Source: Pseudomonas sp. LFM046 (GTDB lineage: Bacteria; Pseudomonadota; Gammaproteobacteria; Pseudomonadales; Pseudomonadaceae). From it: a stretch of DNA of 64,000 nucleotides. Positions 1 to 64,000 of the stretch are shown one piece after another. The stretch is from assembly GCF_000949385.2 (NCBI RefSeq), contig NZ_JYKO02000001.1, positions 3,150,648 to 3,214,647 on the forward strand, read 5' to 3'. A model generated the notes under the pieces. The model saw nothing but the letters and a program-made list of their open reading frames with translations. It was not told the origin of the DNA and made no database searches. Numbering within the stretch: position 1 is the first letter of the stretch; every line of letters begins with the position of its first letter. The position numbers and the translations under genes are program-made.

Positions 1-673
1 AGTTGCTCAGCACGGTGCCGTCGCCGAGCAGGCGGCGGTAGGGAATCCGCTCGACGCTCATACTGGCGCCAGGCAGCGCTTGCGCGTTGTCCAGCTGGCC
101 TTCCCGCCCCAGGTGGAACCAGGCGACGCACCAGACCAGACCGACTGCGGCCAGCACCGCGAAATTCGCCCGCCAACCGTAGTGCAGGCTGATCAGCGGA
201 ATCAGCACCCCGGCCAGCAGCAGGCCCATGGCGCTGCCGGAATGCAGCAGGGCCACCGGCATGCTGCGCTTGTCGTCGGGAAACCACTTGTACAGGGCAT
301 GGGTGGCAACCGGCGAAGCCGGGCCCTCCCCGACGCCGAGCAACACTCGGCAGGCGATGATTGCCCATAACGAAGTGGTGAACAGCATCGGCAGCTGAAC
401 CACTGCCCAGAACGCGCCCATGCCCAGCAGCAGGATGCGGGCGGGATGGCGGTTGGCAAGGAAGCCACCGGCGACCGCGGCCATGGAGAACAGCCAATGC
501 AGGCTGCCGCCGATCAGGCCGAACTGCGCCGGTGTCAGCGCCAACTCCTTCATCATCGGAACCGCGACCAGGCCGATGACCACCTTGTCGAGGAAGTTGA
601 CCAACATCATCACCGCCAACAGGGCGGCGATTGTCCAGGCAGCCCTGGGGTTGTAGGCAGTTTCGCTGCGCAT
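1..673 (-). CDS. MFS transporter, C-terminal part beyond window edge
   Basis: This is the first 224 or so residues of a major facilitator superfamily permease; the gene runs off the left edge, so its 3' end is missing. Translation from the ATG at 673 gives hydrophobic segments typical of the N-terminal six-helix half. The first helix carries the motif NFLDKVVIG, resembling the acidic-basic signature in helix 1 of the anion:cation symporter branch that takes up organic acids, and later comes GVGEGPASP, a common helix 4 motif. It lies 77 bp downstream of an acyl-CoA dehydrogenase on the same strand, with an acyl-CoA ligase further upstream, so uptake of the acid activated by that ligase is a reasonable inference. 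The substrate cannot be read from sequence. Confidence 0.85.
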   Translation of the reverse strand, partial: MRSETAYNPRAAWTIAALLAVMMLVNFLDKVVIGLVAVPMMKELALTPAQFGLIGGSLHWLFSMAAVAGGFLANRHPARILLLGMGAFWAVVQLPMLFTTSLWAIIACRVLLGVGEGPASPVATHALYKWFPDDKRSMPVALLHSGSAMGLLLAGVLIPLISLHYGWRANFAVLAAVGLVWCVAWFHLGREGQLDNAQALPGASMSVERIPYRRLLGDGTVLSN

Positions 674-750
674 CTGAAATCCCTGCTTGTTGTTATCAGC
701 GACAGGAGCACGAAAACGTGGCCGCCCAGGAATCTGGGCGGCCGAAGGGG

Positions 751-1914
751 CTAGCCCGGCATCAGGAGGCCCTTGGCGATGGTGTTGCGCTGGATCTCGC
801 TGGTACCGGTCAGGACGCGCATCATCCGGGTGGCGCGGAACAGCCATTCCACCGGGTTGCCGCGAATCAGCCCGGCGCCGCCGTGTACCTGCACCGCGCG
901 GTCGACGATACGGAAGGCCGCCTCCGAGGCGAACAGCTTGCACATTGGCGCCTGGACCTTGATATCGCCACCGGCGTCGTTCAGTGCGGCCGTGGCGAAC
1001 ATCATGCTGCGCGCGGCATGCAACTCGGTGGCCATGTCAGCGATCATGTGGTTGACCGCCTGGAACATGGCAATGGGCTTGCCGAACTGGACGCGGGTAC
1101 GGGCGTAATCGATCGACAGGTTCAGCGCCAGGCCGGCCATGCCGAGCATGGTCGGGCAATGCAGCAGGCGGTTGAGGGTGATACGCCCCATCGCCAGCTT
1201 GAACCCCGCCCCCTCCTCGCCGAGCAGGTTCTGGGCCGGGACCCGGACGTTATCCAGCAGGATGTTGCCGTGGCTACCCGCCCCGGACATCACCTGGTAG
1301 TCCGACTCGACTCGCACCCCCGATGACTTGAGGTCGACGAAGAAGGCCGAGATGCCTGCTGCCCCACTCCCCGGCCCTGTGACCGCCAGCAGCACGGCGA
1401 AGTCCGCGTAGGGGGCACCGGAGATATAGCGCTTGGCGCCATCGAGCACGTAGAAGTCACCGTCGCGCCGCGCGCTGGTCTTGATCGCCGAAGCATCGGA
1501 ACCGGCCTCCGCTTCAGTGAGGGCGAAGCACACCGCCTTCTCCGCCCGGCACACCGGCTGCAGGAACTTCTCCACCTGGACGCCACTGGCGACGCGGAAC
1601 AGGTGACCTATGCGCGGCGGGCCGCTCAACTCGCCGAGCACGTGCGGGGCAAGCATCGAGCCGGTGAGAATGGCGGACTCCTTCACCGCGCACAGGTCGA
1701 CGACGTTCAGCCCCGCGCCACCCAGGTCTTCAGGCAGCATCACGTTGTAGAAACCCAGTTCGCAGGAACGCTTCCAGACGTCCCTGAGGATTTCCCTCGG
1801 ATGTGCCTCGCCCCATTCGAGGTTTTCCTGCTTCTCCAGCGGGATGATTTCGTCGCGGATGAAGGCGCCGAGACCGGCGATGATGTCTTTGGCTTTTTCG
1901 CTTGGTTCGATCAT
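751..1914 (-). CDS. acyl-CoA dehydrogenase family protein (atypical active site)
   Basis: This is a flavoprotein of the acyl-CoA dehydrogenase fold, 387 residues, close to the usual 380-400. It shows the FAD/substrate segment FALTEAEAGSDAS, the middle-domain stretch RVPAQNLLGEEGAGF, and the C-terminal helices with [11 protein letters not shown] and VQVHGGAGLIRGNP. Where medium-chain enzymes have the catalytic glutamate in an EGT motif, this protein reads LTGTSEIQR, so the position is Thr. The alternative glutamate position of isovaleryl-CoA type enzymes, before RL in the G helix, appears to be Asn (TLNRLL). It may use another base or act on an unusual acyl-CoA. It is followed by the MFS gene and preceded by an acyl-CoA ligase with a 22 bp gap, forming a likely operon. 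Confidence 0.85.
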   Translation of the reverse strand: MIEPSEKAKDIIAGLGAFIRDEIIPLEKQENLEWGEAHPREILRDVWKRSCELGFYNVMLPEDLGGAGLNVVDLCAVKESAILTGSMLAPHVLGELSGPPRIGHLFRVASGVQVEKFLQPVCRAEKAVCFALTEAEAGSDASAIKTSARRDGDFYVLDGAKRYISGAPYADFAVLLAVTGPGSGAAGISAFFVDLKSSGVRVESDYQVMSGAGSHGNILLDNVRVPAQNLLGEEGAGFKLAMGRITLNRLLHCPTMLGMAGLALNLSIDYARTRVQFGKPIAMFQAVNHMIADMATELHAARSMMFATAALNDAGGDIKVQAPMCKLFASEAAFRIVDRAVQVHGGAGLIRGNPVEWLFRATRMMRVLTGTSEIQRNTIAKGLLMPG

Positions 1915-1936
1915 TTCAGTTCAACTCTCCGCGGCT

Positions 1937-3484
1937 TCAAATCTTGCGATCGCTGTCTTTCCAATAGGCGTTTCGAACCAGGCGGCGCACGACCTTGCCG
2001 TTAGGGTTCTTCGGCAGCTCATCGACGAAATCGACGCTGCGGGGCTTCTTGAAGCCGGCCAGGTGCCGGCCGCAATGCTCGATGACCTCGGCCTCGTCGA
2101 GAGACTGGCCGGGCTTGATCACCACCACCGCCTTGATCGCCTCGCCCCACTGCTCGTCGGGCACGCCAACCACCGCCGCCTCGAAGACCTGCGGCAGGCT
2201 GTAGAGCACTTGTTCAACCTCGGAGGGATACACGTTGAATCCGCCGGAAATGATCATTTCCTTCTTGCGATCAACGATGAAGACGTAACCGTGCTCGTCG
2301 ACCGTGGCGAGGTCGCCGGTCAGGTAGTAGCCGTCCCGCATGACTTCGGCGGTGAGTTCGGGGGCCTGCCAGTAGCCCTTCATGATGTCCGGACCCTTCA
2401 CCACGATCTCGCCGATTTCGCCGGGCCCCACATCCTCGAACTGCTCGTTGACCACCCTCAGGTCAGTCTCGAAGTAGCAGCGCCCGCAAGACGCCAGGCG
2501 CTGGTAGTTGCCGTCCTCCACCAGATGGTCCTGCTCGGTGAGGATGGTCACCAGCGAGCAGGTCTCGCCCGCGCCATAGCCTTGGGCCAGGATCGGCCCG
2601 AACACCTCGATGGCGCGCTTGACCAGCGCCGGCGCCATGGGTGCGGCGCCGTACATCACCAGGCTCAGGCTGCTCAGGTCGTAGCGCTCGACCCCGGGGA
2701 GGTTGACGAGCCGGTTGATCATCGCCGGCACCAGGAACAGGCGAGTGACCCGTTCGCGCTGGATGGTTTCCAGCAGGGCCTGGTCGTCGTAGCGCTCGAT
2801 CAGCAGGTTGCAGGCCCCCGCCACCAGCAGCGGCATGATCTGCATGCCGCTGGCATGGGTGATGGGGCCGACGTGGGCCATGACGTCGCCCGGCCCGGCG
2901 CGGCGCGTCGGACTCGCAATGCTCTTGCGGACCAGTGCCTTGCGGTTGCCGAAGGTGAGCATGGCGGCCTTGAGCACACCGGAGCTGCCGGAGGTGTAAT
3001 GCAGCACGGCCAACTGGTCATCATCGGGGTCGCAATTGACAGGCGTCTCATCGCCCAGCGCCAGCACCTTCCCGTAGGTAATGTCACCACCCTCCTCGGC
3101 CAGCGCGATCACCCACTTCAGATGAGGCAACGCCTGGCGGTTCTGCATCAGCGCGGTAGCGAATACCGGGCCGGTAATAACGGCCTCGCTGCGCGAATCG
3201 TTCAATACCTGGACAATTTCGTCTGGAGACAGGCGAGCATTGATCGGAACTTTGACCATCGCATTCTTGTAAAACGCAACTTCCGCTTCGACCAACTCCA
3301 CCCGATTGAACGCCAATATCGCGACATGCGCCCCCTGGGGCAGGCCAAGTTTCAATAAGCCAGACGACAAGCGATTGGTTCTTTTTTCAAGCTCCGCATA
3401 AGTCACACGCTGCCTTGAATCAACGACAGCTTCCTGATCAGGCCAATACAGCGCACTTCGGCTTAATAATTTCCCGAGGTTCAA
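1937..3484 (-). CDS. AMP-dependent acyl-CoA synthetase/ligase
   Basis: This ANL-superfamily enzyme activates a carboxylic acid to its CoA thioester through an acyl-adenylate. It is 515 residues long and carries the P-loop TSGSSGVLK, the adenine-binding YGAGETCS, the hinge region TGDLATVDEHGYVFIVDRKK, the GFNVYPSEVE motif and the C-terminal catalytic lysine in NPNGKVVRR. The start is TTG: an in-frame TAA lies just upstream and no ATG occurs in the first 75 codons, so this is the only start keeping a complete N-terminus. It is probably the first gene of an operon with the acyl-CoA dehydrogenase and MFS permease downstream. The first 200 bp are visibly less GC-rich than the rest. Long-chain, aromatic or terpenoid acid substrates are all possible. 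Confidence 0.85.
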   Translation of the reverse strand: MNLGKLLSRSALYWPDQEAVVDSRQRVTYAELEKRTNRLSSGLLKLGLPQGAHVAILAFNRVELVEAEVAFYKNAMVKVPINARLSPDEIVQVLNDSRSEAVITGPVFATALMQNRQALPHLKWVIALAEEGGDITYGKVLALGDETPVNCDPDDDQLAVLHYTSGSSGVLKAAMLTFGNRKALVRKSIASPTRRAGPGDVMAHVGPITHASGMQIMPLLVAGACNLLIERYDDQALLETIQRERVTRLFLVPAMINRLVNLPGVERYDLSSLSLVMYGAAPMAPALVKRAIEVFGPILAQGYGAGETCSLVTILTEQDHLVEDGNYQRLASCGRCYFETDLRVVNEQFEDVGPGEIGEIVVKGPDIMKGYWQAPELTAEVMRDGYYLTGDLATVDEHGYVFIVDRKKEMIISGGFNVYPSEVEQVLYSLPQVFEAAVVGVPDEQWGEAIKAVVVIKPGQSLDEAEVIEHCGRHLAGFKKPRSVDFVDELPKNPNGKVVRRLVRNAYWKDSDRKI

Positions 3485-4001
3485 TTGTTATTCTCTGATT
3501 AAGTAGGACGGTGTTTTAAATCCTACAAGTGCGCTTCGAACGTGCGCTAATACAACAACCTGATGCGTTCCATGCCGGAATTGAATACCCCACAGGAACC
3601 CGGACGCTGGGAACGGAAACACCGATGCTGGCCCGCGTGACTGCCTTGTTCGACCGCATGCGGGAAATGCCGAAGATGAAGCGCGCTCCTCCGCTGGCTG
3701 AGGTGGAGCGAAGGCACCCACGGTCACTGACGGATGGGGTGACCTGTAGTCATGCAGGAATGGGTCGCGTCTATCGAGCCGATAAATCGAATAAATCGAT
3801 TATGCGAGTTCTGCGGACACACCATTGATACACACGAATACACGCCAGAAACAAAGCGCTATCTCTTTGTTTTTATTGTATTTAACCAACTATTATTGGC
3901 ATCGATGGCAACCATCACTCAGGATCACTTCTTCATCGAAATCACATCCGTAACATGGGCCCCGTAGACGAATTTCACCCCCCTCACCGAGGTGCCCGAA
4001 A
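3485..4001. other. 517 bp intergenic region, no convincing gene
   Basis: The stretch separates the minus-strand acyl-CoA ligase from the plus-strand repeat-protein gene, so it must hold both promoters. The half nearer the repeat gene (about 3780-3960) is AT-rich compared with its surroundings, as expected for promoter DNA. Short open frames on both strands have no ribosome binding site or recognisable motif and are not called. I cannot assign exact promoter hexamers with confidence. Confidence 0.6.
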
Positions 4002-4463
4002 ATGAAAAAGCAAATCCTTGCCAGCCTGTTCATCGCCAGCCTGTCCGCCACTGCCTTCGCCCTGCCCCAGGGTGCCGTGGTCGCTGAAGGCGGTGCCGAT
4101 CGCACCCAGAGCGTCCGTGTAGCTGAAGGTGGTTCCGACCGTACCAAGGGCTTCGATGTCGCTGAAAACGGTTCCGACCGCACCAACGCCTTCCGCGTCG
4201 CCGAAGGTGGCTCCGACCGCACCAAGGGCTTCGATGTGGCTGAGAACGGTTCCGACCGTACCAATGCCTTCCGCGTTGCCGAAGGTGGCTCTGATCGCAC
4301 CAAGGGCTTCGACGTCGCTGAAAACGGTTCCGACCGCACCAATGCTTTCCGTGTCGCCGAAAGTGGCTCTGATCGCACCAAGGGCTTCGGTTCCGACCGC
4401 ACCAATGCCTTCCGCGTTGCCGAAGGCGGTTCCGACCGCAGCGGTGCCAACCGCATCAGCTGA
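4002..4463 (+). CDS. secreted tandem-repeat protein, function unknown
   Basis: I do not recognise a family. The 153-residue product starts with a clear Sec signal peptide (two lysines, hydrophobic core, cleavage likely after Ala-Phe-Ala at residue 20). Almost everything after it is ten copies of a 13-residue unit, starting at residue 27. Two alternating versions occur, VAEGGSDRTKGFD and VAENGSDRTNAFR, so the larger repeat is 26 residues (78 bp). Units 8 and 9 are shortened: five residues (DVAEN) are missing at residue 129/130. There are no cysteines or aromatic clusters, and each unit repeats the GSDRT core. A terminator follows, so it is probably monocistronic. The repeat DNA is nearly identical, suggesting recent expansion or slippage. 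A periplasmic or extracellular role is inferred only from the signal peptide. Confidence 0.8.
   Translation: MKKQILASLFIASLSATAFALPQGAVVAEGGADRTQSVRVAEGGSDRTKGFDVAENGSDRTNAFRVAEGGSDRTKGFDVAENGSDRTNAFRVAEGGSDRTKGFDVAENGSDRTNAFRVAESGSDRTKGFGSDRTNAFRVAEGGSDRSGANRIS
4027..4440 (+). repeat. 39/78 bp tandem coding repeat
   Basis: Imperfect tandem repeats of 39 bp, arranged as 78 bp pairs, make up most of the secreted-protein gene at 4002-4463. The third and later pairs differ by only a few silent changes. One pair carries an in-frame 15 bp deletion near 4389. Such arrays are prone to copy-number change. Confidence 0.75.
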
Positions 4464-4519
4464 TCCCGGAGCCGTTCAGAGGCAGGCAATCACGATGTAT
4501 GCAAACCCTCGAAAGGCAG

Positions 4520-4551
4520 AAGGCGCCACTTGTGGCGCCTTCAGTCTTTTT
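4520..4551 (+). terminator. intrinsic terminator after the repeat-protein gene
   Basis: A perfect 10 bp stem, AAGGCGCCAC at 4520-4529 and GTGGCGCCTT at 4532-4541, is followed by CAGTC and a run of five T. It lies 57 bp after the stop codon of the repeat protein. The stem could also act for the convergent CobW gene on the other strand, but the T-run is on the plus side. Confidence 0.85.
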
Positions 4552-4590
4552 GGGGGACAGGAAAAGTGGGCGGACTGGGCGCGGCTTTTC

Positions 4591-5580
4591 CTACAGGCCG
4601 TCGGTGCCCTCGATCACGCACCCCGCAAACAAGGTCTTCATCCCCTCCGGATCAATGGACCCACGCCTGCCGATGAAAATCAGCTGCGTATAGGGCTCGC
4701 TACCCTCCCACCCCGGTTCCGGCTTGATCTCATTGCGGCTGCCCACCAAGTGGAGAATGCAGCGCTTGCCCGGCGCTTCGGCGATCTGGCACACGCCCTT
4801 GGCGCGATAGATATCGGTGGGCAACGCGGACAATGCCCGGCGCAGGCCCTTGAGGGATAACGGACGATCGCTGGAAAAACTCCAGGTATCGAAGATCGCC
4901 GCGTGGTCTTCTTCCCGTGCCGTGGTCAGCACCGGAGCCTGCACAGCGGCAGCCGGGCGGAAACTCCAGCCACCCTTGAACCGCCCGACGCCCAGCACCA
5001 GTTCCAGCGGCACCTCACCGTACTCGCACTCCAGCAACCGGGCGTTGGGGTAGAGCCAGCGCGCCTTGAGCGCATCAAGCTGCTCACGGCTGACCCGGTC
5101 CACCTTGTTCAGGACGATGATGTCGGCCACATCCAGCTGTTCCATGGCCAGCTGCGCCATTTCCCCTTCCAGCGTTTCGAACTGCTCGGCGTCCACTACC
5201 GTCAGGATGCTGTCGATGGCCAGCGCCTCACGGAACTGCGGGTAGCGAAGGGTATTGGCGATCTTGCCCGGATTGGACACGCCACTGGCCTCGATCACGA
5301 TGTACTCGGGGCGGTTCTGGCGGTCGTCCAGCAGGCGCCCCAACTGCTCGATCAGGTCGCTCTCCACGGTGCAGCAGATGCAGCCGTTGGCCAGGCTGAC
5401 GGTGGTCTGCGTCTGGCTGACGATCAGCTGACTGTCGATGTTGATGGCACCGAAGTCGTTGACCATCACCGCCATGCGCAGGCCGTGATCACTGTTGAGG
5501 ATGCGGTTCAGCAAGGTGGTCTTGCCGGCGCCGAGGAAGCCGGACACCAGTGTCACCGGAATGGGGACCTGTCTGCTCAT
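4591..5580 (-). CDS. CobW/YjiA-family GTPase, putative metallochaperone
   Basis: This is a G3E P-loop GTPase of the COG0523 group, 329 residues, whose members deliver or insert metals such as zinc or cobalt. It shows the Walker A motif GFLGAGKT at residues 14-21, the metal-binding GCICC motif at 66-70, the G4 motif NKVD, and a CobW C-terminal domain. The start at 5580 follows an AGGCAGGACC ribosome binding site; the frame stays open upstream but that part is antisense to nothing of its own. It lies only 11 bp after an amidohydrolase on the same strand, a metal-dependent family, so the amidohydrolase may be its client (inference). No Zur-type box is evident near it; it seems to be transcribed with the upstream genes. 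Confidence 0.85.
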   Translation of the reverse strand: MSRQVPIPVTLVSGFLGAGKTTLLNRILNSDHGLRMAVMVNDFGAINIDSQLIVSQTQTTVSLANGCICCTVESDLIEQLGRLLDDRQNRPEYIVIEASGVSNPGKIANTLRYPQFREALAIDSILTVVDAEQFETLEGEMAQLAMEQLDVADIIVLNKVDRVSREQLDALKARWLYPNARLLECEYGEVPLELVLGVGRFKGGWSFRPAAAVQAPVLTTAREEDHAAIFDTWSFSSDRPLSLKGLRRALSALPTDIYRAKGVCQIAEAPGKRCILHLVGSRNEIKPEPGWEGSEPYTQLIFIGRRGSIDPEGMKTLFAGCVIEGTDGL

Positions 5581-5591
5581 GGTCCTGCCTC

Positions 5592-7331
5592 TTAGAGGAT
5601 GTCCGGCAGTTCGCCGCGCCAGGTAGCGGCGTAGGTCGTATCGTCGAACTCGCCATGGCGGTCCCAGGTCACTTCGCCTTCCAGCAGGGTCAGCTGCACC
5701 TGGGTGTTGTGGATGTTGCCCTTGGGCGCCACCTCGAACAGGTTGCGGTCCAGCACGATGAGGTCGGCGGACTTGCCCACTTCGATGGAACCGGCCTTGT
5801 CCTCGATGCCCATGCACCAGGCGCCGTTGAGCGTCATCACGCGGATGGCCTGTTCCAGGCTGATGGGATTGCCGTAGAAGCGGCCCTCCTCCTCGCCGTA
5901 GGGGTTCTCGCGGGTGACCATGGCCTCGAAGCCGATCCAGGGGTTGATGCTGGACACTGGCCAGTCGGTGCCCATCACCGCCACGCCGCCGTGTTCCAGT
6001 ACGCCCTTGAAGTTGTAGGCGCGCTGCATACGGTCCTCGCCGAACACCGCGCGGGCGTAGGCGAAGGAAGACGGGAACCAGCCCACAGGAGAGAACTCGG
6101 CGGTAACGTTCAGCTCGGCGAAGCGCGGCAGGTTGCCGTCCAGCAGCGTGGTGCTGTGGGCGCACTGGTGGCGCACGCCGCTGTAGCCATTGCGCCGGCG
6201 GGCTTCGGCCACGGCGTCGAGGAACAGGTCGGAGGCGCCGTCGCCGGTGCAATGGGCGATCACGCGGATGCCACGGCGGTCCATGTCCACCACCATGTCG
6301 GTGATGTGTTCCGGTGTCAGGTTGAGGTGGCCACGCCAACTGCTGTCTCCCGGCCAGGCGCTGGACAGGTAGGACGAGCGGGACTCATGGGTGCCGTCGA
6401 AATGGAATTTCACCGCGTTGGCATTGAGGCGGGCGCTGCGATAGAAATGCCGCTCGCCGGCCAGCAGCTCCCAGCGGCGCTTCACCGGAAAAATGTCGTC
6501 CTGCCAACTGATGGCCGCTTCCACCCGCACCGACAACTCGCCCACCTGATCGATGGACTTCAGCGCATTCAGGCGATGCTCGCAGACGTGCACGTACTTG
6601 GTGCCCACCACGCCATGGCCGCTCTGGAACCACACGCCTTCGCGATAGGCGCGTTTCAGGGCGTGCTGCGGAGTGGGCGGCATGGCGGCGTGGATCATGG
6701 CGTAGGCGCCGTCTACCAGGATGCCGGTGGGCTCGCCAGTCACGCTGTCGCGCTCGATGTAGCCGTGGCGCGGGTCCAGGGTCTCGGCGTCGATCCCGGC
6801 CAGCTCCAGGGCTTTGGAGTTGACCATCATGCAGCCCCAGGAGCGGTCGAGGATGGCCACCGGGCGATCCGGCAAAACGCTGTCCAGCCAATCGCGGTCC
6901 GGCACCAGGCCGGCCTGCTTGAAGGTGTAGCGGACGAAATACTGGCCGTAGACCCAGCCGTCGCCCGGGTGAGCAGCGGCGTAGTCGAGGATGGCTTGCC
7001 TGACCTGCTCGGGCGTCGGGTCCTCCACCCCCACTTCCAGATAGCCCGCGTAGCCAGGGGCCAGCTTGAGGTCCGGGTGGGTGTGCATATCGTAGAGGCC
7101 GGGCATGACGAAGCGGCCCTTGAGGTCGAGCACCTGGGTGTGGGCACCGATCAGCCCGTCCATATCGCCAGTGGCGCCGACGGCGATGAAACGCCCGCCA
7201 CGGATGGCCACGGCCTCGGCCCAGGAGTTGGCGGCATCCACCGTGTAGATGCGGCCGTTGGTGAGCACCAGGTCGGCGGCGCCGGTCGGACCGGGAACAT
7301 GGCTGGAGCGGTAATCGGTGGAGTGACCCAT
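5592..7331 (-). CDS. YtcJ-like metal-dependent amidohydrolase
   Basis: This 579-residue member of the amidohydrolase superfamily (Amidohydro_3, YtcJ-like) hydrolyses C-N bonds, often amides or formyl groups. It has the N-terminal beta-sandwich start LTNGRIYTVD, the strand-1 metal motif MHTHPD, a later HCTGDGASD, and the C-terminal VGKSADLIVLDRNLF typical of these enzymes. It is about the family's usual length. The gene is between an M20 hydrolase upstream (gap about 87 bp) and the CobW GTPase downstream (11 bp), all on the minus strand, and the three probably form one unit under the LysR regulator at 9158. Substrate unknown; a compound imported by the PotABCD-like transporter is a fair guess. 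Confidence 0.85.
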   Translation of the reverse strand: MGHSTDYRSSHVPGPTGAADLVLTNGRIYTVDAANSWAEAVAIRGGRFIAVGATGDMDGLIGAHTQVLDLKGRFVMPGLYDMHTHPDLKLAPGYAGYLEVGVEDPTPEQVRQAILDYAAAHPGDGWVYGQYFVRYTFKQAGLVPDRDWLDSVLPDRPVAILDRSWGCMMVNSKALELAGIDAETLDPRHGYIERDSVTGEPTGILVDGAYAMIHAAMPPTPQHALKRAYREGVWFQSGHGVVGTKYVHVCEHRLNALKSIDQVGELSVRVEAAISWQDDIFPVKRRWELLAGERHFYRSARLNANAVKFHFDGTHESRSSYLSSAWPGDSSWRGHLNLTPEHITDMVVDMDRRGIRVIAHCTGDGASDLFLDAVAEARRRNGYSGVRHQCAHSTTLLDGNLPRFAELNVTAEFSPVGWFPSSFAYARAVFGEDRMQRAYNFKGVLEHGGVAVMGTDWPVSSINPWIGFEAMVTRENPYGEEEGRFYGNPISLEQAIRVMTLNGAWCMGIEDKAGSIEVGKSADLIVLDRNLFEVAPKGNIHNTQVQLTLLEGEVTWDRHGEFDDTTYAATWRGELPDIL

Positions 7332-7418
7332 GGCAGTGACACCTTGTTTGATGGAACGCGGGCTTCCCGCCCGTGTTGGGAAAGTCGTTCGAGGTAAGTG
7401 GCTGGCGGCGCGCGCGCC

Positions 7419-9002
7419 TCACTCGTCGTCGCGTGCGGGAATCCACCACTCTTCGCCACGCACGGTGCGGATGTATTCCGGCCAGCGGTAGCGATGGGGA
7501 GCCTGGAAGTCCTTCGGCAACAGCGGCGCCTGCCAGCGGCTGCCACCGATGCCACCGCCGGTGCGTTCGACGAACTCGGCGCGGGCGGCGGCCAGTAGAT
7601 CGGGACGGGTGAGCAGGTCCACCAGGGTGGCGGCGATGGTCTTGGCGGCCACCTGAATCATCGGGTCGATGGTCTGGCGGATGCCGCCCAAGGCGTTGGC
7701 CACCCAATCCGGGTAGGTGAAGCCGGCCGGCGCCGACAACATCGGCCGGGCTACCAGCAGGCGCACGGTAGGGCAATGCCAGGTGTATTCCGGGTAGTCG
7801 TCGGAGGTCAGGTGCTTTTGCCAGGCCGGCATCTGCAGGCGCAGCTGACGCTCGCACTCCTGCGGCTCGATCAGTTCCTCGGTGGCCGGCAGGAAGGGTT
7901 TCTCCATCGGTTCCAGGCCCAGGTTGACCTGGATTTCCTGGGCGATCTCGATGGCTTCATTGCCCCAGCGCGGCGCGCCGACCATGGCCAGGTTGTCGTA
8001 GGTGGCCTGGGCCATCACGTGGTTCGGCAGGCCGCCACGGGACTTGCACACCCAGGTCTTCTTCCACTGGCAGCCGGTGGCGAGGGCGGCCGCAGCGGCG
8101 TTGTTGTCCATCACCTGGGCGATGGTCTCGGCCTGCTCGATGGAGTCGCAGCGCAGCAGGTACTGGATCTGCGAAATGTGCGGCGGCAGGTTGTCGGCGG
8201 TCGCCTGGCCGGCGGTGAGGATGGCCTCGTTGTAGCTCCACAGGCCGGTGAACGGCAGCGTGGAACGGCGCAGGCTCTCGTTCAGGGTGTAGAAGTGCAC
8301 CAGCGCGTCATTCGCGCCGGGTGCCCGTGCCGCCAGGTGGTTCTGCGGGATCGGGCTGTATTTGTCCGAGGCGATCCAGTTCTGCGGGTCATCGCAGGTA
8401 AAGGTGTAGATGTAGGCGTAGGCGATGCCGCAGTGCGTGTCCCAGGTGGTGGTGTTGTTCAGCGGCAGCATGTAGGTGGGGTGGAAGCTGATGGCCGCGT
8501 CGAGGTCGTCGTAGTAACCCTTGGCCGCGTGCACCGGCTTGGAGGCGCGCAGCTTTTCCGCCGGCTCGCCAAAGAACTTCAGGGTGCCCTGGATGCCGTG
8601 CTCCAGCATCGCGGCCTTGGCCGCCAGCAGGCCGCCCAGGGCACTGATGCCCAGGGCCGAATGCGGGTCGGTATGACCAGGGGCGAAGCGCGACAGGCCT
8701 TCGCGCGGCATCTTGCGGGTAGCGGCCGCCTGGCAGTTGCCCGGCACGGCGTCGTATTCGCCGTAAGTGGCCAGCACTGGGCCTTCGCCATTGTTGAAGG
8801 TGGCACAGAAGGCGGTGGGCATGCCGCCGCTGCCCTCTTCCACTTCGAACCCTTCCTTGCGCAGCAGCTCGACGTACCAGGCGCAGGACTTGTACTCGCG
8901 GAACGCGGGCTCGGCGTAGTGCCAGATCACCTGGTGCCAGTCCGACAGGGTCTTGTGCTGCTGTTCCACCCAGTTCAGGGCGAATTGCTTGGGCTCGTGC
9001 AT
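7419..9002 (-). CDS. M20-family amidohydrolase/peptidase
   Basis: A 527-residue M20-type hydrolase related to AbgB-like amidohydrolases, which cleave amide bonds of N-acyl or aminobenzoyl amino acids using one or two metal ions. It contains ATYGEYDAVPG (with the Asp of the metal site), GHTDPHSALGISALGG, and an insert before FHPTYMLPLNN. The chosen ATG at 9002 has an AGGA ribosome binding site about ten bases upstream; a start nine codons earlier lacks one. It is the first gene of the minus-strand unit with the YtcJ-like amidohydrolase and CobW GTPase, and is divergent from a LysR gene. The intergenic region carries the 35 bp element shared with the ABC transporter promoter. Confidence 0.85.
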   Translation of the reverse strand: MHEPKQFALNWVEQQHKTLSDWHQVIWHYAEPAFREYKSCAWYVELLRKEGFEVEEGSGGMPTAFCATFNNGEGPVLATYGEYDAVPGNCQAAATRKMPREGLSRFAPGHTDPHSALGISALGGLLAAKAAMLEHGIQGTLKFFGEPAEKLRASKPVHAAKGYYDDLDAAISFHPTYMLPLNNTTTWDTHCGIAYAYIYTFTCDDPQNWIASDKYSPIPQNHLAARAPGANDALVHFYTLNESLRRSTLPFTGLWSYNEAILTAGQATADNLPPHISQIQYLLRCDSIEQAETIAQVMDNNAAAAALATGCQWKKTWVCKSRGGLPNHVMAQATYDNLAMVGAPRWGNEAIEIAQEIQVNLGLEPMEKPFLPATEELIEPQECERQLRLQMPAWQKHLTSDDYPEYTWHCPTVRLLVARPMLSAPAGFTYPDWVANALGGIRQTIDPMIQVAAKTIAATLVDLLTRPDLLAAARAEFVERTGGGIGGSRWQAPLLPKDFQAPHRYRWPEYIRTVRGEEWWIPARDDE

Positions 9003-9083
9003 GAACAGGATTCCTTGATGGCGTGACAAGGCCCGTTCGCGACGGTCGGCCAGCGGCGGGCTGGCCTTAGTATTGTTGAGTAG

Positions 9084-9123
9084 AGCGATACAACAATCGA
9101 TTTATTTCGCCACTAATGTTTAG
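9084..9123 (-). promoter_or_regulatory. LysR operator/promoter element, copy 1
   Basis: The plus strand at 9089-9123 reads TACAACAATCGATTTATTTC, six variable bases, then AATGTTTAG. The same sequence is found inverted at 10137-10171 before the ABC transporter operon, with 29 of 29 bases identical outside the variable six. Relative to the M20 gene it has the same orientation as copy 2 has relative to the transporter. A promoter-like pair TTGTTG, 16 bases, AATACT follows on the minus strand, and the same pair (AATAAT) follows copy 2. Confidence 0.75.
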
Positions 9124-9157
9124 ATATTTTCACCATAACCCCTCATCCGGAGCCCTC

Positions 9158-10063
9158 ATGCGTATTCCCTCGATGACCGCCCTGCGTGCACTGGATGCCG
9201 TCGCGCGGCTGGGCAGTGTCTCCGCCGCCGCCCAGGAACTGAGCCTTACCCGCAGCGCCATCAGCCACCAGATCAGCAGCCTGGAGGAGAGCCTGGGCTT
9301 TGTCCTGACCGAGCGTATCGGCCGCGGCATCGGCCTCACCTACCGAGGCGAGCGTTACGCCCGCGAGGTGCACCGCATCCTCTCCAATCTGGAAGAAGCC
9401 GGCCGCCGCCTGGATGACCAGGAAATCTCCGGCCGGCTCTGCGTCAGCTGCAATCCCGGTTTCGCCACCTACTGGCTGTGCCACCACATCGGCAGCTTCC
9501 TGCGGGAATACCCGCAGATCCAGTTGCAGCTGATTTCGCCGCGCACGCCGGACGATGTGAGCAGCGCCAACGTCGACCTGTTCATCGCCTACGGCATCGG
9601 GGACTGGCCCGATATGACGGTGGACCAGATCGTCGCGCTGCGCTTCTTCCCGGTGTGCAGCCCGCGTCTGATCAACGCCATGGGCGGCCTGAAGAGTCCC
9701 CAGGAGCTCCGCGACGTTCCCTTGCTGCACATGAGCGACTACAGCGACTGGCGCGTCTGGCTGGCCGCCGCCGGCGCCTCCGGGCTGGACGTGGGCCGTG
9801 GCATTGTCTTTTCCGACGCCCACTGCGCCCAGTCCGCCTGCATCGCCGCCCAGGGCGTGGCCATGGGCGACAACCTGATCAGCGGCGACGCCCTGGCCCG
9901 AGGCCTGCTGGTGCGCCCCTTCGAGATCGCCATCGACTCCCACCGTGGCTACTACCTGGTGGCCGACCCGCAGAAGGCCGACCGCCCTGCTGTGCAGGCT
10001 TTCAGCAATTGGGTGAAGACCCAGCTGCAGGCCTCGACCCAGATCTGGCAGGAGCATCGTTGA
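9158..10063 (+). CDS. LysR-family transcriptional regulator (GcvA-like)
   Basis: A 301-residue LysR-type regulator. The N-terminal winged helix-turn-helix is visible in SVSAAAQELSLTRSAISHQISSLEESLG, followed by the periplasmic-binding-like effector domain (LCVSCNPGFATYWLCHHIGSFL and onward). The motif pattern is of the GcvA/AmpR branch. The start at 9158 is preferred because GGAG precedes it; a start 14 codons earlier overlaps the shared operator element. It is divergent from the M20 hydrolase and lies just before the PotABCD-like operon, so it probably controls both through the two 35 bp elements. The effector is unknown, presumably the transported substrate or its breakdown product. Confidence 0.9.
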   Translation: MRIPSMTALRALDAVARLGSVSAAAQELSLTRSAISHQISSLEESLGFVLTERIGRGIGLTYRGERYAREVHRILSNLEEAGRRLDDQEISGRLCVSCNPGFATYWLCHHIGSFLREYPQIQLQLISPRTPDDVSSANVDLFIAYGIGDWPDMTVDQIVALRFFPVCSPRLINAMGGLKSPQELRDVPLLHMSDYSDWRVWLAAAGASGLDVGRGIVFSDAHCAQSACIAAQGVAMGDNLISGDALARGLLVRPFEIAIDSHRGYYLVADPQKADRPAVQAFSNWVKTQLQASTQIWQEHR

Positions 10064-10136
10064 ATCGCGTTACGCCATGACGTAAGCGACAGTCCGTAGG
10101 ATGGATGCTAATCCGGCCCGTAAATGTCCAAAAAAA

Positions 10137-10171
10137 CTAAACATTCATGCTGAAATAAATCGATTGTTGTA
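10137..10171 (+). promoter_or_regulatory. LysR operator/promoter element, copy 2
   Basis: This is the inverse of the element at 9089-9123: CTAAACATT, six variable bases, GAAATAAATCGATTGTTGTA. The similarity continues for some 30 more bases toward the operon (CGCT, then ACAATA and GGCC). A possible promoter is TTGTTG at 10165-10170, a 16 base spacer and AATAAT. The ABC transporter begins at 10254. A LysR protein bound here would sit just upstream of or over the -35 region. Confidence 0.75.
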
Positions 10172-10253
10172 GCGCTGGCTTTGACAATAATGGCCAAAAA
10201 ACGCCCAATCCGGGCTCGTCCGCGAGCCCGGCCCAACCAGGGGAGACACCAGC

Positions 10254-11345
10254 GTGCCCAGCAGTCAGGCCATCCAGCTCAGTGCCCAGGGGATCAGGAA
10301 GCAGTACGGACATTTCACCGCCCTGGACGGCATCGATCTGGACATCCGCCAGGGTGAATTCCTCACCCTGCTCGGCCCCTCCGGCTCGGGCAAGACCACC
10401 TTGCTGATGATCCTCGCCGGCTTCCTCGAAGCCACCTCCGGCACGCTGATGGAGAACGGCGTCGACATCAGCCGTCGCCCCGCGGAAAAGCGCAATTTCG
10501 GCATGGTGTTCCAGGGCTATGCCCTGTTCCCGCACATGAGCGTGGAAGACAACGTCGCCTACCCGCTGCGCATCCGGGGTATGAAACCGGAGGAACGCCA
10601 GCGCCGGGTCAAGCACATCCTCGACGTGGTGGGCCTCGGTGCCCATATGAAGAAGAAGCCGTCGGAGCTCTCTGGCGGCCAGCAGCAGCGTGTCGCCATC
10701 GCCCGCGCCCTGGTGTTCGAGCCGGACCTGCTGCTGCTCGACGAGCCCCTCTCGGCGCTGGACAAGAACCTGCGCGAGCAGCTCCAGGCCGAACTGCAGC
10801 GCATCCACCGCCAGGTGGGCACCAGCTTCGTCTTCGTCACCCATGACCAGGGCGAGGCCCTGGCGCTGTCGACCCGCATCGCCATCTTCAACCAGGGCCG
10901 TCTGGCCCAGGTGGATACGCCGGAAGACATCTACGACCGGCCCAACAGCCGCTTCGTCGCCGAATTCCTCGGCAAGATGAACCTCTTCCCGCTGGCCGAC
11001 GTGACCCGTAATGGCGCCCATGCCAGCGGCCGCTGCGGCGACAGCCATCTCCATGCCGCCGCACCCCAGGTCCTGGGTGGCCAGCCGCTGTTGCTGGCCG
11101 TGCGTCCCGAGCACATGGACCTGCACACCGAACGTCCCGATCTCAGTGGCCACAACGTGGTGCCCGCGCACCTCACCGAGAAGGTCTACCAGGGCGCCAG
11201 TACGCACCTCGCGCTCAAGGTCGGCATGGACCTGCCTGCCATCAACCTGGCGGTGCCCGGCAACCACCCGGGCGCCCAGCTGGCCAGCGGCACGCCGGTC
11301 TGGCTGAGCTGGCCGGTGCAACGAAGCTTCCTGCTGGAAGCCTGA
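10254..11345 (+). CDS. ABC transporter ATP-binding protein (PotA-like)
   Basis: This is the ATPase of a polyamine/opine/phosphonate-type (POPT) importer, 363 residues. It shows Walker A GPSGSGKTT at 42-50, Q-loop region MVFQGYALFPHMSVEDN, signature LSGGQQQR, Walker B LLLLDEPLSALD, switch His in VTHD, and a C-terminal TOBE-like domain (LLAVRPEHMDL). GTG at 10254 is the start, with GGGAG upstream. It is first in a four-gene plus-strand operon with a binding protein and two permeases. PotA homologues usually take spermidine or putrescine, but this branch also carries other amines and amino acid derivatives. The linked hydrolases argue for an amide or acylated amine. Confidence 0.92.
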   Translation: MPSSQAIQLSAQGIRKQYGHFTALDGIDLDIRQGEFLTLLGPSGSGKTTLLMILAGFLEATSGTLMENGVDISRRPAEKRNFGMVFQGYALFPHMSVEDNVAYPLRIRGMKPEERQRRVKHILDVVGLGAHMKKKPSELSGGQQQRVAIARALVFEPDLLLLDEPLSALDKNLREQLQAELQRIHRQVGTSFVFVTHDQGEALALSTRIAIFNQGRLAQVDTPEDIYDRPNSRFVAEFLGKMNLFPLADVTRNGAHASGRCGDSHLHAAAPQVLGGQPLLLAVRPEHMDLHTERPDLSGHNVVPAHLTEKVYQGASTHLALKVGMDLPAINLAVPGNHPGAQLASGTPVWLSWPVQRSFLLEA

Positions 11346-11418
11346 TCCCGCCCCACAGCGTTTCCCTACAACAACAATCGGCCTGCCCCAACGGAGCGGG
11401 CCACGCGAGGACTTGCCA

Positions 11419-12534
11419 ATGAGCCAGGAACATCAACGCGACTGCATCGAAATCCTCATCGAGAAAGCCCGTGGCGGCCAGATCAACCGCCGTACCTTCA
11501 TCCAGGCCATGGGCTTGCTGGCGGCCGCGCCGCTCGCCATGCGCAGTGGCATCAGCTGGGCGTCGGACGGCAAGCCGCTGGTGGTGGTGAACTGGGGTGG
11601 CGACGCCCTCGACGCCTTCCGCCGCGCCTGGACCGATAGCTTCAGCCAGAGCACCGGCATCCAGGTGCGCATCGACGGCACCGGTCCCACTGAAGGCGCC
11701 ATCCGCTCACAACTGGCCAGCGGCAAGCCCAGCTGGGACGTGGTGGACGTTGAAAGCTTCAGCGCCATGACCCTGGGCCGCGACAAGATCCTCCAGCCCC
11801 TGGACTACGGCGTCATCCAGCGCGGCCAGGTAGCCTCCGGCCTGTCCCATGACTACGGCATCGCCGGCTACCTGTTCAGCTATGTGATGGCCTGGGACAG
11901 CGAGCAGTTCGGTGACCAGGGCCCGGCCACCTGGGCGGATTTCTGGAACGTGGAGAAATTCCCCGGCAAGCGCACCCTCTACAAGTGGATGAACGGCATG
12001 CTGGAAGCCGCCTTGCTGGCCGACGGCGTGCCCGCCGACCAGCTCTACCCGCTGGACGTGGCGCGCGCCCTGCGCAAGATCGACGAGATCAAGCCGCACG
12101 TCCTGTCCTTCTGGAGCTCGGGCGCGGAAAGCCAGCAGCTGCTGATCGAAGGCGAAGTCTCGGTAGGCGCCATCTGGAGCACCCGCGCCAAGCTGCTCGC
12201 CGAAGACAGCGAGGGCCGCGTCCGCTGGGGCTATGACAATGCCTTCCTCAACTCCAGCAGCTGGGCGGTACTCCAGAACAACCCCGGCGGCAGCCAGGAG
12301 GCCATGCGCTTCATCCAGCACGCGCTGCAGCCCGAGGGCCAGCTGAAGCTGTTCGAACTGCTGGGTAACGGCCCGTCCAACAGCGCCACCCAGAAGCTGA
12401 TGACGGCGGAACAGCGCGAGGCCGACTGCGCGTCCGAGGAAAACTTCAAAAAGCAGATCTTCCTCAACACCGAGTGGTACGCCGACCACTACGCCACCAC
12501 CCTGGAACAGTACCTGACCCACCTTTCCAAGTGA
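11419..12534 (+). CDS. ABC transporter substrate-binding protein (PotD-like), Tat-type signal
   Basis: The periplasmic solute-binding subunit of the importer, 371 residues. The N-terminus has a twin-arginine signal, NRRTFIQAMGLLAAAPLA, with a long n-region of about 25 residues, then a hydrophobic core and a cleavage site near ISWA. The mature part begins KPLVVVNWGGDALDAF, typical of PotD/PotF-like proteins. The ATG at 11419 has GAGG nine bases upstream, better than a TTG two codons earlier. Tat export is unusual for the classic PotD of E. coli, which uses Sec, but is common in relatives of this family. Ligand not predictable from sequence. Confidence 0.9.
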   Translation: MSQEHQRDCIEILIEKARGGQINRRTFIQAMGLLAAAPLAMRSGISWASDGKPLVVVNWGGDALDAFRRAWTDSFSQSTGIQVRIDGTGPTEGAIRSQLASGKPSWDVVDVESFSAMTLGRDKILQPLDYGVIQRGQVASGLSHDYGIAGYLFSYVMAWDSEQFGDQGPATWADFWNVEKFPGKRTLYKWMNGMLEAALLADGVPADQLYPLDVARALRKIDEIKPHVLSFWSSGAESQQLLIEGEVSVGAIWSTRAKLLAEDSEGRVRWGYDNAFLNSSSWAVLQNNPGGSQEAMRFIQHALQPEGQLKLFELLGNGPSNSATQKLMTAEQREADCASEENFKKQIFLNTEWYADHYATTLEQYLTHLSK

Positions 12535-12544
12535 GCCGCCGCGC

Positions 12545-13381
12545 ATGAGCACAACCCACTCCGCCAACCTGGAGCGCAGCCTGCTGCTGATCCCCCTGCC
12601 CCTGCTGCTGGTGGTCTTCTACCTGCTGCCGTTCCTCGGCGTGGTGGGTTGGAGCTTCACCCTGCCGGAGCCCGGCATCGAGCAGTACCAGCGCATCGCC
12701 ACCGATCCCGCGATCCACGACATGCTCTGGCGCACCCTGCGCCTGTGCCTGACGGTCAGCACCCTGGCGCTGGTCATCGGTTACCTGCTGGCCTACTGCT
12801 GGGTGTTCAGCCCGCCGTTCTGGCAACGCATGGTGGAGATCTGCATCTTCATCCCGTTCTGGATCTCGGTGCTGGTGCGGGCCTTCGGCTGGCTGATCGC
12901 CCTGCGCAGCAACGGCGTGCTGAACGGCGGGCTGATGGGCCTCGGCCTGATCGATTCGCCGCTGCAGCTGACCCGCAACGAGACGGGCGTGGTCATCGGC
13001 ATGCTCCACTTCATGGTGCCGTACGCCCTGTTCCCGCTGCTTTCCAGCATGCGCCAGCTCGACCAGCGTGTGCTGCTGGCCTCCCGTGGCCTCGGTGCCG
13101 GGGCGCTGCGCACCTTCTGGCAAGTGCTGCTGCCGCAGACCGTGCCGGGCCTGCTGGGCGCCTTCATCATGGTCTTCGTGTTCTGCCTGGGCTTCTTCAT
13201 CACCCCGGTGCTGCTGGGCGGCGGGCAGACGGTGATGATTGCCGAGTACGTCTTCCTGCAGATGTTCCAGACCAGCAACTGGGGCCTGGGCGCCGCCCTC
13301 AGCGTGGTCCTGCTGGCCCTGGTCAGCGCGCTGATCTGGCTGCTGCTGCGCATAACCCGTGTCAACCGACTGGTGGGCTGA
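12545..13381 (+). CDS. ABC transporter permease (PotB-like)
   Basis: An inner-membrane permease of the BPD_transp_1 family, 278 residues with about six hydrophobic segments. The EAA-type cytoplasmic loop that contacts the ATPase is readable as LASRGLGAGALRTFWQVLLPQTVPG. It begins 10 bp after the binding-protein stop and is followed after 6 bp by the second permease. It pairs with the PotC-like protein to form the channel of the importer. Confidence 0.92.
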   Translation: MSTTHSANLERSLLLIPLPLLLVVFYLLPFLGVVGWSFTLPEPGIEQYQRIATDPAIHDMLWRTLRLCLTVSTLALVIGYLLAYCWVFSPPFWQRMVEICIFIPFWISVLVRAFGWLIALRSNGVLNGGLMGLGLIDSPLQLTRNETGVVIGMLHFMVPYALFPLLSSMRQLDQRVLLASRGLGAGALRTFWQVLLPQTVPGLLGAFIMVFVFCLGFFITPVLLGGGQTVMIAEYVFLQMFQTSNWGLGAALSVVLLALVSALIWLLLRITRVNRLVG

Positions 13382-13387
13382 TCGACC

Positions 13388-14233
13388 ATGAATACACATC
13401 AAACGGGCCTTTCCACCCGCCTGCTGGCCACCCTGGCCATGGCCTTCATGCTGTTCCCGCTGCTGACGGTCATTCCGGTGTCCTTCACCAGCAAGCGCTA
13501 CCTGTCCATGCCCAACGGCAGTTGGTCGCTGCGCCACTATGAGGCCCTGCTGGGCAATCCGGAGTGGATGGCGAGCATCCTCCAGAGCCTGGGCATCGCT
13601 TTGGCCACCAGCATCATCGCCACCGCCCTGGCGGTGAGCTTCAGCCTCGGCATCTGGTACCTGCGCTCGCGCCTGGCCACGGTGCTGATCGGACTGGTGC
13701 TGCTGCCCATGGCCATCCCGCCGGTGATCTCGGCCCTGGTCCTCTACTTCATGGAGACCAACCTCGGCCGCATCGCCCCCGGCTTCGGCTACGACACGCT
13801 CCCCGGCGTGGTCATCGCCCACGTGGTGATGGTGGTGCCCTACGGCGTGGTGACCATGCTGGTGGCGCTGAGCCAGATCGACCGACGCATCGAACTGGCC
13901 TCCCGCAACCTGGGGGCCAGCCTGATGCAGACCACCTTCCTGGTGGTGATGCCGAACCTCAAGCTGGGCATCGCTTCGACTGCCCTGCTGAGCTTTGCGC
14001 TGTCCTGGGAGGAAGTGGCGGTGACGCTGTTCATCACCAGCGTCGACGTCAACACCCTGCCCCGCCGCATCTGGGGCGGTCTGCGGGACAACGTCGACCC
14101 CAGCGTGGCAGCCATCTCGGTGCTGCTGATCGGTATCACCCTGCTGGTGCTCTGTGCGCGGTTGCTGTTGCAGTACGTGGCAGCGCGCAAGGCCAGGGAG
14201 GCAGCAGGTTCAGCGGCGACGGCGCCGGCCTGA
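13388..14233 (+). CDS. ABC transporter permease (PotC-like)
   Basis: The second membrane subunit, 281 residues, with the EAA loop LASRNLGASLMQTTFLVVMPNLKLG. Hydrophobic segments cover most of the protein, and the N-terminal tail is short. It is the last gene of the operon: a strong terminator begins four bases after its stop codon. Together with the PotA, PotD and PotB-like proteins it completes a polyamine-type importer. Confidence 0.92.
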   Translation: MNTHQTGLSTRLLATLAMAFMLFPLLTVIPVSFTSKRYLSMPNGSWSLRHYEALLGNPEWMASILQSLGIALATSIIATALAVSFSLGIWYLRSRLATVLIGLVLLPMAIPPVISALVLYFMETNLGRIAPGFGYDTLPGVVIAHVVMVVPYGVVTMLVALSQIDRRIELASRNLGASLMQTTFLVVMPNLKLGIASTALLSFALSWEEVAVTLFITSVDVNTLPRRIWGGLRDNVDPSVAAISVLLIGITLLVLCARLLLQYVAARKAREAAGSAATAPA

Positions 14234-14237
14234 TGCG

Positions 14238-14270
14238 AAAAAGCCCGGACAATGTCCGGGCTTTTTGTTT
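14238..14270 (+). terminator. terminator of the PotABCD-like operon
   Basis: A 13 bp perfect stem (AAAAAGCCCGGAC at 14238-14250 and its complement at 14254-14266) with a three-base loop, followed by GTTTT. The A-run on the 5' arm gives T-runs on both strands, so it may be bidirectional. Confidence 0.92.
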
Positions 14271-14298
14271 TGCGATGGCACATTGGGGCAATGAGTCC

Positions 14299-14396
14299 TG
14301 TAGGGGCGAATCCATTCGCCAACCGAACCGCCGGTTCGGCCTTCAAGACCTCAGGGGGCAGCTTCGCCGCCCTTGGCGAATGAATTCGCCCCTACA
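14299..14396. repeat. REP-type inverted pair, copy 1
   Basis: A 98 bp element with 22 bp terminal inverted repeats. The left arm begins TGTAGGGGCGAATCCATTCG and the right arm ends CGAATGAATTCGCCCCTACA. The centre holds GGTTCGGCCTT and GGCAGCTTCGCCGCCC. Copies 2 and 3 at 16156 and 17369 share arms and centre. It lies between the converging PotC-like and aldolase genes. Confidence 0.85.
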
Positions 14397-14411
14397 AGGC
14401 CTATCGGCCCA

Positions 14412-15149
14412 TCAATCGCGGAACGACGGATCGATCCGATCCAGCCGGCGCAGCTCCGCTTTCCAGACGAGGTCCACGCTTTCCAGGTGATAGCGCTCGT
14501 TGTTCAACTGGCGCGCGGTGAATTCGCAGGCCTCGTGGTCCGGCACGATCAGCGGCCGGCCGGCCTTCATGGCTGCCAACTGGATGCGGCAGGCCTGGTC
14601 CAGGTAGTACATCAGGAAGTAGGCCTCGGCGACGCTGCGCCCCACGGTGAGCAGGCCGTGGTTGCGCAGGATCATGGCCTTGCTGCTGCCCAGGGCGTCG
14701 ACGATGCGCTGGCGTACCTCCAGGTCCAATGGCACGCCTTCGTAGTCGTAGTAAGCGAGGCGGTTGTAGAAGGTCATGTTGGTCTGGTTCAGCGGCAACA
14801 GCCCTTCTTCCAGGGCCGCCACCGCCATGCCGGCCAAGGTGTGGGTGTGCATCACGCAGACGGCGTCGTGGCGGTTCATGTGGACGGCGCTGTGGATGGT
14901 GAAACCGGCGGGATTCACCTCGGGAGAATCGGCGCTCAACGTGTTGCCGTCGACATCGATCGCCACCAGGTTGGAGGCGCTGATTTCCTCCGGTAGCAGG
15001 CCGTACTGGTTGATCAGGAAGACAGGCTCTTCCCCGGGCAGGCGCACCGAGATATGGGTGAAGACCTGGTCGCTCCAGCCATTCAGATCCAGCAGGCGGT
15101 ACGCGGCAGCAAGGTCAGTGCGCAGTGCTTGTTCGGTGGTCGTGTTCAT
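14412..15149 (-). CDS. class II aldolase/adducin family protein
   Basis: A 245-residue zinc-dependent class II aldolase/adducin domain protein; relatives include fuculose-phosphate aldolase and ribulose-5-phosphate epimerase as well as decarboxylases. The metal-binding HxH is seen in VCVMHTHTLAG and a third His in ILRNHGLLTVG. The N-terminus reads AAAYRLLDLNGWSDQVFTHISVRLPG, matching the family. The start at 15149 has GGGAGAACC directly upstream. It is divergent from a LysR regulator 114 bp away. Substrate unknown; many such proteins of Pseudomonas carry no known reaction. Confidence 0.85.
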   Translation of the reverse strand: MNTTTEQALRTDLAAAYRLLDLNGWSDQVFTHISVRLPGEEPVFLINQYGLLPEEISASNLVAIDVDGNTLSADSPEVNPAGFTIHSAVHMNRHDAVCVMHTHTLAGMAVAALEEGLLPLNQTNMTFYNRLAYYDYEGVPLDLEVRQRIVDALGSSKAMILRNHGLLTVGRSVAEAYFLMYYLDQACRIQLAAMKAGRPLIVPDHEACEFTARQLNNERYHLESVDLVWKAELRRLDRIDPSFRD

Positions 15150-15263
15150 CGGTTCTCCCGCAGGCAAATGACGTGGTCAAAGGCGGCCAGCCTAGGACCG
15201 CTTGTTGACCGCGGGATATCGATTTATCTTGCTGCCACTCATTCCAAAACGTAATGAACTGCC

Positions 15264-16160
15264 ATGCGCCGACACCTGCCCAGCATGATTTCGCTCACCT
15301 GCTTTGCCGCGTTCGCCCGGCACATGAGCGTCACCCGCGCCGCCGAGGAACTCAGCCTGACCCAGGGCGCCGTCAGCCGGCAGATCAAGAACCTGGAAGA
15401 CCTGCTCGGCCAGCCCCTGGTGGAGAAGGTGCGCCAGCGCCTGCTGCTCACCGAGGAAGGCCGTCGCTATGTGGAGGAAATCAGCCCCCTGCTGGACCAG
15501 CTGGAAGCCGCTACCCAGCTCATCAGCGGCAAGGGAGCGGGTCGTCTGCGCGTCGGTGCCGAACCCTCGCTCACCACCCGTTGGCTACTGCCCAGGCTCA
15601 AGGACTACGGGCAACTGCACCCTGAAGTCGAACTGCAGGTGATGAACGACCTGCACCGCCTCTACGAACAGCTGGAAGGTTTTGAACTCGCCATCCTCTT
15701 TGGCGACGGCCACTGGCCCGGGTTCGACGCGCAGCGGCTGATGACGGGTGAGATGGTCGCGGTCTGTACACCGGCGCTGTTGCAGCGCCATGGCCCCATC
15801 GTCGAACGGCGGGACATCCTGCGCTATCCCCTGCTCCACCACAGCGCCCTGAGTGCCCAGGGCAAGTCCTCCACCCAGATCTGGCTGCTCAGCGCCGGGC
15901 TGACCCCAAGGGAGATCGATGCCCTGCCCGGCCAGCGCCTGGAGCACTTCCAGTTCGTGCTGGATGCGGCCCTGCACGGGCTCGGCGTCACGGTGCTGCC
16001 GCGCTACTTCGTCGCACCGGAACTGGAAGAGGGCCGGCTGGTGGTCGCCAGCCAGGAGCCGCTGCTGTCTGGGGATTACTACCTGGTGGTGCCGGAGGGC
16101 TGTCGGGATCGCAACGTGTTGGCATTCGCAGATTGGTTGCTCGGGGCGAATAACCTGTAG
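15264..16160 (+). CDS. LysR-family transcriptional regulator
   Basis: A 298-residue LysR regulator of the GcvA-like branch. The helix-turn-helix lies in MSVTRAAEELSLTQGAVSRQIKNLEDLLG, and the effector domain starts around residue 92 (LRVGAEPSLTTRWLLPRL). It is divergent from the class II aldolase gene, its likely target. The stop codon TAG is provided by the first bases of a REP-type repeat (TGTAGG at 16156), so the C-terminus may have been reshaped by insertion of the repeat. Confidence 0.9.
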   Translation: MRRHLPSMISLTCFAAFARHMSVTRAAEELSLTQGAVSRQIKNLEDLLGQPLVEKVRQRLLLTEEGRRYVEEISPLLDQLEAATQLISGKGAGRLRVGAEPSLTTRWLLPRLKDYGQLHPEVELQVMNDLHRLYEQLEGFELAILFGDGHWPGFDAQRLMTGEMVAVCTPALLQRHGPIVERRDILRYPLLHHSALSAQGKSSTQIWLLSAGLTPREIDALPGQRLEHFQFVLDAALHGLGVTVLPRYFVAPELEEGRLVVASQEPLLSGDYYLVVPEGCRDRNVLAFADWLLGANNL

Positions 16161-16252
16161 GGGCGAATTCATTCGCCAATCGGACCGAAGGTTCGGCCTC
16201 AGGGCCTCAGGGAGCAGCTTCGCCGCCCTTGGCGAATGAATTCGCCCCCACA
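16156..16252. repeat. REP-type inverted pair, copy 2
   Basis: A 97 bp element with the same 22 bp inverted arms (TGTAGGGGCGAATTCATTCG at the left). It separates the converging LysR and LacI-type genes, and its left end overlaps the LysR stop codon. Confidence 0.85.
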
Positions 16253-16273
16253 GAAGAGCGCCCCTACGCCGGG

Positions 16274-17299
16274 TCAGCACTGCAGCGCCGTCGACTCCCG
16301 CGCCACCAGTTCGCTGCCCACATCCACCTGCGAGTTCCACTCGCCCTCGCCACGGATGCGCTGGCACAGCAGTTCCACCGTGGCATTGGCCACCCGCTCG
16401 GCGGGAATGCGCACGCTGGTCAGCGACGGCATCGCCACCCGGGCGATGGGCAGATCACCGAAGCCGCAGATGCCCAGTTGGTCCGGCACCCGGATGCCCA
16501 GGCGCTGGCAGGTGAAGAGCGCACCGATGGCGGGCATGTCGTTGGTGAAGAAGGCGCCATCGCAGTCGATCTCGCCACGGGCAAAGCGTTGGATCACGTC
16601 CACGCCGTCGTCGATATGGGGTACGGGCGAGGTGTTCAACCGCAGCGGCTCGATGCCCAGCCCGTCCCACACCGCCTGGCGAAAACCGGCGAAACGCAGG
16701 TTTTCCCGCGCGTCGTCGTAGCCGAAGAAAGCCGGTTTGCGGTAGCCGCATTCCACCAGGTGACGCCCGGCCGCGGCGCCGGCGGCCCAGTTGGAGAAAC
16801 CCACCACCTGCCCCACCGGTTGCCGGGGTACATCGCCTTCGGGCAAGTCCCAGAGTTCGATCAGGGGAATGTCGGTGGACTGGAGCAGTTCCAGGGTTTC
16901 CGGCGCGTGATAACCATAGGCGAGGATCAGGCCGTCCAGTTGGCGGCCGAGGAAGGCCCGCAGCAGCTTGCCCTCTTCCTCCTGGGAGAATCGCGTTTCA
17001 CCGATCAGCAAGTGAAAGCCTGCCCGCGCCAGCCCCTGCTGAAGGACTTCGATGGTGGTGGCGAGGATGGGGTTGGTGATGGTGGTGATCAGCGCACCGA
17101 TGATGCCGCTGCGCCGGGTCACCAATTGGCTGGCGGCCAGGTTGGGCACATAGCCCAGTTCGCGCACCGCCTGCTCGACCTTCTGCCGGGTCTGCTCCGA
17201 GACCATGTCCGGCTTGGACAGGGCGCGGGATACCGTCATCCCGGAAACTCCGGCCAGCCGGGCGACATCCTGCAGGGTGGGTTTGCTCTTGGTGGACAT
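16274..17299 (-). CDS. LacI-family transcriptional regulator (GntR-like)
   Basis: A 341-residue LacI/GalR repressor. The helix-turn-helix is LQDVARLAGVSGMTVSRALS followed by the hinge helix region ELGYVPNLAASQLVTRRSG, and the rest is a type I periplasmic-binding fold. The sequence resembles gluconate-operon repressors of Pseudomonas, but no gluconate genes are adjacent here. It is downstream of the ThDP-dependent decarboxylase on the same strand, separated by 209 bp that hold a REP element. Target and inducer remain open. Confidence 0.85.
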   Translation of the reverse strand: MSTKSKPTLQDVARLAGVSGMTVSRALSKPDMVSEQTRQKVEQAVRELGYVPNLAASQLVTRRSGIIGALITTITNPILATTIEVLQQGLARAGFHLLIGETRFSQEEEGKLLRAFLGRQLDGLILAYGYHAPETLELLQSTDIPLIELWDLPEGDVPRQPVGQVVGFSNWAAGAAAGRHLVECGYRKPAFFGYDDARENLRFAGFRQAVWDGLGIEPLRLNTSPVPHIDDGVDVIQRFARGEIDCDGAFFTNDMPAIGALFTCQRLGIRVPDQLGICGFGDLPIARVAMPSLTSVRIPAERVANATVELLCQRIRGEGEWNSQVDVGSELVARESTALQC

Positions 17300-17368
17300 C
17301 CTGGCCTCGTGCGTCTATCGGGGAGGGGCATTATCCCTGAACAGCCCATGTCGAAGCGATTCCCGGCC

Positions 17369-17466
17369 TGTAGGAGCGATTTCAATCGCCAAGCGAGCCG
17401 CAGGTTCGCCCTGCTGCCTGCCAGGGGGCGGCTACGCCGCCCTTGGCGAATGAATTCGCCCCTACC
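17369..17466. repeat. REP-type inverted pair, copy 3
   Basis: A 98 bp element. The right arm (GGCGAATGAATTCGCCCCTA) matches copy 1, while the left arm is diverged (TGTAGGAGCGATTTCAATCG). It lies between the LacI-type regulator and the decarboxylase. Confidence 0.8.
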
Positions 17467-17508
17467 AGGAAGGTTTCGCCTTCACCCATGTGCGAAGGCT
17501 TTCCCCGA

Positions 17509-19119
17509 TTACTGCAGGAACTCCGCGTGCTCCCACACCTCGATCACAGTCGGGCGGTCAGCCTTTGCGGCTGTCTTCAGCAGCTCGGCCAGATGTTCCA
17601 GGCTCTCGGCCTTCTCGGCATTGCAGCCGAAGGCGCGGGCCAGGCCCTGGAAGTCCGGGGTGTAGATGTCGACGCCGATGGTGGGAATGTCACGGTTCTT
17701 CATGTAGCGCTTGATCTCGCCGTAACCGCTGTTGTTCCACAGCAGCACGATGATGGGCGCGCCGGCTTCCACGGCGGAGGCCAGTTCCGGCAGGGTGAAC
17801 TGGATGCCACCGTCGCCGATCAGGGCAATCACCGGGCGTTCCGGGGCAGCCAGCTTGGCGCCCACGGCGGCCGGCAGCCCGTAGCCGAGGGTGCCGTAGC
17901 CGGTGGCGGAGTTGAACCAGCTGCGGGGGCGCGTGGCTTCGAACAGGTGGTTGCCGGAGTACACGGGTTGGGTGGAGTCGCCGGCGACGATCAGGTCCGG
18001 CAGGGTCTGCTGGAGAGTTTCCAGCACCTTGCGCTGGCCGTTCCAGGATTCCGGCCACTGGGCATCCAGTTGCTCACGGACGGCGGCGGCGCGCTTGGAG
18101 CCCGCGCTGTCTGCGCTGAAGGCGGCACCGGCGCCCACGGCATCGGCCAGGGCGGCCAGGGCCTTGCGGGCATCGCTGAGGATGGCCAGGTCAGCCGGGT
18201 AATTGCGGTTCAACTGCTCAGGATCGATGTCGACGCGGATCAACGGGCTTTCGATGCGGAAGTTGCCATCGAACACCACGTCATAGTCGGTCTCGCCCAG
18301 CTCGGTGCCGATGGCCAGGATCAGGTCGGACTCCAGCACCATCTGGCGCACCGGCACCCAGGCCTGGTTGCAGCCCAGTGCCAGCGGGTGGCCCTTGGGC
18401 AGCACGCCCTTGGCGTTGATGGTGTAGGCAGTCGGGGCATCCAGGGCTTCCACCAGGCGCTGGGCCTCGGCGCCGGCGTCGGCACAGCCGCCACCCAGCA
18501 GCACCAGCGGGCGCTTGGCCGCCTTGAGCATCCCGGCAGCGCGGGCGATGGCGTCGGCGCACGGGGCCGGACGGCTCGGCTGCGCGCCCAGCTTGCGGCT
18601 CACGTGGTCCGCCGGGGCGGTGATCACGTCAATCGGGATCTCGATGTGCACCGGGCGCGGACGGGAGCCGTTGAACACGGCGAAGGCGCGGGACAGCACT
18701 TCCGGCAGCTCGTCGGGGCGCATCAGGGTGTGGCTGAAGGCGGCGACGCCGGAGACCAGATTGCGCTGGGAGGGCAGCTCATGGAGGCGGCCGCCGCCCA
18801 TGCCCAGTTGCTCGGTGTTGTTGACGCTGGAGATCACCAGCATGGGGATGGAATCGGCGTAGGCCTGGCCCATGGCGGTGGTGATGTTGGTCATGCCCGG
18901 ACCGGTGATGATGAAGCACACGCCCGGTTTGCCGGAAACACGGGCATAGCCGTCGGCCATGAAGCCGGCGCCCTGCTCGTGGCGCGGCGTCACGTGACGG
19001 ATGCGGGTGTTGGGCAGGCCGCGATACAGCTCGACCGTGTGCACACCAGGGATACCGAACACGGTATCCACGCCAAAGCCTTCCAGCAGCTCAACCAGCA
19101 GCTCTCCGCAGGTCAACAT
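17509..19119 (-). CDS. ThDP-dependent enzyme, 5-guanidino-2-oxopentanoate decarboxylase-like
   Basis: A 536-residue thiamine-diphosphate enzyme of the acetolactate synthase/pyruvate decarboxylase family. The catalytic Glu region is RHEQGAGFMADGYARVSGKPG, and the ThDP/Mg motif is IGDGGIQFTLPEL through NNSGYGEIKRYM. The N-terminus (CGELLVELLEGFGVDTVFGIPGV, of which I cite part) resembles proteins annotated as AruI, which decarboxylates 2-ketoarginine in the arginine transaminase pathway. The partner aminotransferase AruH is not in the window, so the assignment is by resemblance only; an acetolactate synthase-like or other 2-oxo acid decarboxylase is possible. The start at 19119 follows a strong GGAGG; 14 extra upstream codons are unlikely. 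Confidence 0.7.
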   Translation of the reverse strand: MLTCGELLVELLEGFGVDTVFGIPGVHTVELYRGLPNTRIRHVTPRHEQGAGFMADGYARVSGKPGVCFIITGPGMTNITTAMGQAYADSIPMLVISSVNNTEQLGMGGGRLHELPSQRNLVSGVAAFSHTLMRPDELPEVLSRAFAVFNGSRPRPVHIEIPIDVITAPADHVSRKLGAQPSRPAPCADAIARAAGMLKAAKRPLVLLGGGCADAGAEAQRLVEALDAPTAYTINAKGVLPKGHPLALGCNQAWVPVRQMVLESDLILAIGTELGETDYDVVFDGNFRIESPLIRVDIDPEQLNRNYPADLAILSDARKALAALADAVGAGAAFSADSAGSKRAAAVREQLDAQWPESWNGQRKVLETLQQTLPDLIVAGDSTQPVYSGNHLFEATRPRSWFNSATGYGTLGYGLPAAVGAKLAAPERPVIALIGDGGIQFTLPELASAVEAGAPIIVLLWNNSGYGEIKRYMKNRDIPTIGVDIYTPDFQGLARAFGCNAEKAESLEHLAELLKTAAKADRPTVIEVWEHAEFLQ

Positions 19120-19242
19120 GGGCAGTCCTCCAAAGGAAATCAGGTTTCGAATGGCGGGCACTCTAACATGGCGATGTTAGCGTTAACATCACTTTTGTCG
19201 GAATTGTCTGACAGGGTCTTTCTGCTGAGGTGGAAACTGGGT

Positions 19243-19270
19243 TGTGGGGGCGCATTCATCCGCCCCCACA
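19243..19270. repeat. single REP-like palindrome
   Basis: A 28 bp palindrome, TGTGGGGGCG at 19243-19252, eight-base loop, and its complement at 19261-19270. It resembles one arm of the three REP pairs to the left, and lies between ilvA and the decarboxylase. Confidence 0.7.
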
Positions 19271-19289
19271 GGGGTGAGGCGACTGTGCG

Positions 19290-20870
<1,581 letters not shown>

Positions 20871-20916
20871 GCTGGGCTCCTGGTTTCGATCTTGGCGCCC
20901 AGGAGACAGAAGGAAA

Positions 20917-20939
20917 AAACCCGCCTCGAGGGCGGGTTT
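20917..20939 (-). terminator. attenuator terminator upstream of ilvA
   Basis: On the minus strand the hairpin AAACCCGCC, loop CTCGA, GGCGGGTTT is followed by more T (six in a row in total). It lies 47 bp before the ilvA start, so it would stop transcription before the gene. Its 5' arm can instead pair with GGCGGGTT at the end of the leader peptide gene (20957-20964), which gives the antiterminator. Confidence 0.85.
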
Positions 20940-20954
20940 CTGTTTGGTCGTCGG

Positions 20955-21020
20955 CTAACCCGCCACTGCTGGAATGGCGGTAATAATCGAGGGGCCGGAC
21001 AACCAAGGGAATTGATTCAT
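20955..21020 (-). CDS. ilvA leader peptide (putative, 21 residues)
   Basis: A short ORF runs from ATG at 21020 to TAG at 20957-20955. It encodes 21 residues, among them the run Ser-Ile-Ile-Thr-Ala-Ile, plus single Leu and Val codons. The Ile codons sit just ahead of a hairpin CCGCCA/TGGCGG (20980-20975 with 20965-20960) inside the ORF, and the stop codon lies in the second arm. That arm (GGCGGGTT) can pair with the downstream terminator arm. Stalling at Ile codons would free the second arm, form the antiterminator and let ilvA be read. The ATG has no Shine-Dalgarno sequence; the promoter predicted just upstream would start the transcript at or near the ATG. Function is inferred from arrangement. 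Confidence 0.75.
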   Translation of the reverse strand: MNQFPWLSGPSIITAIPAVAG

Positions 21021-21027
21021 GGCGGGC

Positions 21028-21057
21028 AATCTAGAGGGGCGGAGTCCTTCAGGTCAA
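21028..21057 (-). promoter_or_regulatory. promoter of the ilvA leader
   Basis: On the minus strand, TTGACC (21057-21052) is separated by 18 bp from TAGATT (21033-21028). The leader ATG begins 7 bases after the -10 hexamer, so the start site would be at or next to the A of ATG and the transcript would be leaderless. Confidence 0.65.
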
Positions 21058-21092
21058 GCGGCAATTTCGGATAGGCGAAAAGAATTCATCCT

Positions 21093-21284
21093 TCAGACGT
21101 GATCCCGGACCACCCGCAATTCGGCGGCATCCTGGTTCATCCGCTGGATCACATTGAACAACTGCTCCTTCAGGGCCTGGTCGCCGATGCGGTCGGCGGC
21201 GCGCATCACGGCAATGGCAGCCGCTTCGTTGTTCATGGCCACTGCATCCAGGGTCTTGCGAAAGTTTCTTACGGTACGCGTCAC
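21093..21284 (-). CDS. small hypothetical protein, 63 residues
   Basis: No named family recognised. The product is mostly helical in composition (TLDAVAMNNEAAAIAVMRAADRIGDQALKEQLF contains regular Ala/Leu/Gln heptads; only part is cited as a motif), charged, with no signal peptide or membrane segment. A GTG start at 21284 has a good GGAAGGACC ribosome binding site, which supports a real gene. It is read toward ilvA but a new promoter for the ilvA leader follows, so it is likely a separate unit. It is divergent from mltA. Confidence 0.65.
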   Translation of the reverse strand: MTRTVRNFRKTLDAVAMNNEAAAIAVMRAADRIGDQALKEQLFNVIQRMNQDAAELRVVRDHV

Positions 21285-21442
21285 GACTGGGGTCCTTCCT
21301 TAAGCTGCGAACACCCTATTGGATAATTATTTCCTTTTGATTTCATCGACTTGGATCAACGCATCCGTCCGACGAAATTGACGTCGCCCCGGTCATTCAC
21401 CAAGCTACCCCGCTTTGAATCACTCACCAGGAACACCACGAC

Positions 21443-22621
21443 GTGATTGCCCTCTCCTTCCGTCGGGGCCGGCTGGCGCTGTGCGTCGCCGCCCTGCTCT
21501 CGCTGGTCGCCGGTTGCGACAAGGAACCCGCGAAACCCATACAACCCAAGGTCGAGACCTACACCCGGGCGACCTGGGAAGAGCTGCCCGCCACCAACGA
21601 CGCCGACCTCCTGGCCGGTTTCAACGCCTGGCGCTCGGCTTGCGCCCGACTGGCCCGTGACCCGATCTGGGCGGCCCCCTGCGGCAGCGCCGGCCAGGTG
21701 CCGGAAGACCCCACTGCCGTCCGCGCCTGGCTCAAGGCCCAACTGGACGTCTACAGTCTGCGCAACGCCCACAACAGCCCGCAGGGCCTGATCACCGGCT
21801 ACTACGAACCGGTCTATGCCGGCAGCCTGAGACGCACCAAGGAAACCGAGGTACCGGTGTACGGCACCCCGGAAGACATGATCATCGTCGCCCTGGACAG
21901 CCTCTACCCGGAACTCAAGGGCAAGCGCCTGCGCGGGCGCCTGGAAGGCCGCGTGCTCAAGCCCTATGACGACGCCGCCACCATCCGCGCCAACGGCGTC
22001 AAGGCGCCGGTACTGGCCTGGCTCTCCGACCCCATGGACCTGCAATTCCTGCAGATCCAGGGCTCCGGGCGTATCCAGTTGGAGAACGGCCGCCAACTGC
22101 GCATCGGCTACGCCGACCAGAACGGTCACCCCTACCGCCCGGTGGGCCGCTGGCTGGTGGAACAGGGCCTGCTGAAGCAGGAAGACGTCAGCATGAGCAG
22201 CATTCGCGACTGGGCCAGGGCCAACCCGCAGCGGGTCCAGGAGCTGCTCGCGACCAACCCGAGCTATGTGTTCTTCGGCCTCAATCCGGACAGCAACGAA
22301 GGTCCTCGCGGGTCCCTCAACGTGCCCCTGACCGCCGGCTACAGCGTGGCCATCGACCGCAAGGTGATCCCGCTGGGCAGCCTGCTCTGGCTCTCCACCA
22401 CCCGCCCCGACGGCAGCCCGGTCACTCGTCCGGTGGCTGCCCAGGACACCGGCGGCGCCATCGCAGGTGAAGTGCGCGCCGACCTCTTCTGGGGCACCGG
22501 CGCCGAAGCCGGCGAACTGGCCGGCAACATGAAGCAGGCGGGGCAACTCTGGATGCTCTGGCCGAAGGGCGCGCCGTTGCCCGGCGCAGCCACTGCGCCA
22601 GCACAGGGGGGCAAATCATGA
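21443..22621 (+). CDS. mltA: membrane-bound lytic murein transglycosylase A
   Basis: MltA cleaves the glycan strands of peptidoglycan between MurNAc and GlcNAc, forming 1,6-anhydro ends, from the outer membrane. The 392-residue product starts with a lipoprotein signal, ALLSLVAGC, with the lipidated Cys at residue 25. The MltA domain follows with FYEPV-type GLITGYYEPVYAGS and the sequence IQGSGRI, and the C-terminal 3D domain contains AAQDTGGAIAGEVRADLFWG with the catalytic-type aspartates. GTG at 21443 is the start. Its end overlaps the next gene by 4 bp (ATGA). Confidence 0.93.
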   Translation: MIALSFRRGRLALCVAALLSLVAGCDKEPAKPIQPKVETYTRATWEELPATNDADLLAGFNAWRSACARLARDPIWAAPCGSAGQVPEDPTAVRAWLKAQLDVYSLRNAHNSPQGLITGYYEPVYAGSLRRTKETEVPVYGTPEDMIIVALDSLYPELKGKRLRGRLEGRVLKPYDDAATIRANGVKAPVLAWLSDPMDLQFLQIQGSGRIQLENGRQLRIGYADQNGHPYRPVGRWLVEQGLLKQEDVSMSSIRDWARANPQRVQELLATNPSYVFFGLNPDSNEGPRGSLNVPLTAGYSVAIDRKVIPLGSLLWLSTTRPDGSPVTRPVAAQDTGGAIAGEVRADLFWGTGAEAGELAGNMKQAGQLWMLWPKGAPLPGAATAPAQGGKS

Positions 22622-23124
22622 GCCTGGTCATCCGCGCGGAAGCGCCCGCCGATATCCCCGCCATCGAAGCCCTGACCGTCGCCGCATTTGCCCAGGCGCC
22701 CCACAGCAGCGGCACCGAGCAGTTCATCGTCAACGGCTTGCGGCGTGCCGGGCAGCTGTCGCTGTCCCTGGTGGCGGAGGACGGCGGCGAGCTCGTCGGC
22801 CACGTGGCCCTGTCGCCGGTGCGCATCTCCTCCGGAGCCACGAGCTGGTACGGCCTGGGCCCCATTTCCGTGGCGCCGGCACGCCAGGGTGCGGGCATCG
22901 GTTCCCGCCTCATGGGCGCCGCCCTGGCCGGATTGCGTGAGCTTGGGGCGGAAGGCTGCGTGCTGCTGGGCGACCCCGCCTACTACAGCCGTTTCGGCTT
23001 CATCGTGCGCCCGGGCCTGGTGCTGCCCGGCGTGCCTGCGGAGTATTTCCAGGCCTTCTCGTTCAGCGGCGAATGGCCCGTGGGGGATGTCAGCTATCAC
23101 CTGGCGTTCGAAGCCACTGACTGA
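22618..23124 (+). CDS. GNAT-family N-acetyltransferase (YhbS-like)
   Basis: A 168-residue Gcn5-related acetyltransferase. The acetyl-CoA loop motif is GLGPISVAPARQGAGIGSRL, with QGAGIGS as the pyrophosphate-binding turn, and the C-terminal part LGDPAYYSRFGFIV matches YhbS-type proteins. The start overlaps mltA by 4 bp, so the two are translationally linked. Substrate not known. Confidence 0.88.
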   Translation: MSLVIRAEAPADIPAIEALTVAAFAQAPHSSGTEQFIVNGLRRAGQLSLSLVAEDGGELVGHVALSPVRISSGATSWYGLGPISVAPARQGAGIGSRLMGAALAGLRELGAEGCVLLGDPAYYSRFGFIVRPGLVLPGVPAEYFQAFSFSGEWPVGDVSYHLAFEATD

Positions 23125-23200
23125 AACCCCATCTGATTAGGTATAAGAGAGCTTTGCGCAAAGGAAGGCGCCAACCGATTCGGTCAGTACGGGGGCAGCC

Positions 23201-24181
23201 ATGAGAGACGACGCCGAAACCACCCACGAGGTCTACAAAGCGCTACTGGAGTCCACCCGGGCGATCCCCTGGAAGATCGACTGGAAGACCATGACCTTTG
23301 CCTACATCGGTCCGCAGATCGAAGCGTTGCTGGGCTGGAGCCAGTCCAGTTGGGTTGGCGTCAATGACTGGGCCGAGCGCATGCACCCCGATGACCGCGA
23401 TGCCGTGGTCGCCTTCTGCGTCGCCCAGTCCCAGGCGGGCACCGACCACGAAGCGGACTACCGTGCCCTCACCCCCCAGGGCGACTACGTCTGGATTCGC
23501 GACGTGGTGCACGTCATGCGCAATGCCGAGGGCGAGGTGGAAGCCCTGGTCGGCTTCATGTTCGACATCAGCGAGCGCAAGAAGGCCGAGCAGCAGCTCA
23601 TCGACCTGCAGAAGCAACTGGAGGAGTACTCCTACCAGGACGGCCTGACCGGCGTGGCCAACCGGCGCATGTTCGACTCCATGCTGGACATGGAATGGGC
23701 CAACGCCCAGCGCACCGGCGAGCCGCTGTCGCTGATCCTGCTCGATATCGACTACTTCAAGCAGTACAACGACCACTACGGCCATATCCAGGGCGATGAC
23801 TGCCTGAGAAGCGTGGGCAAGGCACTGAAGAACGCCGCCATCCGCCCCCGGGACTTCGTCGCTCGCTTTGGCGGGGAAGAGTTCGTGCTGATCCTCCCGG
23901 CCACCGACGAACCCGCCGCCCGCCAGGTGGCCGAGCGCTGCCGCAAGCTGATCCGCGAACAGTGCATCCCCCACGAGAAATCCGGGGTCGCCTCGCTCCT
24001 GACCATCAGCCTGGGCGTCGGCACCCTGGTTCCCAGCCACCAGGACCAGCCCTTGCCCTTCATCCAGGCCGTGGACAAGCTGCTCTATCAGGCCAAGCAG
24101 CGCGGGCGCGACCGCCTGGAGTCGGCCCACTTTGGCGGCCGCCGGGACCTGGCCCAGAAACGAGAAGGCGAAGGTCACTGA
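23201..24181 (+). CDS. PAS-GGDEF diguanylate cyclase
   Basis: This cytoplasmic 326-residue protein makes cyclic di-GMP from GTP. An N-terminal PAS domain (about 20-125, with the PAC end GFMFDISERKKAEQQ) is joined by a short coiled segment to a GGDEF domain (about 140-310). The active-site loop is GGEEF at residues 224-228, and five residues upstream lies RPRD (215-218), an intact inhibitory I-site. LDIDYFKQYND is the metal-binding segment. There is no transmembrane part. It probably sits alone, with 76 bp to the acetyltransferase upstream. A perfect palindrome spans its stop codon. Confidence 0.92.
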   Translation: MRDDAETTHEVYKALLESTRAIPWKIDWKTMTFAYIGPQIEALLGWSQSSWVGVNDWAERMHPDDRDAVVAFCVAQSQAGTDHEADYRALTPQGDYVWIRDVVHVMRNAEGEVEALVGFMFDISERKKAEQQLIDLQKQLEEYSYQDGLTGVANRRMFDSMLDMEWANAQRTGEPLSLILLDIDYFKQYNDHYGHIQGDDCLRSVGKALKNAAIRPRDFVARFGGEEFVLILPATDEPAARQVAERCRKLIREQCIPHEKSGVASLLTISLGVGTLVPSHQDQPLPFIQAVDKLLYQAKQRGRDRLESAHFGGRRDLAQKREGEGH

Positions 24182-24215
24182 CCTTCGCCCATGCTCGCGT
24201 GCGACGACTGACCCG

Positions 24216-25319
24216 CTACATCGACAGCAGGTGCCCCGCCCTCGGGGCCGCGTGGCCCTGCAGCACCTGCTGGTAGATCGCCTCCACGGCCGCCGGTCCG
24301 TGCCCATATTCCAGGTCCATCCACTGCTGGGCGTAGCCCGCGAAGGCGCGCCAGCGATCCACCATGGCCTGTTGGAAGGCCTGGTTGCCCACCTTGTGGA
24401 TCAGCTTCTGCGCCTCGGTCGGGGCGAAGAACATCGTGGGCTTCGGTCCCGGCATGTCCGGCGAGCGCCCTTGGCGCTGGTCCCAGTGGGCGGCGCCCAC
24501 CAGGCAGCTGTACTTCAGCTCTGAACCCAGCTTGCGGTGGACCTGGTCCAGCAACGGGCCGTTGCCGGCGAAATCCACCAGTACCGACGGGACATTGCCC
24601 GGAAGCTGGTCCAGCTCGTCGTAGCCCAGCACCCGGTCATAGCACTTTAGCGCCTCGACGAAAGCCCGATTTCCCGGAGAGGTCAGGCCGATCACCTGAT
24701 AGTCCATGCCCCGGCCCTTCCGGCTGCGGTTCAGCAGATAGGCCATGCCGATGGCGGTCTTGCTCGACGCGCTGGTCACCACCACGTCATGGGCACCGAA
24801 GAACTGCTCCGCGGCCAGAAAGCCGTCCAGCAGGAAGGAGGTGGTGAACAGCGGACGCAGGAGCATCTGCAACGCCTCGTCATCCTCGTGATAGAGGGCG
24901 TCGTTGGCGCAGTTCAGATAATGGTTGTAGAGCGGCGGCAAGGCCTGCCGATGGGGCGCCGCATCCACGAAGCCGTTGGGACGCACCTTGTCCGGCGTGA
25001 CCCGGAGATGGGTGGACATGGGGTAGTAGCCGAAGAAGCGCTGGCCGATCTCCAGCTCCGGGCAGTGGGACTGCACCACTTCGGCAAAGCCCCAGACGGG
25101 GATGATCCCCATCCCTTCTTCGCCGGTGGGAAAGAATTGCCAATAGCCCAGGGTCTCGCCCAGCGCGGCATAGGTGATGTTGTTGGCGGTGAAGGCAAAG
25201 CGGTCGACCCGCAGCAGCGCCTGCCCCTGCCCCAGGTCGCCGGCCTTCAGCAGGCCCTCACGAACCCGGCACTCGGTAATCCGGTCGCGCTTGACCAGCA
25301 GATCCAGGGTGGTGCCCAT
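24216..25319 (-). CDS. DUF2855 family protein
   Basis: A 367-residue protein of the DUF2855 family, function not established. Visible features are FTANNITYAALGE, IPVWGFAEVVQS, and a central VVTSASSKTAIGMAYLL that looks like the nucleotide-binding turn of medium-chain dehydrogenase folds (compare the quinone reductase group), followed by GLTSPGNRAFVEAL. An NAD(P)-dependent reductase is therefore a guess. ATG at 25319 follows AAGGAGAGCATCG. The LysR gene upstream on the same strand is 152 bp away. Confidence 0.75.
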   Translation of the reverse strand: MGTTLDLLVKRDRITECRVREGLLKAGDLGQGQALLRVDRFAFTANNITYAALGETLGYWQFFPTGEEGMGIIPVWGFAEVVQSHCPELEIGQRFFGYYPMSTHLRVTPDKVRPNGFVDAAPHRQALPPLYNHYLNCANDALYHEDDEALQMLLRPLFTTSFLLDGFLAAEQFFGAHDVVVTSASSKTAIGMAYLLNRSRKGRGMDYQVIGLTSPGNRAFVEALKCYDRVLGYDELDQLPGNVPSVLVDFAGNGPLLDQVHRKLGSELKYSCLVGAAHWDQRQGRSPDMPGPKPTMFFAPTEAQKLIHKVGNQAFQQAMVDRWRAFAGYAQQWMDLEYGHGPAAVEAIYQQVLQGHAAPRAGHLLSM

Positions 25320-25471
25320 CGATGCTCTCCTTCGGCTGAACCTTCATCCCCGCGCAGGCCTGCCCCGCGCCGTGCACACCAGCATAGTCGCGCAGCAGCG
25401 AGCGGCCAGGGCATCATTCCGACTTCCGGACGAGCCTGTGAAGCAGGCCGACTACCAGTCATCGGGCAAGG

Positions 25472-26428
25472 TTACGCCGGGTCCGGAATCCGCAGTTCGG
25501 TCTCCTCGCCCAGCAGCCAGGCGCGGTTGAGGTCGGCACAGGCGTGCAGGTACTCCGCCACCAGGGTGATGCGCTTCAGCCGGCGCAGGTCCTCGCTGTA
25601 GTACATCCAGAACTGCCGGGTGACTTCCACATCAGCGGGCAGCACGGCCTGCAAGCGCGGGTCGCCGGCCACCAGGAAGCACGGCAGGATCGCCAGCGCC
25701 CGCCCCTGCAGCGCCGCCTGGTACTGGGCGATGACGCTGGTGCTGCGCAACTGACTCACGGCGCCGGGCAGCAGGTCGTTCAGGTAAAGCAGCTTGGGAC
25801 TGAACGCCAGGTCTTCCACGTAGGTGATGAAGGGATGCCCGGCCAGGTCCTCCCGCGTCTGGATCGGCGGATGCTTCGCCAGGTACTCGGGCGAGGCATA
25901 GAGGCGCAGGCGGTAATCACAGAGTTTCGAGCAGACATAAGGCCCACGCTCCGGCCGTTCGAGGGTGATGGCGATGTCCGCCTCGCGGCGGGACAGGCTG
26001 ACGAAGTGCGGAACCGGCAGGATGTCCGCCGAAATATGCGGATAACGCTCCAGGAAGCGGCTCATCTGCGCGGTCACGAAATAGGAGCCGAAGCCCTCGG
26101 TGCAGCCGATGCGCACATGCCCCGACAACCCCAGGCGTGTGCCCGACACCTGCTCGCACGCCGCCTGCAGCGTGCTCTCCAGGGTCTCGGCGTGCCCCAG
26201 CAGGCGCTGCCCCTCGACCGTGAGCACGAAGCCCGCCGCGCGTGACTTCTCGAACAGCAGCGCCCCCAACGCCTGCTCCAGGGCGCGCACCCGCCGCGAC
26301 ACCGTCGTGTAGTCCACACCCAGCCGGCGAGCCGCGCCGCTGGCGGTCCGGGTGCGGGCCACCTCCAGGAAAAAGCGCAAGTCGTCCCACTTCACCTGGT
26401 CGAGGGTGGGGCTTTTTTGCATGTTCAT
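25472..26428 (-). CDS. LysR-family transcriptional regulator
   Basis: A 318-residue LysR regulator with the N-terminal helix-turn-helix TASGAARRLGVDYTTVSRRVRALEQALGA. The effector domain begins near LSGHVRIGCTEGFGSYF. It is divergent from the acyl-CoA synthetase/mmsA/mmsB operon across 271 bp and may control it; the P. aeruginosa mms operon is controlled by the AraC-type MmsR, which I do not see here. A regulatory link to DUF2855 downstream is also possible. Confidence 0.88.
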   Translation of the reverse strand: MNMQKSPTLDQVKWDDLRFFLEVARTRTASGAARRLGVDYTTVSRRVRALEQALGALLFEKSRAAGFVLTVEGQRLLGHAETLESTLQAACEQVSGTRLGLSGHVRIGCTEGFGSYFVTAQMSRFLERYPHISADILPVPHFVSLSRREADIAITLERPERGPYVCSKLCDYRLRLYASPEYLAKHPPIQTREDLAGHPFITYVEDLAFSPKLLYLNDLLPGAVSQLRSTSVIAQYQAALQGRALAILPCFLVAGDPRLQAVLPADVEVTRQFWMYYSEDLRRLKRITLVAEYLHACADLNRAWLLGEETELRIPDPA

Positions 26429-26632
26429 TTGGATATTTGCCAGGTCAATGGTGGATGAATGCCTCTATGTACGCATGCCCGGTGCAGGGTGGCCAAGGGA
26501 TTTCTGTGCGGCGGCCTCAGGTCAGCGAGCCTACGGCTTCAGCCCTCCCCCGTTATCCCGCGCGCCATGGCTATGACTTTTTTGCACATCGCACCGGTTT
26601 TTCTGCGCGTTCTTATCTGATTCACGCCTACC

Positions 26633-26638
26633 TATACT
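26633..26638 (+). promoter_or_regulatory. possible -10 hexamer of the valine operon
   Basis: TATACT lies 62 bp before the acyl-CoA synthetase ATG. The matching -35 is weak (TTCTTA with a 17 bp spacer), as expected if an activator such as the divergent LysR protein is needed. Confidence 0.4.
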
Positions 26639-26699
26639 CGATCCAACAGGCCGGCCACTGTCCGGCAAGACCCGACAAGAACAATCAAGGGCACTCACG

Positions 26700-28403
26700 A
26701 TGACCAACAACTGCCTCCCCTTCCTTGCCGCCCGTGACTTCCTGCTGGCCCACCGCACCGACTACGACACCGCCGTGCGCGATTTCCGTTGGCCGCAGCT
26801 CACCGAATTCAACTGGGCGCTGGACTACTTCGACACCATGGCCAAGGGCAACCAGGCCAACGCGCTCTGGATCGTCGAAGAGGATGGCAGCGAACGCCGC
26901 TACAGCTTCCAGGAGCTGGCACAACGTTCCAACCGTGTCGCCAATCACCTGCGCGCACTCGGTGTGCAGCGTGGCGAACGCATTCTGATGATGCTCGGCA
27001 ATGACATCGCCCTCTGGGAAACCATGCTCGCGGCCTTCAAGCTGGGCGCCGTGGTGATTCCCGCCACCGCCCTGCTCACCCCCGAAGACCTGCGCGACCG
27101 CATCGAGCGCGGCCACGTCCGCCACCTGGTGGTGGGTAGCGCCAACCTCGACAAGTTCAACGGCCTCGCCGAAGGCTGCACCCGCATCAGCGTCGGCCGG
27201 GGGGCTCCGGGTTGGACCCCGCACAGTTCAGCGCTGGAATATTCCGCCGAGTTCGAGGCCGACGGCGTGACTCTGGCCACGGACCCGATGCTGCTCTACT
27301 TCACCTCCGGCACCACCTCCAAGCCGAAGATGGTGCTGCACAGCCACCAGAGCTACCCGGTCGGGCATCTCTCCACCATGTACTGGATTGGCCTGCAGCC
27401 CGGCGACCTGCACCTGAACATCTCCTCCCCCGGCTGGGCCAAGCATGCGTGGAGCTGCTTCTTCGCGCCCTGGAACGCCGGCGCCTGCATCTTCATCCAC
27501 AACACCTCGCGCTTCAGTGCCCCGGCCCTGCTCGGCGTGCTGGAACGCTACGGCGTCACCAGCCTCTGCGCCCCGCCCACCGTCTGGCGCATGCTGATCC
27601 AGGAGGACCTGGCCAGCTACCGTGGCCGCCTGCGTCTGCGAGAACTGGTGGGCGCCGGCGAACCGCTCAACCCGGAAATCATCGAGCAGATCCAGCACGC
27701 CTGGGGCATGAACCTGCGCGACGGCTTCGGCCAGACGGAGACCACCGCCCAGGTGGGCAACACCCCCGGCCAGACGCTCAAGCCGGGCTCCATGGGCCGC
27801 CCGCTGCCCGGATACCGGGTAACCATGCTCGACCCCGACGGCATGCCCGGCAACGAGGGTGAAGTCGCCCTGCCGCTGGATGTCCGCCCCCTGGGCCTGA
27901 TGCTCCGCTACGAGGACAGCCCGGAGAAAACCGCCGAAGTGATGCGCGATGGCTACTACCGCACCGGCGACACGGCCCTGATCGACGACGACGGCTATAT
28001 CACCTTCGTCGGCCGTGCCGATGACGTGTTCAAGGCCTCGGACTACCGCATCAGCCCCTTCGAGCTGGAAAGCGCCCTGATCGAACACCCCTCGGTGATG
28101 GAAGTGGCCGTGGTCCCCAGCCCCGACCCGGTGCGCCTGGCGGTGCCCAAGGCCTTTCTGATCCTGGCCCATGGCGAGACCGGCAGCGCCGAACTGGCCA
28201 GCAGCATCCTCGCCTTCGCTCGCGAGCACCTGGCGCCCTACAAGCGGGTGCGCCGCATCGAGTTCGTCAGCGAACTGCCCAAGACCATCTCCGGAAAGAT
28301 CCGCCGGGTGGAACTGCGGCAGATCGAAGTGCAACGCCGCCAGAGCGATGCACGCCACCCGCAGGAATTCTTCGAGGAAGACTTCCCGCACCTCAAGGGC
28401 TGA
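26700..28403 (+). CDS. acyl-CoA synthetase (AMP-forming), acetyl-CoA synthetase-like
   Basis: A 567-residue AMP-forming ligase. It carries the P-loop [12 protein letters not shown], the adenine motif DGFGQTETT, the hinge [23 protein letters not shown], the acetyl-CoA synthetase-like YRISPFELE and the catalytic Lys in [11 protein letters not shown]. It resembles medium-chain or branched-chain acyl-CoA synthetases. As first gene of an operon with mmsA, mmsB and an acyl-CoA dehydrogenase it likely activates isobutyrate or a related acid feeding valine catabolism (inference). A 9 bp hairpin follows before mmsA. Confidence 0.88.
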
Positions 28404-28430
28404 GCCCGCACCGTTCTCTGAAATCCCGAC

Positions 28431-28453
28431 CGCTCGGACACCCCGTCCGAGCG
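28431..28453 (+). other. intercistronic hairpin before mmsA
   Basis: Perfect 9 bp stem CGCTCGGAC (28431-28439) with loop ACCCC and its complement (28445-28453). There is no T-run, so it is not a classical terminator; it could stabilise or process the operon mRNA. Confidence 0.6.
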
Positions 28454-28489
28454 TTCCCACCCGACCCAACGAAAGCAGGCAGGACCACC

Positions 28490-29998
28490 ATGACCTCTTC
28501 CAGCGTTCCCAGCGTCAAGTTGCTCATCAACGGCGAATTCGTCGAATCCCGCACCACCCAGTGGCGCGACATCGTCAACCCGGCCACCCAGGAGGTCCTG
28601 GCCCGCGTGCCCTTCGCCACTGCCGAGGAAATGGACGCCGCCGTGGCCAGCGCCAAGGAGGCCTTCAAGACCTGGCGCAAGACGCCCATCGGCGCTCGTG
28701 CGCGCATCTTCCTCAAGTACCAGCAGCTGATCCGCGAAAACATGAAGGAACTGGCCGCGATCCTCACCGCCGAGCAGGGCAAGACCCTGCCGGACGCCGA
28801 GGGCGACATCTTCCGCGGCCTGGAGGTGGTGGAGCACGCCGCCAACATCGGCACCCTGCAGATGGGTGAGCTGGCCAACAACGTTGCCAGCGGCGTGGAC
28901 ACCTATACCGTCAACCAGCCGCTGGGCGTATGCGCCGGCATCACGCCCTTCAACTTCCCGGCGATGATCCCGCTGTGGATGTTCCCGATGGCCATCGCCA
29001 CCGGCAACACCTTCGTCCTCAAGCCCTCCGAGCAGGACCCCATGGTCACCATGCGCCTGGCTGAACTGGCCCTGGAAGCCGGTGTGCCCAAGGGTGTGCT
29101 CAACGTCATCCACGGCGGCGCCGATGCCGTGAACCTGATCTGCGACCACCCGGACATCAAGGCCGTGTCCTTCGTCGGCTCCACCAAGGTCGGCACCCAC
29201 GTCTACAACCGCGCCTCGCTGAACGGCAAACGCGTCCAGTGCATGATGGGCGCGAAGAACCACGCCATCATCCTGCCCGACGCCCACAAGCAGCAGACCC
29301 TGAACAACCTCGCCGGTGCCGCCTTCGGCGCAGCAGGCCAGCGTTGCATGGCGCTCTCGGTGGCGATCCTGGTGGGCGAGGCGCAGACCTGGCTGCCGGA
29401 GCTGGTGGAAAAGGCCAAGTCGCTGCGAATCGGCGCCGGCGGCGAGCCGGGCACGGATGTCGGCCCGGTGGTGTCGTGCGCCGCCCTGGACCGTGTCAGC
29501 GGCCTGATCGCCACTGGCCTGAACGAAGGCGCCAAGCTGGAGCTGGACGGCCGCAGCCCGAGCGTGCCGGGCTACCAGGACGGCAACTTCGTCGGCCCGA
29601 CCATCTTCTCCGGCGTGACCCCGGACATGAGCATCTACCGCGAGGAGATCTTCGGGCCGGTGCTGTGCGTGGTGAACGCCGCCACCCTCGACGAAGCCAT
29701 CGCCTTCATCAACGCCAACCCGAACGGCAACGGCACCGCCCTCTTCACCCGCTCCGGCGCTGCCGCGCGGCACTTCCAGGAGGAGATCGACGTCGGCCAG
29801 GTGGGCATCAACGTGCCGATCCCGGTGCCGGTGCCGCTGTTCTCCTTCACCGGCTCCCGTGCCTCGAAGCTCGGCGACCTCGGCCCCTACGGCAAGCAGG
29901 TGGTGCAGTTCTACACCCAGACCAAGACCGTCACCGAGCGCTGGTTCGACGAGGACGAAGTCGGCGGCGCCGTGAACACCACCATCACCCTGAAATGA
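28490..29998 (+). CDS. mmsA: methylmalonate-semialdehyde dehydrogenase (CoA-acylating)
   Basis: MmsA oxidises (S)-methylmalonate semialdehyde to propionyl-CoA with NAD+ and CoA, late in valine breakdown. The 502-residue product has the NAD-binding [11 protein letters not shown] and the catalytic cysteine in [11 protein letters not shown]. The N-terminal [11 protein letters not shown] and the C-terminal [15 protein letters not shown] fit the family, as does the length. It is second in the operon, before mmsB, as in other pseudomonads. Confidence 0.95.
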
Positions 29999-30005
29999 CC
30001 AACTC

Positions 30006-30030
30006 CGGGCCGGCACCACACGCCGGCCCG
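30006..30030 (+). other. intercistronic hairpin between mmsA and mmsB
   Basis: Perfect 9 bp stem CGGGCCGGC (30006-30014), seven-base loop, and GCCGGCCCG (30022-30030), just after the mmsA stop. No T-run. Confidence 0.6.
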
Positions 30031-30044
30031 TCTGGAGCAGCACC

Positions 30045-30935
30045 ATGCATATCGGATTCCTTGGCCTCGGCAACATGGGCGGCCCCATGGCCCGCAACCT
30101 GCTGAAGGCCGGTCACAGCCTCACCGTATTCGACCCGTCGCCCCAGGCCACCGCCGCACTGGTGGAACTGGGCGCCCGTTCCGCCAGCAGCCCGGCGGAG
30201 GTTGCCCGTGACGGCGTCGCCGTGATCGTCACCATGCTGCCCGCGGCGGCCCATGTGAAAGAGGTCTACCTGGGCGGCAACGGTCTGCTGGCGAACGTCA
30301 GCCGTGGCGTGCTGCTGATCGACAGCTCCACCATCGACCCGCTGAGCGCCCGTGAGGTGTCCAGGCAGGCCGAGGCGCAGGGCAACCCCATGCTCGACGC
30401 CCCGGTCTCGGGCGGTACGGGCGGTGCCGCCGCCGGCACGCTGACCTTCATGGTCGGCGGCACCGAGGTTGCCTTCAGCCAGGCCCAGCCACTGCTATCC
30501 GCCATGGGCAAGAACATCGTCCACTGCGGCGCTTCCGGAAACGGCCAGGTGGCCAAGATCGCCAACAACATGCTGCTGGGCATCTCCATGGTGGGCGTCG
30601 CCGAAGCCATGGCCCTGGGCGTCTCCCTCGGCATGGATGCCAAGGTCCTGGCCGGCATCATCAACACCTCCAGCGGCCGCTGCTGGAGCTCCGAGATCAA
30701 CAACCCCTTCCCCGGCGTGCTGGAAAACGCCCCGGCGTCCCGTGGCTACAGCGGCGGCTTCGGCAGCGATCTGATGCTCAAGGACCTGGGCCTGGCCACC
30801 GAAGCCGCGCGTCATGCGAAACAACCGGTGGTGCTGGGCGCGGCGGCCCAGCAGCTCTATCAGACCTTCAGCCTGCAGGGTCACGGCGGCCTGGACTTCT
30901 CCGCCATCATCAACCTGTTCCGCCGGGAAGCCTGA
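30045..30935 (+). CDS. mmsB: 3-hydroxyisobutyrate dehydrogenase
   Basis: MmsB oxidises 3-hydroxyisobutyrate to methylmalonate semialdehyde with NAD+, the step before MmsA. The 296-residue product has the Rossmann motif IGFLGLGNMGGPMARNL, the substrate-binding DAPVSGGTGGAAAGTL and the catalytic lysine in GQVAKIANNMLLG. It follows mmsA by 46 bp containing a hairpin. Confidence 0.95.
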   Translation: MHIGFLGLGNMGGPMARNLLKAGHSLTVFDPSPQATAALVELGARSASSPAEVARDGVAVIVTMLPAAAHVKEVYLGGNGLLANVSRGVLLIDSSTIDPLSAREVSRQAEAQGNPMLDAPVSGGTGGAAAGTLTFMVGGTEVAFSQAQPLLSAMGKNIVHCGASGNGQVAKIANNMLLGISMVGVAEAMALGVSLGMDAKVLAGIINTSSGRCWSSEINNPFPGVLENAPASRGYSGGFGSDLMLKDLGLATEAARHAKQPVVLGAAAQQLYQTFSLQGHGGLDFSAIINLFRREA

Positions 30936-30961
30936 GCCTGAGCATGAGCAGCACGCAGTTC

Positions 30962-30990
30962 CCGTCAGCACCCTCGGTGGTGCCTGACGG
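30962..30990 (+). other. intercistronic hairpin between mmsB and the dehydrogenase
   Basis: CCGTCAG-CACC (30962-30972) pairs with GGTG-C-CTGACGG (30979-30990) with one bulged C. No T-run follows, so read-through is expected. Confidence 0.55.
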
Positions 30991-31014
30991 TTTCACCGGC
31001 GGGAGACCCGTTTG

Positions 31015-32166
31015 ATGCACGATCTCGAACTCACCGAAGAACAACGCATGATCCGCGACATGGCCCGGGACTTCGCCCGATCCGAAGTGGCACCTCGGGC
31101 CCAGGCCTGGGAAAAGGCCGGCTGGATCGACGAGGACCTGGTGCAACAGATGGGCGCGCTGGGCTTTCTCGGCATGGTGGTGCCCGAGGCCTGGGGCGGC
31201 AGCTACATCGACTACGTCGCCTACGCCCTGGCGGTGGAGGAGATTTCCGCCGGCGACGGCGCCCTCGGCGCGTTGATGAGCATCCACAATTCCGTTGGTT
31301 GTGGCCCCATCCTCAACTACGGCAGCGAGGCGCAGAAGGACCATTGGCTGCCCGACCTGGCCGCCGGCGCTGCCATTGGCTGCTTCTGTCTGACCGAACC
31401 CCAGGCCGGCTCGGAGGCGCACAACCTGCGCACCCGTGCGGAACTGCAAGACGGCCACTGGGTGCTCAACGGCGCCAAGCAGTTCGTCAGCAACGGCAAG
31501 CGCGCCAGGCTCGCCATCGTTTTCGCGGTGACCGACCCGGACCTGGGCAAGAAGGGAATCTCCGCTTTCCTGGTGCCCACCGACACGCCCGGCTTCGCGG
31601 TCGACCGCAGTGAACACAAGATGGGGATCAAGGCGTCCGATACCTGCGCCGTGACCCTCAGCAACTGCCGCATCCCGGAAGAGAACTTGCTGGGCCGGCG
31701 TGGCAAGGGCCTGGCCATTGCCCTGTCGAACCTGGAAGGCGGCCGCATCGGCATCGCCGCCCAGGCCCTCGGCATCGCCCGCGCGGCTTTCGAGGCCGCC
31801 CTGGGCTACGCACGGGAACGGGTGCAGTTCGGCAAGCCGATCATCGAGCACCAGAGCATCGGCAACCTGCTGGCAGATATGCAGGTCCGCCTCAACGCCG
31901 CGCGCCTGATGATCCTTCACGCCGCCCGGTTGAAGAGCGCCGGCCTGCCCTGCCTGTCCGAAGCCTCCCAGGCCAAGCTATTCGCCTCGGAAATCGCCGA
32001 GCAGGTGTGCTCCAGCGCCATCCAGGTCCACGGCGGCTATGGCTACCTGGAGGATTACCCGGTGGAGAAGTACTACCGCGATGCGCGCATCACCCAGATC
32101 TACGAAGGGTCAAGCGAAGTACAGCGTCTGCTGATCGCGCGCGAACTGGCCAACCTGCAACTCTGA
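31015..32166 (+). CDS. acyl-CoA dehydrogenase, probable isobutyryl-CoA dehydrogenase
   Basis: A 383-residue acyl-CoA dehydrogenase with [14 protein letters not shown], the catalytic Glu in [11 protein letters not shown], and [14 protein letters not shown], all typical of the short/branched-chain group. Position after mmsA-mmsB suggests it converts isobutyryl-CoA to methacrylyl-CoA. The ATG at 31015 follows GGGAGA; a TTG one codon upstream is less likely. An efficient terminator follows. The enoyl-CoA hydratase and 3-hydroxyisobutyryl-CoA hydrolase needed between this step and MmsB are not in the window. Confidence 0.88.
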
Positions 32167-32180
32167 GTAACCCACGTTTT

Positions 32181-32217
32181 CCGGGCACCCTTTCCCGAGG
32201 GGCGCCCGGTTTTTTTT
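32181..32217 (+). terminator. terminator of the valine operon
   Basis: CCGGGCACCC (32181-32190) pairs with GGGGCGCCCGG (32199-32209) with one A-C mismatch, followed by nine T. It lies 14 bp after the dehydrogenase stop. Confidence 0.9.
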
Positions 32218-32431
32218 GCGCGCTGCCCCGGGCTTCGCGTGCCCGCCATGACCTGCCGGCGACCGCAGAAAATTTCCCGCCGACTCACCGGGCGTCAACT
32301 AGGCTGGAACTAGTCTCCGCGACTGGGAGACATGTCCCTGTTTCCCCCGATTGGTTTCCACACCCGGTTCAGCAGAAAACCGGGGGCGAACTGCGGGGAA
32401 CGCCTTGGATTACCCAACTAGGAAGTGAGGA

Positions 32432-33109
32432 ATGACCATGCGATCCATGTCCGGTGTTTTGGCATTTGCAGCGTTGATGGCGCTGGGGGGCTGCTCCAGC
32501 ACCATGGTTGAGCCCGAGCACTATTCGGGCTTCCTGCCTGATTACCAACGCCTCAAGGAAGAAGAATCCGCCAGCGGCGCGAAAGTGGCCCGCTGGGTCG
32601 ATCCGTCGCTGAACCTGTCGCGCTACAACAGCGTGTACATCGAGCCCAGCCAGTTCTACCCACGCCCCCAGCCCACCGACCAGATTTCCCAGAACACCCT
32701 CAAGGACATCGCTCAGTACTACGACACGGCCCTCAAGCGTGAGCTCGGGAAAGTGATTCGGGTCGTCAATTCTCCCGCTGCCGACAGCCTGGTGATCCGC
32801 CCAGCCATCACGGCGGTGTCGAGTTCCACTGAAGGGCTAAAACCCTACGAAGTCATTCCGATCGCCCTGGTCGTAGCGGCCACGACCACCGCCGTCGGCG
32901 CCCGGGACCAGGAAGTGCAAATCGCCACCGAAGCCATGTTCCTTGACGGCGGCAACAGCAAGCTGCTGGCTGAAGTCGTGCGCAAAGGCACCGGCACCGC
33001 CCTGGAGAACAAGGAAACCGCCCTGACCGTGCAGAACATCAAGCCGGTGGTGGACGGTTGGGCGCAGGACCTGCGTCTCGCCTACGAGCGGTTGAAGCCC
33101 CGTCAGTAA
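32432..33109 (+). CDS. DUF3313 family lipoprotein
   Basis: A 225-residue lipoprotein of the DUF3313 family, function unknown. The N-terminus has a lipobox, ALMALGGC, with Cys at 21, and Ser-Ser after it, consistent with outer-membrane sorting. The mature part carries YSGFLPDYQRLKE and the segment YNSVYIEPSQFYP as in family members. It appears monocistronic. A GC-rich hairpin with 10 bp stem (33123-33132 with 33147-33156), without a T-run, follows the stop. Confidence 0.85.
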   Translation: MTMRSMSGVLAFAALMALGGCSSTMVEPEHYSGFLPDYQRLKEEESASGAKVARWVDPSLNLSRYNSVYIEPSQFYPRPQPTDQISQNTLKDIAQYYDTALKRELGKVIRVVNSPAADSLVIRPAITAVSSSTEGLKPYEVIPIALVVAATTTAVGARDQEVQIATEAMFLDGGNSKLLAEVVRKGTGTALENKETALTVQNIKPVVDGWAQDLRLAYERLKPRQ

Positions 33110-33196
33110 GCCGGACGGCATCCCTCTCCTCCGCGGACGCCGGACGGGAGGAGAGGACAGCCGGACACGCATCCCCCCTGTCACCTGATCTCGACC

Positions 33197-33276
33197 GTAG
33201 CGTGCGCTGCGCGCACCGATTCCGGGATCGACTTCGGCACCCGGTCTAACCGCCGGTGCGCACGGCGCACCCTACC
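33197..33276. repeat. GTAGGGTGCGC-type inverted repeat, copy A
   Basis: An 80 bp element beginning GTAGCGTGCGCTGCGCGCAC and ending GTGCGCACGGCGCACCCTAC. Its two ends are inverted copies of one another. A second copy lies at 51549-51627. Both are in intergenic DNA following a gene end. Confidence 0.75.
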
Positions 33277-33352
33277 GGATCGGCTTGCAGCGCCGGTGAT
33301 TCATGACCACATCCTCAGGACAACACTTCCTGATTCGCCTCCCGAAACAATC

Positions 33353-33372
33353 AGCCCCTCATTCGAGGGGCT
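33353..33372 (-). terminator. hairpin after the 45-residue membrane peptide
   Basis: A perfect 8 bp stem (AGCCCCTC/GAGGGGCT, loop of four). On the minus strand it comes 13 bp after the peptide's stop codon, followed by GATTGTTTC, a weak T-run. It may stop transcripts of the peptide gene. Confidence 0.6.
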
Positions 33373-33384
33373 GTGTGCGGGGCC

Positions 33385-33522
33385 TCAACGGAAATGGGGC
33401 CAATGCCAGTGGTGCTCGTCCATCCAGGCCTTGATGGCCGGACGGTTGGACCATAACGCCATGCCGATGCACAGAAGGATCAGGCAAGCGACGATGATCA
33501 GGCCCAAGGTGTTAACGCTCAT
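33385..33522 (-). CDS. small membrane protein, 45 residues
   Basis: A short gene with a strong GAGGAGG ribosome binding site seven bases before ATG 33522. The 45-residue product has one hydrophobic segment at about residues 6-24 (LGLIIVACLILLCIGMALW), then a basic and aromatic/His-rich cytoplasmic tail ending HHWHWPHFR. That suggests a single-pass inner-membrane protein with the tail possibly binding metal or lipid, but no function is known to me. It is followed by a hairpin at 33353-33372. It could belong to the regulon of the kinase next to it; the kinase ends 96 bp upstream on the same strand. Confidence 0.7.
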   Translation of the reverse strand: MSVNTLGLIIVACLILLCIGMALWSNRPAIKAWMDEHHWHWPHFR

Positions 33523-33618
33523 GGCGCACCTCCTCATCATGCGTCTGACTACGATTTCAACGTAGCAAGCCCCTTTTCCCCCTACAAGTGGCTGGCGTCA
33601 GACGGTATCGATGCAGGA

Positions 33619-36600
33619 TCAGGCACCACTTCCCGGCTCTTCCTCGGCGATCACGAACTGCTGCAGACGCTCCAGCGCGAGGTCGAAATCGAAGGCATCG
33701 ATGGCGGTCGCGATTCGCTCCAGCGCCCCATATTCCGGTTTTCCGTGGAACAGCGTGCAGAGCTCGGCAATGTACTCCATGGCGGCGGTATCGCTGTCGG
33801 CCAAACAGGTTCGCAGCTGCCGCAGCCGTTCACCAAGCTGCTGTTGGTCCGAGATGGCGGGTTGCGCCGGTTCCGGGAGGTCAGGTGCGAGCGCATCGAG
33901 TCCGGCGATCACCGGGGCCAGGACGAACAATACGCCCGCAAGCAGCTCTTCGATTCGCGCTTCAGCAGCGCCTTCACGGCAGGCGGTCTCCAGCTGCTTC
34001 GCCGCCTCCGCCACGGCCATCGCGCCGATGGTGGCGGCCGTGCCGCGCAAGGTGTGGGCGCCGCGCTGGGCCGCGCTGGGGTCAGCATCCCGCCGGCCTG
34101 CGGCGAACTGCTCAGCAAAGTCCCGCTGGCCATCGCGGAATTTCAGCAGCATGCGCCGATACAGGTCAGCCTTGCCGGCGCAGGTGGCGAGCCCTGCCTG
34201 CTCATCGATGCCGGGTAACCCCATGGGAGCACCCTGCCCTGTCGGTCCTCCCCTGGTCGTGCCCGGTCGCGGTTTGATCCAGCGGGCCAGGGTGCTGAAC
34301 ATTGCGTCCACGTGCAGCGGCTTGGCGATATGGTCGTTCATGCCGGCGGCCAGGGCCTGGTCACGGTCGCCCGCCATGGTGTTGGCGGTCATCGCAATGA
34401 TGGGAAGGGTCGCCAGACCAGGCTGCTGGCGAATGGCGCGGGTCGTGGCATAGCCGTCCATGACCGGCATCTGGCAATCCATCAGGATGCCGTCGAAGTC
34501 CTGGTCGGTTGCCAGCAGGTCCAATGCCTCCTGGCCGTTGTTGGCGGTGGATACGGTGATGCCTGCACCGTTCAGCAGATCCAGCGCCAGTTCCCGGTTC
34601 AGCGCGTTGTCTTCCACCAACAGCAGGCGGCTGCCGGCGACAGCCGCGCGGCTGTCCGCGCCCTGGTCTCGCCGCTCGGTGCTGCGGGGGCCGGCCAACC
34701 TGCCCTTGCCCAGGACTTCGCCCACGGCTTCCAGCAAGGTGGAAGGGGTAATCGGTTTGGTCAGCACGAAGTTCAGCGCCACGCCCCGGCCATGGGCCGC
34801 TTCCAGCGCCTCTTCACGGCCGAAGGCGGTCACCATGATGACGGCCGGCACCGTACCGACTTCGCCGACCTGCATGCGCCGCACCGCCTCGATGCCATCC
34901 ATGCCGGGCATTTTCCAGTCCATCAGCACCAGCTCGTAGGGCAGCCCCCGCCGATCCGCGTCGGCCAGGAAGCGCAGGGCCTCCTCGCCCGTCCGGGCCA
35001 CATCCACCTCCAGGCCGAACCCGGCGGCCATGCTGGCCAGGATTTCCCGCGCCATGGCGTTGTCATCCACCACCAGCACCCGCAATCCAAGCAGCTCATC
35101 AGCCCGGAACATCCGACGCGGATGGACGTTGAGCTGGCGACCGAAGCGGGCATGGAAGTGGAAGGTGGAACCCGCGCCGAGCTCGCTGTCGACCCAGATA
35201 CGCCCGTCCATCAACTCCACCAGGTTCTTCGAGATGGCGAGTCCCAGGCCGGTGCCTCCGTACTTGCGGGAGGTGGAAGAGTCGGCCTGGATGAAGGACT
35301 GAAACATGCGCTCGCATTGCTCCGGAGACAACCCGATGCCGGTGTCCTGCACCCAGAAGTGCAACTCCAGCTGCCCTTCGGCCAGTCCGGGTGCTTCCAC
35401 CTGCTCGACGCCCACCACCACTTCGCCCCGCTCGGTGAACTTGACCGCGTTGTTGCCCAGGTTGATCAGTACCTGGCCAAGGCGCAGCGGATCGCCCACC
35501 AGGGCTGTCGGCAGGTCGTGGCGGGTCTGGAACAGGAGCTCCAGGCCTTTTTCCTCGGCACGGAACCCCACCAGACTGGCAACGTGGTCCAGCACGTCTT
35601 CCAGGCGGAACTCGATCCGCTCGATACTCATCCAGCCCGCCTCGATCTTAGAGAAGTCGAGGATGTCGTTGATGATGCCGAGCAAGCCCTCGGCAGAGCG
35701 GTGGACCTTCTCGATGTAGTTGCGCTGGCGCTTATCCAGCTCGGTCTTCAGCGCCAGGTAGCTCATGCCGATGATGACGTTCATCGGCGTGCGGATTTCG
35801 TGGCTCATGTTGGCGAGGAAGTCGCTCTTGGCTTGGGTGGCCTCCTCAGCCAGTTCCTTGGCACGCACAGTCTCCAGTTCCGCCAGCTTGCGATCGGTAA
35901 TGTCGAACAGCCAGGCCAGGGAGCCCGCTTCCCCGCGATATTGAATCGGCAGGTAGGTCGCCAGAATGTGCCGTTCCTGCCGGTCCCGGTCGTACATCAA
36001 CACCTCCCGGTGGTACACGGCTTTGCCTGCCTGCAAGTGCTCCCAGATTGCCTCGCGTTCGCCGGGCCGGACATAAAGGTCGGGGGCCATGTCGCCGGGC
36101 ACCACGCCGAAGGTCTCAACGAACATGGGGTTGGCGAAGTGGATGCGTCCCTGGGTCGAGAACGCAACGCTGACGGGGCTGTTGTCGAGGATGTACTGCA
36201 GCCGCTCCTCACTCTCCTGCACCGCAGCTTCCATGGCTCGGCGATGGCTGATGTCCCGCACCGAGGCACAGACGCAGAGGCCCTGCTCCTCCGATTCGGG
36301 CAGCAATGAAAGGCCGATTTCCACGGAGAAGGTGCTGCCGTCCTTGCGCACGCCGTGCAGGTCGGCGTTGGTGCCGCCCATCTGCCGGCTCTGGCCCTGG
36401 GCCATGAAGCCCTCGCGCAGCCCGGCATGGCGAGCGCTGGATGCGGCAGGCACCAGTTGCTCCACCAGCGTGCCGATCAACTCGCCCTCGGCATAACCGA
36501 ACAGCTCCTCCAGCTTGGGGTTGGCCAGGATGATCTGGCCTTGGCGACTGACCACCATCATGCCGTCAGGAGCGGACTCGATGATCCCCCGGTACCAGGC

Positions 36601-38040
36601 TTTGGTGGTCTCGATGACGCGCTGCTGGGCTTCCAGCTTCAGCGTTTGCACCTTCAGGCTGGCCGCCTGGCGTTCCATCAGGTCGGCCTGCTGGCGGGTT
36701 TCGGCGAGCAGCCGCTGGGTGTGCAGCGTACGTTCAAGAATCTCCACGTTCATCGCCAACAGCGGCATCAACTCCTCCAGCAACGCGTGCTGATCCGTGC
36801 TGAACGGCTGGAAGCTGGCCAGTTCGATCACCCCCAGCAGGCGCTCACCCCGTACCAGTGGCAACACCGTCACTTCGCTGGGGATCGCTGCGCCCAGGCT
36901 GGAGCCGATGCGCGGGTAGTTCTCCGGCAGCGCCCGCAGGTTCATGGGCCGGCGATCCTTCGCGCACTGGCCTAGCAGCCCTTCGCCCAGCTGGAAATGC
37001 CGTGGCAACGAAGCACCATCGGGAATGGCATAGCTGCCCAGCAATGTCAGCCGACCAGCGTCCTCCTCATGGCCAAAGGCAGTGGCGTAGCCCACCTGCA
37101 GCAGTGGCGCGATGCCCGCCAGGAAGCGATCGCCCAGCTCGGCGTAGCTGTTGGCGGACTGGAGGTCGCGGGATATGGCCGCCACATTGGTCTTGATCCA
37201 GCGCTGCTCGGCCATTTGCCGGGCTTCTGCCTGCAGGGCGAGGACGGCCCTGGCCAGATCGCCGATTTCGTTCGGGTAGTCCTGGAACGGAATGGCCGTA
37301 TCCAGCCTGCCGGCACTCAGGGATTCCACCGCGCGTCGCAGCCGCTCGGCCGGCCGCCGGATCGAAAGGCTGATCAAGGTACTGAACAAGAGGCCGCCAC
37401 CCACCCCGAATGCGAGGAGCCAGAGCGTCAGTCGCACGCTCTGCTGATAACGGGCGCCTGCCTGGATCACCTCCCCGTCGGCTCGGGCACGAATGATTTT
37501 TGCCATCTCGGCCAGGGCATTGTTCGCGGTGATGCGAATGCGCTTGAACGCTGGAGATGTCGTCAGCGCAATCGCCTGCCTGCGGCTGAGGAGGCCTGAG
37601 GAACCCGCGGACGGCCTGTTGAACGCCGTCGCCTGCTCGACCGTGCGCTGGTAGTCGGCAAAAACCTGCTCGAAACGCGCCAGGTGAGCCTGACCCTGTT
37701 CACTGATAATGAGCGGACGCGCCAACCCGATTTCCTGCCACAGTGAGGCCCGGGCTTCGGCCAGCAGGTCCAGGGCTTCATCCACCTCGTTCTGGTCCTC
37801 CACCAGCATTGCCTGGCGCAGGCTTCGCCCCATTTCAGCCAGGGCGACCCGGGCCGCTTCCACATGGGCCAGCGCCATCATCTCCCGCTGGTAGATCCGG
37901 CTGATCTGGGCGTTCTGCACGTACTGGGCGCGAAGGCTGAAGAGCCCCTGGATCAGCGCCAGCAGGAGCACCACGCCGAAGCCGAGCAGCAGCCTCCTGC
38001 GCAGAGGCAGGCGCTGCAGGAATGCGAGCAGTGATGACAT
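33619..38040 (-). CDS. hybrid sensor histidine kinase with two receivers and HPt
   Basis: A 1473-residue inner-membrane hybrid kinase. Order: TM1 (about 17-37), a helical periplasmic sensor, TM2 (about 205-227), HAMP (to about 280), GAF-like domain (about 290-440), two PAS domains (about 485-600 and 610-720), HisKA with the phospho-accepting His747 in SHEIRTPMN, ATPase with NLGNNAVKF and GTGLGLAI, receiver 1 (Asp1041 in [11 protein letters not shown]), receiver 2 (Asp1188 in [11 protein letters not shown]) and an HPt domain with His1329 in [10 protein letters not shown] at 38040 is chosen, with a G-rich ribosome binding site; the frame extends 15 codons upstream. It follows the HD-GYP regulator by 63 bp, so phosphorelay from HPt to that protein is the likely output. 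The sensed signal is unknown. Confidence 0.9.
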
Positions 38041-38103
38041 GGTCGGCCCCCCGGTCTGGTCGAATGTCAGGCGGTCCCGCGTCACAATCCGGGCCGCTGC
38101 GTT

Positions 38104-39225
38104 TCAGCTGTTCTCCAGGTCGTCGTCGCTGTCGGCGTAGCGCTGGGCAATGGCGCGGAACTCGTCCTGCAAGGTCAGGAAGGCGTCGGCGATGTCCGGA
38201 TCGAAATGCGTGCCGCGCCCTTCGCGGATGATCGCCACCGCCTGCTCGTGGGACATACCCGCCTTGTAGACCCGCCGACTGATCAGCGCATCGTAGACAT
38301 CGGCCACCGCCATCAACCGCGCGGACAGCGGAATCGCCTCCCCCGCCCGGCCCTCGGGATAGCCGCTGCCGTCCCATTTTTCCTGGTGGCTGTAGGCGAT
38401 CTCCTTGGCCAGGCGCAGGAACGGTACGTCCATGCCGAGCTGGTTCTCCGCATGTTGCAGCGCATCCCGTCCCAGTGTGGTGTGGGTCTTCATGATCTCG
38501 AACTCGTCCGGGGTGAGCCGGCCGGGCTTGAGCAGGATGTGGTCGGGAATGCCGATCTTGCCGATGTCGTGCAGCGGGGCGGACTTGTAGAGCAGTTTGC
38601 GGGTGTCCTCGTCCAGCTCGGCGGCGAAGCGCGGATGGTCCTTCAGGTACTCCGCGAGGGCCTCGATGTAGGACTGAGTACGGCGGATGTGGTTGCCCGT
38701 CTCGTTGTCGCGGGTTTCCGCCAGGGAGGCCATGGCCAGGATGGTCACGTCCTGGATCGCCGTGACCTCCCGTGTACGGCGGGCGACTTCCTGTTCCAGG
38801 TATTCGTTCTTGTCGCGAAGGAAGTCGGCGGCGGCCTTGATCCGCAGGTGGTTGTCCACCCGCAGCAACACGCTGGGCGGGTTGATCGGCTTGGTGATGT
38901 AGTCCACCGCGCCCAACTCGAGGCCGCGCATCTCGTCCTCGATGGCGCCCTGGGTGGTCAGGAAGATGACCGGGATATTTCGGGTATGCGCCTGCGCCTT
39001 GAGTTGCCGGCAGACGTCGAACCCGGACAGGCCCGGCATCATCACGTCCAGCAGGATCAGGTCCGGCGGGTCCTCCGCGCCGGCGATCTGCAACGCCTTC
39101 TCACCATTGCGGGCGGCTTTCACCCGGTAGAGCACCTTCAACAAGTCCGACAACAGGATCAGGTTGTCGGGGGTGTCATCCACGATCAGTACCGTGGGTC
39201 TCTCGGCGATACCGGACGAAGACAT
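38104..39225 (-). CDS. response regulator with HD-GYP phosphodiesterase domain
   Basis: A 373-residue RpfG-like response regulator. The receiver (about 10-125) has Asp16/Asp17 and the phosphorylatable Asp60 in LILLDVMMPG, with Lys in DYITKP. The C-terminal HD-GYP domain carries HDIGKIGIPDHILLKPG (His219, Asp220) and the GSGYPEG motif, so the enzyme should hydrolyse cyclic di-GMP. The start at 39225 follows GAGGGAAC. Being first in an operon with the hybrid kinase, it is the probable partner. With the PAS-GGDEF protein at 23201 the window holds both making and breaking enzymes of cyclic di-GMP. Confidence 0.93.
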   Translation of the reverse strand: MSSSGIAERPTVLIVDDTPDNLILLSDLLKVLYRVKAARNGEKALQIAGAEDPPDLILLDVMMPGLSGFDVCRQLKAQAHTRNIPVIFLTTQGAIEDEMRGLELGAVDYITKPINPPSVLLRVDNHLRIKAAADFLRDKNEYLEQEVARRTREVTAIQDVTILAMASLAETRDNETGNHIRRTQSYIEALAEYLKDHPRFAAELDEDTRKLLYKSAPLHDIGKIGIPDHILLKPGRLTPDEFEIMKTHTTLGRDALQHAENQLGMDVPFLRLAKEIAYSHQEKWDGSGYPEGRAGEAIPLSARLMAVADVYDALISRRVYKAGMSHEQAVAIIREGRGTHFDPDIADAFLTLQDEFRAIAQRYADSDDDLENS

Positions 39226-39306
39226 GGCTGTTCCCTCTTGATCTGGCGTATTCGAATCCTGATACCGCCGATTCCCCATCAGGCGGTTTGTTCAGCCTTG
39301 ATAACG

Positions 39307-39516
39307 CTACGGGTCCCGAAGCATGCGCTCGTGCTCAACCGCCCAGCGCTGCAACACCTCATCCGGAATTCGATGGGGTGCGTCTACCCTTTCCCGCAGT
39401 TTCTCGGCGAAGGCTTGCGCAGCGGCACGGCTGGAAAAAAGAAAGGTCCTGCCGCAAGCCTCCACCATCCAGACCTGACCTCCTTGTCCAGCGATCTCCT
39501 GGATGGACAGGTCCAT
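39307..39516 (-). CDS. small hypothetical protein, 69 residues
   Basis: No family recognised. The ATG at 39516 with GGGGAG upstream gives 69 residues; an upstream start would add 16. The sequence is charged (GRTFLFSSRAAAQAFAEKLRER), with no signal or membrane segment and one Cys. It resembles small DNA- or ligand-binding strands followed by a helix, but I cannot infer a role. It lies 81 bp before the HD-GYP gene on the same strand and could be the first gene of that unit. Confidence 0.6.
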   Translation of the reverse strand: MDLSIQEIAGQGGQVWMVEACGRTFLFSSRAAAQAFAEKLRERVDAPHRIPDEVLQRWAVEHERMLRDP

Positions 39517-39868
39517 GTTCGCTCCCCGGAAAGCACGTTTGCGATGGTGTAACTGCTTCAGCATAGCCAGTGCAGCGGGGTCCGATGGGGGCGTTGAAAA
39601 AGACTTCCGACGCGGCCGAACACGGCGGCGTCAACGCGGGTTGATCCGGGTCATTACGCCTGTGCCTGGTGCACCGTAGGGTTCGCGCCGCGCGCCTCGC
39701 CCGTGCCCTTTCCTCCGATGGCCCATGCCTTTCTTCCGACAGAAAGGCGGCTAGGCTTCGAAATAGTCAGGCGATGAGCGCGGAAGAGCGGAGGCACATC
39801 CGCCAGCCGTCCTTGTAAAGGCTCCACCACCTGAGAATCACCCAGGCACTGTTCGGGGAACTGTTCCA
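39517..39868. other. 352 bp intergenic region, hairpin only
   Basis: It lies between the divergent 69-residue gene and the Cax-type antiporter. I see a perfect 8 bp stem-loop, GCCTTTCT (39727-39734), six-base loop and AGAAAGGC (39741-39748), and a stretch around 39675 weakly like the GTAGGGTGCGC repeat. No open frame here is convincing. Confidence 0.5.
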
Positions 39869-40942
39869 ATGCGCTACTGGCTCCTGCCATTCATTCCAGT
39901 GGCCATCGTCCTGGAGTGGGCGATGCCACACCTCCACCTGCTGGTCTTCCTCGCCGCCGCGCTGGCCATCGTGCCGCTGGCGGGTTGGCTCGGTCATGCC
40001 ACTGAACAGCTGGCCGAGCGTTTCGGCGAAGGGGTGGGCGGGCTGCTCAACGCCACGTTCGGCAACGCTACCGAGCTGATCATCGCCCTCAGCGCCCTAC
40101 ACGCCGGGCTGTTCGACGTGGTGAAGGCCTCCATCGCGGGTTCCATCGTCGGCAACATCCTGCTGGTGCTGGGCGCCGCGATGCTGGCCGGCGGCCTGCG
40201 TCACCGCGAGCAGCAGTACAACGCCTCGGCCGCCCGTTCCCAGGCCACCCTGCTGACCCTGGCCGCTATCGCCCTGATCCTTCCCGCCGCCTACAACGCC
40301 GCCATTGCCACTCGCGCCCCGCAAGGGCTGCAGTCACTGAGCACGACCATCTCCTACGTGCTGCTGGTGGTCTATGGACTCTTCCTGGTGTTCTCGCTGA
40401 TCACCCACAAGTCGCTGTTCGCCGGTACGGCCTCGGAGGAACACGCCGAGGAACAGTCGCCTCCCTGGCCGATCCCCAAGGCGCTGGCGATCCTCGGCGT
40501 GGCCACGGCGCTGATCGCCTGGATCAGCGAGATCCTGGTGGGCGCGATCGAACCCAGCGCCCGGCAACTGGGCCTCAGCAATCTCTTCGTCGGGGTGTTC
40601 GTGGTGGCGATCCTCGGTAACGCCGCCGAGCATGCCTCGGCGATCTCCGCCGCCATGAAGGACCGCATGGACCTTTCGCTGTCCATTGCCATCGGCTCCA
40701 GCGTGCAGGTGGCCCTGTTCGTTGCGCCCTTCCTCGTGCTGGCCAGCCATTTCCTCGGCCCGGCGCCCATGGACCTCGCCTTCTCCGGTGGTCTGGTGCT
40801 GAGCGTGCTGCTGGCGGTCCTGATCACCGGGCAGGTGGCGGGTGACGGACGCTCGGACTGGCTCAAGGGCGTTCAGCTGCTCGCGGTCTACCTGATCCTG
40901 GCCCTCGCCTTCTTCTTTACCCCTGATCCATCGGTGTCCTGA
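39869..40942 (+). CDS. calcium/proton antiporter, Cax/ChaA type
   Basis: An integral membrane Ca2+/H+ antiporter of the CaCA superfamily, 357 residues, about 11 hydrophobic segments in two halves. Each half has the repeat with the essential acidic residue: [19 protein letters not shown] in the first half and [18 protein letters not shown] in the second. The halves are separated by an acidic stretch ([11 protein letters not shown]), as in the family. Two other ion transporters follow on the same strand. Calcium is the likely substrate, but sodium or potassium exchange also occurs in relatives. Confidence 0.9.
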
Positions 40943-40966
40943 TATGACCCCAACCGGGAGCGCCCC

Positions 40967-42733
40967 ATGAACGAAACCCTGTCCCACCCGCCCGTGGAGC
41001 CGGATCAGCTGCCGCCCCCCTCCTCCGCCGTGCAATCGGGCTGGAAGCGCTGGCTGCCGGGCCTGAAGATGCTGCGGGAATACCAGAGTGCCTGGCTGCC
41101 CAAGGACCTGGTCGCCGGACTGGTGCTGACCACCATGCTGGTGCCGGTGGGTATCGCCTATGCCGAAGCCTCCGGGGTGCCGGGCATCTACGGGTTGTAC
41201 GCCACCATCGTTCCGCTGCTGGCCTATGCGTTGTTCGGGCCCAGCCGCATCCTGGTCCTCGGCCCGGACTCGGCGCTTGCCGCGATCATTCTCGCCGTGG
41301 TGCTGCCGTTGTCCGGAGGCGACCCGATGCGCGCCATCACCGTCGCCAGTGCCATGGCGCTGGTGTCCGGCCTGGTGTGCATCGGCGCCGGCCTGCTCCG
41401 GCTGGGGTTCATCACCGAGCTGCTGTCCAAGCCGATCCGCTACGGCTACATGAACGGCATCGCCTTTACCGTGCTGATCAGCCAGACGCCGAAGCTGTTC
41501 GGCGTTTCCGTCGACAGCGCCGGCCCCCTGCGGGACATCCTCGCGCTGACCAGGGCCCTGATGGCGGGCCAGGCCAACTGGGCTGCCTTTACCGTGGGCG
41601 CCGGGACCCTCGTGCTGATCCTGGCGCTCAAGCGCTTCGACCGGATACCCGGCATCCTCGTCGCCGTGGTGGTGGCAACCCTCGTGGTGGGCGGGTTCGA
41701 TCTGGGCGCCACCCACCATGTGAAGGTGCTGGGCACGGTCCCCGAGGGCCTGCCCAGTTTCGCCTTCCCCTGGCTCCGCCCGGAGGACCTGGTAACGGTG
41801 CTGGTGGGCGGCATCGCCGTGGCCCTGGTGTCTTTCGCCGATACCAGCGTGCTGTCCCGCACCTACGCGGCAAAGACCCGCACGCCGGTGGACCCTAACC
41901 AGGAAATGGTCGGCCTCGGCATCGCCAACCTGTCGGCGGGCCTGTTCCAGGGGTTCCCCATCAGCAGCAGTTCCTCGCGCACCCCGGTGGCCGAGGCCGC
42001 GGGCTCGAAAACCCAGATTACCGGCGTGTTCGGCGCCCTGGGCGTCGCGCTGCTGTTGCTGCTGGCCCCCAACCTGCTGAAGAACCTGCCCAACAGCGCC
42101 CTGGCCGCCGTGGTGATCGCCGCCGCGATCGGGCTGTTCGAATTCAAGGACCTGAAGCGCATCTACCGCATCCAGCAATGGGAATTCTGGCTGTCGATCA
42201 CCTGCTTCGTCGGTGTCGCGGTGCTGGGGGCGGTGCCCGGCATCGGCCTGGCCGTGGTGGTCGCGGTGATCGAATTCCTCTGGGATGGCTGGCGTCCCCA
42301 CTACGCCGTGCTCGGCCGTGTGGACGGCATTCGCGGCTACCACGACGTGTCCCGCTACCCGCAGGCCCGCCGGGTACCCGGCCTGCTGTTGTTCCGCTGG
42401 GACGCACCGCTGTTCTTCGCCAATGCCGAGCTGTTCCAGAACTGCGTCGTCGAAGCCATCGCCCAGTCGCCGACACCGGTACGCCGCGTCCTGGTGGCGG
42501 CCGAGCCGGTGACCAGCGTGGACGTGACCTCGGCCGACATGCTGGTGGAGCTGGAACATTCGCTGCGCGAGGCTGGTATCGAGCTGCGCTTCGCGGAGAT
42601 GAAGGACCCGGTGAAAGACAAGCTCCTGCGCCTGGAGGTGCTGGCACACATCGGCGACGACGTCTTCCAACCCACCGTGGGCGCGGCCGTCGACGCCTAC
42701 CTTGAAGAACACAATGTGGACTGGACACCCTGA
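40967..42733 (+). CDS. SulP-family anion permease with STAS domain
   Basis: A 588-residue SulP transporter of sulfate, bicarbonate or dicarboxylates. The membrane part (about 60-440) contains GLYATIVPLLAYALFGPSR and the family segment GFPISSSSSRTPVAEAAGSKTQ; the C-terminal STAS domain (about 460-570) reads LLFRWDAPLFFANAELF through VTSVDVTSADML. It begins 24 bp after the Ca2+/H+ antiporter, so they may be cotranscribed. Substrate cannot be told from sequence. Confidence 0.9.
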   Translation: MNETLSHPPVEPDQLPPPSSAVQSGWKRWLPGLKMLREYQSAWLPKDLVAGLVLTTMLVPVGIAYAEASGVPGIYGLYATIVPLLAYALFGPSRILVLGPDSALAAIILAVVLPLSGGDPMRAITVASAMALVSGLVCIGAGLLRLGFITELLSKPIRYGYMNGIAFTVLISQTPKLFGVSVDSAGPLRDILALTRALMAGQANWAAFTVGAGTLVLILALKRFDRIPGILVAVVVATLVVGGFDLGATHHVKVLGTVPEGLPSFAFPWLRPEDLVTVLVGGIAVALVSFADTSVLSRTYAAKTRTPVDPNQEMVGLGIANLSAGLFQGFPISSSSSRTPVAEAAGSKTQITGVFGALGVALLLLLAPNLLKNLPNSALAAVVIAAAIGLFEFKDLKRIYRIQQWEFWLSITCFVGVAVLGAVPGIGLAVVVAVIEFLWDGWRPHYAVLGRVDGIRGYHDVSRYPQARRVPGLLLFRWDAPLFFANAELFQNCVVEAIAQSPTPVRRVLVAAEPVTSVDVTSADMLVELEHSLREAGIELRFAEMKDPVKDKLLRLEVLAHIGDDVFQPTVGAAVDAYLEEHNVDWTP

Positions 42734-42788
42734 CGCACCGTCAGTGCCGCAGCCATTTCAGTGCGCCCGGCAACTGCCGGCTTCCGCT

Positions 42789-42827
42789 CGGAAAGCCCCG
42801 ACTGACGGCGCTTTCCGGCATTTTTTT
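42789..42827 (+). terminator. terminator after the SulP gene
   Basis: Stem CGGAAAGC (42789-42796) and GCTTTCCG (42810-42817) with a 13-base loop, then GCA and seven T. A second T-rich stretch follows at 42832. Confidence 0.75.
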
Positions 42828-42976
42828 ACGCATTTTTTACGCCGCAATCACAATCCAGGCGGGATACTTTGCGCCCTTTCGTGGCAGGCCCCTCCTGCGG
42901 CTTGCGCGCTTCATTCCCCTGGATCACAACCACCCCACATGCCCCTCTGCCGCCACCTCTTCTCAGGAGTTGATCG

Positions 42977-44890
42977 ATGAGCTCTGGAACCCTGGAGCCA
43001 AATGCTCATTCGCATGCCCATGGGCATTCCCAATCCTCGGCCTTGAGCCTTCTGGTGGCCGCTGCCGGCGTGGTCTACGGCGATATCGGCACCAGCCCGC
43101 TGTACACCCTCAAGGAAGTCTTCTCGGGTCATTACGGCGTTGAAGTCAGCACAGCCGGTGTCTACGGGGTGCTGTCCCTGGTGCTCTGGTCCCTGCTCTG
43201 GGTGGTTTCGCTCAAGTACGTGGTGTTCATGCTGCGTGCCGACAACGGCGGCGAAGGCGGTGTGATGGCGCTGACCGCCTTGGCCCGTCGCGCGACCGCG
43301 GCCTACCCGAAGCTCAGTGGCGTACTGGTCCTGCTCGGGTTGTTCGGCACGGCGCTGTTCTACGGCGACAGCATGATCACCCCCGCGATTTCCGTGCTGT
43401 CGGCGGTGGAAGGTCTGGATGTCGCATTGCCCGGCGTCGGCCACTGGGTGGTGCCGATCACCGTGGTGCTGCTGATCGGCCTGTTCCTGTTGCAGAAACA
43501 CGGCACGGCCCGCATCGGCATCCTCTTCGGTCCGGTGATGCTCATCTGGTTCGTGGTGCTGGGCGTGCTCGGCGCCTACGGCATTTCCCGGCACCCTGAA
43601 GTGCTCCAGGCGATCAACCCCTGGTGGGCCTTCAACTTCTTCGTGGCCCACCCGGGCGTTGGCGTGACCATCCTCGGTGCCGTGGTGCTGGCCCTGACCG
43701 GTGCCGAAGCGCTGTATGCCGACATGGGCCATTTCGGCCGCACCCCCATCGCCCGCGCCTGGTTCTCCCTGGTGCTCCCGGGCCTGGTGCTGAACTACTT
43801 CGGCCAGGGCGCCCTGCTGCTGGACAACCCGTCGGCAGCGCGCAACCCCTTCTACCTGCTGGCTCCCGACTGGGCGCTGCTGCCCATGATCGGCCTGGCC
43901 ACCCTGGCCACCATCATCGCGTCCCAGGCGGTGATTTCCGGCGCCTTCTCCCTGAGCCAGCAAGCCATCCAGCTTGGTTTCATCCCGCGCATGCAGGTCC
44001 AGCACACCTCCAGCGCCGCCCAGGGCCAGATCTATATCGGCGTGGTGAACTGGGCACTGATGACCTGCGTGGTGCTGCTGGTGATCGGCTTCGGCTCCTC
44101 CGGCGCCCTGGCCGCCGCCTACGGCGTGGCCGTGACCACCACCATGCTGATCGACACCCTCCTGGTGTCCTCGGTGATGCTCCTGCTGTGGCGCGCACCG
44201 CGCTGGCTGGCGGTTCCGCTGCTGCTGGGCTTCCTGACGGTGGACGGGCTGTTCTTCACCGCCAACGTGCCGAAGATTCTCCAGGGCGGCGCCTTCCCGG
44301 TGATCGCCGGGGTGATCCTCTTCGTACTGATGACCACCTGGAAAGGCGGCAAGAAGATCCTGATCGAGCGCCTGGACGAAACCGCCCTGCCCCTGAAGGT
44401 CTTCCTCGACAGCATTCGCCTGCAGCCGCCCCATCGCGTCGACGGCACCGCGATCTTCCTCACCGCCAGCCCCGATGCCGTGCCCCACGCCCTGCTGCAC
44501 AACATGCTGCACAACCAGGTGCTGCATCAGCAGGTGGTGCTCCTGACAGTGCTGACCCGGGACACGCCCCGCATCGAGGATTCGCAACGCTTCGAGGTCA
44601 CGCCCTACGGCGACGGGTTCTTCCGCGTGTTGCTGAATTTCGGCTTCATGGAGGAGCCCAACGTGCCGGACGCGCTGCAGGACTGCGTCGTCGAGGGCCT
44701 GGACTTCGCCCCGATGCGCACGACCTACTTCCTCAGCCGGGAAACCGTGATTCCCACCAAGCGGCTCGGCATGGCGCTCTGGCGGGAGGCGCTGTTCGCC
44801 TTCCTGCACAAGAACGCCAACAGCAGCATGCGTTACTTCCAGCTGCCGGTTAACCGGGTGATCGAGCTGGGCACCCAGGTGGAAATCTGA
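42977..44890 (+). CDS. kup: potassium uptake protein Kup
   Basis: Kup (TrkD) imports K+ across the inner membrane with protons. The 637-residue protein has the characteristic first segment [16 protein letters not shown], 12 or so membrane helices and a soluble C-terminal domain of about 200 residues. The N-terminus has several His before the first helix ([10 protein letters not shown]). It is preceded by a terminator and own upstream region of 243 bp. Length is as usual for the family. Confidence 0.95.
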
Positions 44891-44974
44891 CACAGCGGGC
44901 AGGCTGCCATCCAGGCAGTGCCTGCCCGCCCCCTTGTCCCGCTACAGCGCCTGGCCGGCCACGGCATGCGGCGC

Positions 44975-45454
44975 TCAGGACGCGCCGGCCGCCCCCGCCA
45001 CCGGCACCTCCAGCCCCACCTTCACATTGCTCATCGACACCAGGGTGCGGAAGCGCTTGACGTTATTGTTCTCGAAGAACAGCTCCCGCGTCAGTTCGGT
45101 GTATTGCTCCATGCTGCGTACCGCCAGCACCAGCACGAAGTCGCACTCCCCCGCCACGTAGTAGCACTGCTGCACCTGAGGGCAGGCGAGGAAGCCACGC
45201 TTCATCGCATCCAGCAGGTCCAGCCGTTCGCTCTCCACTTCCACCTCGACGATGATGGTCAACGGGTGACCCAGCCGGCCCGCATCCACCAGCGCCACCG
45301 TCTTGCGGATGACGCCCTCGTCCGTCAGCCGCTTCAGCCGCCGATTGACCGCCGCCGCAGAAAGATTGACCCGCTCACCCAGTTCGGCCTGGGGCAGCCC
45401 GGCGTCCTGCTGGACTTCATGGATCAGCTTGAGGTCGAAGGCATCCAGGTTCAT
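44975..45454 (-). CDS. Lrp/AsnC-family transcriptional regulator
   Basis: A 159-residue Lrp-type regulator. The N-terminal helix-turn-helix is LPQAELGERVNLSAAAVNRRLKRL and the C-terminal ligand-binding RAM domain contains YYVAGECDFVLVLAV. ATG at 45454 is preferred to an upstream start that would enter the operator region. It is divergent from the carbamoyl-type hydrolase and the diaminopropionate ammonia-lyase, with 143 bp between start codons, and probably regulates them in response to an amino acid. Confidence 0.9.
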   Translation of the reverse strand: MNLDAFDLKLIHEVQQDAGLPQAELGERVNLSAAAVNRRLKRLTDEGVIRKTVALVDAGRLGHPLTIIVEVEVESERLDLLDAMKRGFLACPQVQQCYYVAGECDFVLVLAVRSMEQYTELTRELFFENNNVKRFRTLVSMSNVKVGLEVPVAGAAGAS

Positions 45455-45466
45455 GGTCAGTACTCG

Positions 45467-45537
45467 CAATGAAATTGATCAGGCTGCGCGAATCGCTCAA
45501 TGAAATTCCGCCGATTGCCGAAACTTCGCGAAATTGC
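45467..45537. promoter_or_regulatory. phased GAAATT boxes in the Lrp intergenic region
   Basis: CAATGAAATT occurs at 45467-45476 and 45498-45507, 31 bp apart, and GCGAAATTGC follows at 45528-45537 (GAAATT boxes 31 and 28 bp apart). The spacing is near three helical turns, as expected for an Lrp-type octamer bound on one DNA face. Direct binding is inferred. Confidence 0.5.
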
Positions 45538-45597
45538 TGTGCCCTGCGAGAAATATTATTACGCCGTCACTGGAATCACCCCATCGGAGATCACGCG

Positions 45598-46848
45598 ATG
45601 AGCCAACATGCCGCCCCGGCTGCGCCCCTTCTCGATGGCGAGACGTTGCTCCGGCAGATCCAGGTCCTCGGCGAAATCGGTCGCGAGGCCGGGCAGCCGG
45701 GGCGCACCCGGATCGCCCTGACCGACGCCGACAAGGCCGCCCGGGACCAACTGGTGCGGTGGATGGAGGAGCTGGGCCTTGAGGTGCGGATCGACCGCAT
45801 CGGTAACCTCTTCGGCACCCTGGCCGGCCACAGGGACCAGCAGGCCCCGCTGATGATTGGCTCCCACATCGACAGCGTCGCCAATGCCGGCGCCCTGGAC
45901 GGCTGCTACGGCGTACTGGCCGGGCTTGCCGTGGTGCGCGCCTTCCGCGACGCCGGGCAGTTGCCGGCCCGTCCGCTCACGGTGGCGGCCTTCACCAATG
46001 AAGAAGGCGTGCGCTACCAGCCGGACATGATGGGCTCGCTGGTGTACGCCGGGGGCCTTGCCGTCGGCGAGGCGCTGGACCGCATCGGCACGGACGGCAC
46101 CCGCCTCGGCGACGAGCTGGCACGGATCGGTTACGCCGGCGACCTGGAGCCCGGCGCCCGGGTCCCCCACGAATACCTGGAGCTCCACGTCGAGCAGGGG
46201 CCGATCCTGGAAGCCGAGGGCCTCCGCATTGGCGTGGTGGAGAACCTGCAAGGCATTTCCTGGCAGCAGGTCACCATCACTGGCACCGCCAACCACGCCG
46301 GCACCACGCCGATGCGCCTGCGTCACGACGCCGGCTGGGCAGCGGCGGCGGTGATCCATCAGCTGCGCGAAATCGCTACTGACGGCACCCTGGCCACGGC
46401 GGGCTGCATGCGCTTCGAACCAGATTTGATCAATGTGATTCCGCGCAAGGCGGTGTTCAGCGTGGACCTGCGCGACCCCGACGAGGCCCGCCTGCAGGCC
46501 GCCGAAGCGCGCTTGGGTGCCTTCCTCGAACGGATTGCCCGGGACGAAGGCGTCGAGATCGGCTGCCAGCAGCTGGTGCGTTTCCAGCCGGTCACCTTCG
46601 ATGCGGGGCTGGCCGACGCCATCGAAGGCTCCGCCGTTCGCCTCGGCCTGTCCCATCGGCGCATGACCTCGGGCGCCGGGCACGACGCCCAGATGATCGC
46701 CCGCATCGCGCCGGCAGCCATGATCTTCGTGCCCAGTCGGGGCGGGATCAGCCACAACCCCCGCGAACACACCGACGACGACCAGCTTCTGGATGGCGCC
46801 AGGGTGCTGCTGGACGTGGTCCTGCACCGGCTCGCCGGCCGTTCCTGA
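45598..46848 (+). CDS. Zn-dependent hydrolase, N-carbamoyl-L-amino-acid hydrolase/allantoate amidohydrolase type
   Basis: A 416-residue M20-family amidase of the group that removes carbamoyl groups from N-carbamoyl amino acids, ureidoglycolate precursors or allantoate. Metal-site motifs are visible: IGSHIDSVANAGALDGCYG, FTNEEGVRY, HVEQGPILE and the dimerisation-domain motif TGTANHAGTTPM; MTSGAGHDAQMIA carries the last His. ATG at 45598 has GGAG nine bases or so upstream. It is followed after 33 bp by a diaminopropionate ammonia-lyase, so it may release 2,3-diaminopropionate from a carbamoylated form. Confidence 0.88.
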   Translation: MSQHAAPAAPLLDGETLLRQIQVLGEIGREAGQPGRTRIALTDADKAARDQLVRWMEELGLEVRIDRIGNLFGTLAGHRDQQAPLMIGSHIDSVANAGALDGCYGVLAGLAVVRAFRDAGQLPARPLTVAAFTNEEGVRYQPDMMGSLVYAGGLAVGEALDRIGTDGTRLGDELARIGYAGDLEPGARVPHEYLELHVEQGPILEAEGLRIGVVENLQGISWQQVTITGTANHAGTTPMRLRHDAGWAAAAVIHQLREIATDGTLATAGCMRFEPDLINVIPRKAVFSVDLRDPDEARLQAAEARLGAFLERIARDEGVEIGCQQLVRFQPVTFDAGLADAIEGSAVRLGLSHRRMTSGAGHDAQMIARIAPAAMIFVPSRGGISHNPREHTDDDQLLDGARVLLDVVLHRLAGRS

Positions 46849-46881
46849 TCGTCCGCCCTTTTCCCCTGCCTGGAGTCCGCC

Positions 46882-48087
46882 ATGCTCATCGCCAACCCCA
46901 ATGCCACGCGCGGTGCCTATCCCGAAGACCTGCGCGCCCTCATGAACACGCAACTGGCCGACGAGAACCGCGCCTGGCTGTCCACCTGGAGCCACCTCAG
47001 CGGGTCCGCCACGCCACTCTGGGACATGCCCGGCCTGGCCCGGCAATTGGGCGTTGGCCAGCTGCTGATCAAGGATGAGTCGGTGCGGTCCGACCTGGGC
47101 AGCTTCAAGGCACTGGGCGCCCCGATCGCCCTGTTGCGACTGATCCTCCGCCGCTTTCCCGAGCACGATTTCGAGCCCCGCGCACTTCTGGCTGGCAAGC
47201 ATCGCGACGCCCTCGCCGACTTCAGCGTGATCAGCGCCACCGACGGCAACCATGGCCGCGCGCTGGCGGCTGCGGCGCAGAGCATCGGCTGCCGCTGCGT
47301 GATCGTCCTCCACGCCCACGTCAGCCAGGAGCGGGAGCAGGCCATCGCCGCCTACGGTGCGGTGATCGTGCGCATTCGCGGCAACTACGACGACTCCGTG
47401 CAGGAAGCGGCAGCGCTGGCCGCCCGCAATGGCTGGACCGTGGTATCCGACACCTCCTACGAGAGGTACGAGGAAATTCCCCGTGACGTGATGCAGGGCT
47501 ACGGCACCATCGCCGCCGAACTGATCGAAGCGGGCGGCCCCTTCACCCACGTCTTGCTCCAGGGCGGCGTCGGCGGCCTGGCCGCTGGCGTCGTCAGCTA
47601 CTTCTGGGAACGCTGCGGCGCCGATCGACCGACCTTCATCGTCGTGGAGCCCCGGCAGGCCGACTGCCTGTACCAGAGCGCCCTGGCCGGCCACCCCACA
47701 CGGGCCAGCGGCTCGGTGGATTCGGTCATGGCGGGGCTGGCTTGCGGCGAGACGTCTCCGCTGGCCTGGAAATTCCTCGCCGGCGGCGTCGACCACTTCA
47801 TGACCATCGAGGACGAGGCGGCCGTTTCCGCCATGCGCCAGTTGGCGGCCGGCGCGGCAGGTGACGTTCCGTTGGTGGCGGGTGAGTCTGCCGCGGCCGG
47901 CCTGGCCGGGCTTGCACAACTGATGGCGTCTGCGCCGCTGGCAGCCCAAGTGGGGCTGGATGGCAATTCCCGCGTCGTGCTGCTCAGCACCGAGGGAGCC
48001 ACTGCGCCGGACCTTTATGCGGAGCTGGTGGGCTCGACTGCCGAAGCGGTGCTGCAACGCCAACGCGCCTGGCTGCAGGCGCGCTAG
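46882..48087 (+). CDS. dpaL: diaminopropionate ammonia-lyase
   Basis: A PLP enzyme of the tryptophan synthase beta fold that splits 2,3-diaminopropionate into pyruvate and two ammonia. The 401-residue protein has the PLP lysine in DLGSFKALGAP, SATDGNHGRALA, and the glycine loop LQGGVGGLAAGV. It matches E. coli YgeX in pattern and length. Linkage to an M20-type amidase recalls E. coli ygeX-ygeY. Substrate derivative inferred: a carbamoyl- or acyl-diaminopropionate such as the plant amino acid albizziine. Confidence 0.88.
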   Translation: MLIANPNATRGAYPEDLRALMNTQLADENRAWLSTWSHLSGSATPLWDMPGLARQLGVGQLLIKDESVRSDLGSFKALGAPIALLRLILRRFPEHDFEPRALLAGKHRDALADFSVISATDGNHGRALAAAAQSIGCRCVIVLHAHVSQEREQAIAAYGAVIVRIRGNYDDSVQEAAALAARNGWTVVSDTSYERYEEIPRDVMQGYGTIAAELIEAGGPFTHVLLQGGVGGLAAGVVSYFWERCGADRPTFIVVEPRQADCLYQSALAGHPTRASGSVDSVMAGLACGETSPLAWKFLAGGVDHFMTIEDEAAVSAMRQLAAGAAGDVPLVAGESAAAGLAGLAQLMASAPLAAQVGLDGNSRVVLLSTEGATAPDLYAELVGSTAEAVLQRQRAWLQAR

Positions 48088-48094
48088 CTATGCC

Positions 48095-48874
48095 CTACGC
48101 CACCTTGGGGGCAGCCGGCTCCAGGCATTCGGCCAGGATCGAGAGTTCCACTTCGGCCGCCTTCAGCTCCGCTGCGCCAGCGATTTCCCAGCGATCCTTG
48201 AGGACCAGGAGGTCCATTTCCTGATCGGCCTTCAGGCACCACTGGAAGTGGTCGTGCCAGTCCCCCAAAGCGGACTGCACGGCCTTCAAGGCATGGATGG
48301 CCTCGCCCGGAATCGGCGAAAGCCGGGGGTAGGCTTCATGGGCATAGCGCATGCGCTTGACCAGCAGGCGCAGCGCATGCCGATCAAACGCCGGATCGGC
48401 CAGGGCCTGGCGCAACCGCAGGAGTTGGCGTTGCAGGCGGATTCGCACCCGTTCGCGGAGATCGCCCAGCTCGCCTTCGCGCTCGGCCTCGCGCATCCGC
48501 TCGGGCCAGGCATCCAGCACGGCCATGAAGCGCTGCAGCGTGGCGCTGGACTCGATGGCGCCATAGCTGGATTCGAGCAGGTGGCGCCGACGCTCGGCCT
48601 GGTCGTGGAAGCCCTGGCGATCCAGCTCGACGATCAGCACTTCCAGATCGCGTACGGGCGTGGTCAGGCGGCCTACATCAGCCGCCGCTGCGTCCAGTTC
48701 TCTCGGTGCATCCAGGCGCCGCATCGGTCGCAACAGGCTGCGCAGCTTGCGCAGGTTGATACGCAGGTCGTGGAGGGCTTCTCCATCGGTCCGGCAGGCA
48801 AGGCGCGCATAGGCGTGGTGAAGTCCGACTTCCAGCCCAAGCACCTGGGCGACGATTGAATCGATGAAAGACAT
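48095..48874 (-). CDS. CHAD domain protein
   Basis: A 259-residue CHAD protein, an all-helical domain with conserved His and basic residues that binds polyphosphate. The signature His-rich start is seen in EALHDLRINLRKLRSLLRPMRRL, and a second set lies in HALRLLVKRMRYAHEAY. No CYTH domain is attached. It converges with the dpaL gene, with 7 bp between stops. Likely polyphosphate-linked; partner unknown. Confidence 0.88.
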   Translation of the reverse strand: MSFIDSIVAQVLGLEVGLHHAYARLACRTDGEALHDLRINLRKLRSLLRPMRRLDAPRELDAAAADVGRLTTPVRDLEVLIVELDRQGFHDQAERRRHLLESSYGAIESSATLQRFMAVLDAWPERMREAEREGELGDLRERVRIRLQRQLLRLRQALADPAFDRHALRLLVKRMRYAHEAYPRLSPIPGEAIHALKAVQSALGDWHDHFQWCLKADQEMDLLVLKDRWEIAGAAELKAAEVELSILAECLEPAAPKVA

Positions 48875-49020
48875 CCTGACTACCCTTCGACGACTGGTGC
48901 CAAGAGCCTAGCCAAGAAAGATGTGAATGGTGTTGCACCAGGTCAACACCTCTCAGCGTGGACAGGACCGGCTGGCCTGTGGCAGCGTCCGGGACGATCA
49001 CGCCAACCCGGGAGCCCCGT

Positions 49021-49431
49021 ATGAACGACAGGAAAGAAGCCATTGCCCGATTCATCCGCGAGGAGTTCCCCCAGGCGCGGGTCGAAGTGGATGCCGTGGG
49101 CGACCGCTGCGCCACGGTCTCCCAGGCGGTGGACGACTCCGACCTGCGCCCCGGCGGAACCATCTCCGGGCCGACGCTGATGGCGCTCGCGGATGTGGCG
49201 CTCTACGTGGCGCTGCTGGGCGAGATAGGCATCGTGCCCCTGGCCGTCACCACCAGCCTGACCATCAACTTCCTGCGCAAGCCCGAAGCCGGCAAACGCA
49301 TCATCGGCGAGTGCCGGCTGATGAAGGTGGGCAAGACCCTGGCCATGGGCGAGGTTTCCCTCTACTCGGAGGGGCTGGACGACCCGGTCGCCCACGTGGT
49401 GGGCACCTACTCCATTCCCCCGGCCCGCTGA
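49021..49431 (+). CDS. PaaI-type thioesterase (hotdog fold)
   Basis: A 136-residue acyl-CoA thioesterase of the PaaI/4HBT family. Motif LRPGGTISGPTLMALADVALYVALLG matches the hotdog helix with the catalytic Asp in ADVA, and TSLTINFLRKP is the following strand. ATG at 49021 has GGGAG upstream; an upstream start would add 21 codons in non-conserved sequence. It precedes the RlhA-type gene by 94 bp on the same strand. Its acyl-CoA substrate is unknown. Confidence 0.85.
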   Translation: MNDRKEAIARFIREEFPQARVEVDAVGDRCATVSQAVDDSDLRPGGTISGPTLMALADVALYVALLGEIGIVPLAVTTSLTINFLRKPEAGKRIIGECRLMKVGKTLAMGEVSLYSEGLDDPVAHVVGTYSIPPAR

Positions 49432-49525
49432 CCGGCGCCGATCCACCATCCGGCACCCCATGGGTGCCGACGCCGCACTTGCCCGCTACAATGCGCCCCC
49501 TGCTTTAGTGCCGGATGCCATTGCC

Positions 49526-51529
49526 ATGTCCCTACCCAAACACCACCTCGAACTCCTCAGCCCCGCCCGCGACGTCGAAATCGCCCGCGAGGCCATCCTG
49601 CATGGGGCCGATGCCGTGTACATCGGCGGCCCGAGCTTCGGGGCCCGGCACAACGCGTGCAACGAGGTGGCGGACATCGCGAAGCTGGTGGAATTCGCCC
49701 ATCGCTTCCATGTGCGGGTGTTCGTCACCATCAACACCATCCTCCATGACGACGAACTGGAGCCGGCGCGCAAGCTGATCCACGAGCTCTATGACGCCGG
49801 CGTCGACGCGCTGATCGTGCAGGACGTGGGCGTCCTCGAACTGGACATCCCGCCGATCGAACTCCATGCCAGCACCCAGACCGACATCCGCACCCTGGAG
49901 CGCGCCAAGTTCCTCGACAAGGCCGGCTTCTCCCAGCTGGTCCTGGCCCGCGAGCTGAACCTGAACCAGATCCGCGCCATCGCCGACGAGACCGACGCCG
50001 CCATCGAGTTCTTCATCCACGGCGCGCTGTGCGTGGCCTTCTCCGGCCAGTGCAACATCTCCCACGCCCAGACCGGCCGCAGCGCCAACCGCGGCGACTG
50101 CTCCCAGGCCTGCCGCCTGCCGTACACCCTGAAGGACGACCAGGGCCGCGTCGTGGCCTTCGAGAAGCACCTGCTGTCGATGAAAGACAACAACCAGAGC
50201 GCCAACCTCAGCGCCCTGGTGGATGCCGGCGTGCGCTCCTTCAAGATCGAAGGGCGCTACAAGGATGCGAGCTACGTCAAGAACATCACCTCCTACTACC
50301 GCCAGCGTCTGGACGGCATCCTGGAAAGTCGCCCGGACCTCGCCCGCGCCTCCAGCGGCCGCACGGACCACTTCTTCGTCCCGGACCCGGACAAGACCTT
50401 CCACCGTGGCAGCACCGACTACTTCGTCACCGATCGCAAGATCGACATCGGCGCCTTCGACACCCCCACCTTCACCGGCCTGCCGGTGGGCCAGGTGGAG
50501 AAAGTGGGCAAGCGCGACCTGATCGCCGTGACCCATGAACCGCTGACCAACGGCGACGGCCTCAACGTGCTGGTCAAGCGTGAGGTGGTGGGCTTCCGCG
50601 CCAACATCGCCGAGCTGAAGGATGAGTTCGAGGAAGACGGCGAGAAGCGCTGGCGCTATCGCGTCGAGCCCAACGAGATGCCGGAAGGCCTTTCCCGCCT
50701 GCGCCCGAACCATCCGCTCTCCCGCAATCTGGACCACAACTGGCAGCAGGCCCTGCTGAAGACGTCCGCCGAACGCCGCGTTGGCGTCAGCTGGAAAGCC
50801 ACTCTGCGCGAAGCGCGCCTGGAACTGACCGCCACCAGCGAAGAAGGCGTGAGCGCCACCGTCGCCCTGGACGGCCCGTTCGGCGCCGCCAACAAGCCGG
50901 ACCAGGCGCTGGAGCAACTGCACGACCTGCTGGGCCAGTTGGGCACCACCCAGTACCACGCCGAAACCATCGAGCTGGACGCACCGCAGGCGTTCTTCAT
51001 CCCGAACTCGCAGCTCAAGGCCCTGCGCCGCGAAGCCATCGAGCAGCTCACCGAAGCCCGCGTCGCCGCCCATCCCCGTGGCAGCCGCAAGGCCGAGAGC
51101 AACCCGCCGCCGGTGTATCCGGAGTCGCACCTGTCGTTCCTGTACAACGTGTACAACCAGAAGGCCCGCGACTTCTACCACCGCCACGGTGTGCAGCTGA
51201 TCGACGCCGCCTACGAGGCCCACGAGGAAACGGGCGAGGTGCCGGTGATGATTACCAAGCACTGCCTGCGCTTCTCCTTCAACCTCTGCCCCAAGCAGGC
51301 CAAAGGCGTGACCGGCGTGCGCACCAAAGTGGCGCCGATGCAGCTGGTGCATGGCGATGAAGTGCTGACCCTGAAGTTCGACTGCAAACCCTGCGAGATG
51401 CATGTGGTGGGCAAGATCAAGGGCCACATCCTCGACCTGCCCCAACCCGGCAGCGCCGCCACCCAGGTGGTCGGCCACATCACCCCGGATGACCTGCTGA
51501 AGACCATCCGCAACCGCGCGCCGCACTGA
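49526..51529 (+). CDS. rlhA: U32-family protein, probable 23S rRNA C2501 hydroxylase RlhA
   Basis: A 667-residue U32 family protein of the E. coli YdcP/RlhA type, with a DUF3656-like C-terminal half. RlhA hydroxylates cytidine 2501 of 23S rRNA. It starts HHLELLSPARDVEIAREAI and has the signature FIHGALCVAFSGQCNISH, followed by GDCSQACRLPY; the Cys residues here and in FDCKPCEMHV are candidate iron-sulfur ligands. ATG at 49526 fits the family start; the upstream extension is dropped. Length matches RlhA (653) better than the shorter YegQ proteins. Confidence 0.8.
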   Translation: MSLPKHHLELLSPARDVEIAREAILHGADAVYIGGPSFGARHNACNEVADIAKLVEFAHRFHVRVFVTINTILHDDELEPARKLIHELYDAGVDALIVQDVGVLELDIPPIELHASTQTDIRTLERAKFLDKAGFSQLVLARELNLNQIRAIADETDAAIEFFIHGALCVAFSGQCNISHAQTGRSANRGDCSQACRLPYTLKDDQGRVVAFEKHLLSMKDNNQSANLSALVDAGVRSFKIEGRYKDASYVKNITSYYRQRLDGILESRPDLARASSGRTDHFFVPDPDKTFHRGSTDYFVTDRKIDIGAFDTPTFTGLPVGQVEKVGKRDLIAVTHEPLTNGDGLNVLVKREVVGFRANIAELKDEFEEDGEKRWRYRVEPNEMPEGLSRLRPNHPLSRNLDHNWQQALLKTSAERRVGVSWKATLREARLELTATSEEGVSATVALDGPFGAANKPDQALEQLHDLLGQLGTTQYHAETIELDAPQAFFIPNSQLKALRREAIEQLTEARVAAHPRGSRKAESNPPPVYPESHLSFLYNVYNQKARDFYHRHGVQLIDAAYEAHEETGEVPVMITKHCLRFSFNLCPKQAKGVTGVRTKVAPMQLVHGDEVLTLKFDCKPCEMHVVGKIKGHILDLPQPGSAATQVVGHITPDDLLKTIRNRAPH

Positions 51530-51548
51530 CGTCGCCACCTGGCTGACC

Positions 51549-51627
51549 GTAGGGTGCGCTGTGCGCACCGCTTCCGGAGTCAGGTCCGGCGCCAGGTCCA
51601 ACCGCTGATGCGCACGGCGCACCCGAC
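51549..51627. repeat. GTAGGGTGCGC-type inverted repeat, copy B
   Basis: A 79 bp element beginning GTAGGGTGCGCTGTGCGCAC and ending TGATGCGCACGGCGCACCCG. It matches copy A at 33197-33276 end to end with about the same length and arrangement, and follows the rlhA gene. Confidence 0.75.
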
Positions 51628-51688
51628 AGGCTCGAATCCTTCGCTTTCGCCCACCGGCATAGGTCGGCGCATTCTCGACAATCAGAGC

Positions 51689-51718
51689 TTGCGAATTCTC
51701 GCTACAGGCTTAATGTAG
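51689..51718 (+). promoter_or_regulatory. chromate operon promoter with inverted repeat
   Basis: TTGCGA (51689-51694), a 16 bp spacer and TAATGT (51711-51716) look like a promoter. An inverted repeat CTACA-N7-TGTAG (51702-51718) overlaps the -10. It lies 31 bp before the chrB start. Binding of ChrB is inferred. Confidence 0.5.
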
Positions 51719-51749
51719 AGGCTCAAACATTTTTTGTTAGAGACGCTAC

Positions 51750-52694
51750 ATGGAACGCTGGCTCTCCCTGGTCATCGGCCTGCCCACCGCCAACGCCACC
51801 GCGCGCATGCGGGCCTGGCGCGCCTTGAAAGGCTGTGGCGCGGCAGTCTTGCGTGATGGCGTGTACCTGCTGCCGAACACGCCCGGCTGCCGCGACGAAC
51901 TGGCCGCCATCGAGCGGGACATCCTGTCCATCAATGGCACCGCCTACCTGCTGCCCATCGAGGACCCGGAAGGCGCACGCTTCATCCCGCTGTTCGACCG
52001 CAGCCAGGACTACGCCAACCTGCGCGCCGAGATCGAGGCCTGCCGCAACCAACTGAGCGCGGACAACGCCCTGGCCTCCACCCGGCAGATCCGCAAGCTG
52101 CGCAAGGCCTTCACCCAGCTCGCGGACATCGATTTCTTCCCCGGCGAAGCCCGGCAGCAGGTGGATTCAGCCCTGCAGGACCTGGAAACCGCCATCAGCC
52201 GCACGCTGTCGGCGGACGAACCCAGCAGCCACGAGCAATCCATCGCGGCGCTGCGGCGCTCCGATTACCAGGGCCGCCTCTGGGCCACCCGCAAGCGCCC
52301 CTGGGTGGACCGCCTGGCCAGCGCCTGGCTCATTCGCCGCTTCATCGATCGGGACGCCCGCTTCCTCTGGCTGGAGTCACCTCGGGACTGCCCGCAGGAC
52401 GCCCTGGGTTTCGACTTCGACGGCGCCACCTTCAGCCATGTCGGCCAGCGCGTCACCTTCGAGACCCTGCTGGCCAGCTTCCAACTGGACGAACCGGCCC
52501 TGAGCAAGGTCGCGACCCTGGTGCACTACCTGGACGTGGGCGGCATCCAGCCGGCGGAGGCCGCCGGCATCGAGCGGGTCCTGGCCGGCCTGCGGGAGAG
52601 CGTCACCGACGACGACCAGCTCCTGGCCGCCGCCAGCGCCATCTTCGATAGCCTCCTGACCGCCTTTGCGAATGACGAGAAAGACCATGAGTGA
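51750..52694 (+). CDS. chrB: chromate resistance protein ChrB
   Basis: ChrB, 314 residues, is the chromate-responsive regulator or accessory protein of ChrA. It shows an N-terminal winged-helix-like part (ANATARMRAWRALKGCGAAVLRDGVYLLP) and the C-terminal ChrB domain (TRKRPWVDRLASAWLIRRFID through SHVGQRVTFETLLASF). Members are chromate sensors in some organisms. It overlaps chrA by 8 bp, so translation is coupled. First gene of the four-gene chromate unit. Confidence 0.88.
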   Translation: MERWLSLVIGLPTANATARMRAWRALKGCGAAVLRDGVYLLPNTPGCRDELAAIERDILSINGTAYLLPIEDPEGARFIPLFDRSQDYANLRAEIEACRNQLSADNALASTRQIRKLRKAFTQLADIDFFPGEARQQVDSALQDLETAISRTLSADEPSSHEQSIAALRRSDYQGRLWATRKRPWVDRLASAWLIRRFIDRDARFLWLESPRDCPQDALGFDFDGATFSHVGQRVTFETLLASFQLDEPALSKVATLVHYLDVGGIQPAEAAGIERVLAGLRESVTDDDQLLAAASAIFDSLLTAFANDEKDHE

Positions 52695-54051
52695 GACCAC
52701 CGTGCGCAGCGCCGAGCAGTCCCCCGCCTCCAGCGCGCCCATCGGCCTGTTCGAGGCCTTCCTGTTCTGGCTGAAGCTCGGCTTCATCAGCTTTGGCGGC
52801 CCGGCCGGGCAAATCGCGATCATGCACCAGGAGCTGGTGGAGCGACGCCGCTGGATCAGCGAGCGGCGTTTCCTCCACGCGTTGAACTACTGCATGTTGC
52901 TCCCCGGCCCGGAGGCCCAGCAGCTCGCCACCTACATCGGCTGGCTGATGCACCGCACCTGGGGCGGCGTCATCGCCGGGGCGCTGTTCGTGCTGCCCTC
53001 GCTGTTCATCCTCATTGCCCTGTCCTGGGTCTACATCGCCTTCGGTGAAGTGCCGGTGGTGGCCGGGCTGTTCTACGGCATCAAGCCGGCGGTGACCGCC
53101 ATCGTCGTCCAGGCGGCCCACCGCATCGGCTCGCGGGCGCTCAAGAACAACTGGCTGTGGGGCATCGCCGCGGCGTCCTTCGTGGCCATCTTCGCCCTCA
53201 ACCTGCCCTTCCCGCTGATCGTCGTGGGAGCCGCCCTGGCGGGCTACATCGGCGGCCGCCTGGCACCGGAGAAATTCAGCCTGGGTGGCGGTCACGGTGC
53301 CGCACAGGCCGACTACGGCCCGGCCCTCATCGACGACGACACGCCAACGCCGGAACACGCGCGCTTTCGCTGGTCGCGCCTGCTGTTGCTGATCCTCGTC
53401 GGCGCCCTGCTCTGGCTGCTGCCCATGGGCCTGCTGACCGCCTGCTTCGGCTGGCAGGGCACCCTGACCCAGATGGGCTGGTTCTTCACCAAGGCGGCGC
53501 TGCTCACCTTCGGCGGCGCCTATGCCGTGCTCCCCTACGTCTACCAGGGGGCGGTGGACCACTACGGCTGGCTGACCCCCTCCCAGATGATCGACGGCCT
53601 GGCCCTGGGCGAAACCACGCCCGGGCCGCTGATCATGGTGGTGGCGTTCGTCGCCTTCGTCGGCGCCTACGTGCAGCCGGTGTTTGGCGCCGACCAGGCG
53701 TTCCTCGCGGGCGCCCTGGCTGCCACGCTGGTCACCTGGTTCACCTTCCTGCCCTCCTTCCTCTTCATCCTGGCGGGCGGGCCCCTGGTGGAATCCACCC
53801 ACAACGAGCTGAGGTTCACCGCGCCGCTGACCGGCATCACCGCCGCCGTGGTCGGGGTCATCCTCAACCTGGCCCTGTTCTTCGGTTACCACGTGCTCTG
53901 GCCGGAAGGCTTCGAAGGCCGTTTCGACTGGCCCTCGGCGCTGATCGCGCTGGCGGCGGCCGTCGCCCTGTTCCGCTTCAAGCGCGGCGTGATCCCGGTG
54001 CTGCTCGCCTGTGCGCTGGTCGGGCTGATGGTGCATCTATTGCAGGGCTGA
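52687..54051 (+). CDS. chrA: chromate transporter ChrA
   Basis: ChrA exports chromate across the inner membrane. The 454-residue protein has the two homologous halves of long-chain CHR transporters: LKLGFISFGGPAGQIAIMHQELV at the start, and a second FFTKAALLTFGGAYAVLPYVYQGAVD halfway. ATG at 52687 is chosen by the coupling overlap with chrB. The two-domain form is as usual in proteobacteria. Two short genes follow. Confidence 0.93.
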   Translation: MSETTVRSAEQSPASSAPIGLFEAFLFWLKLGFISFGGPAGQIAIMHQELVERRRWISERRFLHALNYCMLLPGPEAQQLATYIGWLMHRTWGGVIAGALFVLPSLFILIALSWVYIAFGEVPVVAGLFYGIKPAVTAIVVQAAHRIGSRALKNNWLWGIAAASFVAIFALNLPFPLIVVGAALAGYIGGRLAPEKFSLGGGHGAAQADYGPALIDDDTPTPEHARFRWSRLLLLILVGALLWLLPMGLLTACFGWQGTLTQMGWFFTKAALLTFGGAYAVLPYVYQGAVDHYGWLTPSQMIDGLALGETTPGPLIMVVAFVAFVGAYVQPVFGADQAFLAGALAATLVTWFTFLPSFLFILAGGPLVESTHNELRFTAPLTGITAAVVGVILNLALFFGYHVLWPEGFEGRFDWPSALIALAAAVALFRFKRGVIPVLLACALVGLMVHLLQG

Positions 54052-54081
54052 ACAAGGTCCTGCGGGGCCGGGAGGTGAGCG

Positions 54082-54402
54082 ATGAGCCGGATCACCCGTT
54101 GCGAACTGGCGGAGTGGCAGGCCGCAGGACGCGCCTTCACCTTGCTGGATGTGCGTCGGGCTGGCGTACGCACCGATGATGGATTGGACATTGCCGGCTC
54201 GCGCTGGCTGGACCCCGAGGCGGTCTTTTCCTGGAAGGACAGCGTGCCACGGGACCGGCCGGTGGTGCTCTATTGCGCCCATGGCCATGAGATCAGCCAG
54301 GGCATCGCCGGGACGCTCGAAGCCATGGGGCTCGATGCCCGCTACCTGATCGACGGATTCTCCGGCTGGCAGGAGGCCGGCCACCCCACCCGGAGCCTGT
54401 AG
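54082..54402 (+). CDS. rhodanese-domain protein
   Basis: A 106-residue single rhodanese domain. The persulfide-forming Cys is in VVLYCAHGHEISQG, and the C-terminal GFSGWQEAG matches the family. It is in the chromate operon between chrA and a ChrB-domain protein; sulfur transfer or detoxification of reduced chromate products may be its role (inference). Confidence 0.85.
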   Translation: MSRITRCELAEWQAAGRAFTLLDVRRAGVRTDDGLDIAGSRWLDPEAVFSWKDSVPRDRPVVLYCAHGHEISQGIAGTLEAMGLDARYLIDGFSGWQEAGHPTRSL

Positions 54403-54422
54403 AACCAGGCGGGAGGTGCAGC

Positions 54423-54875
54423 ATGAAATGGGTCACCCGTGAACGCCCGAAGATCGACCGGATCGCCTGCCCCTGGCTGATCCTGCGCTTCATCGATCCA
54501 CAACCCGAGTTTCTCTACGTGCCGGCCGCCGAGGTGTTGCGGGTTGCCGCCGAGCAGGACGCGGCGCCCTACGACATCCCCGGCGTCGAGCTCAGCCACG
54601 AAGGCGAGTTCTGCAGCTTCGACGCCTTCCTCAAGAAATACCGGCTCGACGACCCGGCCCTGCGCCAGTTGGCGGCCATCGTGCGCGGCGCCGACACCTC
54701 GCGCCTCGATCTCACACCGCAGTCCGCCGGCCTCTATGCCATCTCCCTCGGGCTGTCGCACACCTTCGCCGATGACCACGCAATGCTCGCCCAGGGCCTG
54801 GTCATCTACGACGCGCTCTACGCCTGGTGCCGGGACTGCCAGGGAGAGACCCACAACTGGCCGCCTCAGATGTGA
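54423..54875 (+). CDS. ChrB-domain (C-terminal) chromate resistance protein
   Basis: A 150-residue protein consisting only of the ChrB C-terminal domain: RPKIDRIACPWLILRFIDP, HEGEFCSFDAFLKKYRLDDPALRQLA, and AIRG-type helices. It matches in pattern the C-terminal half of ChrB at 51750 but lacks the N-terminal half. A GGGAGG ribosome binding site precedes the ATG. Last gene of the chrB-chrA-rhodanese unit; a second regulator or metal-binding protein is possible. Confidence 0.85.
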   Translation: MKWVTRERPKIDRIACPWLILRFIDPQPEFLYVPAAEVLRVAAEQDAAPYDIPGVELSHEGEFCSFDAFLKKYRLDDPALRQLAAIVRGADTSRLDLTPQSAGLYAISLGLSHTFADDHAMLAQGLVIYDALYAWCRDCQGETHNWPPQM

Positions 54876-55107
54876 GGCGACCAGTTGCACCCTGGCGCGA
54901 TTCATTTGGCACGAAATGCGAAGTGCAAGTCATGGAATGAAAAGCTTGTGCCTGCATGCGACCGCAGACTTGCAGCCCTACATAACAAGAATTCAGGCCA
55001 TCCGGGCCCCTTTCGGACTGACATGTTTCGCGACCTTTCCCAGGCATTGAGCCCTGCCCGCACGACCTCAATCTCTGTCCACAACCCGCTTGGCGAGGTG
55101 AAACACC

Positions 55108-55887
55108 ATGCCGAGTGAACAGCTGAATCGACCCACCAATGTCCTGCTGGTGGCGGCCGACCAGGACGATGGCCGGAGCACGTTGCGACAGTTCCTGACC
55201 TCCGCCGGCTATCAGTGCAGCACCTGCGGTTCCGGCCGCGAGGCTGTGCAGCGGTTCGTCGATAACCCGGACATCGACATCGTGCTCTGCGACCTGCATG
55301 CCCCGGAACTCGACGGCGTCCGCCTGGTGGACGAGCTCATGCAGGCCTGTCAGGCACCACGGGTCTTCGAAGCCATCGTCTTCGCCGAGCAGCTCGTCCA
55401 GCAGTGTGCATTCGGCGCTTTGCGCCTGGGTGCTGCCGACTACCTGCAAAGGCCAGCCGACCCCGTTCAAATCCTGCGGACGATTCGCTGCCTGGAGCAA
55501 AGGTTGGAACAGCGGCGGCAGGGCGAGCGGGAAAGGGCCGAACTGAATCGGCGCATGAGCGCACTGGCCCGGGCCATCGACGAACTCCAGACCGATCTCG
55601 GCAAGCTCAACGGCGCGGCCGACGACCCGTCCGCTCCCGCCGGCGCCAATCCGGAAAGCTCCCTACCAGCGCCCTTCGACCGGCTTACACAGCGCCAGCA
55701 GGATGTTGCCCGCCTGGTCGGCCGTGGCATGGCCAACCAGACGATTGCCGGCGAACTCGGTCTGAGCCCGAACACCGTGAAGCTGTATGTCTCCCAGATC
55801 ATGAGGATCACCGGCGCGCGGAACCGCACCCAGATTGCCCTGGACCTGGGGCGCGGTCTGCCGCCGGTCAGGCAGCCGGGCGCCTGA
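55108..55887 (+). CDS. orphan response regulator with degenerate receiver and LuxR-type DNA-binding domain
   Basis: A 259-residue protein with an N-terminal receiver-like domain (about 10-130) and a C-terminal LuxR-type helix-turn-helix (LTQRQQDVARLVGRGMANQTIAGELGLSPNTVKLYV). The phosphate-accepting Asp is present in IVLCDLHAPELDG, but the usual acidic pair is AAD (LLVAADQDD) and the conserved Lys is Arg (DYLQRP). A coiled segment rich in Glu/Arg joins the domains. No kinase is adjacent. It may respond without phosphorylation. The 232 bp before it hold a weak promoter region. Confidence 0.8.
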   Translation: MPSEQLNRPTNVLLVAADQDDGRSTLRQFLTSAGYQCSTCGSGREAVQRFVDNPDIDIVLCDLHAPELDGVRLVDELMQACQAPRVFEAIVFAEQLVQQCAFGALRLGAADYLQRPADPVQILRTIRCLEQRLEQRRQGERERAELNRRMSALARAIDELQTDLGKLNGAADDPSAPAGANPESSLPAPFDRLTQRQQDVARLVGRGMANQTIAGELGLSPNTVKLYVSQIMRITGARNRTQIALDLGRGLPPVRQPGA

Positions 55888-55900
55888 GGGCTTCCGGCAC

Positions 55901-56659
55901 TCAGTTACCCGCCGATACCCCGCAGTCGATGGCCATGTCCGCCCCCGTGATCGAGCGGGCGCCCGGCTGGCAGAGGTAAAAGACCAGCTCGGCCACTTCC
56001 TCCGGTTGAATGAAGCGCGCCCGCTCGCCCTGGGGGTACTTCGCCAGTAGCTCCCGGTAATAGGCCTCCGGGTCGCCCTGCCCATAGCGTTCGGCCTGGA
56101 ACTTCAGCATGGGCGTCTGGATGTCCCCCGGTGACACCGCATTGCAGCGCACGCCGAAGGGGGCCAGGTCCAGGGCCAGCGCCTTGGTCAGCAGACTCAC
56201 CCCGCCCTTGCTCGCGCAGTAGGCCGCCGCGTTCCGGTTGCCCTGGCGGCCGGCATCGCTGGAAATGTTCACGATGGCCCCTTCCGACAGCTTCAGGTGC
56301 GGAATCGCCGCCGCGCACATGAAGAAGGCGGCCTTCAGGTTCACCTCCATGACAATGTCGAAGTCCGCTTCGCTGAAGGTCTCCACCGGCCCCTCCCGCC
56401 ACACGCCCGCCGCATTGACCAGCGCGTCCAGCCGGCCGCTCGCCGACACTGCGGCCGCTACCGTTTCCTCGCAAACCGCCGGCAGGCGGATATCGGCGGT
56501 GTAGGTGCCGCAGAGCGGATGACCGGCCTGCAGCTCCGCCAGGCCGATGGCATCCACATCGGTGGCGAAGACCTGCCAGTTGCCCTGGATGAATCGCTCC
56601 ACGAGGGCGCGGCCGACGCCACCCGCAGCCCCCGTGATGAGTACGACCGGAGTCGCCAT
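55901..56659 (-). CDS. SDR-family oxidoreductase
   Basis: A 252-residue short-chain dehydrogenase. TGAAGGVGRAL is the cofactor loop, NAAG follows, Ser/Tyr/Lys catalytic residues appear in NISSDAG and AYCASKGG, and the C-terminus SITGADMAIDCG is typical. ATG at 56659 has GGGAGGG nine bases upstream. It follows another SDR gene on the same strand by 17 bp, so they form an operon. Substrate unknown. Confidence 0.88.
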   Translation of the reverse strand: MATPVVLITGAAGGVGRALVERFIQGNWQVFATDVDAIGLAELQAGHPLCGTYTADIRLPAVCEETVAAAVSASGRLDALVNAAGVWREGPVETFSEADFDIVMEVNLKAAFFMCAAAIPHLKLSEGAIVNISSDAGRQGNRNAAAYCASKGGVSLLTKALALDLAPFGVRCNAVSPGDIQTPMLKFQAERYGQGDPEAYYRELLAKYPQGERARFIQPEEVAELVFYLCQPGARSITGADMAIDCGVSAGN

Positions 56660-56676
56660 GATCATCGCCCTCCCGC

Positions 56677-57456
56677 TCACGGAGCCTTGTTTTCGATCAG
56701 GCAATTGCCACCGTCCACCACCAGCAGCTCGCCGGTGATGTAGCTCGCCTCCGGCGACGCCAGGAAGGCAACGGCAGCGGCCACTTCCTCAGGGCGACCC
56801 GCGCGGCCGACCGGGACGTAGCGCGCGGCGTCCACTTCTTCCGGTGAACTGGAGCCGGTGGCGATCCACCCCGGCGCCACGCTGTTCACGGTGATGCCCT
56901 GGCGCGCCACTTCCAGCGCCAGGCCCATGTTCAGGCCCACCATGCCAGCCTTGGCCGCACTGTAGGCTGCCTCCCCGGGGTTACTGCCGCGGGTGCCAGT
57001 CGTCGAGCTGATGTTCACGATGCGCCCATAACCCCGGACCTGCATACCCGGCAGCACAGCGCGGATGAGCAGGAAGGCGGTGGTGAGGTTGCGGGCGATG
57101 GAGAGGTTCCAGATGCCCAGGTCCATGGACGCCACGTCGGCGAAGGGCTCGGGGCTGCCCTGCATGGCCATGCCCGCGTTGTTCACCAGGATATCGATGC
57201 GTCCCCAGACCGATTCGGCCCAGCGCGCGAACTCATTCACCTGTGCCTCGTCGGTGAGGTCCACCGCCCTGCCCTCGGCTTCGAAGCCGGCGGCGCGCAG
57301 TTCCGCCACCCGATCGGCGATCCGCGCGCTGCTCGCCGTGACGATCAGCTTCGCACCGCAGGCGCCCAGCCGACGGGCGATTGCCATACCGATGCCGACC
57401 TCGCTGCCGGCGCCGCTCACCAGCGCCACCTGTCCTTGCCACCCTGTCGTGCTCAT
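56677..57456 (-). CDS. SDR-family oxidoreductase (FabG-like)
   Basis: A 259-residue short-chain dehydrogenase with the cofactor loop SGAGSEVGIGMAIA, NNAG, catalytic NISSTTGT and AYSAAKAG, and the C-terminal ITGELLVVDGG. First gene of the two-gene SDR operon, divergent from a LysR regulator 95 bp away. A substrate such as a secondary alcohol or a sugar acid cannot be deduced. Confidence 0.88.
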   Translation of the reverse strand: MSTTGWQGQVALVSGAGSEVGIGMAIARRLGACGAKLIVTASSARIADRVAELRAAGFEAEGRAVDLTDEAQVNEFARWAESVWGRIDILVNNAGMAMQGSPEPFADVASMDLGIWNLSIARNLTTAFLLIRAVLPGMQVRGYGRIVNISSTTGTRGSNPGEAAYSAAKAGMVGLNMGLALEVARQGITVNSVAPGWIATGSSSPEEVDAARYVPVGRAGRPEEVAAAVAFLASPEASYITGELLVVDGGNCLIENKAP

Positions 57457-57551
57457 CTCCGTCTCCCAAGCGTTGTTGTCGTTGGACTAGAACTTAGGTT
57501 CACGGGACTGATAAAAAAAGACGACTGTCATCAGCAAAACTGAAAACTGCC

Positions 57552-58454
57552 ATGGCCTTCACCAGCGAATCACTCAAGGTATTCCTCGCCGTCCTCGACG
57601 GTGGCTCCTTCTCCGCTGCCGCCCGCAAGCTCGGCCGCGTGCCGTCCGCCGTGAGCATGGCGATCTCCCAGCTCGAAGCCGAACTGGACATGGTGCTGTT
57701 CGACCGCTCCACCCGGAAGGCGCTGCCAACCGCAGCGGCCTTCGCCCTGGAACCCCAGGCCAGACGGGTCGCCAGCCAGCTCAACCTGCTGGATGCCCAT
57801 GCGCTGCAACTGCACCAGGGGCTGGAGCGCCGCCTGACGCTGGCCATGGCGCCGGAGCTGCAAACGGGCGCGTGGAGCCGTCCCCTGGCGACCCTTGCCC
57901 GGGAGTTCCCCACCCTGGAGATCGAAGTGCGCTCGGCGTCCCAGGCCGAGGCCGTGCGCATGCTCCACGAAGGCAGTGTGCAACTGGCGCTGGTCTTCGA
58001 GCGTCCGGGAATCGATGAGCGCGAGACCTTTCTGGAAGCGGGGAGCCAGCTGTTGGTGGCGGTGGCCGCGCCGGGATCGCCAGGCGCGGACCAGGACCAC
58101 CCGCTGGCGGAAGAACAGATGTCCAACCTCCGCCAGATCATCGTGGCCACGGGCGAGCCAACGGGCTCGGACCCGAGGGTCGTGCTGTCGCACCGCGTCT
58201 GGCTGACGGACAGCTACCTGGCGACCCTCGACCTGGTGCAGGCCGGCCTGGGTTGGGCCTACCTGCCGCAGCCGCTGATCCAGCCCCTGATCGCCTCGGG
58301 TGCGCTGAGCGAAGTGGTGTTCGATAACATGGCCAGCCGAATGCGCCTGTGGGTGGACATCGTCTGGATCAAGAACCGTGCCCTCGGCTTGGGGGCCAAG
58401 CGCTATCTGGAGCTGATTCGGGAACAGGTCAAGGCGGAACCGCGCAGGTCCTGA
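57552..58454 (+). CDS. LysR-family transcriptional regulator
   Basis: A 300-residue LysR protein with DNA-binding part SFSAAARKLGRVPSAVSMAISQLEAELD and a standard effector domain (ERRLTLAMAPELQTGAW onwards). It is divergent from the two SDR genes and is the likely regulator of that operon. The intergenic region contains an AT-rich tract with CTGAT and ATCAG half-sites, a possible operator. Confidence 0.9.
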   Translation: MAFTSESLKVFLAVLDGGSFSAAARKLGRVPSAVSMAISQLEAELDMVLFDRSTRKALPTAAAFALEPQARRVASQLNLLDAHALQLHQGLERRLTLAMAPELQTGAWSRPLATLAREFPTLEIEVRSASQAEAVRMLHEGSVQLALVFERPGIDERETFLEAGSQLLVAVAAPGSPGADQDHPLAEEQMSNLRQIIVATGEPTGSDPRVVLSHRVWLTDSYLATLDLVQAGLGWAYLPQPLIQPLIASGALSEVVFDNMASRMRLWVDIVWIKNRALGLGAKRYLELIREQVKAEPRRS

Positions 58455-58466
58455 AGGCCGCACCGA

Positions 58467-58742
58467 CTACTTCAGGTATGAGCGCAGCAGGGTGGCGATC
58501 TGGTCCACCTCGACCTGACGCTGCTCCGCCGTCACGTCATCCGCGCCAAGGTGGTCGCGAATGTGGCCTTCCATCACCTCTGCCATCAGGCCATTCACCG
58601 CACCTCTGATGGCCGCGATCTGCTGGAGCACCGCCAGACAGTCCTTGTCCTGATCCAACGCCGTTTCCAGGGCGGCTGCCTGGCCTTTGATCTTGCGCAC
58701 CCGCGTCAGTAGTTGCTTCTTGCCTTTGATCGTATGGGCCAT
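58467..58742 (-). CDS. dmeR: cobalt/nickel-responsive repressor of the RcnR/CsoR family
   Basis: A 91-residue DUF156 repressor of four-helix type. The metal ligands of the RcnR subgroup are all present: His3, Cys35, His60 and His64 (in MAHTIKGK, DKDCLAVL and EGHIRDHL). That pattern favours Ni/Co sensing over the copper (CsoR) or formaldehyde (FrmR) subgroups. It is divergent from the CDF exporter DmeF, and an RcnR-type operator lies between the genes. Confidence 0.85.
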   Translation of the reverse strand: MAHTIKGKKQLLTRVRKIKGQAAALETALDQDKDCLAVLQQIAAIRGAVNGLMAEVMEGHIRDHLGADDVTAEQRQVEVDQIATLLRSYLK

Positions 58743-58764
58743 GGGGAAACTCGCTCCAATAGGA

Positions 58765-58779
58765 TACTGGGGTATAGTA
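58765..58779. promoter_or_regulatory. RcnR/DmeR-type operator TACT-GGGG-TAT-AGTA
   Basis: The sequence TACT GGGG TAT AGTA lies between dmeR and dmeF. It follows the TACT-G tract-AGTA plan of RcnR-type operators. The right part (TATAGT at 58773) can serve as a -10 for dmeF, so bound repressor would block the promoter. Confidence 0.7.
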
Positions 58780-58809
58780 TGCGAAGCCTTTTATTGGAGC
58801 ATGATAGCC

Positions 58810-59751
58810 ATGATTTCGCGGACTCCGGAACGTTGGGTGCATTCCCACGCGTTTCACCAGGGAAATCCCATCGCCGAACGCAAAACCCGCCTCGCCGTAT
58901 GGCTGACCGCCTGCATGATGGTCGCCGAGATCGCCGGCGGCTGGCTGTTCAACTCCATGGCTTTGCTGGCGGACGGTTGGCACATGAGTTCCCACGCCCT
59001 GGCCCTGGGGTTGTCGGTGTTCGCCTACTCGGCGGCCCGCCGATACGCCCGCGACCAGCGCTTTGCCTTCGGCACCTGGAAAATCGAGATTCTGGGCGGC
59101 TACTCCAGCGCGATCCTGCTCCTGGGCGTCGCCGGACTGATGATCTTCCAATCGGTGGAGCGCCTGTTCTCGCCGGGCCCCATCCACTATGACGAAGCGA
59201 TCGCCATCGCTCTGATTGGCCTGGTGGTCAACCTCGCCTGTGCCTGGCTGCTACGGGACGACCACCACCATCACCACCACGAAGGCCACGACCACCCTCA
59301 TCACCACGACCATCACCACCACGATCTCAACCTGCGTTCCGCCTACCTGCACGTCATTGCCGATGCCGCCACGTCCGTCCTGGCGGTGATCGCCCTGCTG
59401 GCCGGCAAGTTCTGGGGCGCGGCCTGGCTCGACCCTGTGATGGGGCTGGTGGGCGCGGCGCTAGTGGCGAGCTGGGCCAAAGGGCTGTTGCGGGACACCG
59501 CGCGGATCTTGCTGGACGCGGAAATGGACGCGCCGGTGGTGGCGGAAATCCGTGAAGTCATCGAACAGGGCCCGGTGCCCGCGACCATCACCGACCTGCA
59601 CGTCTGGCGGGTCGCCAAGGGCAAGTACGCCTGCGTCCTCAGCCTGGCCACAGCGGGCACGCTGGATGCCGACAGCGTGCGCGAGCAGCTCAGCATCCAC
59701 GAGGAACTGGCCCACGTGACCGTGGAAATCAACCGGGTTATCGCCGCCTGA
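58810..59751 (+). CDS. dmeF: cobalt/nickel cation diffusion facilitator DmeF
   Basis: A 313-residue CDF exporter of divalent cations, inner membrane. About six helices, with the metal site HxxxD-type motifs in the second and fifth helices (WHMSSHALA and HVIADAATS), and a long His-rich cytoplasmic loop between helices 4 and 5 (about residues 151-172). N-terminal WVHSHAFH is also His-rich. The ATG at 58810 keeps GGAG ten bases upstream; a start nine bases earlier has poor spacing. Ligand pattern of the divergent regulator supports Co/Ni as substrate. Confidence 0.88.
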   Translation: MISRTPERWVHSHAFHQGNPIAERKTRLAVWLTACMMVAEIAGGWLFNSMALLADGWHMSSHALALGLSVFAYSAARRYARDQRFAFGTWKIEILGGYSSAILLLGVAGLMIFQSVERLFSPGPIHYDEAIAIALIGLVVNLACAWLLRDDHHHHHHEGHDHPHHHDHHHHDLNLRSAYLHVIADAATSVLAVIALLAGKFWGAAWLDPVMGLVGAALVASWAKGLLRDTARILLDAEMDAPVVAEIREVIEQGPVPATITDLHVWRVAKGKYACVLSLATAGTLDADSVREQLSIHEELAHVTVEINRVIAA

Positions 59752-60174
59752 CGGCCCCCCTTCCCCTCCGGGCGTCCTCCCCTGCGCCCGCGCCATCGCT
59801 CGCTGCCTTCCGGGCCAACCCCGCCCGGAAGGTCCGCCTCACGCCCCGCCCCGCAGCCCCTGATCGGGTGTCGACAATCCCTGTGCCGACCAGATGCGTT
59901 CGCCCCGAATCCTGGAGCGCGCCCAGCGCCAACGCCGCCGTTTGGTGGAGCCATAACGGTTAAATCAGACGAAGTGTCGACAATGCACTTGCACAAAATC
60001 CTGTTTGCCAATATTTTCCGCATCCACAAGAACGCATTGTCAACAATCTAGATTAGCCGTCTACCCAACAAGAACGCGTACCCGGGAACGGACATCCGGC
60101 TGGCAACTCGAGTGGCCTCCTCGCTTGCCTGCCCTGCTCCCGGGTTCAGTTCGCGTCCGACAGGAGAAATCGCT
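59752..60174. other. 423 bp intergenic region before acnB with repeat boxes
   Basis: After the dmeF stop there is GC-rich spacer to about 59860, then AT-rich DNA holding three TGTCGACAAT-like boxes and the acnB promoter (described separately). No open frame here is convincing. Confidence 0.7.
59869..60047. promoter_or_regulatory. acnB promoter and three TGTCGACAAT-like boxes
   Basis: Boxes: TGTCGACAAT at 59869-59878 and 59975-59984, and ATTGTCAACAAT at 60036-60047. The promoter TTGCAC (59989-59994), a 17 bp spacer and TATTTT (60012-60017) has the second box just upstream and the third box about 19 bp downstream of the -10. The near-palindrome resembles binding sites of GntR-type regulators of propionate/methylcitrate genes, as recalled from memory; the regulator here is not known. 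Confidence 0.65.
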
Positions 60175-62784
60175 GTGCTCGAAACCTACGCCCAACACAA
60201 GAACGCGCGTGCCGAGGAAGGCCTGCCGCCCCTCGCGCTGAACGCCGAACAGACCGCAGGCCTGGTCGAGCTGCTGAAGAACCCGCCGGTTGGCGAGGAG
60301 TCCGTTCTCCTGGACCTGATCACCAACCGCGTTCCGCCGGGCGTGGACGAAGCCGCCTACGTCAAGGCCGGCTTCCTCACCGCCATCGTCAAGGGTGAAG
60401 CCGAGTCCCCGCTGATCAGCAAGAACCGCGCGGTCGAACTGCTGGGCACCATGCAGGGCGGCTACAACATCGCCACCCTGGTCGAGCTGCTGGACAACGC
60501 CGAGCTGGCCGGTGTCGCCGCCGAACAGCTGAAGCACACCCTGCTGATGTTCGATGCCTTCCACGATGTCGCCGAGCGCGCCAAGAAGGGCAATGCTTCC
60601 GCCCAGGCCGTGCTGCAGTCCTGGGCCGATGGCGAGTGGTTCAAGGCCAAGCCGGCGCTCGCCGAGAAGATCACCCTGACCGTGTTCAAGGTGCCTGGCG
60701 AAACCAACACCGACGACCTGTCCCCCGCCCCGGACGCCTGGTCCCGCCCCGACATCCCGCTGCACGCCCTGGCCATGCTGAAGATGGCCCGCGACGGCAT
60801 CGAGCCGATCCAGCCGGGCTCCGTCGGCCCGCTGCAGCAGATCGAAGCGGTCAAGGCCAAGGGCTTCCCGGTCGCCTACGTCGGTGACGTGGTCGGTACC
60901 GGTTCGTCCCGCAAGTCCGCCACCAACTCCGTGCTGTGGTTCTTCGGTGACGACATCCCGTTCGTGCCGAACAAGCGCGCCGGTGGTTTCTGCTTCGGCA
61001 ACAAGATCGCGCCGATCTTCTACAACACCATGGAAGACGCCGGCGCCCTGCCGATCGAATTCGACGTCGCCAACCTCAACATGGGCGATGTGATCGACGT
61101 GTATCCCTACGCCGGGAAAGTCTGCCGTCATGGCAGCGACGAGGAACTGGCCAGCTTCGAACTGAAGACCCCGGTGCTGCTGGACGAAGTCCGCGCCGGC
61201 GGCCGTATCCCGCTGATCATCGGCCGTGGCCTGACCGAGAAGGCCCGTGCCGAACTGGGCCTGGGCGCCTCCGACCTGTTCAACATGCCGGAATCCCCGG
61301 CCGACAGCGGCAAGGGTTTCACCCTGGCGCAGAAGATGGTGGGCCGTGCCTGCGGTCTGGCAGAAGGCCAGGGCGTGCGTCCGGGCACTTATTGCGAGCC
61401 GAAGATGACCACCGTCGGCTCCCAGGACACCACCGGCCCGATGACCCGCGACGAGCTGAAAGACCTCGCCTGCCTCGGCTTCTCCGCCGACCTGGTGATG
61501 CAGTCCTTCTGCCACACCGCCGCCTATCCGAAGCCGGTGGATGTGCGCACCCACCACAGCCTGCCTGACTTCATGCGCAATCGCGGTGGCGTCTCGCTCA
61601 AGGTGGGCGACGGCATCATCCACAGCTGGCTGAACCGCATGCTGCTGCCGGACACCGTCGGCACCGGCGGTGACTCCCACACCCGCTTCCCGATCGGCAT
61701 TTCCTTCCCGGCCGGCTCCGGCCTGGTCGCCTTCGCCGCCGCCACCGGCGTGATGCCGCTGGACATGCCGGAATCCGTGCTGGTGCGCTTCAAGGGCAAG
61801 ATGCAGCCCGGGATCACCCTGCGTGACCTGGTGCATGCCATCCCCTACTACGCCATCCAGGCCGGCCTGCTGACCGTCGAGAAGAAGGGCAAGAAGAACA
61901 TCTTCTCCGGCCGCATCCTCGAAATCGAAGGCCTCAACGAGCTGACCGTCGAGCAAGCCTTCGAACTGTCCGACGCCTCTGCCGAGCGTTCCGCCGCCGG
62001 TTGCACCATCAAGCTGCCGGAGTCGGCCATCGCCGAATACCTGCAGTCCAACATCACCCTGCTGCGCTGGATGATCGGTGAAGGCTACGGCGACGCCCGC
62101 ACCCTGGAGCGTCGCGCCCAGGCGATGGAAGCCTGGCTGGCCAACCCGCAACTGCTGGAAGCCGACAAGGACGCCGAATACGCCGCGGTCATCGAGATCG
62201 ACCTGGCCGACGTGAAAGAGCCCGTGCTCTGCGCGCCGAACGACCCGGACGACGCCCGCCTGCTGTCCACCGTGGCCGGCGACAAGATCGACGAGGTGTT
62301 CATCGGCTCCTGCATGACCAACATCGGTCACTTCCGCGCGGCCGGTAAGCTGCTGGACAAGGTCAAGGGCGGCATTCCGACCCGCCTGTGGCTGGCCCCG
62401 CCGACCAAGATGGACGCTCACCAGCTGACCGAGGAAGGCTACTACGGCATCTACGGCCGCGCCGGTGCGCGCATGGAAATGCCGGGCTGCTCGCTGTGCA
62501 TGGGCAACCAGGCCCGCGTGCAGGCTGGCTCGACCGTGGTCTCCACCTCCACCCGTAACTTCCCCAACCGCCTGGGCGACGCCACCAACGTCTACCTGGC
62601 CTCCGCCGAGTTGGCGGCCGTGGCCTCGATCCTGGGCAAACTGCCGACCGTGGCCGAGTACATGGAATACGCGAAGAACATCGACAGCATGGCGGCCGAT
62701 ATCTACCGCTACCTGTCCTTCGACCAGATCGCCGAGTACAAGGAAGTCGCCGCCAACGCCAAGATCCCGGTGGTCCAGGCCTGA
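60175..62784 (+). CDS. acnB: aconitate hydratase B / 2-methylisocitrate dehydratase
   Basis: AcnB interconverts citrate and isocitrate in the TCA cycle and hydrates 2-methylaconitate in the methylcitrate cycle. The 869-residue protein has the N-terminal AcnB HEAT-like domain, then the swivel and the [4Fe-4S] domain with cysteines in [18 protein letters not shown] and [13 protein letters not shown] at 60175 follows AGGAGAAATCGCT. E. coli AcnB has 865 residues. It has its own terminator. The promoter region carries three repeated boxes suggesting control by a repressor or activator. Confidence 0.95.
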
Positions 62785-62808
62785 GCCTGACCCGGTATCC
62801 CGGCCATG

Positions 62809-62838
62809 AAAAAGCCCCGCCTTGAGCGGGGCTTTTTT
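62809..62838 (+). terminator. terminator after acnB
   Basis: A 12 bp stem (AAAAAGCCCCGC at 62809-62820 and its complement at 62826-62837, loop of five) and a T-run of six. The A-run on the other arm makes it usable by the convergent gene as well. Confidence 0.92.
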
Positions 62839-62856
62839 GTCTCCGCCCAAAGACGG

Positions 62857-64000
62857 TCAGCCCTGGCTGCCGCCCGCCCCGGCCTGGGTCCGTTCCCGCA
62901 GCAGCGCCTGGATGATGGCTTCCTGCTCTTCGTAGTCGCCCTCACCCACGTGCAAGTGGCGCACACGCCCCTTGGCGTCGATGAAGTAATGGGCCGGCCA
63001 GTACTGGTTGGTGAAGGCATTCCAGATGCGGTACTGGTTGTCGACAGCCACCGGATGCTGAACGCCGAGCCGCTTGATGGCGTCGCGGACGTTGCTGATG
63101 ATCCGCTCGAAGGGGTACTCCGGCGTGTGCACGCCAATCACCACCAGGCCCTGGTCCCCGTAGCGCTTCGCCCACTGGTTCACGTACGGCAGGCTGTTCC
63201 GGCAATTGATGCAGTCATAGGTCCAGAAATCCACCAGCACCACCTTGCCGCGCAGCGACTCCGCATCCAGCGGCGGGCCATTCAGCCATTCCGTGGCGCC
63301 GTCCAGGGACGGCATCGCGCCCAGGTCCGGCAGTTGCCCGACACCTTCCGCACGGGCGCTGCCGACCAGTTGTTCCAGCAAGGCCGGAATGCCCTCCAGC
63401 GCCTTGTGTTCCAGTGCGGTGACCAGCCGGGAAGAGCTCGCCCCGGCCAGTTGCGCGCTGGTGCCGGTGGCGATGCCGACGACCGCCAGCAGGGCCAGCA
63501 CGCCAGCGCCACGTCGCAGCCATTCCACTACACCGAGGGACAGCCGCAAGCGCTGGTAAAGGCCCCGGCCGAGGAAGATCACCGCCCCGAGGGCCACGGC
63601 ACTGCCCAATCCGAAGCTGAACAGCAGCAGGCTGGTATTCGCGGTCGGCCCTTGCAGCATGGCACCGGAGAGGATCAGGCCCAGAATGGGACCGGCACAG
63701 GGCGCCCACAGCAGGCCGGCAGCGCAGCCCAGCAGCCAGGACGAGAGCGCCGGGGGCAGTCGCCGGGCATCGCCCTGCAGGCGGTCACCCAGCCATACCC
63801 ACGGCCGCGACAGCCAGGCGCCCACTCGCGGCGAAAGCAGGGCCAGCGCCGACAGGGCCAGCAGCCCCAGGGCCAGGTAGCGGCCGATCTGGCTGGCCCC
63901 CACCACCCACTCGCTGGACACGGTCGCCAGGCTGGCGAGCACGGCGAAGCCCGAGGCCAGGCCGGCCAGGGTCATCACCGGTGACCAGGCCGGCCCGCCT
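62857..64000 (-). CDS. CcdA-type membrane/thioredoxin fusion protein (DipZ-like), 5' end beyond window
   Basis: The C-terminal part of a cytochrome c biogenesis/disulfide reductase fusion. About 200 residues of hydrophobic CcdA-like helices (WAPCAGPILGLILSGA is one of its Cys motifs) are followed by a periplasmic TlpA/thioredoxin-like domain with the CINC active site in DFWTYDCINCRNSLPY. Because the frame stays open to the right edge (SPVMTLAGL), the start lies outside. It should pass electrons from the cytoplasm to periplasmic substrates. Convergent with acnB. Confidence 0.85.
   Translation of the reverse strand, partial: GGPAWSPVMTLAGLASGFAVLASLATVSSEWVVGASQIGRYLALGLLALSALALLSPRVGAWLSRPWVWLGDRLQGDARRLPPALSSWLLGCAAGLLWAPCAGPILGLILSGAMLQGPTANTSLLLFSFGLGSAVALGAVIFLGRGLYQRLRLSLGVVEWLRRGAGVLALLAVVGIATGTSAQLAGASSSRLVTALEHKALEGIPALLEQLVGSARAEGVGQLPDLGAMPSLDGATEWLNGPPLDAESLRGKVVLVDFWTYDCINCRNSLPYVNQWAKRYGDQGLVVIGVHTPEYPFERIISNVRDAIKRLGVQHPVAVDNQYRIWNAFTNQYWPAHYFIDAKGRVRHLHVGEGDYEEQEAIIQALLRERTQAGAGGSQG

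Follow-up and report, generated by a model that had tools for sequence, protein, structure and literature searches.

A Probable Isoleucine-Responsive Attenuator Upstream of a Second ilvA Paralogue in Pseudomonas and Its Correspondence to the Rfam RNA P9

Introduction

A 64,000-nt stretch of the Pseudomonas sp. LFM046 genome (the window) carries an ilvA gene preceded by a short open reading frame (ORF) with clustered isoleucine codons and by a terminator. The locus raises the question of whether these elements form an attenuator, which amino acid it would sense, and which genes it would control. In the enterobacterial ilvGMEDA, ilvBN, and thr attenuators, a short ORF carrying end-product codons precedes alternative antiterminator and terminator structures. 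Leaders of the ilvL type have runs of Ile, Val, and Leu codons before the ilv operon, and thrL is the leader upstream of thrA. Rfam also lists an RNA named P9 (RF00624), which is reported to lie before threonine dehydratase genes and to have no known function.

Results

The minus strand, which carries all window features below, reads from 21057 to 20870 as follows: a sigma-70-type promoter and, 7 nt on, the AUG of a 21-codon ORF, then complementary segments and an intrinsic terminator; the final T of the terminator U-run (20914) is 43 nt upstream of the ilvA start codon. The leader ORF (MNQFPWLSGPSIITAIPAVAG, 20955–21020) contains S-I-I-T-A-I and ends with TAG (20957–20955), with tandem Ile codons 12 and 13 (ATT ATT) at 20982–20987 and a third, codon 16, at 20975–20973. 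Segment 1 (CCGCCATT, 20973–20980), delimited by folding and covariation, pairs with positions 20967–20960 of segment 2 (AGTGGCGGGTT, 20957–20967), the core of this 1:2 hairpin being CCGCCA (20980–20975) and TGGCGG (20965–20960). Segment 2 can alternatively pair through GGCGGGTT (20964–20957) with segment 3 (AACCCGCC, 20938–20931), giving the antiterminator 2:3, and the other partner of segment 3 is segment 4, in the intrinsic terminator 3:4 (20914–20941, −17.0 kcal/mol; arms AAACCCGCC, 20939–20931, and GGCGGGTTT, 20925–20917; six-T run, 20919–20914). The ORF and the 1:2, 2:3, and 3:4 pairings had been proposed in the original prediction, and direct reading found each of them in place, including the overlap of the stop codon with segment 2, which amounts to one base. 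Clustered Ile codons in an upstream short ORF (IITAI), mutually exclusive 2:3 and 3:4 pairings plus 1:2, and an intrinsic terminator with a U-run before the structural gene are features expected of an attenuator; Ile codons being 3 of 21 was counted against that reading. The four segments of a classical attenuator, as predicted, are present, but the design is larger, with an outer stem and a 4:5 pairing described below and probably no 5′ UTR.

The downstream gene, ilvA (19290–20870, ATG at 20870), scores above the NCBIfam threshold for biosynthetic threonine ammonia-lyase, and its 526-aa product has PALP and threonine-dehydratase C-terminal (regulatory) domains. Beyond it lie a 5-guanidino-2-oxopentanoate decarboxylase-like gene (17509–19161) and a LacI-type regulator gene (16274–17299). 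Upstream of the promoter is a 63-codon ORF with a GTG start (21093–21284), for which no Pfam or NCBIfam match was found.

The leader stood out from chance in several ways. Rfam RF00624, "Pseudomonas sRNA P9", matched 20916–20990 with 78.4 bits against a gathering score of 43 (E = 4.3e-15). The 107-nt leader folded as a single strand at −44.4 kcal/mol versus −28.2 ± 3.5 for shuffles (z = −4.7), and the terminator hairpin gave z = −4.4. A pattern of the core plus segment 2 occurred once in the window and in 0/100 dinucleotide shuffles, weak evidence given that the pattern was derived from the same sequence. The energy of the 2:3 pairing alone was unremarkable in the window (z = −1.5), so its support comes from conservation.

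The predicted −35 hexamer (TTGACC, 21052–21057) and −10 hexamer (TAGATT, 21028–21033) are separated by an 18-nt spacer and end 7 nt before the leader AUG, which puts the predicted +1 at the AUG itself or 1 nt upstream. This was the single promoter-like site in 20800–21300 (shuffle mean 0.1); a terminator scan that gave a plus-strand site alone was set aside. The 83 leaders were scanned with approximate hexamer weights and no positional preference, and distances from another scan that favored AUGs close to a promoter were not used. Among these 83, the best sigma-70 promoter ended 6 (27 leaders), 7 (36), 8 (11), 9 (1), or 10 (1) nt 5′ of the AUG in 76, and the leader ORF is for this reason probably leaderless, without a 5′ UTR. 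All but L019, L059, L086, and L087, which fail at 5%, beat 95% of shuffles (72/76). The best promoter was not near the AUG in the other seven (L080–L083, L085, L100, L101); by eye, most of these share a TGCTAG that resembles a −10 without a −35.

P9 exceeded the Rfam cut-off in all 18 of the genomes from the genus, 97/248 of the family, and 3/274 of the class; the tallies at E ≤ 0.001 (105 for the family and 15 for the class) contain weak non-members, so 97/248 is the figure used. At E ≤ 0.001, 143 of the 248 family genomes had no P9 match (145 with model R1, described below). The above-cut-off family matches span 6 of 19 genera, and a below-cut-off leader, L085, represents a seventh. From the genus, class, and family matches, 83 members were extracted as the best-scoring loci and a hand-picked spread of the remainder, a sample of the family matches that is not exhaustive; 80 are from Pseudomonadaceae. 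Seven weak matches below the Rfam cut-off (L088–L090, L102–L105) were excluded from the 80 for having no Ile-core leader. Also excluded were L022–L034, weak model matches showing no leader ORF with an Ile core, L116–L124, weak class-level matches of which L118 and L121–L124 were read individually and the other four are places already among L022–L034, and L145–L150, L152, and L153, which showed no Ile-core leader; L151, before thrA, was retained.

Conservation of the ORF and of the paired segments was the test on which the original prediction had staked itself, and both the frame and the Ile core are kept in 80/80 Pseudomonadaceae leaders. Relative to the P9 start, the AUG lies at −33 (n = 2), −30 (n = 62), −27 (n = 15), or −24 (n = 1), all multiples of three; leader starts were restricted to ATG, so the universal ATG itself carries no evidential weight. 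The core I-[IM]-[TA]-x-[IV] takes the form IITAI in 62 leaders, IITTI in 7, IMTAI in 6, and IITTV in 2, with three singletons. Of 55 distinct leaders sharing the most frequent start, 0 have a stop within codons 2–10 in the ORF frame, versus 17 and 6 in the other frames. Ile is encoded by ATT at 229 of 258 leader positions versus 14 of 117 in six window CDS. No third-position bias was found in the N-terminal codons 2–10, which points to selection on the frame and the Ile codons and not on the peptide sequence.

The same attenuator might respond to another amino acid, such as Thr, the IlvA substrate, or to general translation speed. Thr comes next after the Ile pair in 79/80 Pseudomonadaceae leaders (IIT or IMT) and occurs somewhere in 136/161 leaders, and model R1 also retrieved three thrL–thrA-type leaders (L141, L144, and L151, with 38.4, 33.8, and 27.0 bits). 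However, Ile alone, the start Met aside, is present in 161/161 leaders, in a set that required an Ile-Ile, Ile-Met, or Met-Ile pair. Among the matches listed, Thr is found in the last seven residues of 9/62 kinase leaders, the commonest ending being RIIIIP, and the ileS targets described below fit Ile. A signal other than Ile is unlikely in our judgment. The window leader, with one Leu, one Val, and no runs of either, and with a decarboxylase-like gene next after ilvA, is not of the ilvL type, and with ilvA downstream it is not of the thrL type.

The stems were compared in alignment A1, which comprises 48 non-redundant leaders; L049 and L054 were omitted for repeat-like DNA 3′ of the terminator. 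Jointly, 1:2, 3:4, and the Shine-Dalgarno hairpin had 89.5% paired cells, against 42–50% in slid controls, and 23 double-change cells versus 7.1 ± 2.3 when shuffled (0/500). The antiterminator 2:3 was paired in 90.4% of cells, showed no covariation, and was not distinguished from swapped partners (1202/5000, 22 thinned leaders). Compensatory changes, which had been suggested as a check on the stems, are present in 1:2 and 3:4 but not in 2:3, which is kept yet nearly invariant. An outer stem, 0:0′, first visible in the minimum free energy (MFE) fold of the window, pairs the first half of the ORF (0, leader codons 5–9, 20994–21006) with the spacer between segments 2 and 3 (0′, 20944–20955). In the ilvA group, the native outer stem reached −13.75 kcal/mol versus −9.44 for swapped and −7.39 for shuffled partners, and over 144 members the test against swapped partners gave 0/2000. 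The 1:2 hairpin likewise gave 0/2000 over 78 members; it was not significant within the kinase group alone (312/2000). In a thinned set of 22 leaders with identity below 70% (7 DUF4440, 9 kinase, 3 ilvA, 2 ileS, 1 GNAT), native pairs beat swapped ones for 0:0′ (0/5000), 4:5 (0/5000), and 1:2 (2/5000); related sequences are not strictly independent in such permutation tests, which thinning lessens and does not remove. The corresponding 3:4 figure (0/5000) was circular, the arms having been chosen for pairing, and was discarded. L019, L133, and L136, whose terminators were mis-parsed, were left out of the 4:5, 5:6, and thinned tests.

These results bear on a further alternative, in which the terminator simply belongs to the small ORF lying upstream (21284–21093) and the leader ORF arose by chance. 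That 63-codon ORF does lie on the same strand and has no Pfam match, but a promoter-like site separates it from the leader, and the leader ORF, the promoter spacing, and the stems are all conserved, leaving this alternative with a negligible probability. Frame conservation together with covariation ruled out the plain-terminator and chance-ORF readings.

The end of the terminator loop and the 3′ arm (segment 4 in its pairing with 5; GAGGCGGG, 20920–20927) are complementary to an element just beyond the U-run (segment 5; TCTGTCTC, 20903–20910). The end of segment 5 alternatively pairs with the Shine-Dalgarno region in the 5:6 hairpin (CTCCTGG, 20905–20899, with CCAGGAG, 20883–20877; overall 20877–20905), which covers the ilvA Shine-Dalgarno. 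In A1, 4:5 was 92.4% paired versus 41–62% in slid controls, with six U-A for C-G replacements, all at one pair. It exceeded shuffles in 2/5 measures, at 1/500 for paired cells and 0/500 for double-change cells, but not in the other three (271, 500, and 198 of 500). Over 126 distinct members, native energies averaged −16.90 versus −13.90 swapped and −8.89 shuffled (0/2000). Within the ilvA group the test gave 1270/2000 when the final three bases of segment 3 were left out and 2/2000 when they were included, the region having been widened after the first result. The 5:6 hairpin, with 81.5% of cells paired in A1, gave 0/2000 against swapped partners over 134 members but did not reach significance in the ilvA (717/2000) or DUF4440 (107/2000) group taken singly. 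In the window, its energy was no better than that of shuffles (z = −0.8).

In models of the antiterminated state for 143 members, predicted Shine-Dalgarno opening rose in 46, changed little in 87, and fell in 10; in the window it was unchanged (0.20/0.20). When segment 1 was masked and 2:3 enforced, 4:5 formed in the window model. With segment 1 masked, the MFE structure was still the terminator state (−39.0 vs −36.1 kcal/mol, a gap of 2.9); since this state is energetically favored, the switch must be kinetic, set by the order of synthesis. The re-pairing of segments 4 and 5 makes a layer of translational control via the Shine-Dalgarno possible, a weaker case than that for attenuation in view of these models. 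In L049 and L054, a repeat-like insertion lies between the attenuator and ilvA and should detach ilvA from that layer.

Control could also be mainly translational, exerted by the Shine-Dalgarno hairpin beneath a leaky terminator. The pairing of 5:6 in A1 and the excess of 4:5 over swapped partners favor this, but at least five T lie in the 9 nt after the terminator stem in 74/80 of the members from Pseudomonadaceae and in 64/77 of the rest (the low-T L052 and L108 look mis-parsed), and 5:6 is not significant in the ilvA group itself. We regard mainly translational control as improbable. The terminator hairpin is present and the U-run lost (TAATCAGCA) in L096 and L107, possibly translational or dead variants, and the U-run is likewise absent from L085.

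The target genes were then considered. The ilvA search covered 28 chosen genomes, with leader coordinates matched by hand. All 17 genomes with the element before ilvA or DUF4440–ilvA had another above-cut-off ilvA elsewhere, and all 11 with the element before other genes had one ilvA above the cut-off. The window genome has a second full-length ilvA (L302; G000 C1, 176227–177726), and P9 matches this genome once, at the window ilvA, leaving the other full-length copy without P9. In 9/17 genomes, the linked ilvA matched the 499-position profile only over approximately its first 320 positions. Across 70 linked-ilvA loci, 30 end 280–299 aa past a conserved motif (catalytic part only), L043 ends earlier, 25 extend at least 350 aa past the motif, and 14 leave the fetched stretch first. 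The copies without the C-terminal regulatory domain are L046, L048, L049, L052–L061, L064, L066, L067, L070, L073–L076, L091–L093, L095–L097, L106, L107, and L110. Judged from these matches, the attenuated ilvA is a spare second paralogue, lacking the regulatory domain in about half of the decidable loci; the window copy retains it.

The original prediction named a lone ilvA as the target, which holds in the window; in relatives, DUF4440 (accompanied by ilvA or not), P-loop kinase, ileS, and GNAT genes are also found in first place. Of the 80 Pseudomonadaceae loci, 57 begin with ilvA, 13 with DUF4440 then ilvA (L068 being classed here), 7 with DUF4440 then a P-loop kinase, and 3 with DUF4440 as the only recognised gene. 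A DUF4440/SnoaL-like gene repeatedly comes first behind the attenuator (L039, 2126–2542; L037, 925–1329; L036; L080–L087), and in L039 it overlaps ilvA (ATGA). Model R1, built on A1, was used to find further copies. The 25 distant matches kept, which consist of 3 class P9 matches and 22 others (2 + 20), stand before a P-loop kinase (12), DUF4440 (4), ileS (3), thrA (3), another P-loop kinase (2), and GNAT (1). A search with a pattern derived from these distant matches gave, among the matches listed, 80 loci, of which 64 precede a kinase, 1 ileS (L184, Vibrio sonorensis), and 15 no recognised gene; among these 15, a leader ending IIIIP or IITIIP was present in 4 and absent in 11. Kinase carriers among the matches listed included Vibrio, Enterovibrio, Photobacterium, Pseudoalteromonas, Shewanella, Marinomonas, Endozoicomonas, Marinobacter, Terasakiella, and Mariprofundus. 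The P-loop kinase is approximately 170 aa long and mostly lies under a leader ending RIIIIP (L126, L128, L129, L132, L134, L137–L140, L143, and 64 of L154–L233); for the one sequence tested, matches to PDB sequences were weak. At phylum level, R1 matched 34/398 genomes at E ≤ 0.001, overlapping the earlier sets, and few of these were read. By eye, L311, from another family, has an Ile leader before an apparent threonine dehydratase.

Rfam's own P9 model scored above the cut-off on 6 of 12 loci tested (L130 and L131, ileS; L201, kinase; L115, L036, and L037, DUF4440) and below it on L125, L132, L154, L160, L181, and L218. Common descent of the P9-type elements before different genes is likely. 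Targets in Ile synthesis or charging, as expected for an Ile attenuator, are ilvA and, in relatives, ileS; DUF4440, the kinases, and GNAT are uncharacterised. The targets fit an Ile signal, since ilvA comes first or after DUF4440 in 70/80 Pseudomonadaceae loci and ileS lies behind the element in 3/25 distant and 1/80 pattern matches listed.

P9 could act mainly as a trans-acting sRNA, with the short ORF and the ilvA neighborhood secondary, as its Rfam naming implies. There is precedent in Sinorhizobium meliloti, where the terminated leader rnTrpL acts in trans (PMC7298713). Conservation, however, tracks the ORF frame, the Ile codons, and the alternative stems, and the 4:5 complementarity takes in mRNA sequence beyond the terminator. 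The element is followed immediately by a recognised gene in 80/80 Pseudomonadaceae, 25/25 distant, and 65/80 pattern matches listed, and 11 of the 15 listed pattern loci without such a gene also have no P9-type leader. A mainly trans-acting role is quite unlikely as a result.

Discussion

Our findings indicate that a second ilvA paralogue is very probably controlled here by a ribosome-mediated, Ile-responsive transcription attenuator, whose terminated leader transcript would be the "P9 sRNA". The parts, their conservation, and the covariation of 0:0′, 1:2, 3:4, and 4:5 are established at the sequence level; from them we infer the leaderless start, the stalling and read-through, and a role for 4:5. 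Transcription would start at the leader AUG, and the ORF would be translated as a leaderless message. When Ile-tRNA is charged, the ribosome would reach the stop codon and cover segment 2, so that 3:4 forms and transcription terminates. In an untranslated leader, 0:0′ and 1:2 would sequester segment 2, with 3:4 again leading to termination. When Ile is short, the ribosome would stall at the Ile codons, open 0:0′, and cover segment 1, leaving segment 2 free to take segment 3 while the polymerase continues into ilvA. The freed segment 4 could then pair with 5 and may expose the Shine-Dalgarno. The classical model fits the position of Ile codons 12 and 13 just before segment 1 and of codon 16 within it.

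This attenuator reading would supply a mechanism for an RNA named in Rfam merely as an sRNA. It predicts Ile-starvation control of a spare threonine deaminase whose feedback domain is often lost, allostery being swapped for attenuation, and it links a set of uncharacterised genes with an Ile sensor. The design is testable as well: the attenuator is probably leaderless and may carry a second lock acting on translation, a combination not found in the papers searched. More tentatively, and with doubts that outweigh our confidence, we propose that P9-type RNAs are one old, mobile, leaderless Ile sensor with six paired segments, acting on termination (2:3 vs 3:4) and translation (4:5 vs 5:6). Such a sensor would mark out a regulon responding to uncharged tRNA-Ile, in which the uncharacterised DUF4440, P-loop kinase (more than one family), and GNAT genes would be hitherto unrecognised parts of the Ile/IleRS stress response. 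If so, the regulon might respond, for example, to IleRS inhibitors.

The novelty suspected in the original prediction has to be divided: the element was already in Rfam, as an sRNA, and attenuation of ilvA in Pseudomonas was found in none of the papers searched. For these bacteria, our literature search returned no Ile attenuator of ilvA or ileS, no mechanism for P9, and no design combining an outer stem with 4:5. Earlier descriptions are possible in each case, with key older papers, the original P9 report, and older attenuator surveys lying outside the search.

Rfam P9 is the same element as the window leader, matched over its full length (1–74). It is typed there as an sRNA (type Gene), whereas we read it as a cis leader, and the Rfam match starts just before the Ile codons and ends in the U-run, omitting the promoter, the start codon, and the outer 5′ strand. 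With the enterobacterial ilvGMEDA, ilvBN, and thr leaders, the window element shares the common design of a short ORF of end-product codons and an antiterminator competing with a terminator. It differs from them in its single paralogous ilvA, its probably leaderless ORF, its outer stem formed by the first half of the ORF, and a terminator arm that can re-pair with an element contacting the Shine-Dalgarno. In bacilli, His leader peptides before hisS paralogues, with predicted attenuation, are described in PMC2965389, whose main text has 0 occurrences of "isoleucine". These leaders target an aminoacyl-tRNA synthetase gene or paralogue, like ileS here, for another amino acid and in another phylum. 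The trpL attenuator RNA of S. meliloti begins at the leader-ORF ATG (PMC7298713) and is leaderless, as is probable here, but its signal is Trp, its target trpE(G), and its host an alphaproteobacterium. The mechanism class is already known, and leaderless attenuator ORFs have a precedent in S. meliloti trpL.
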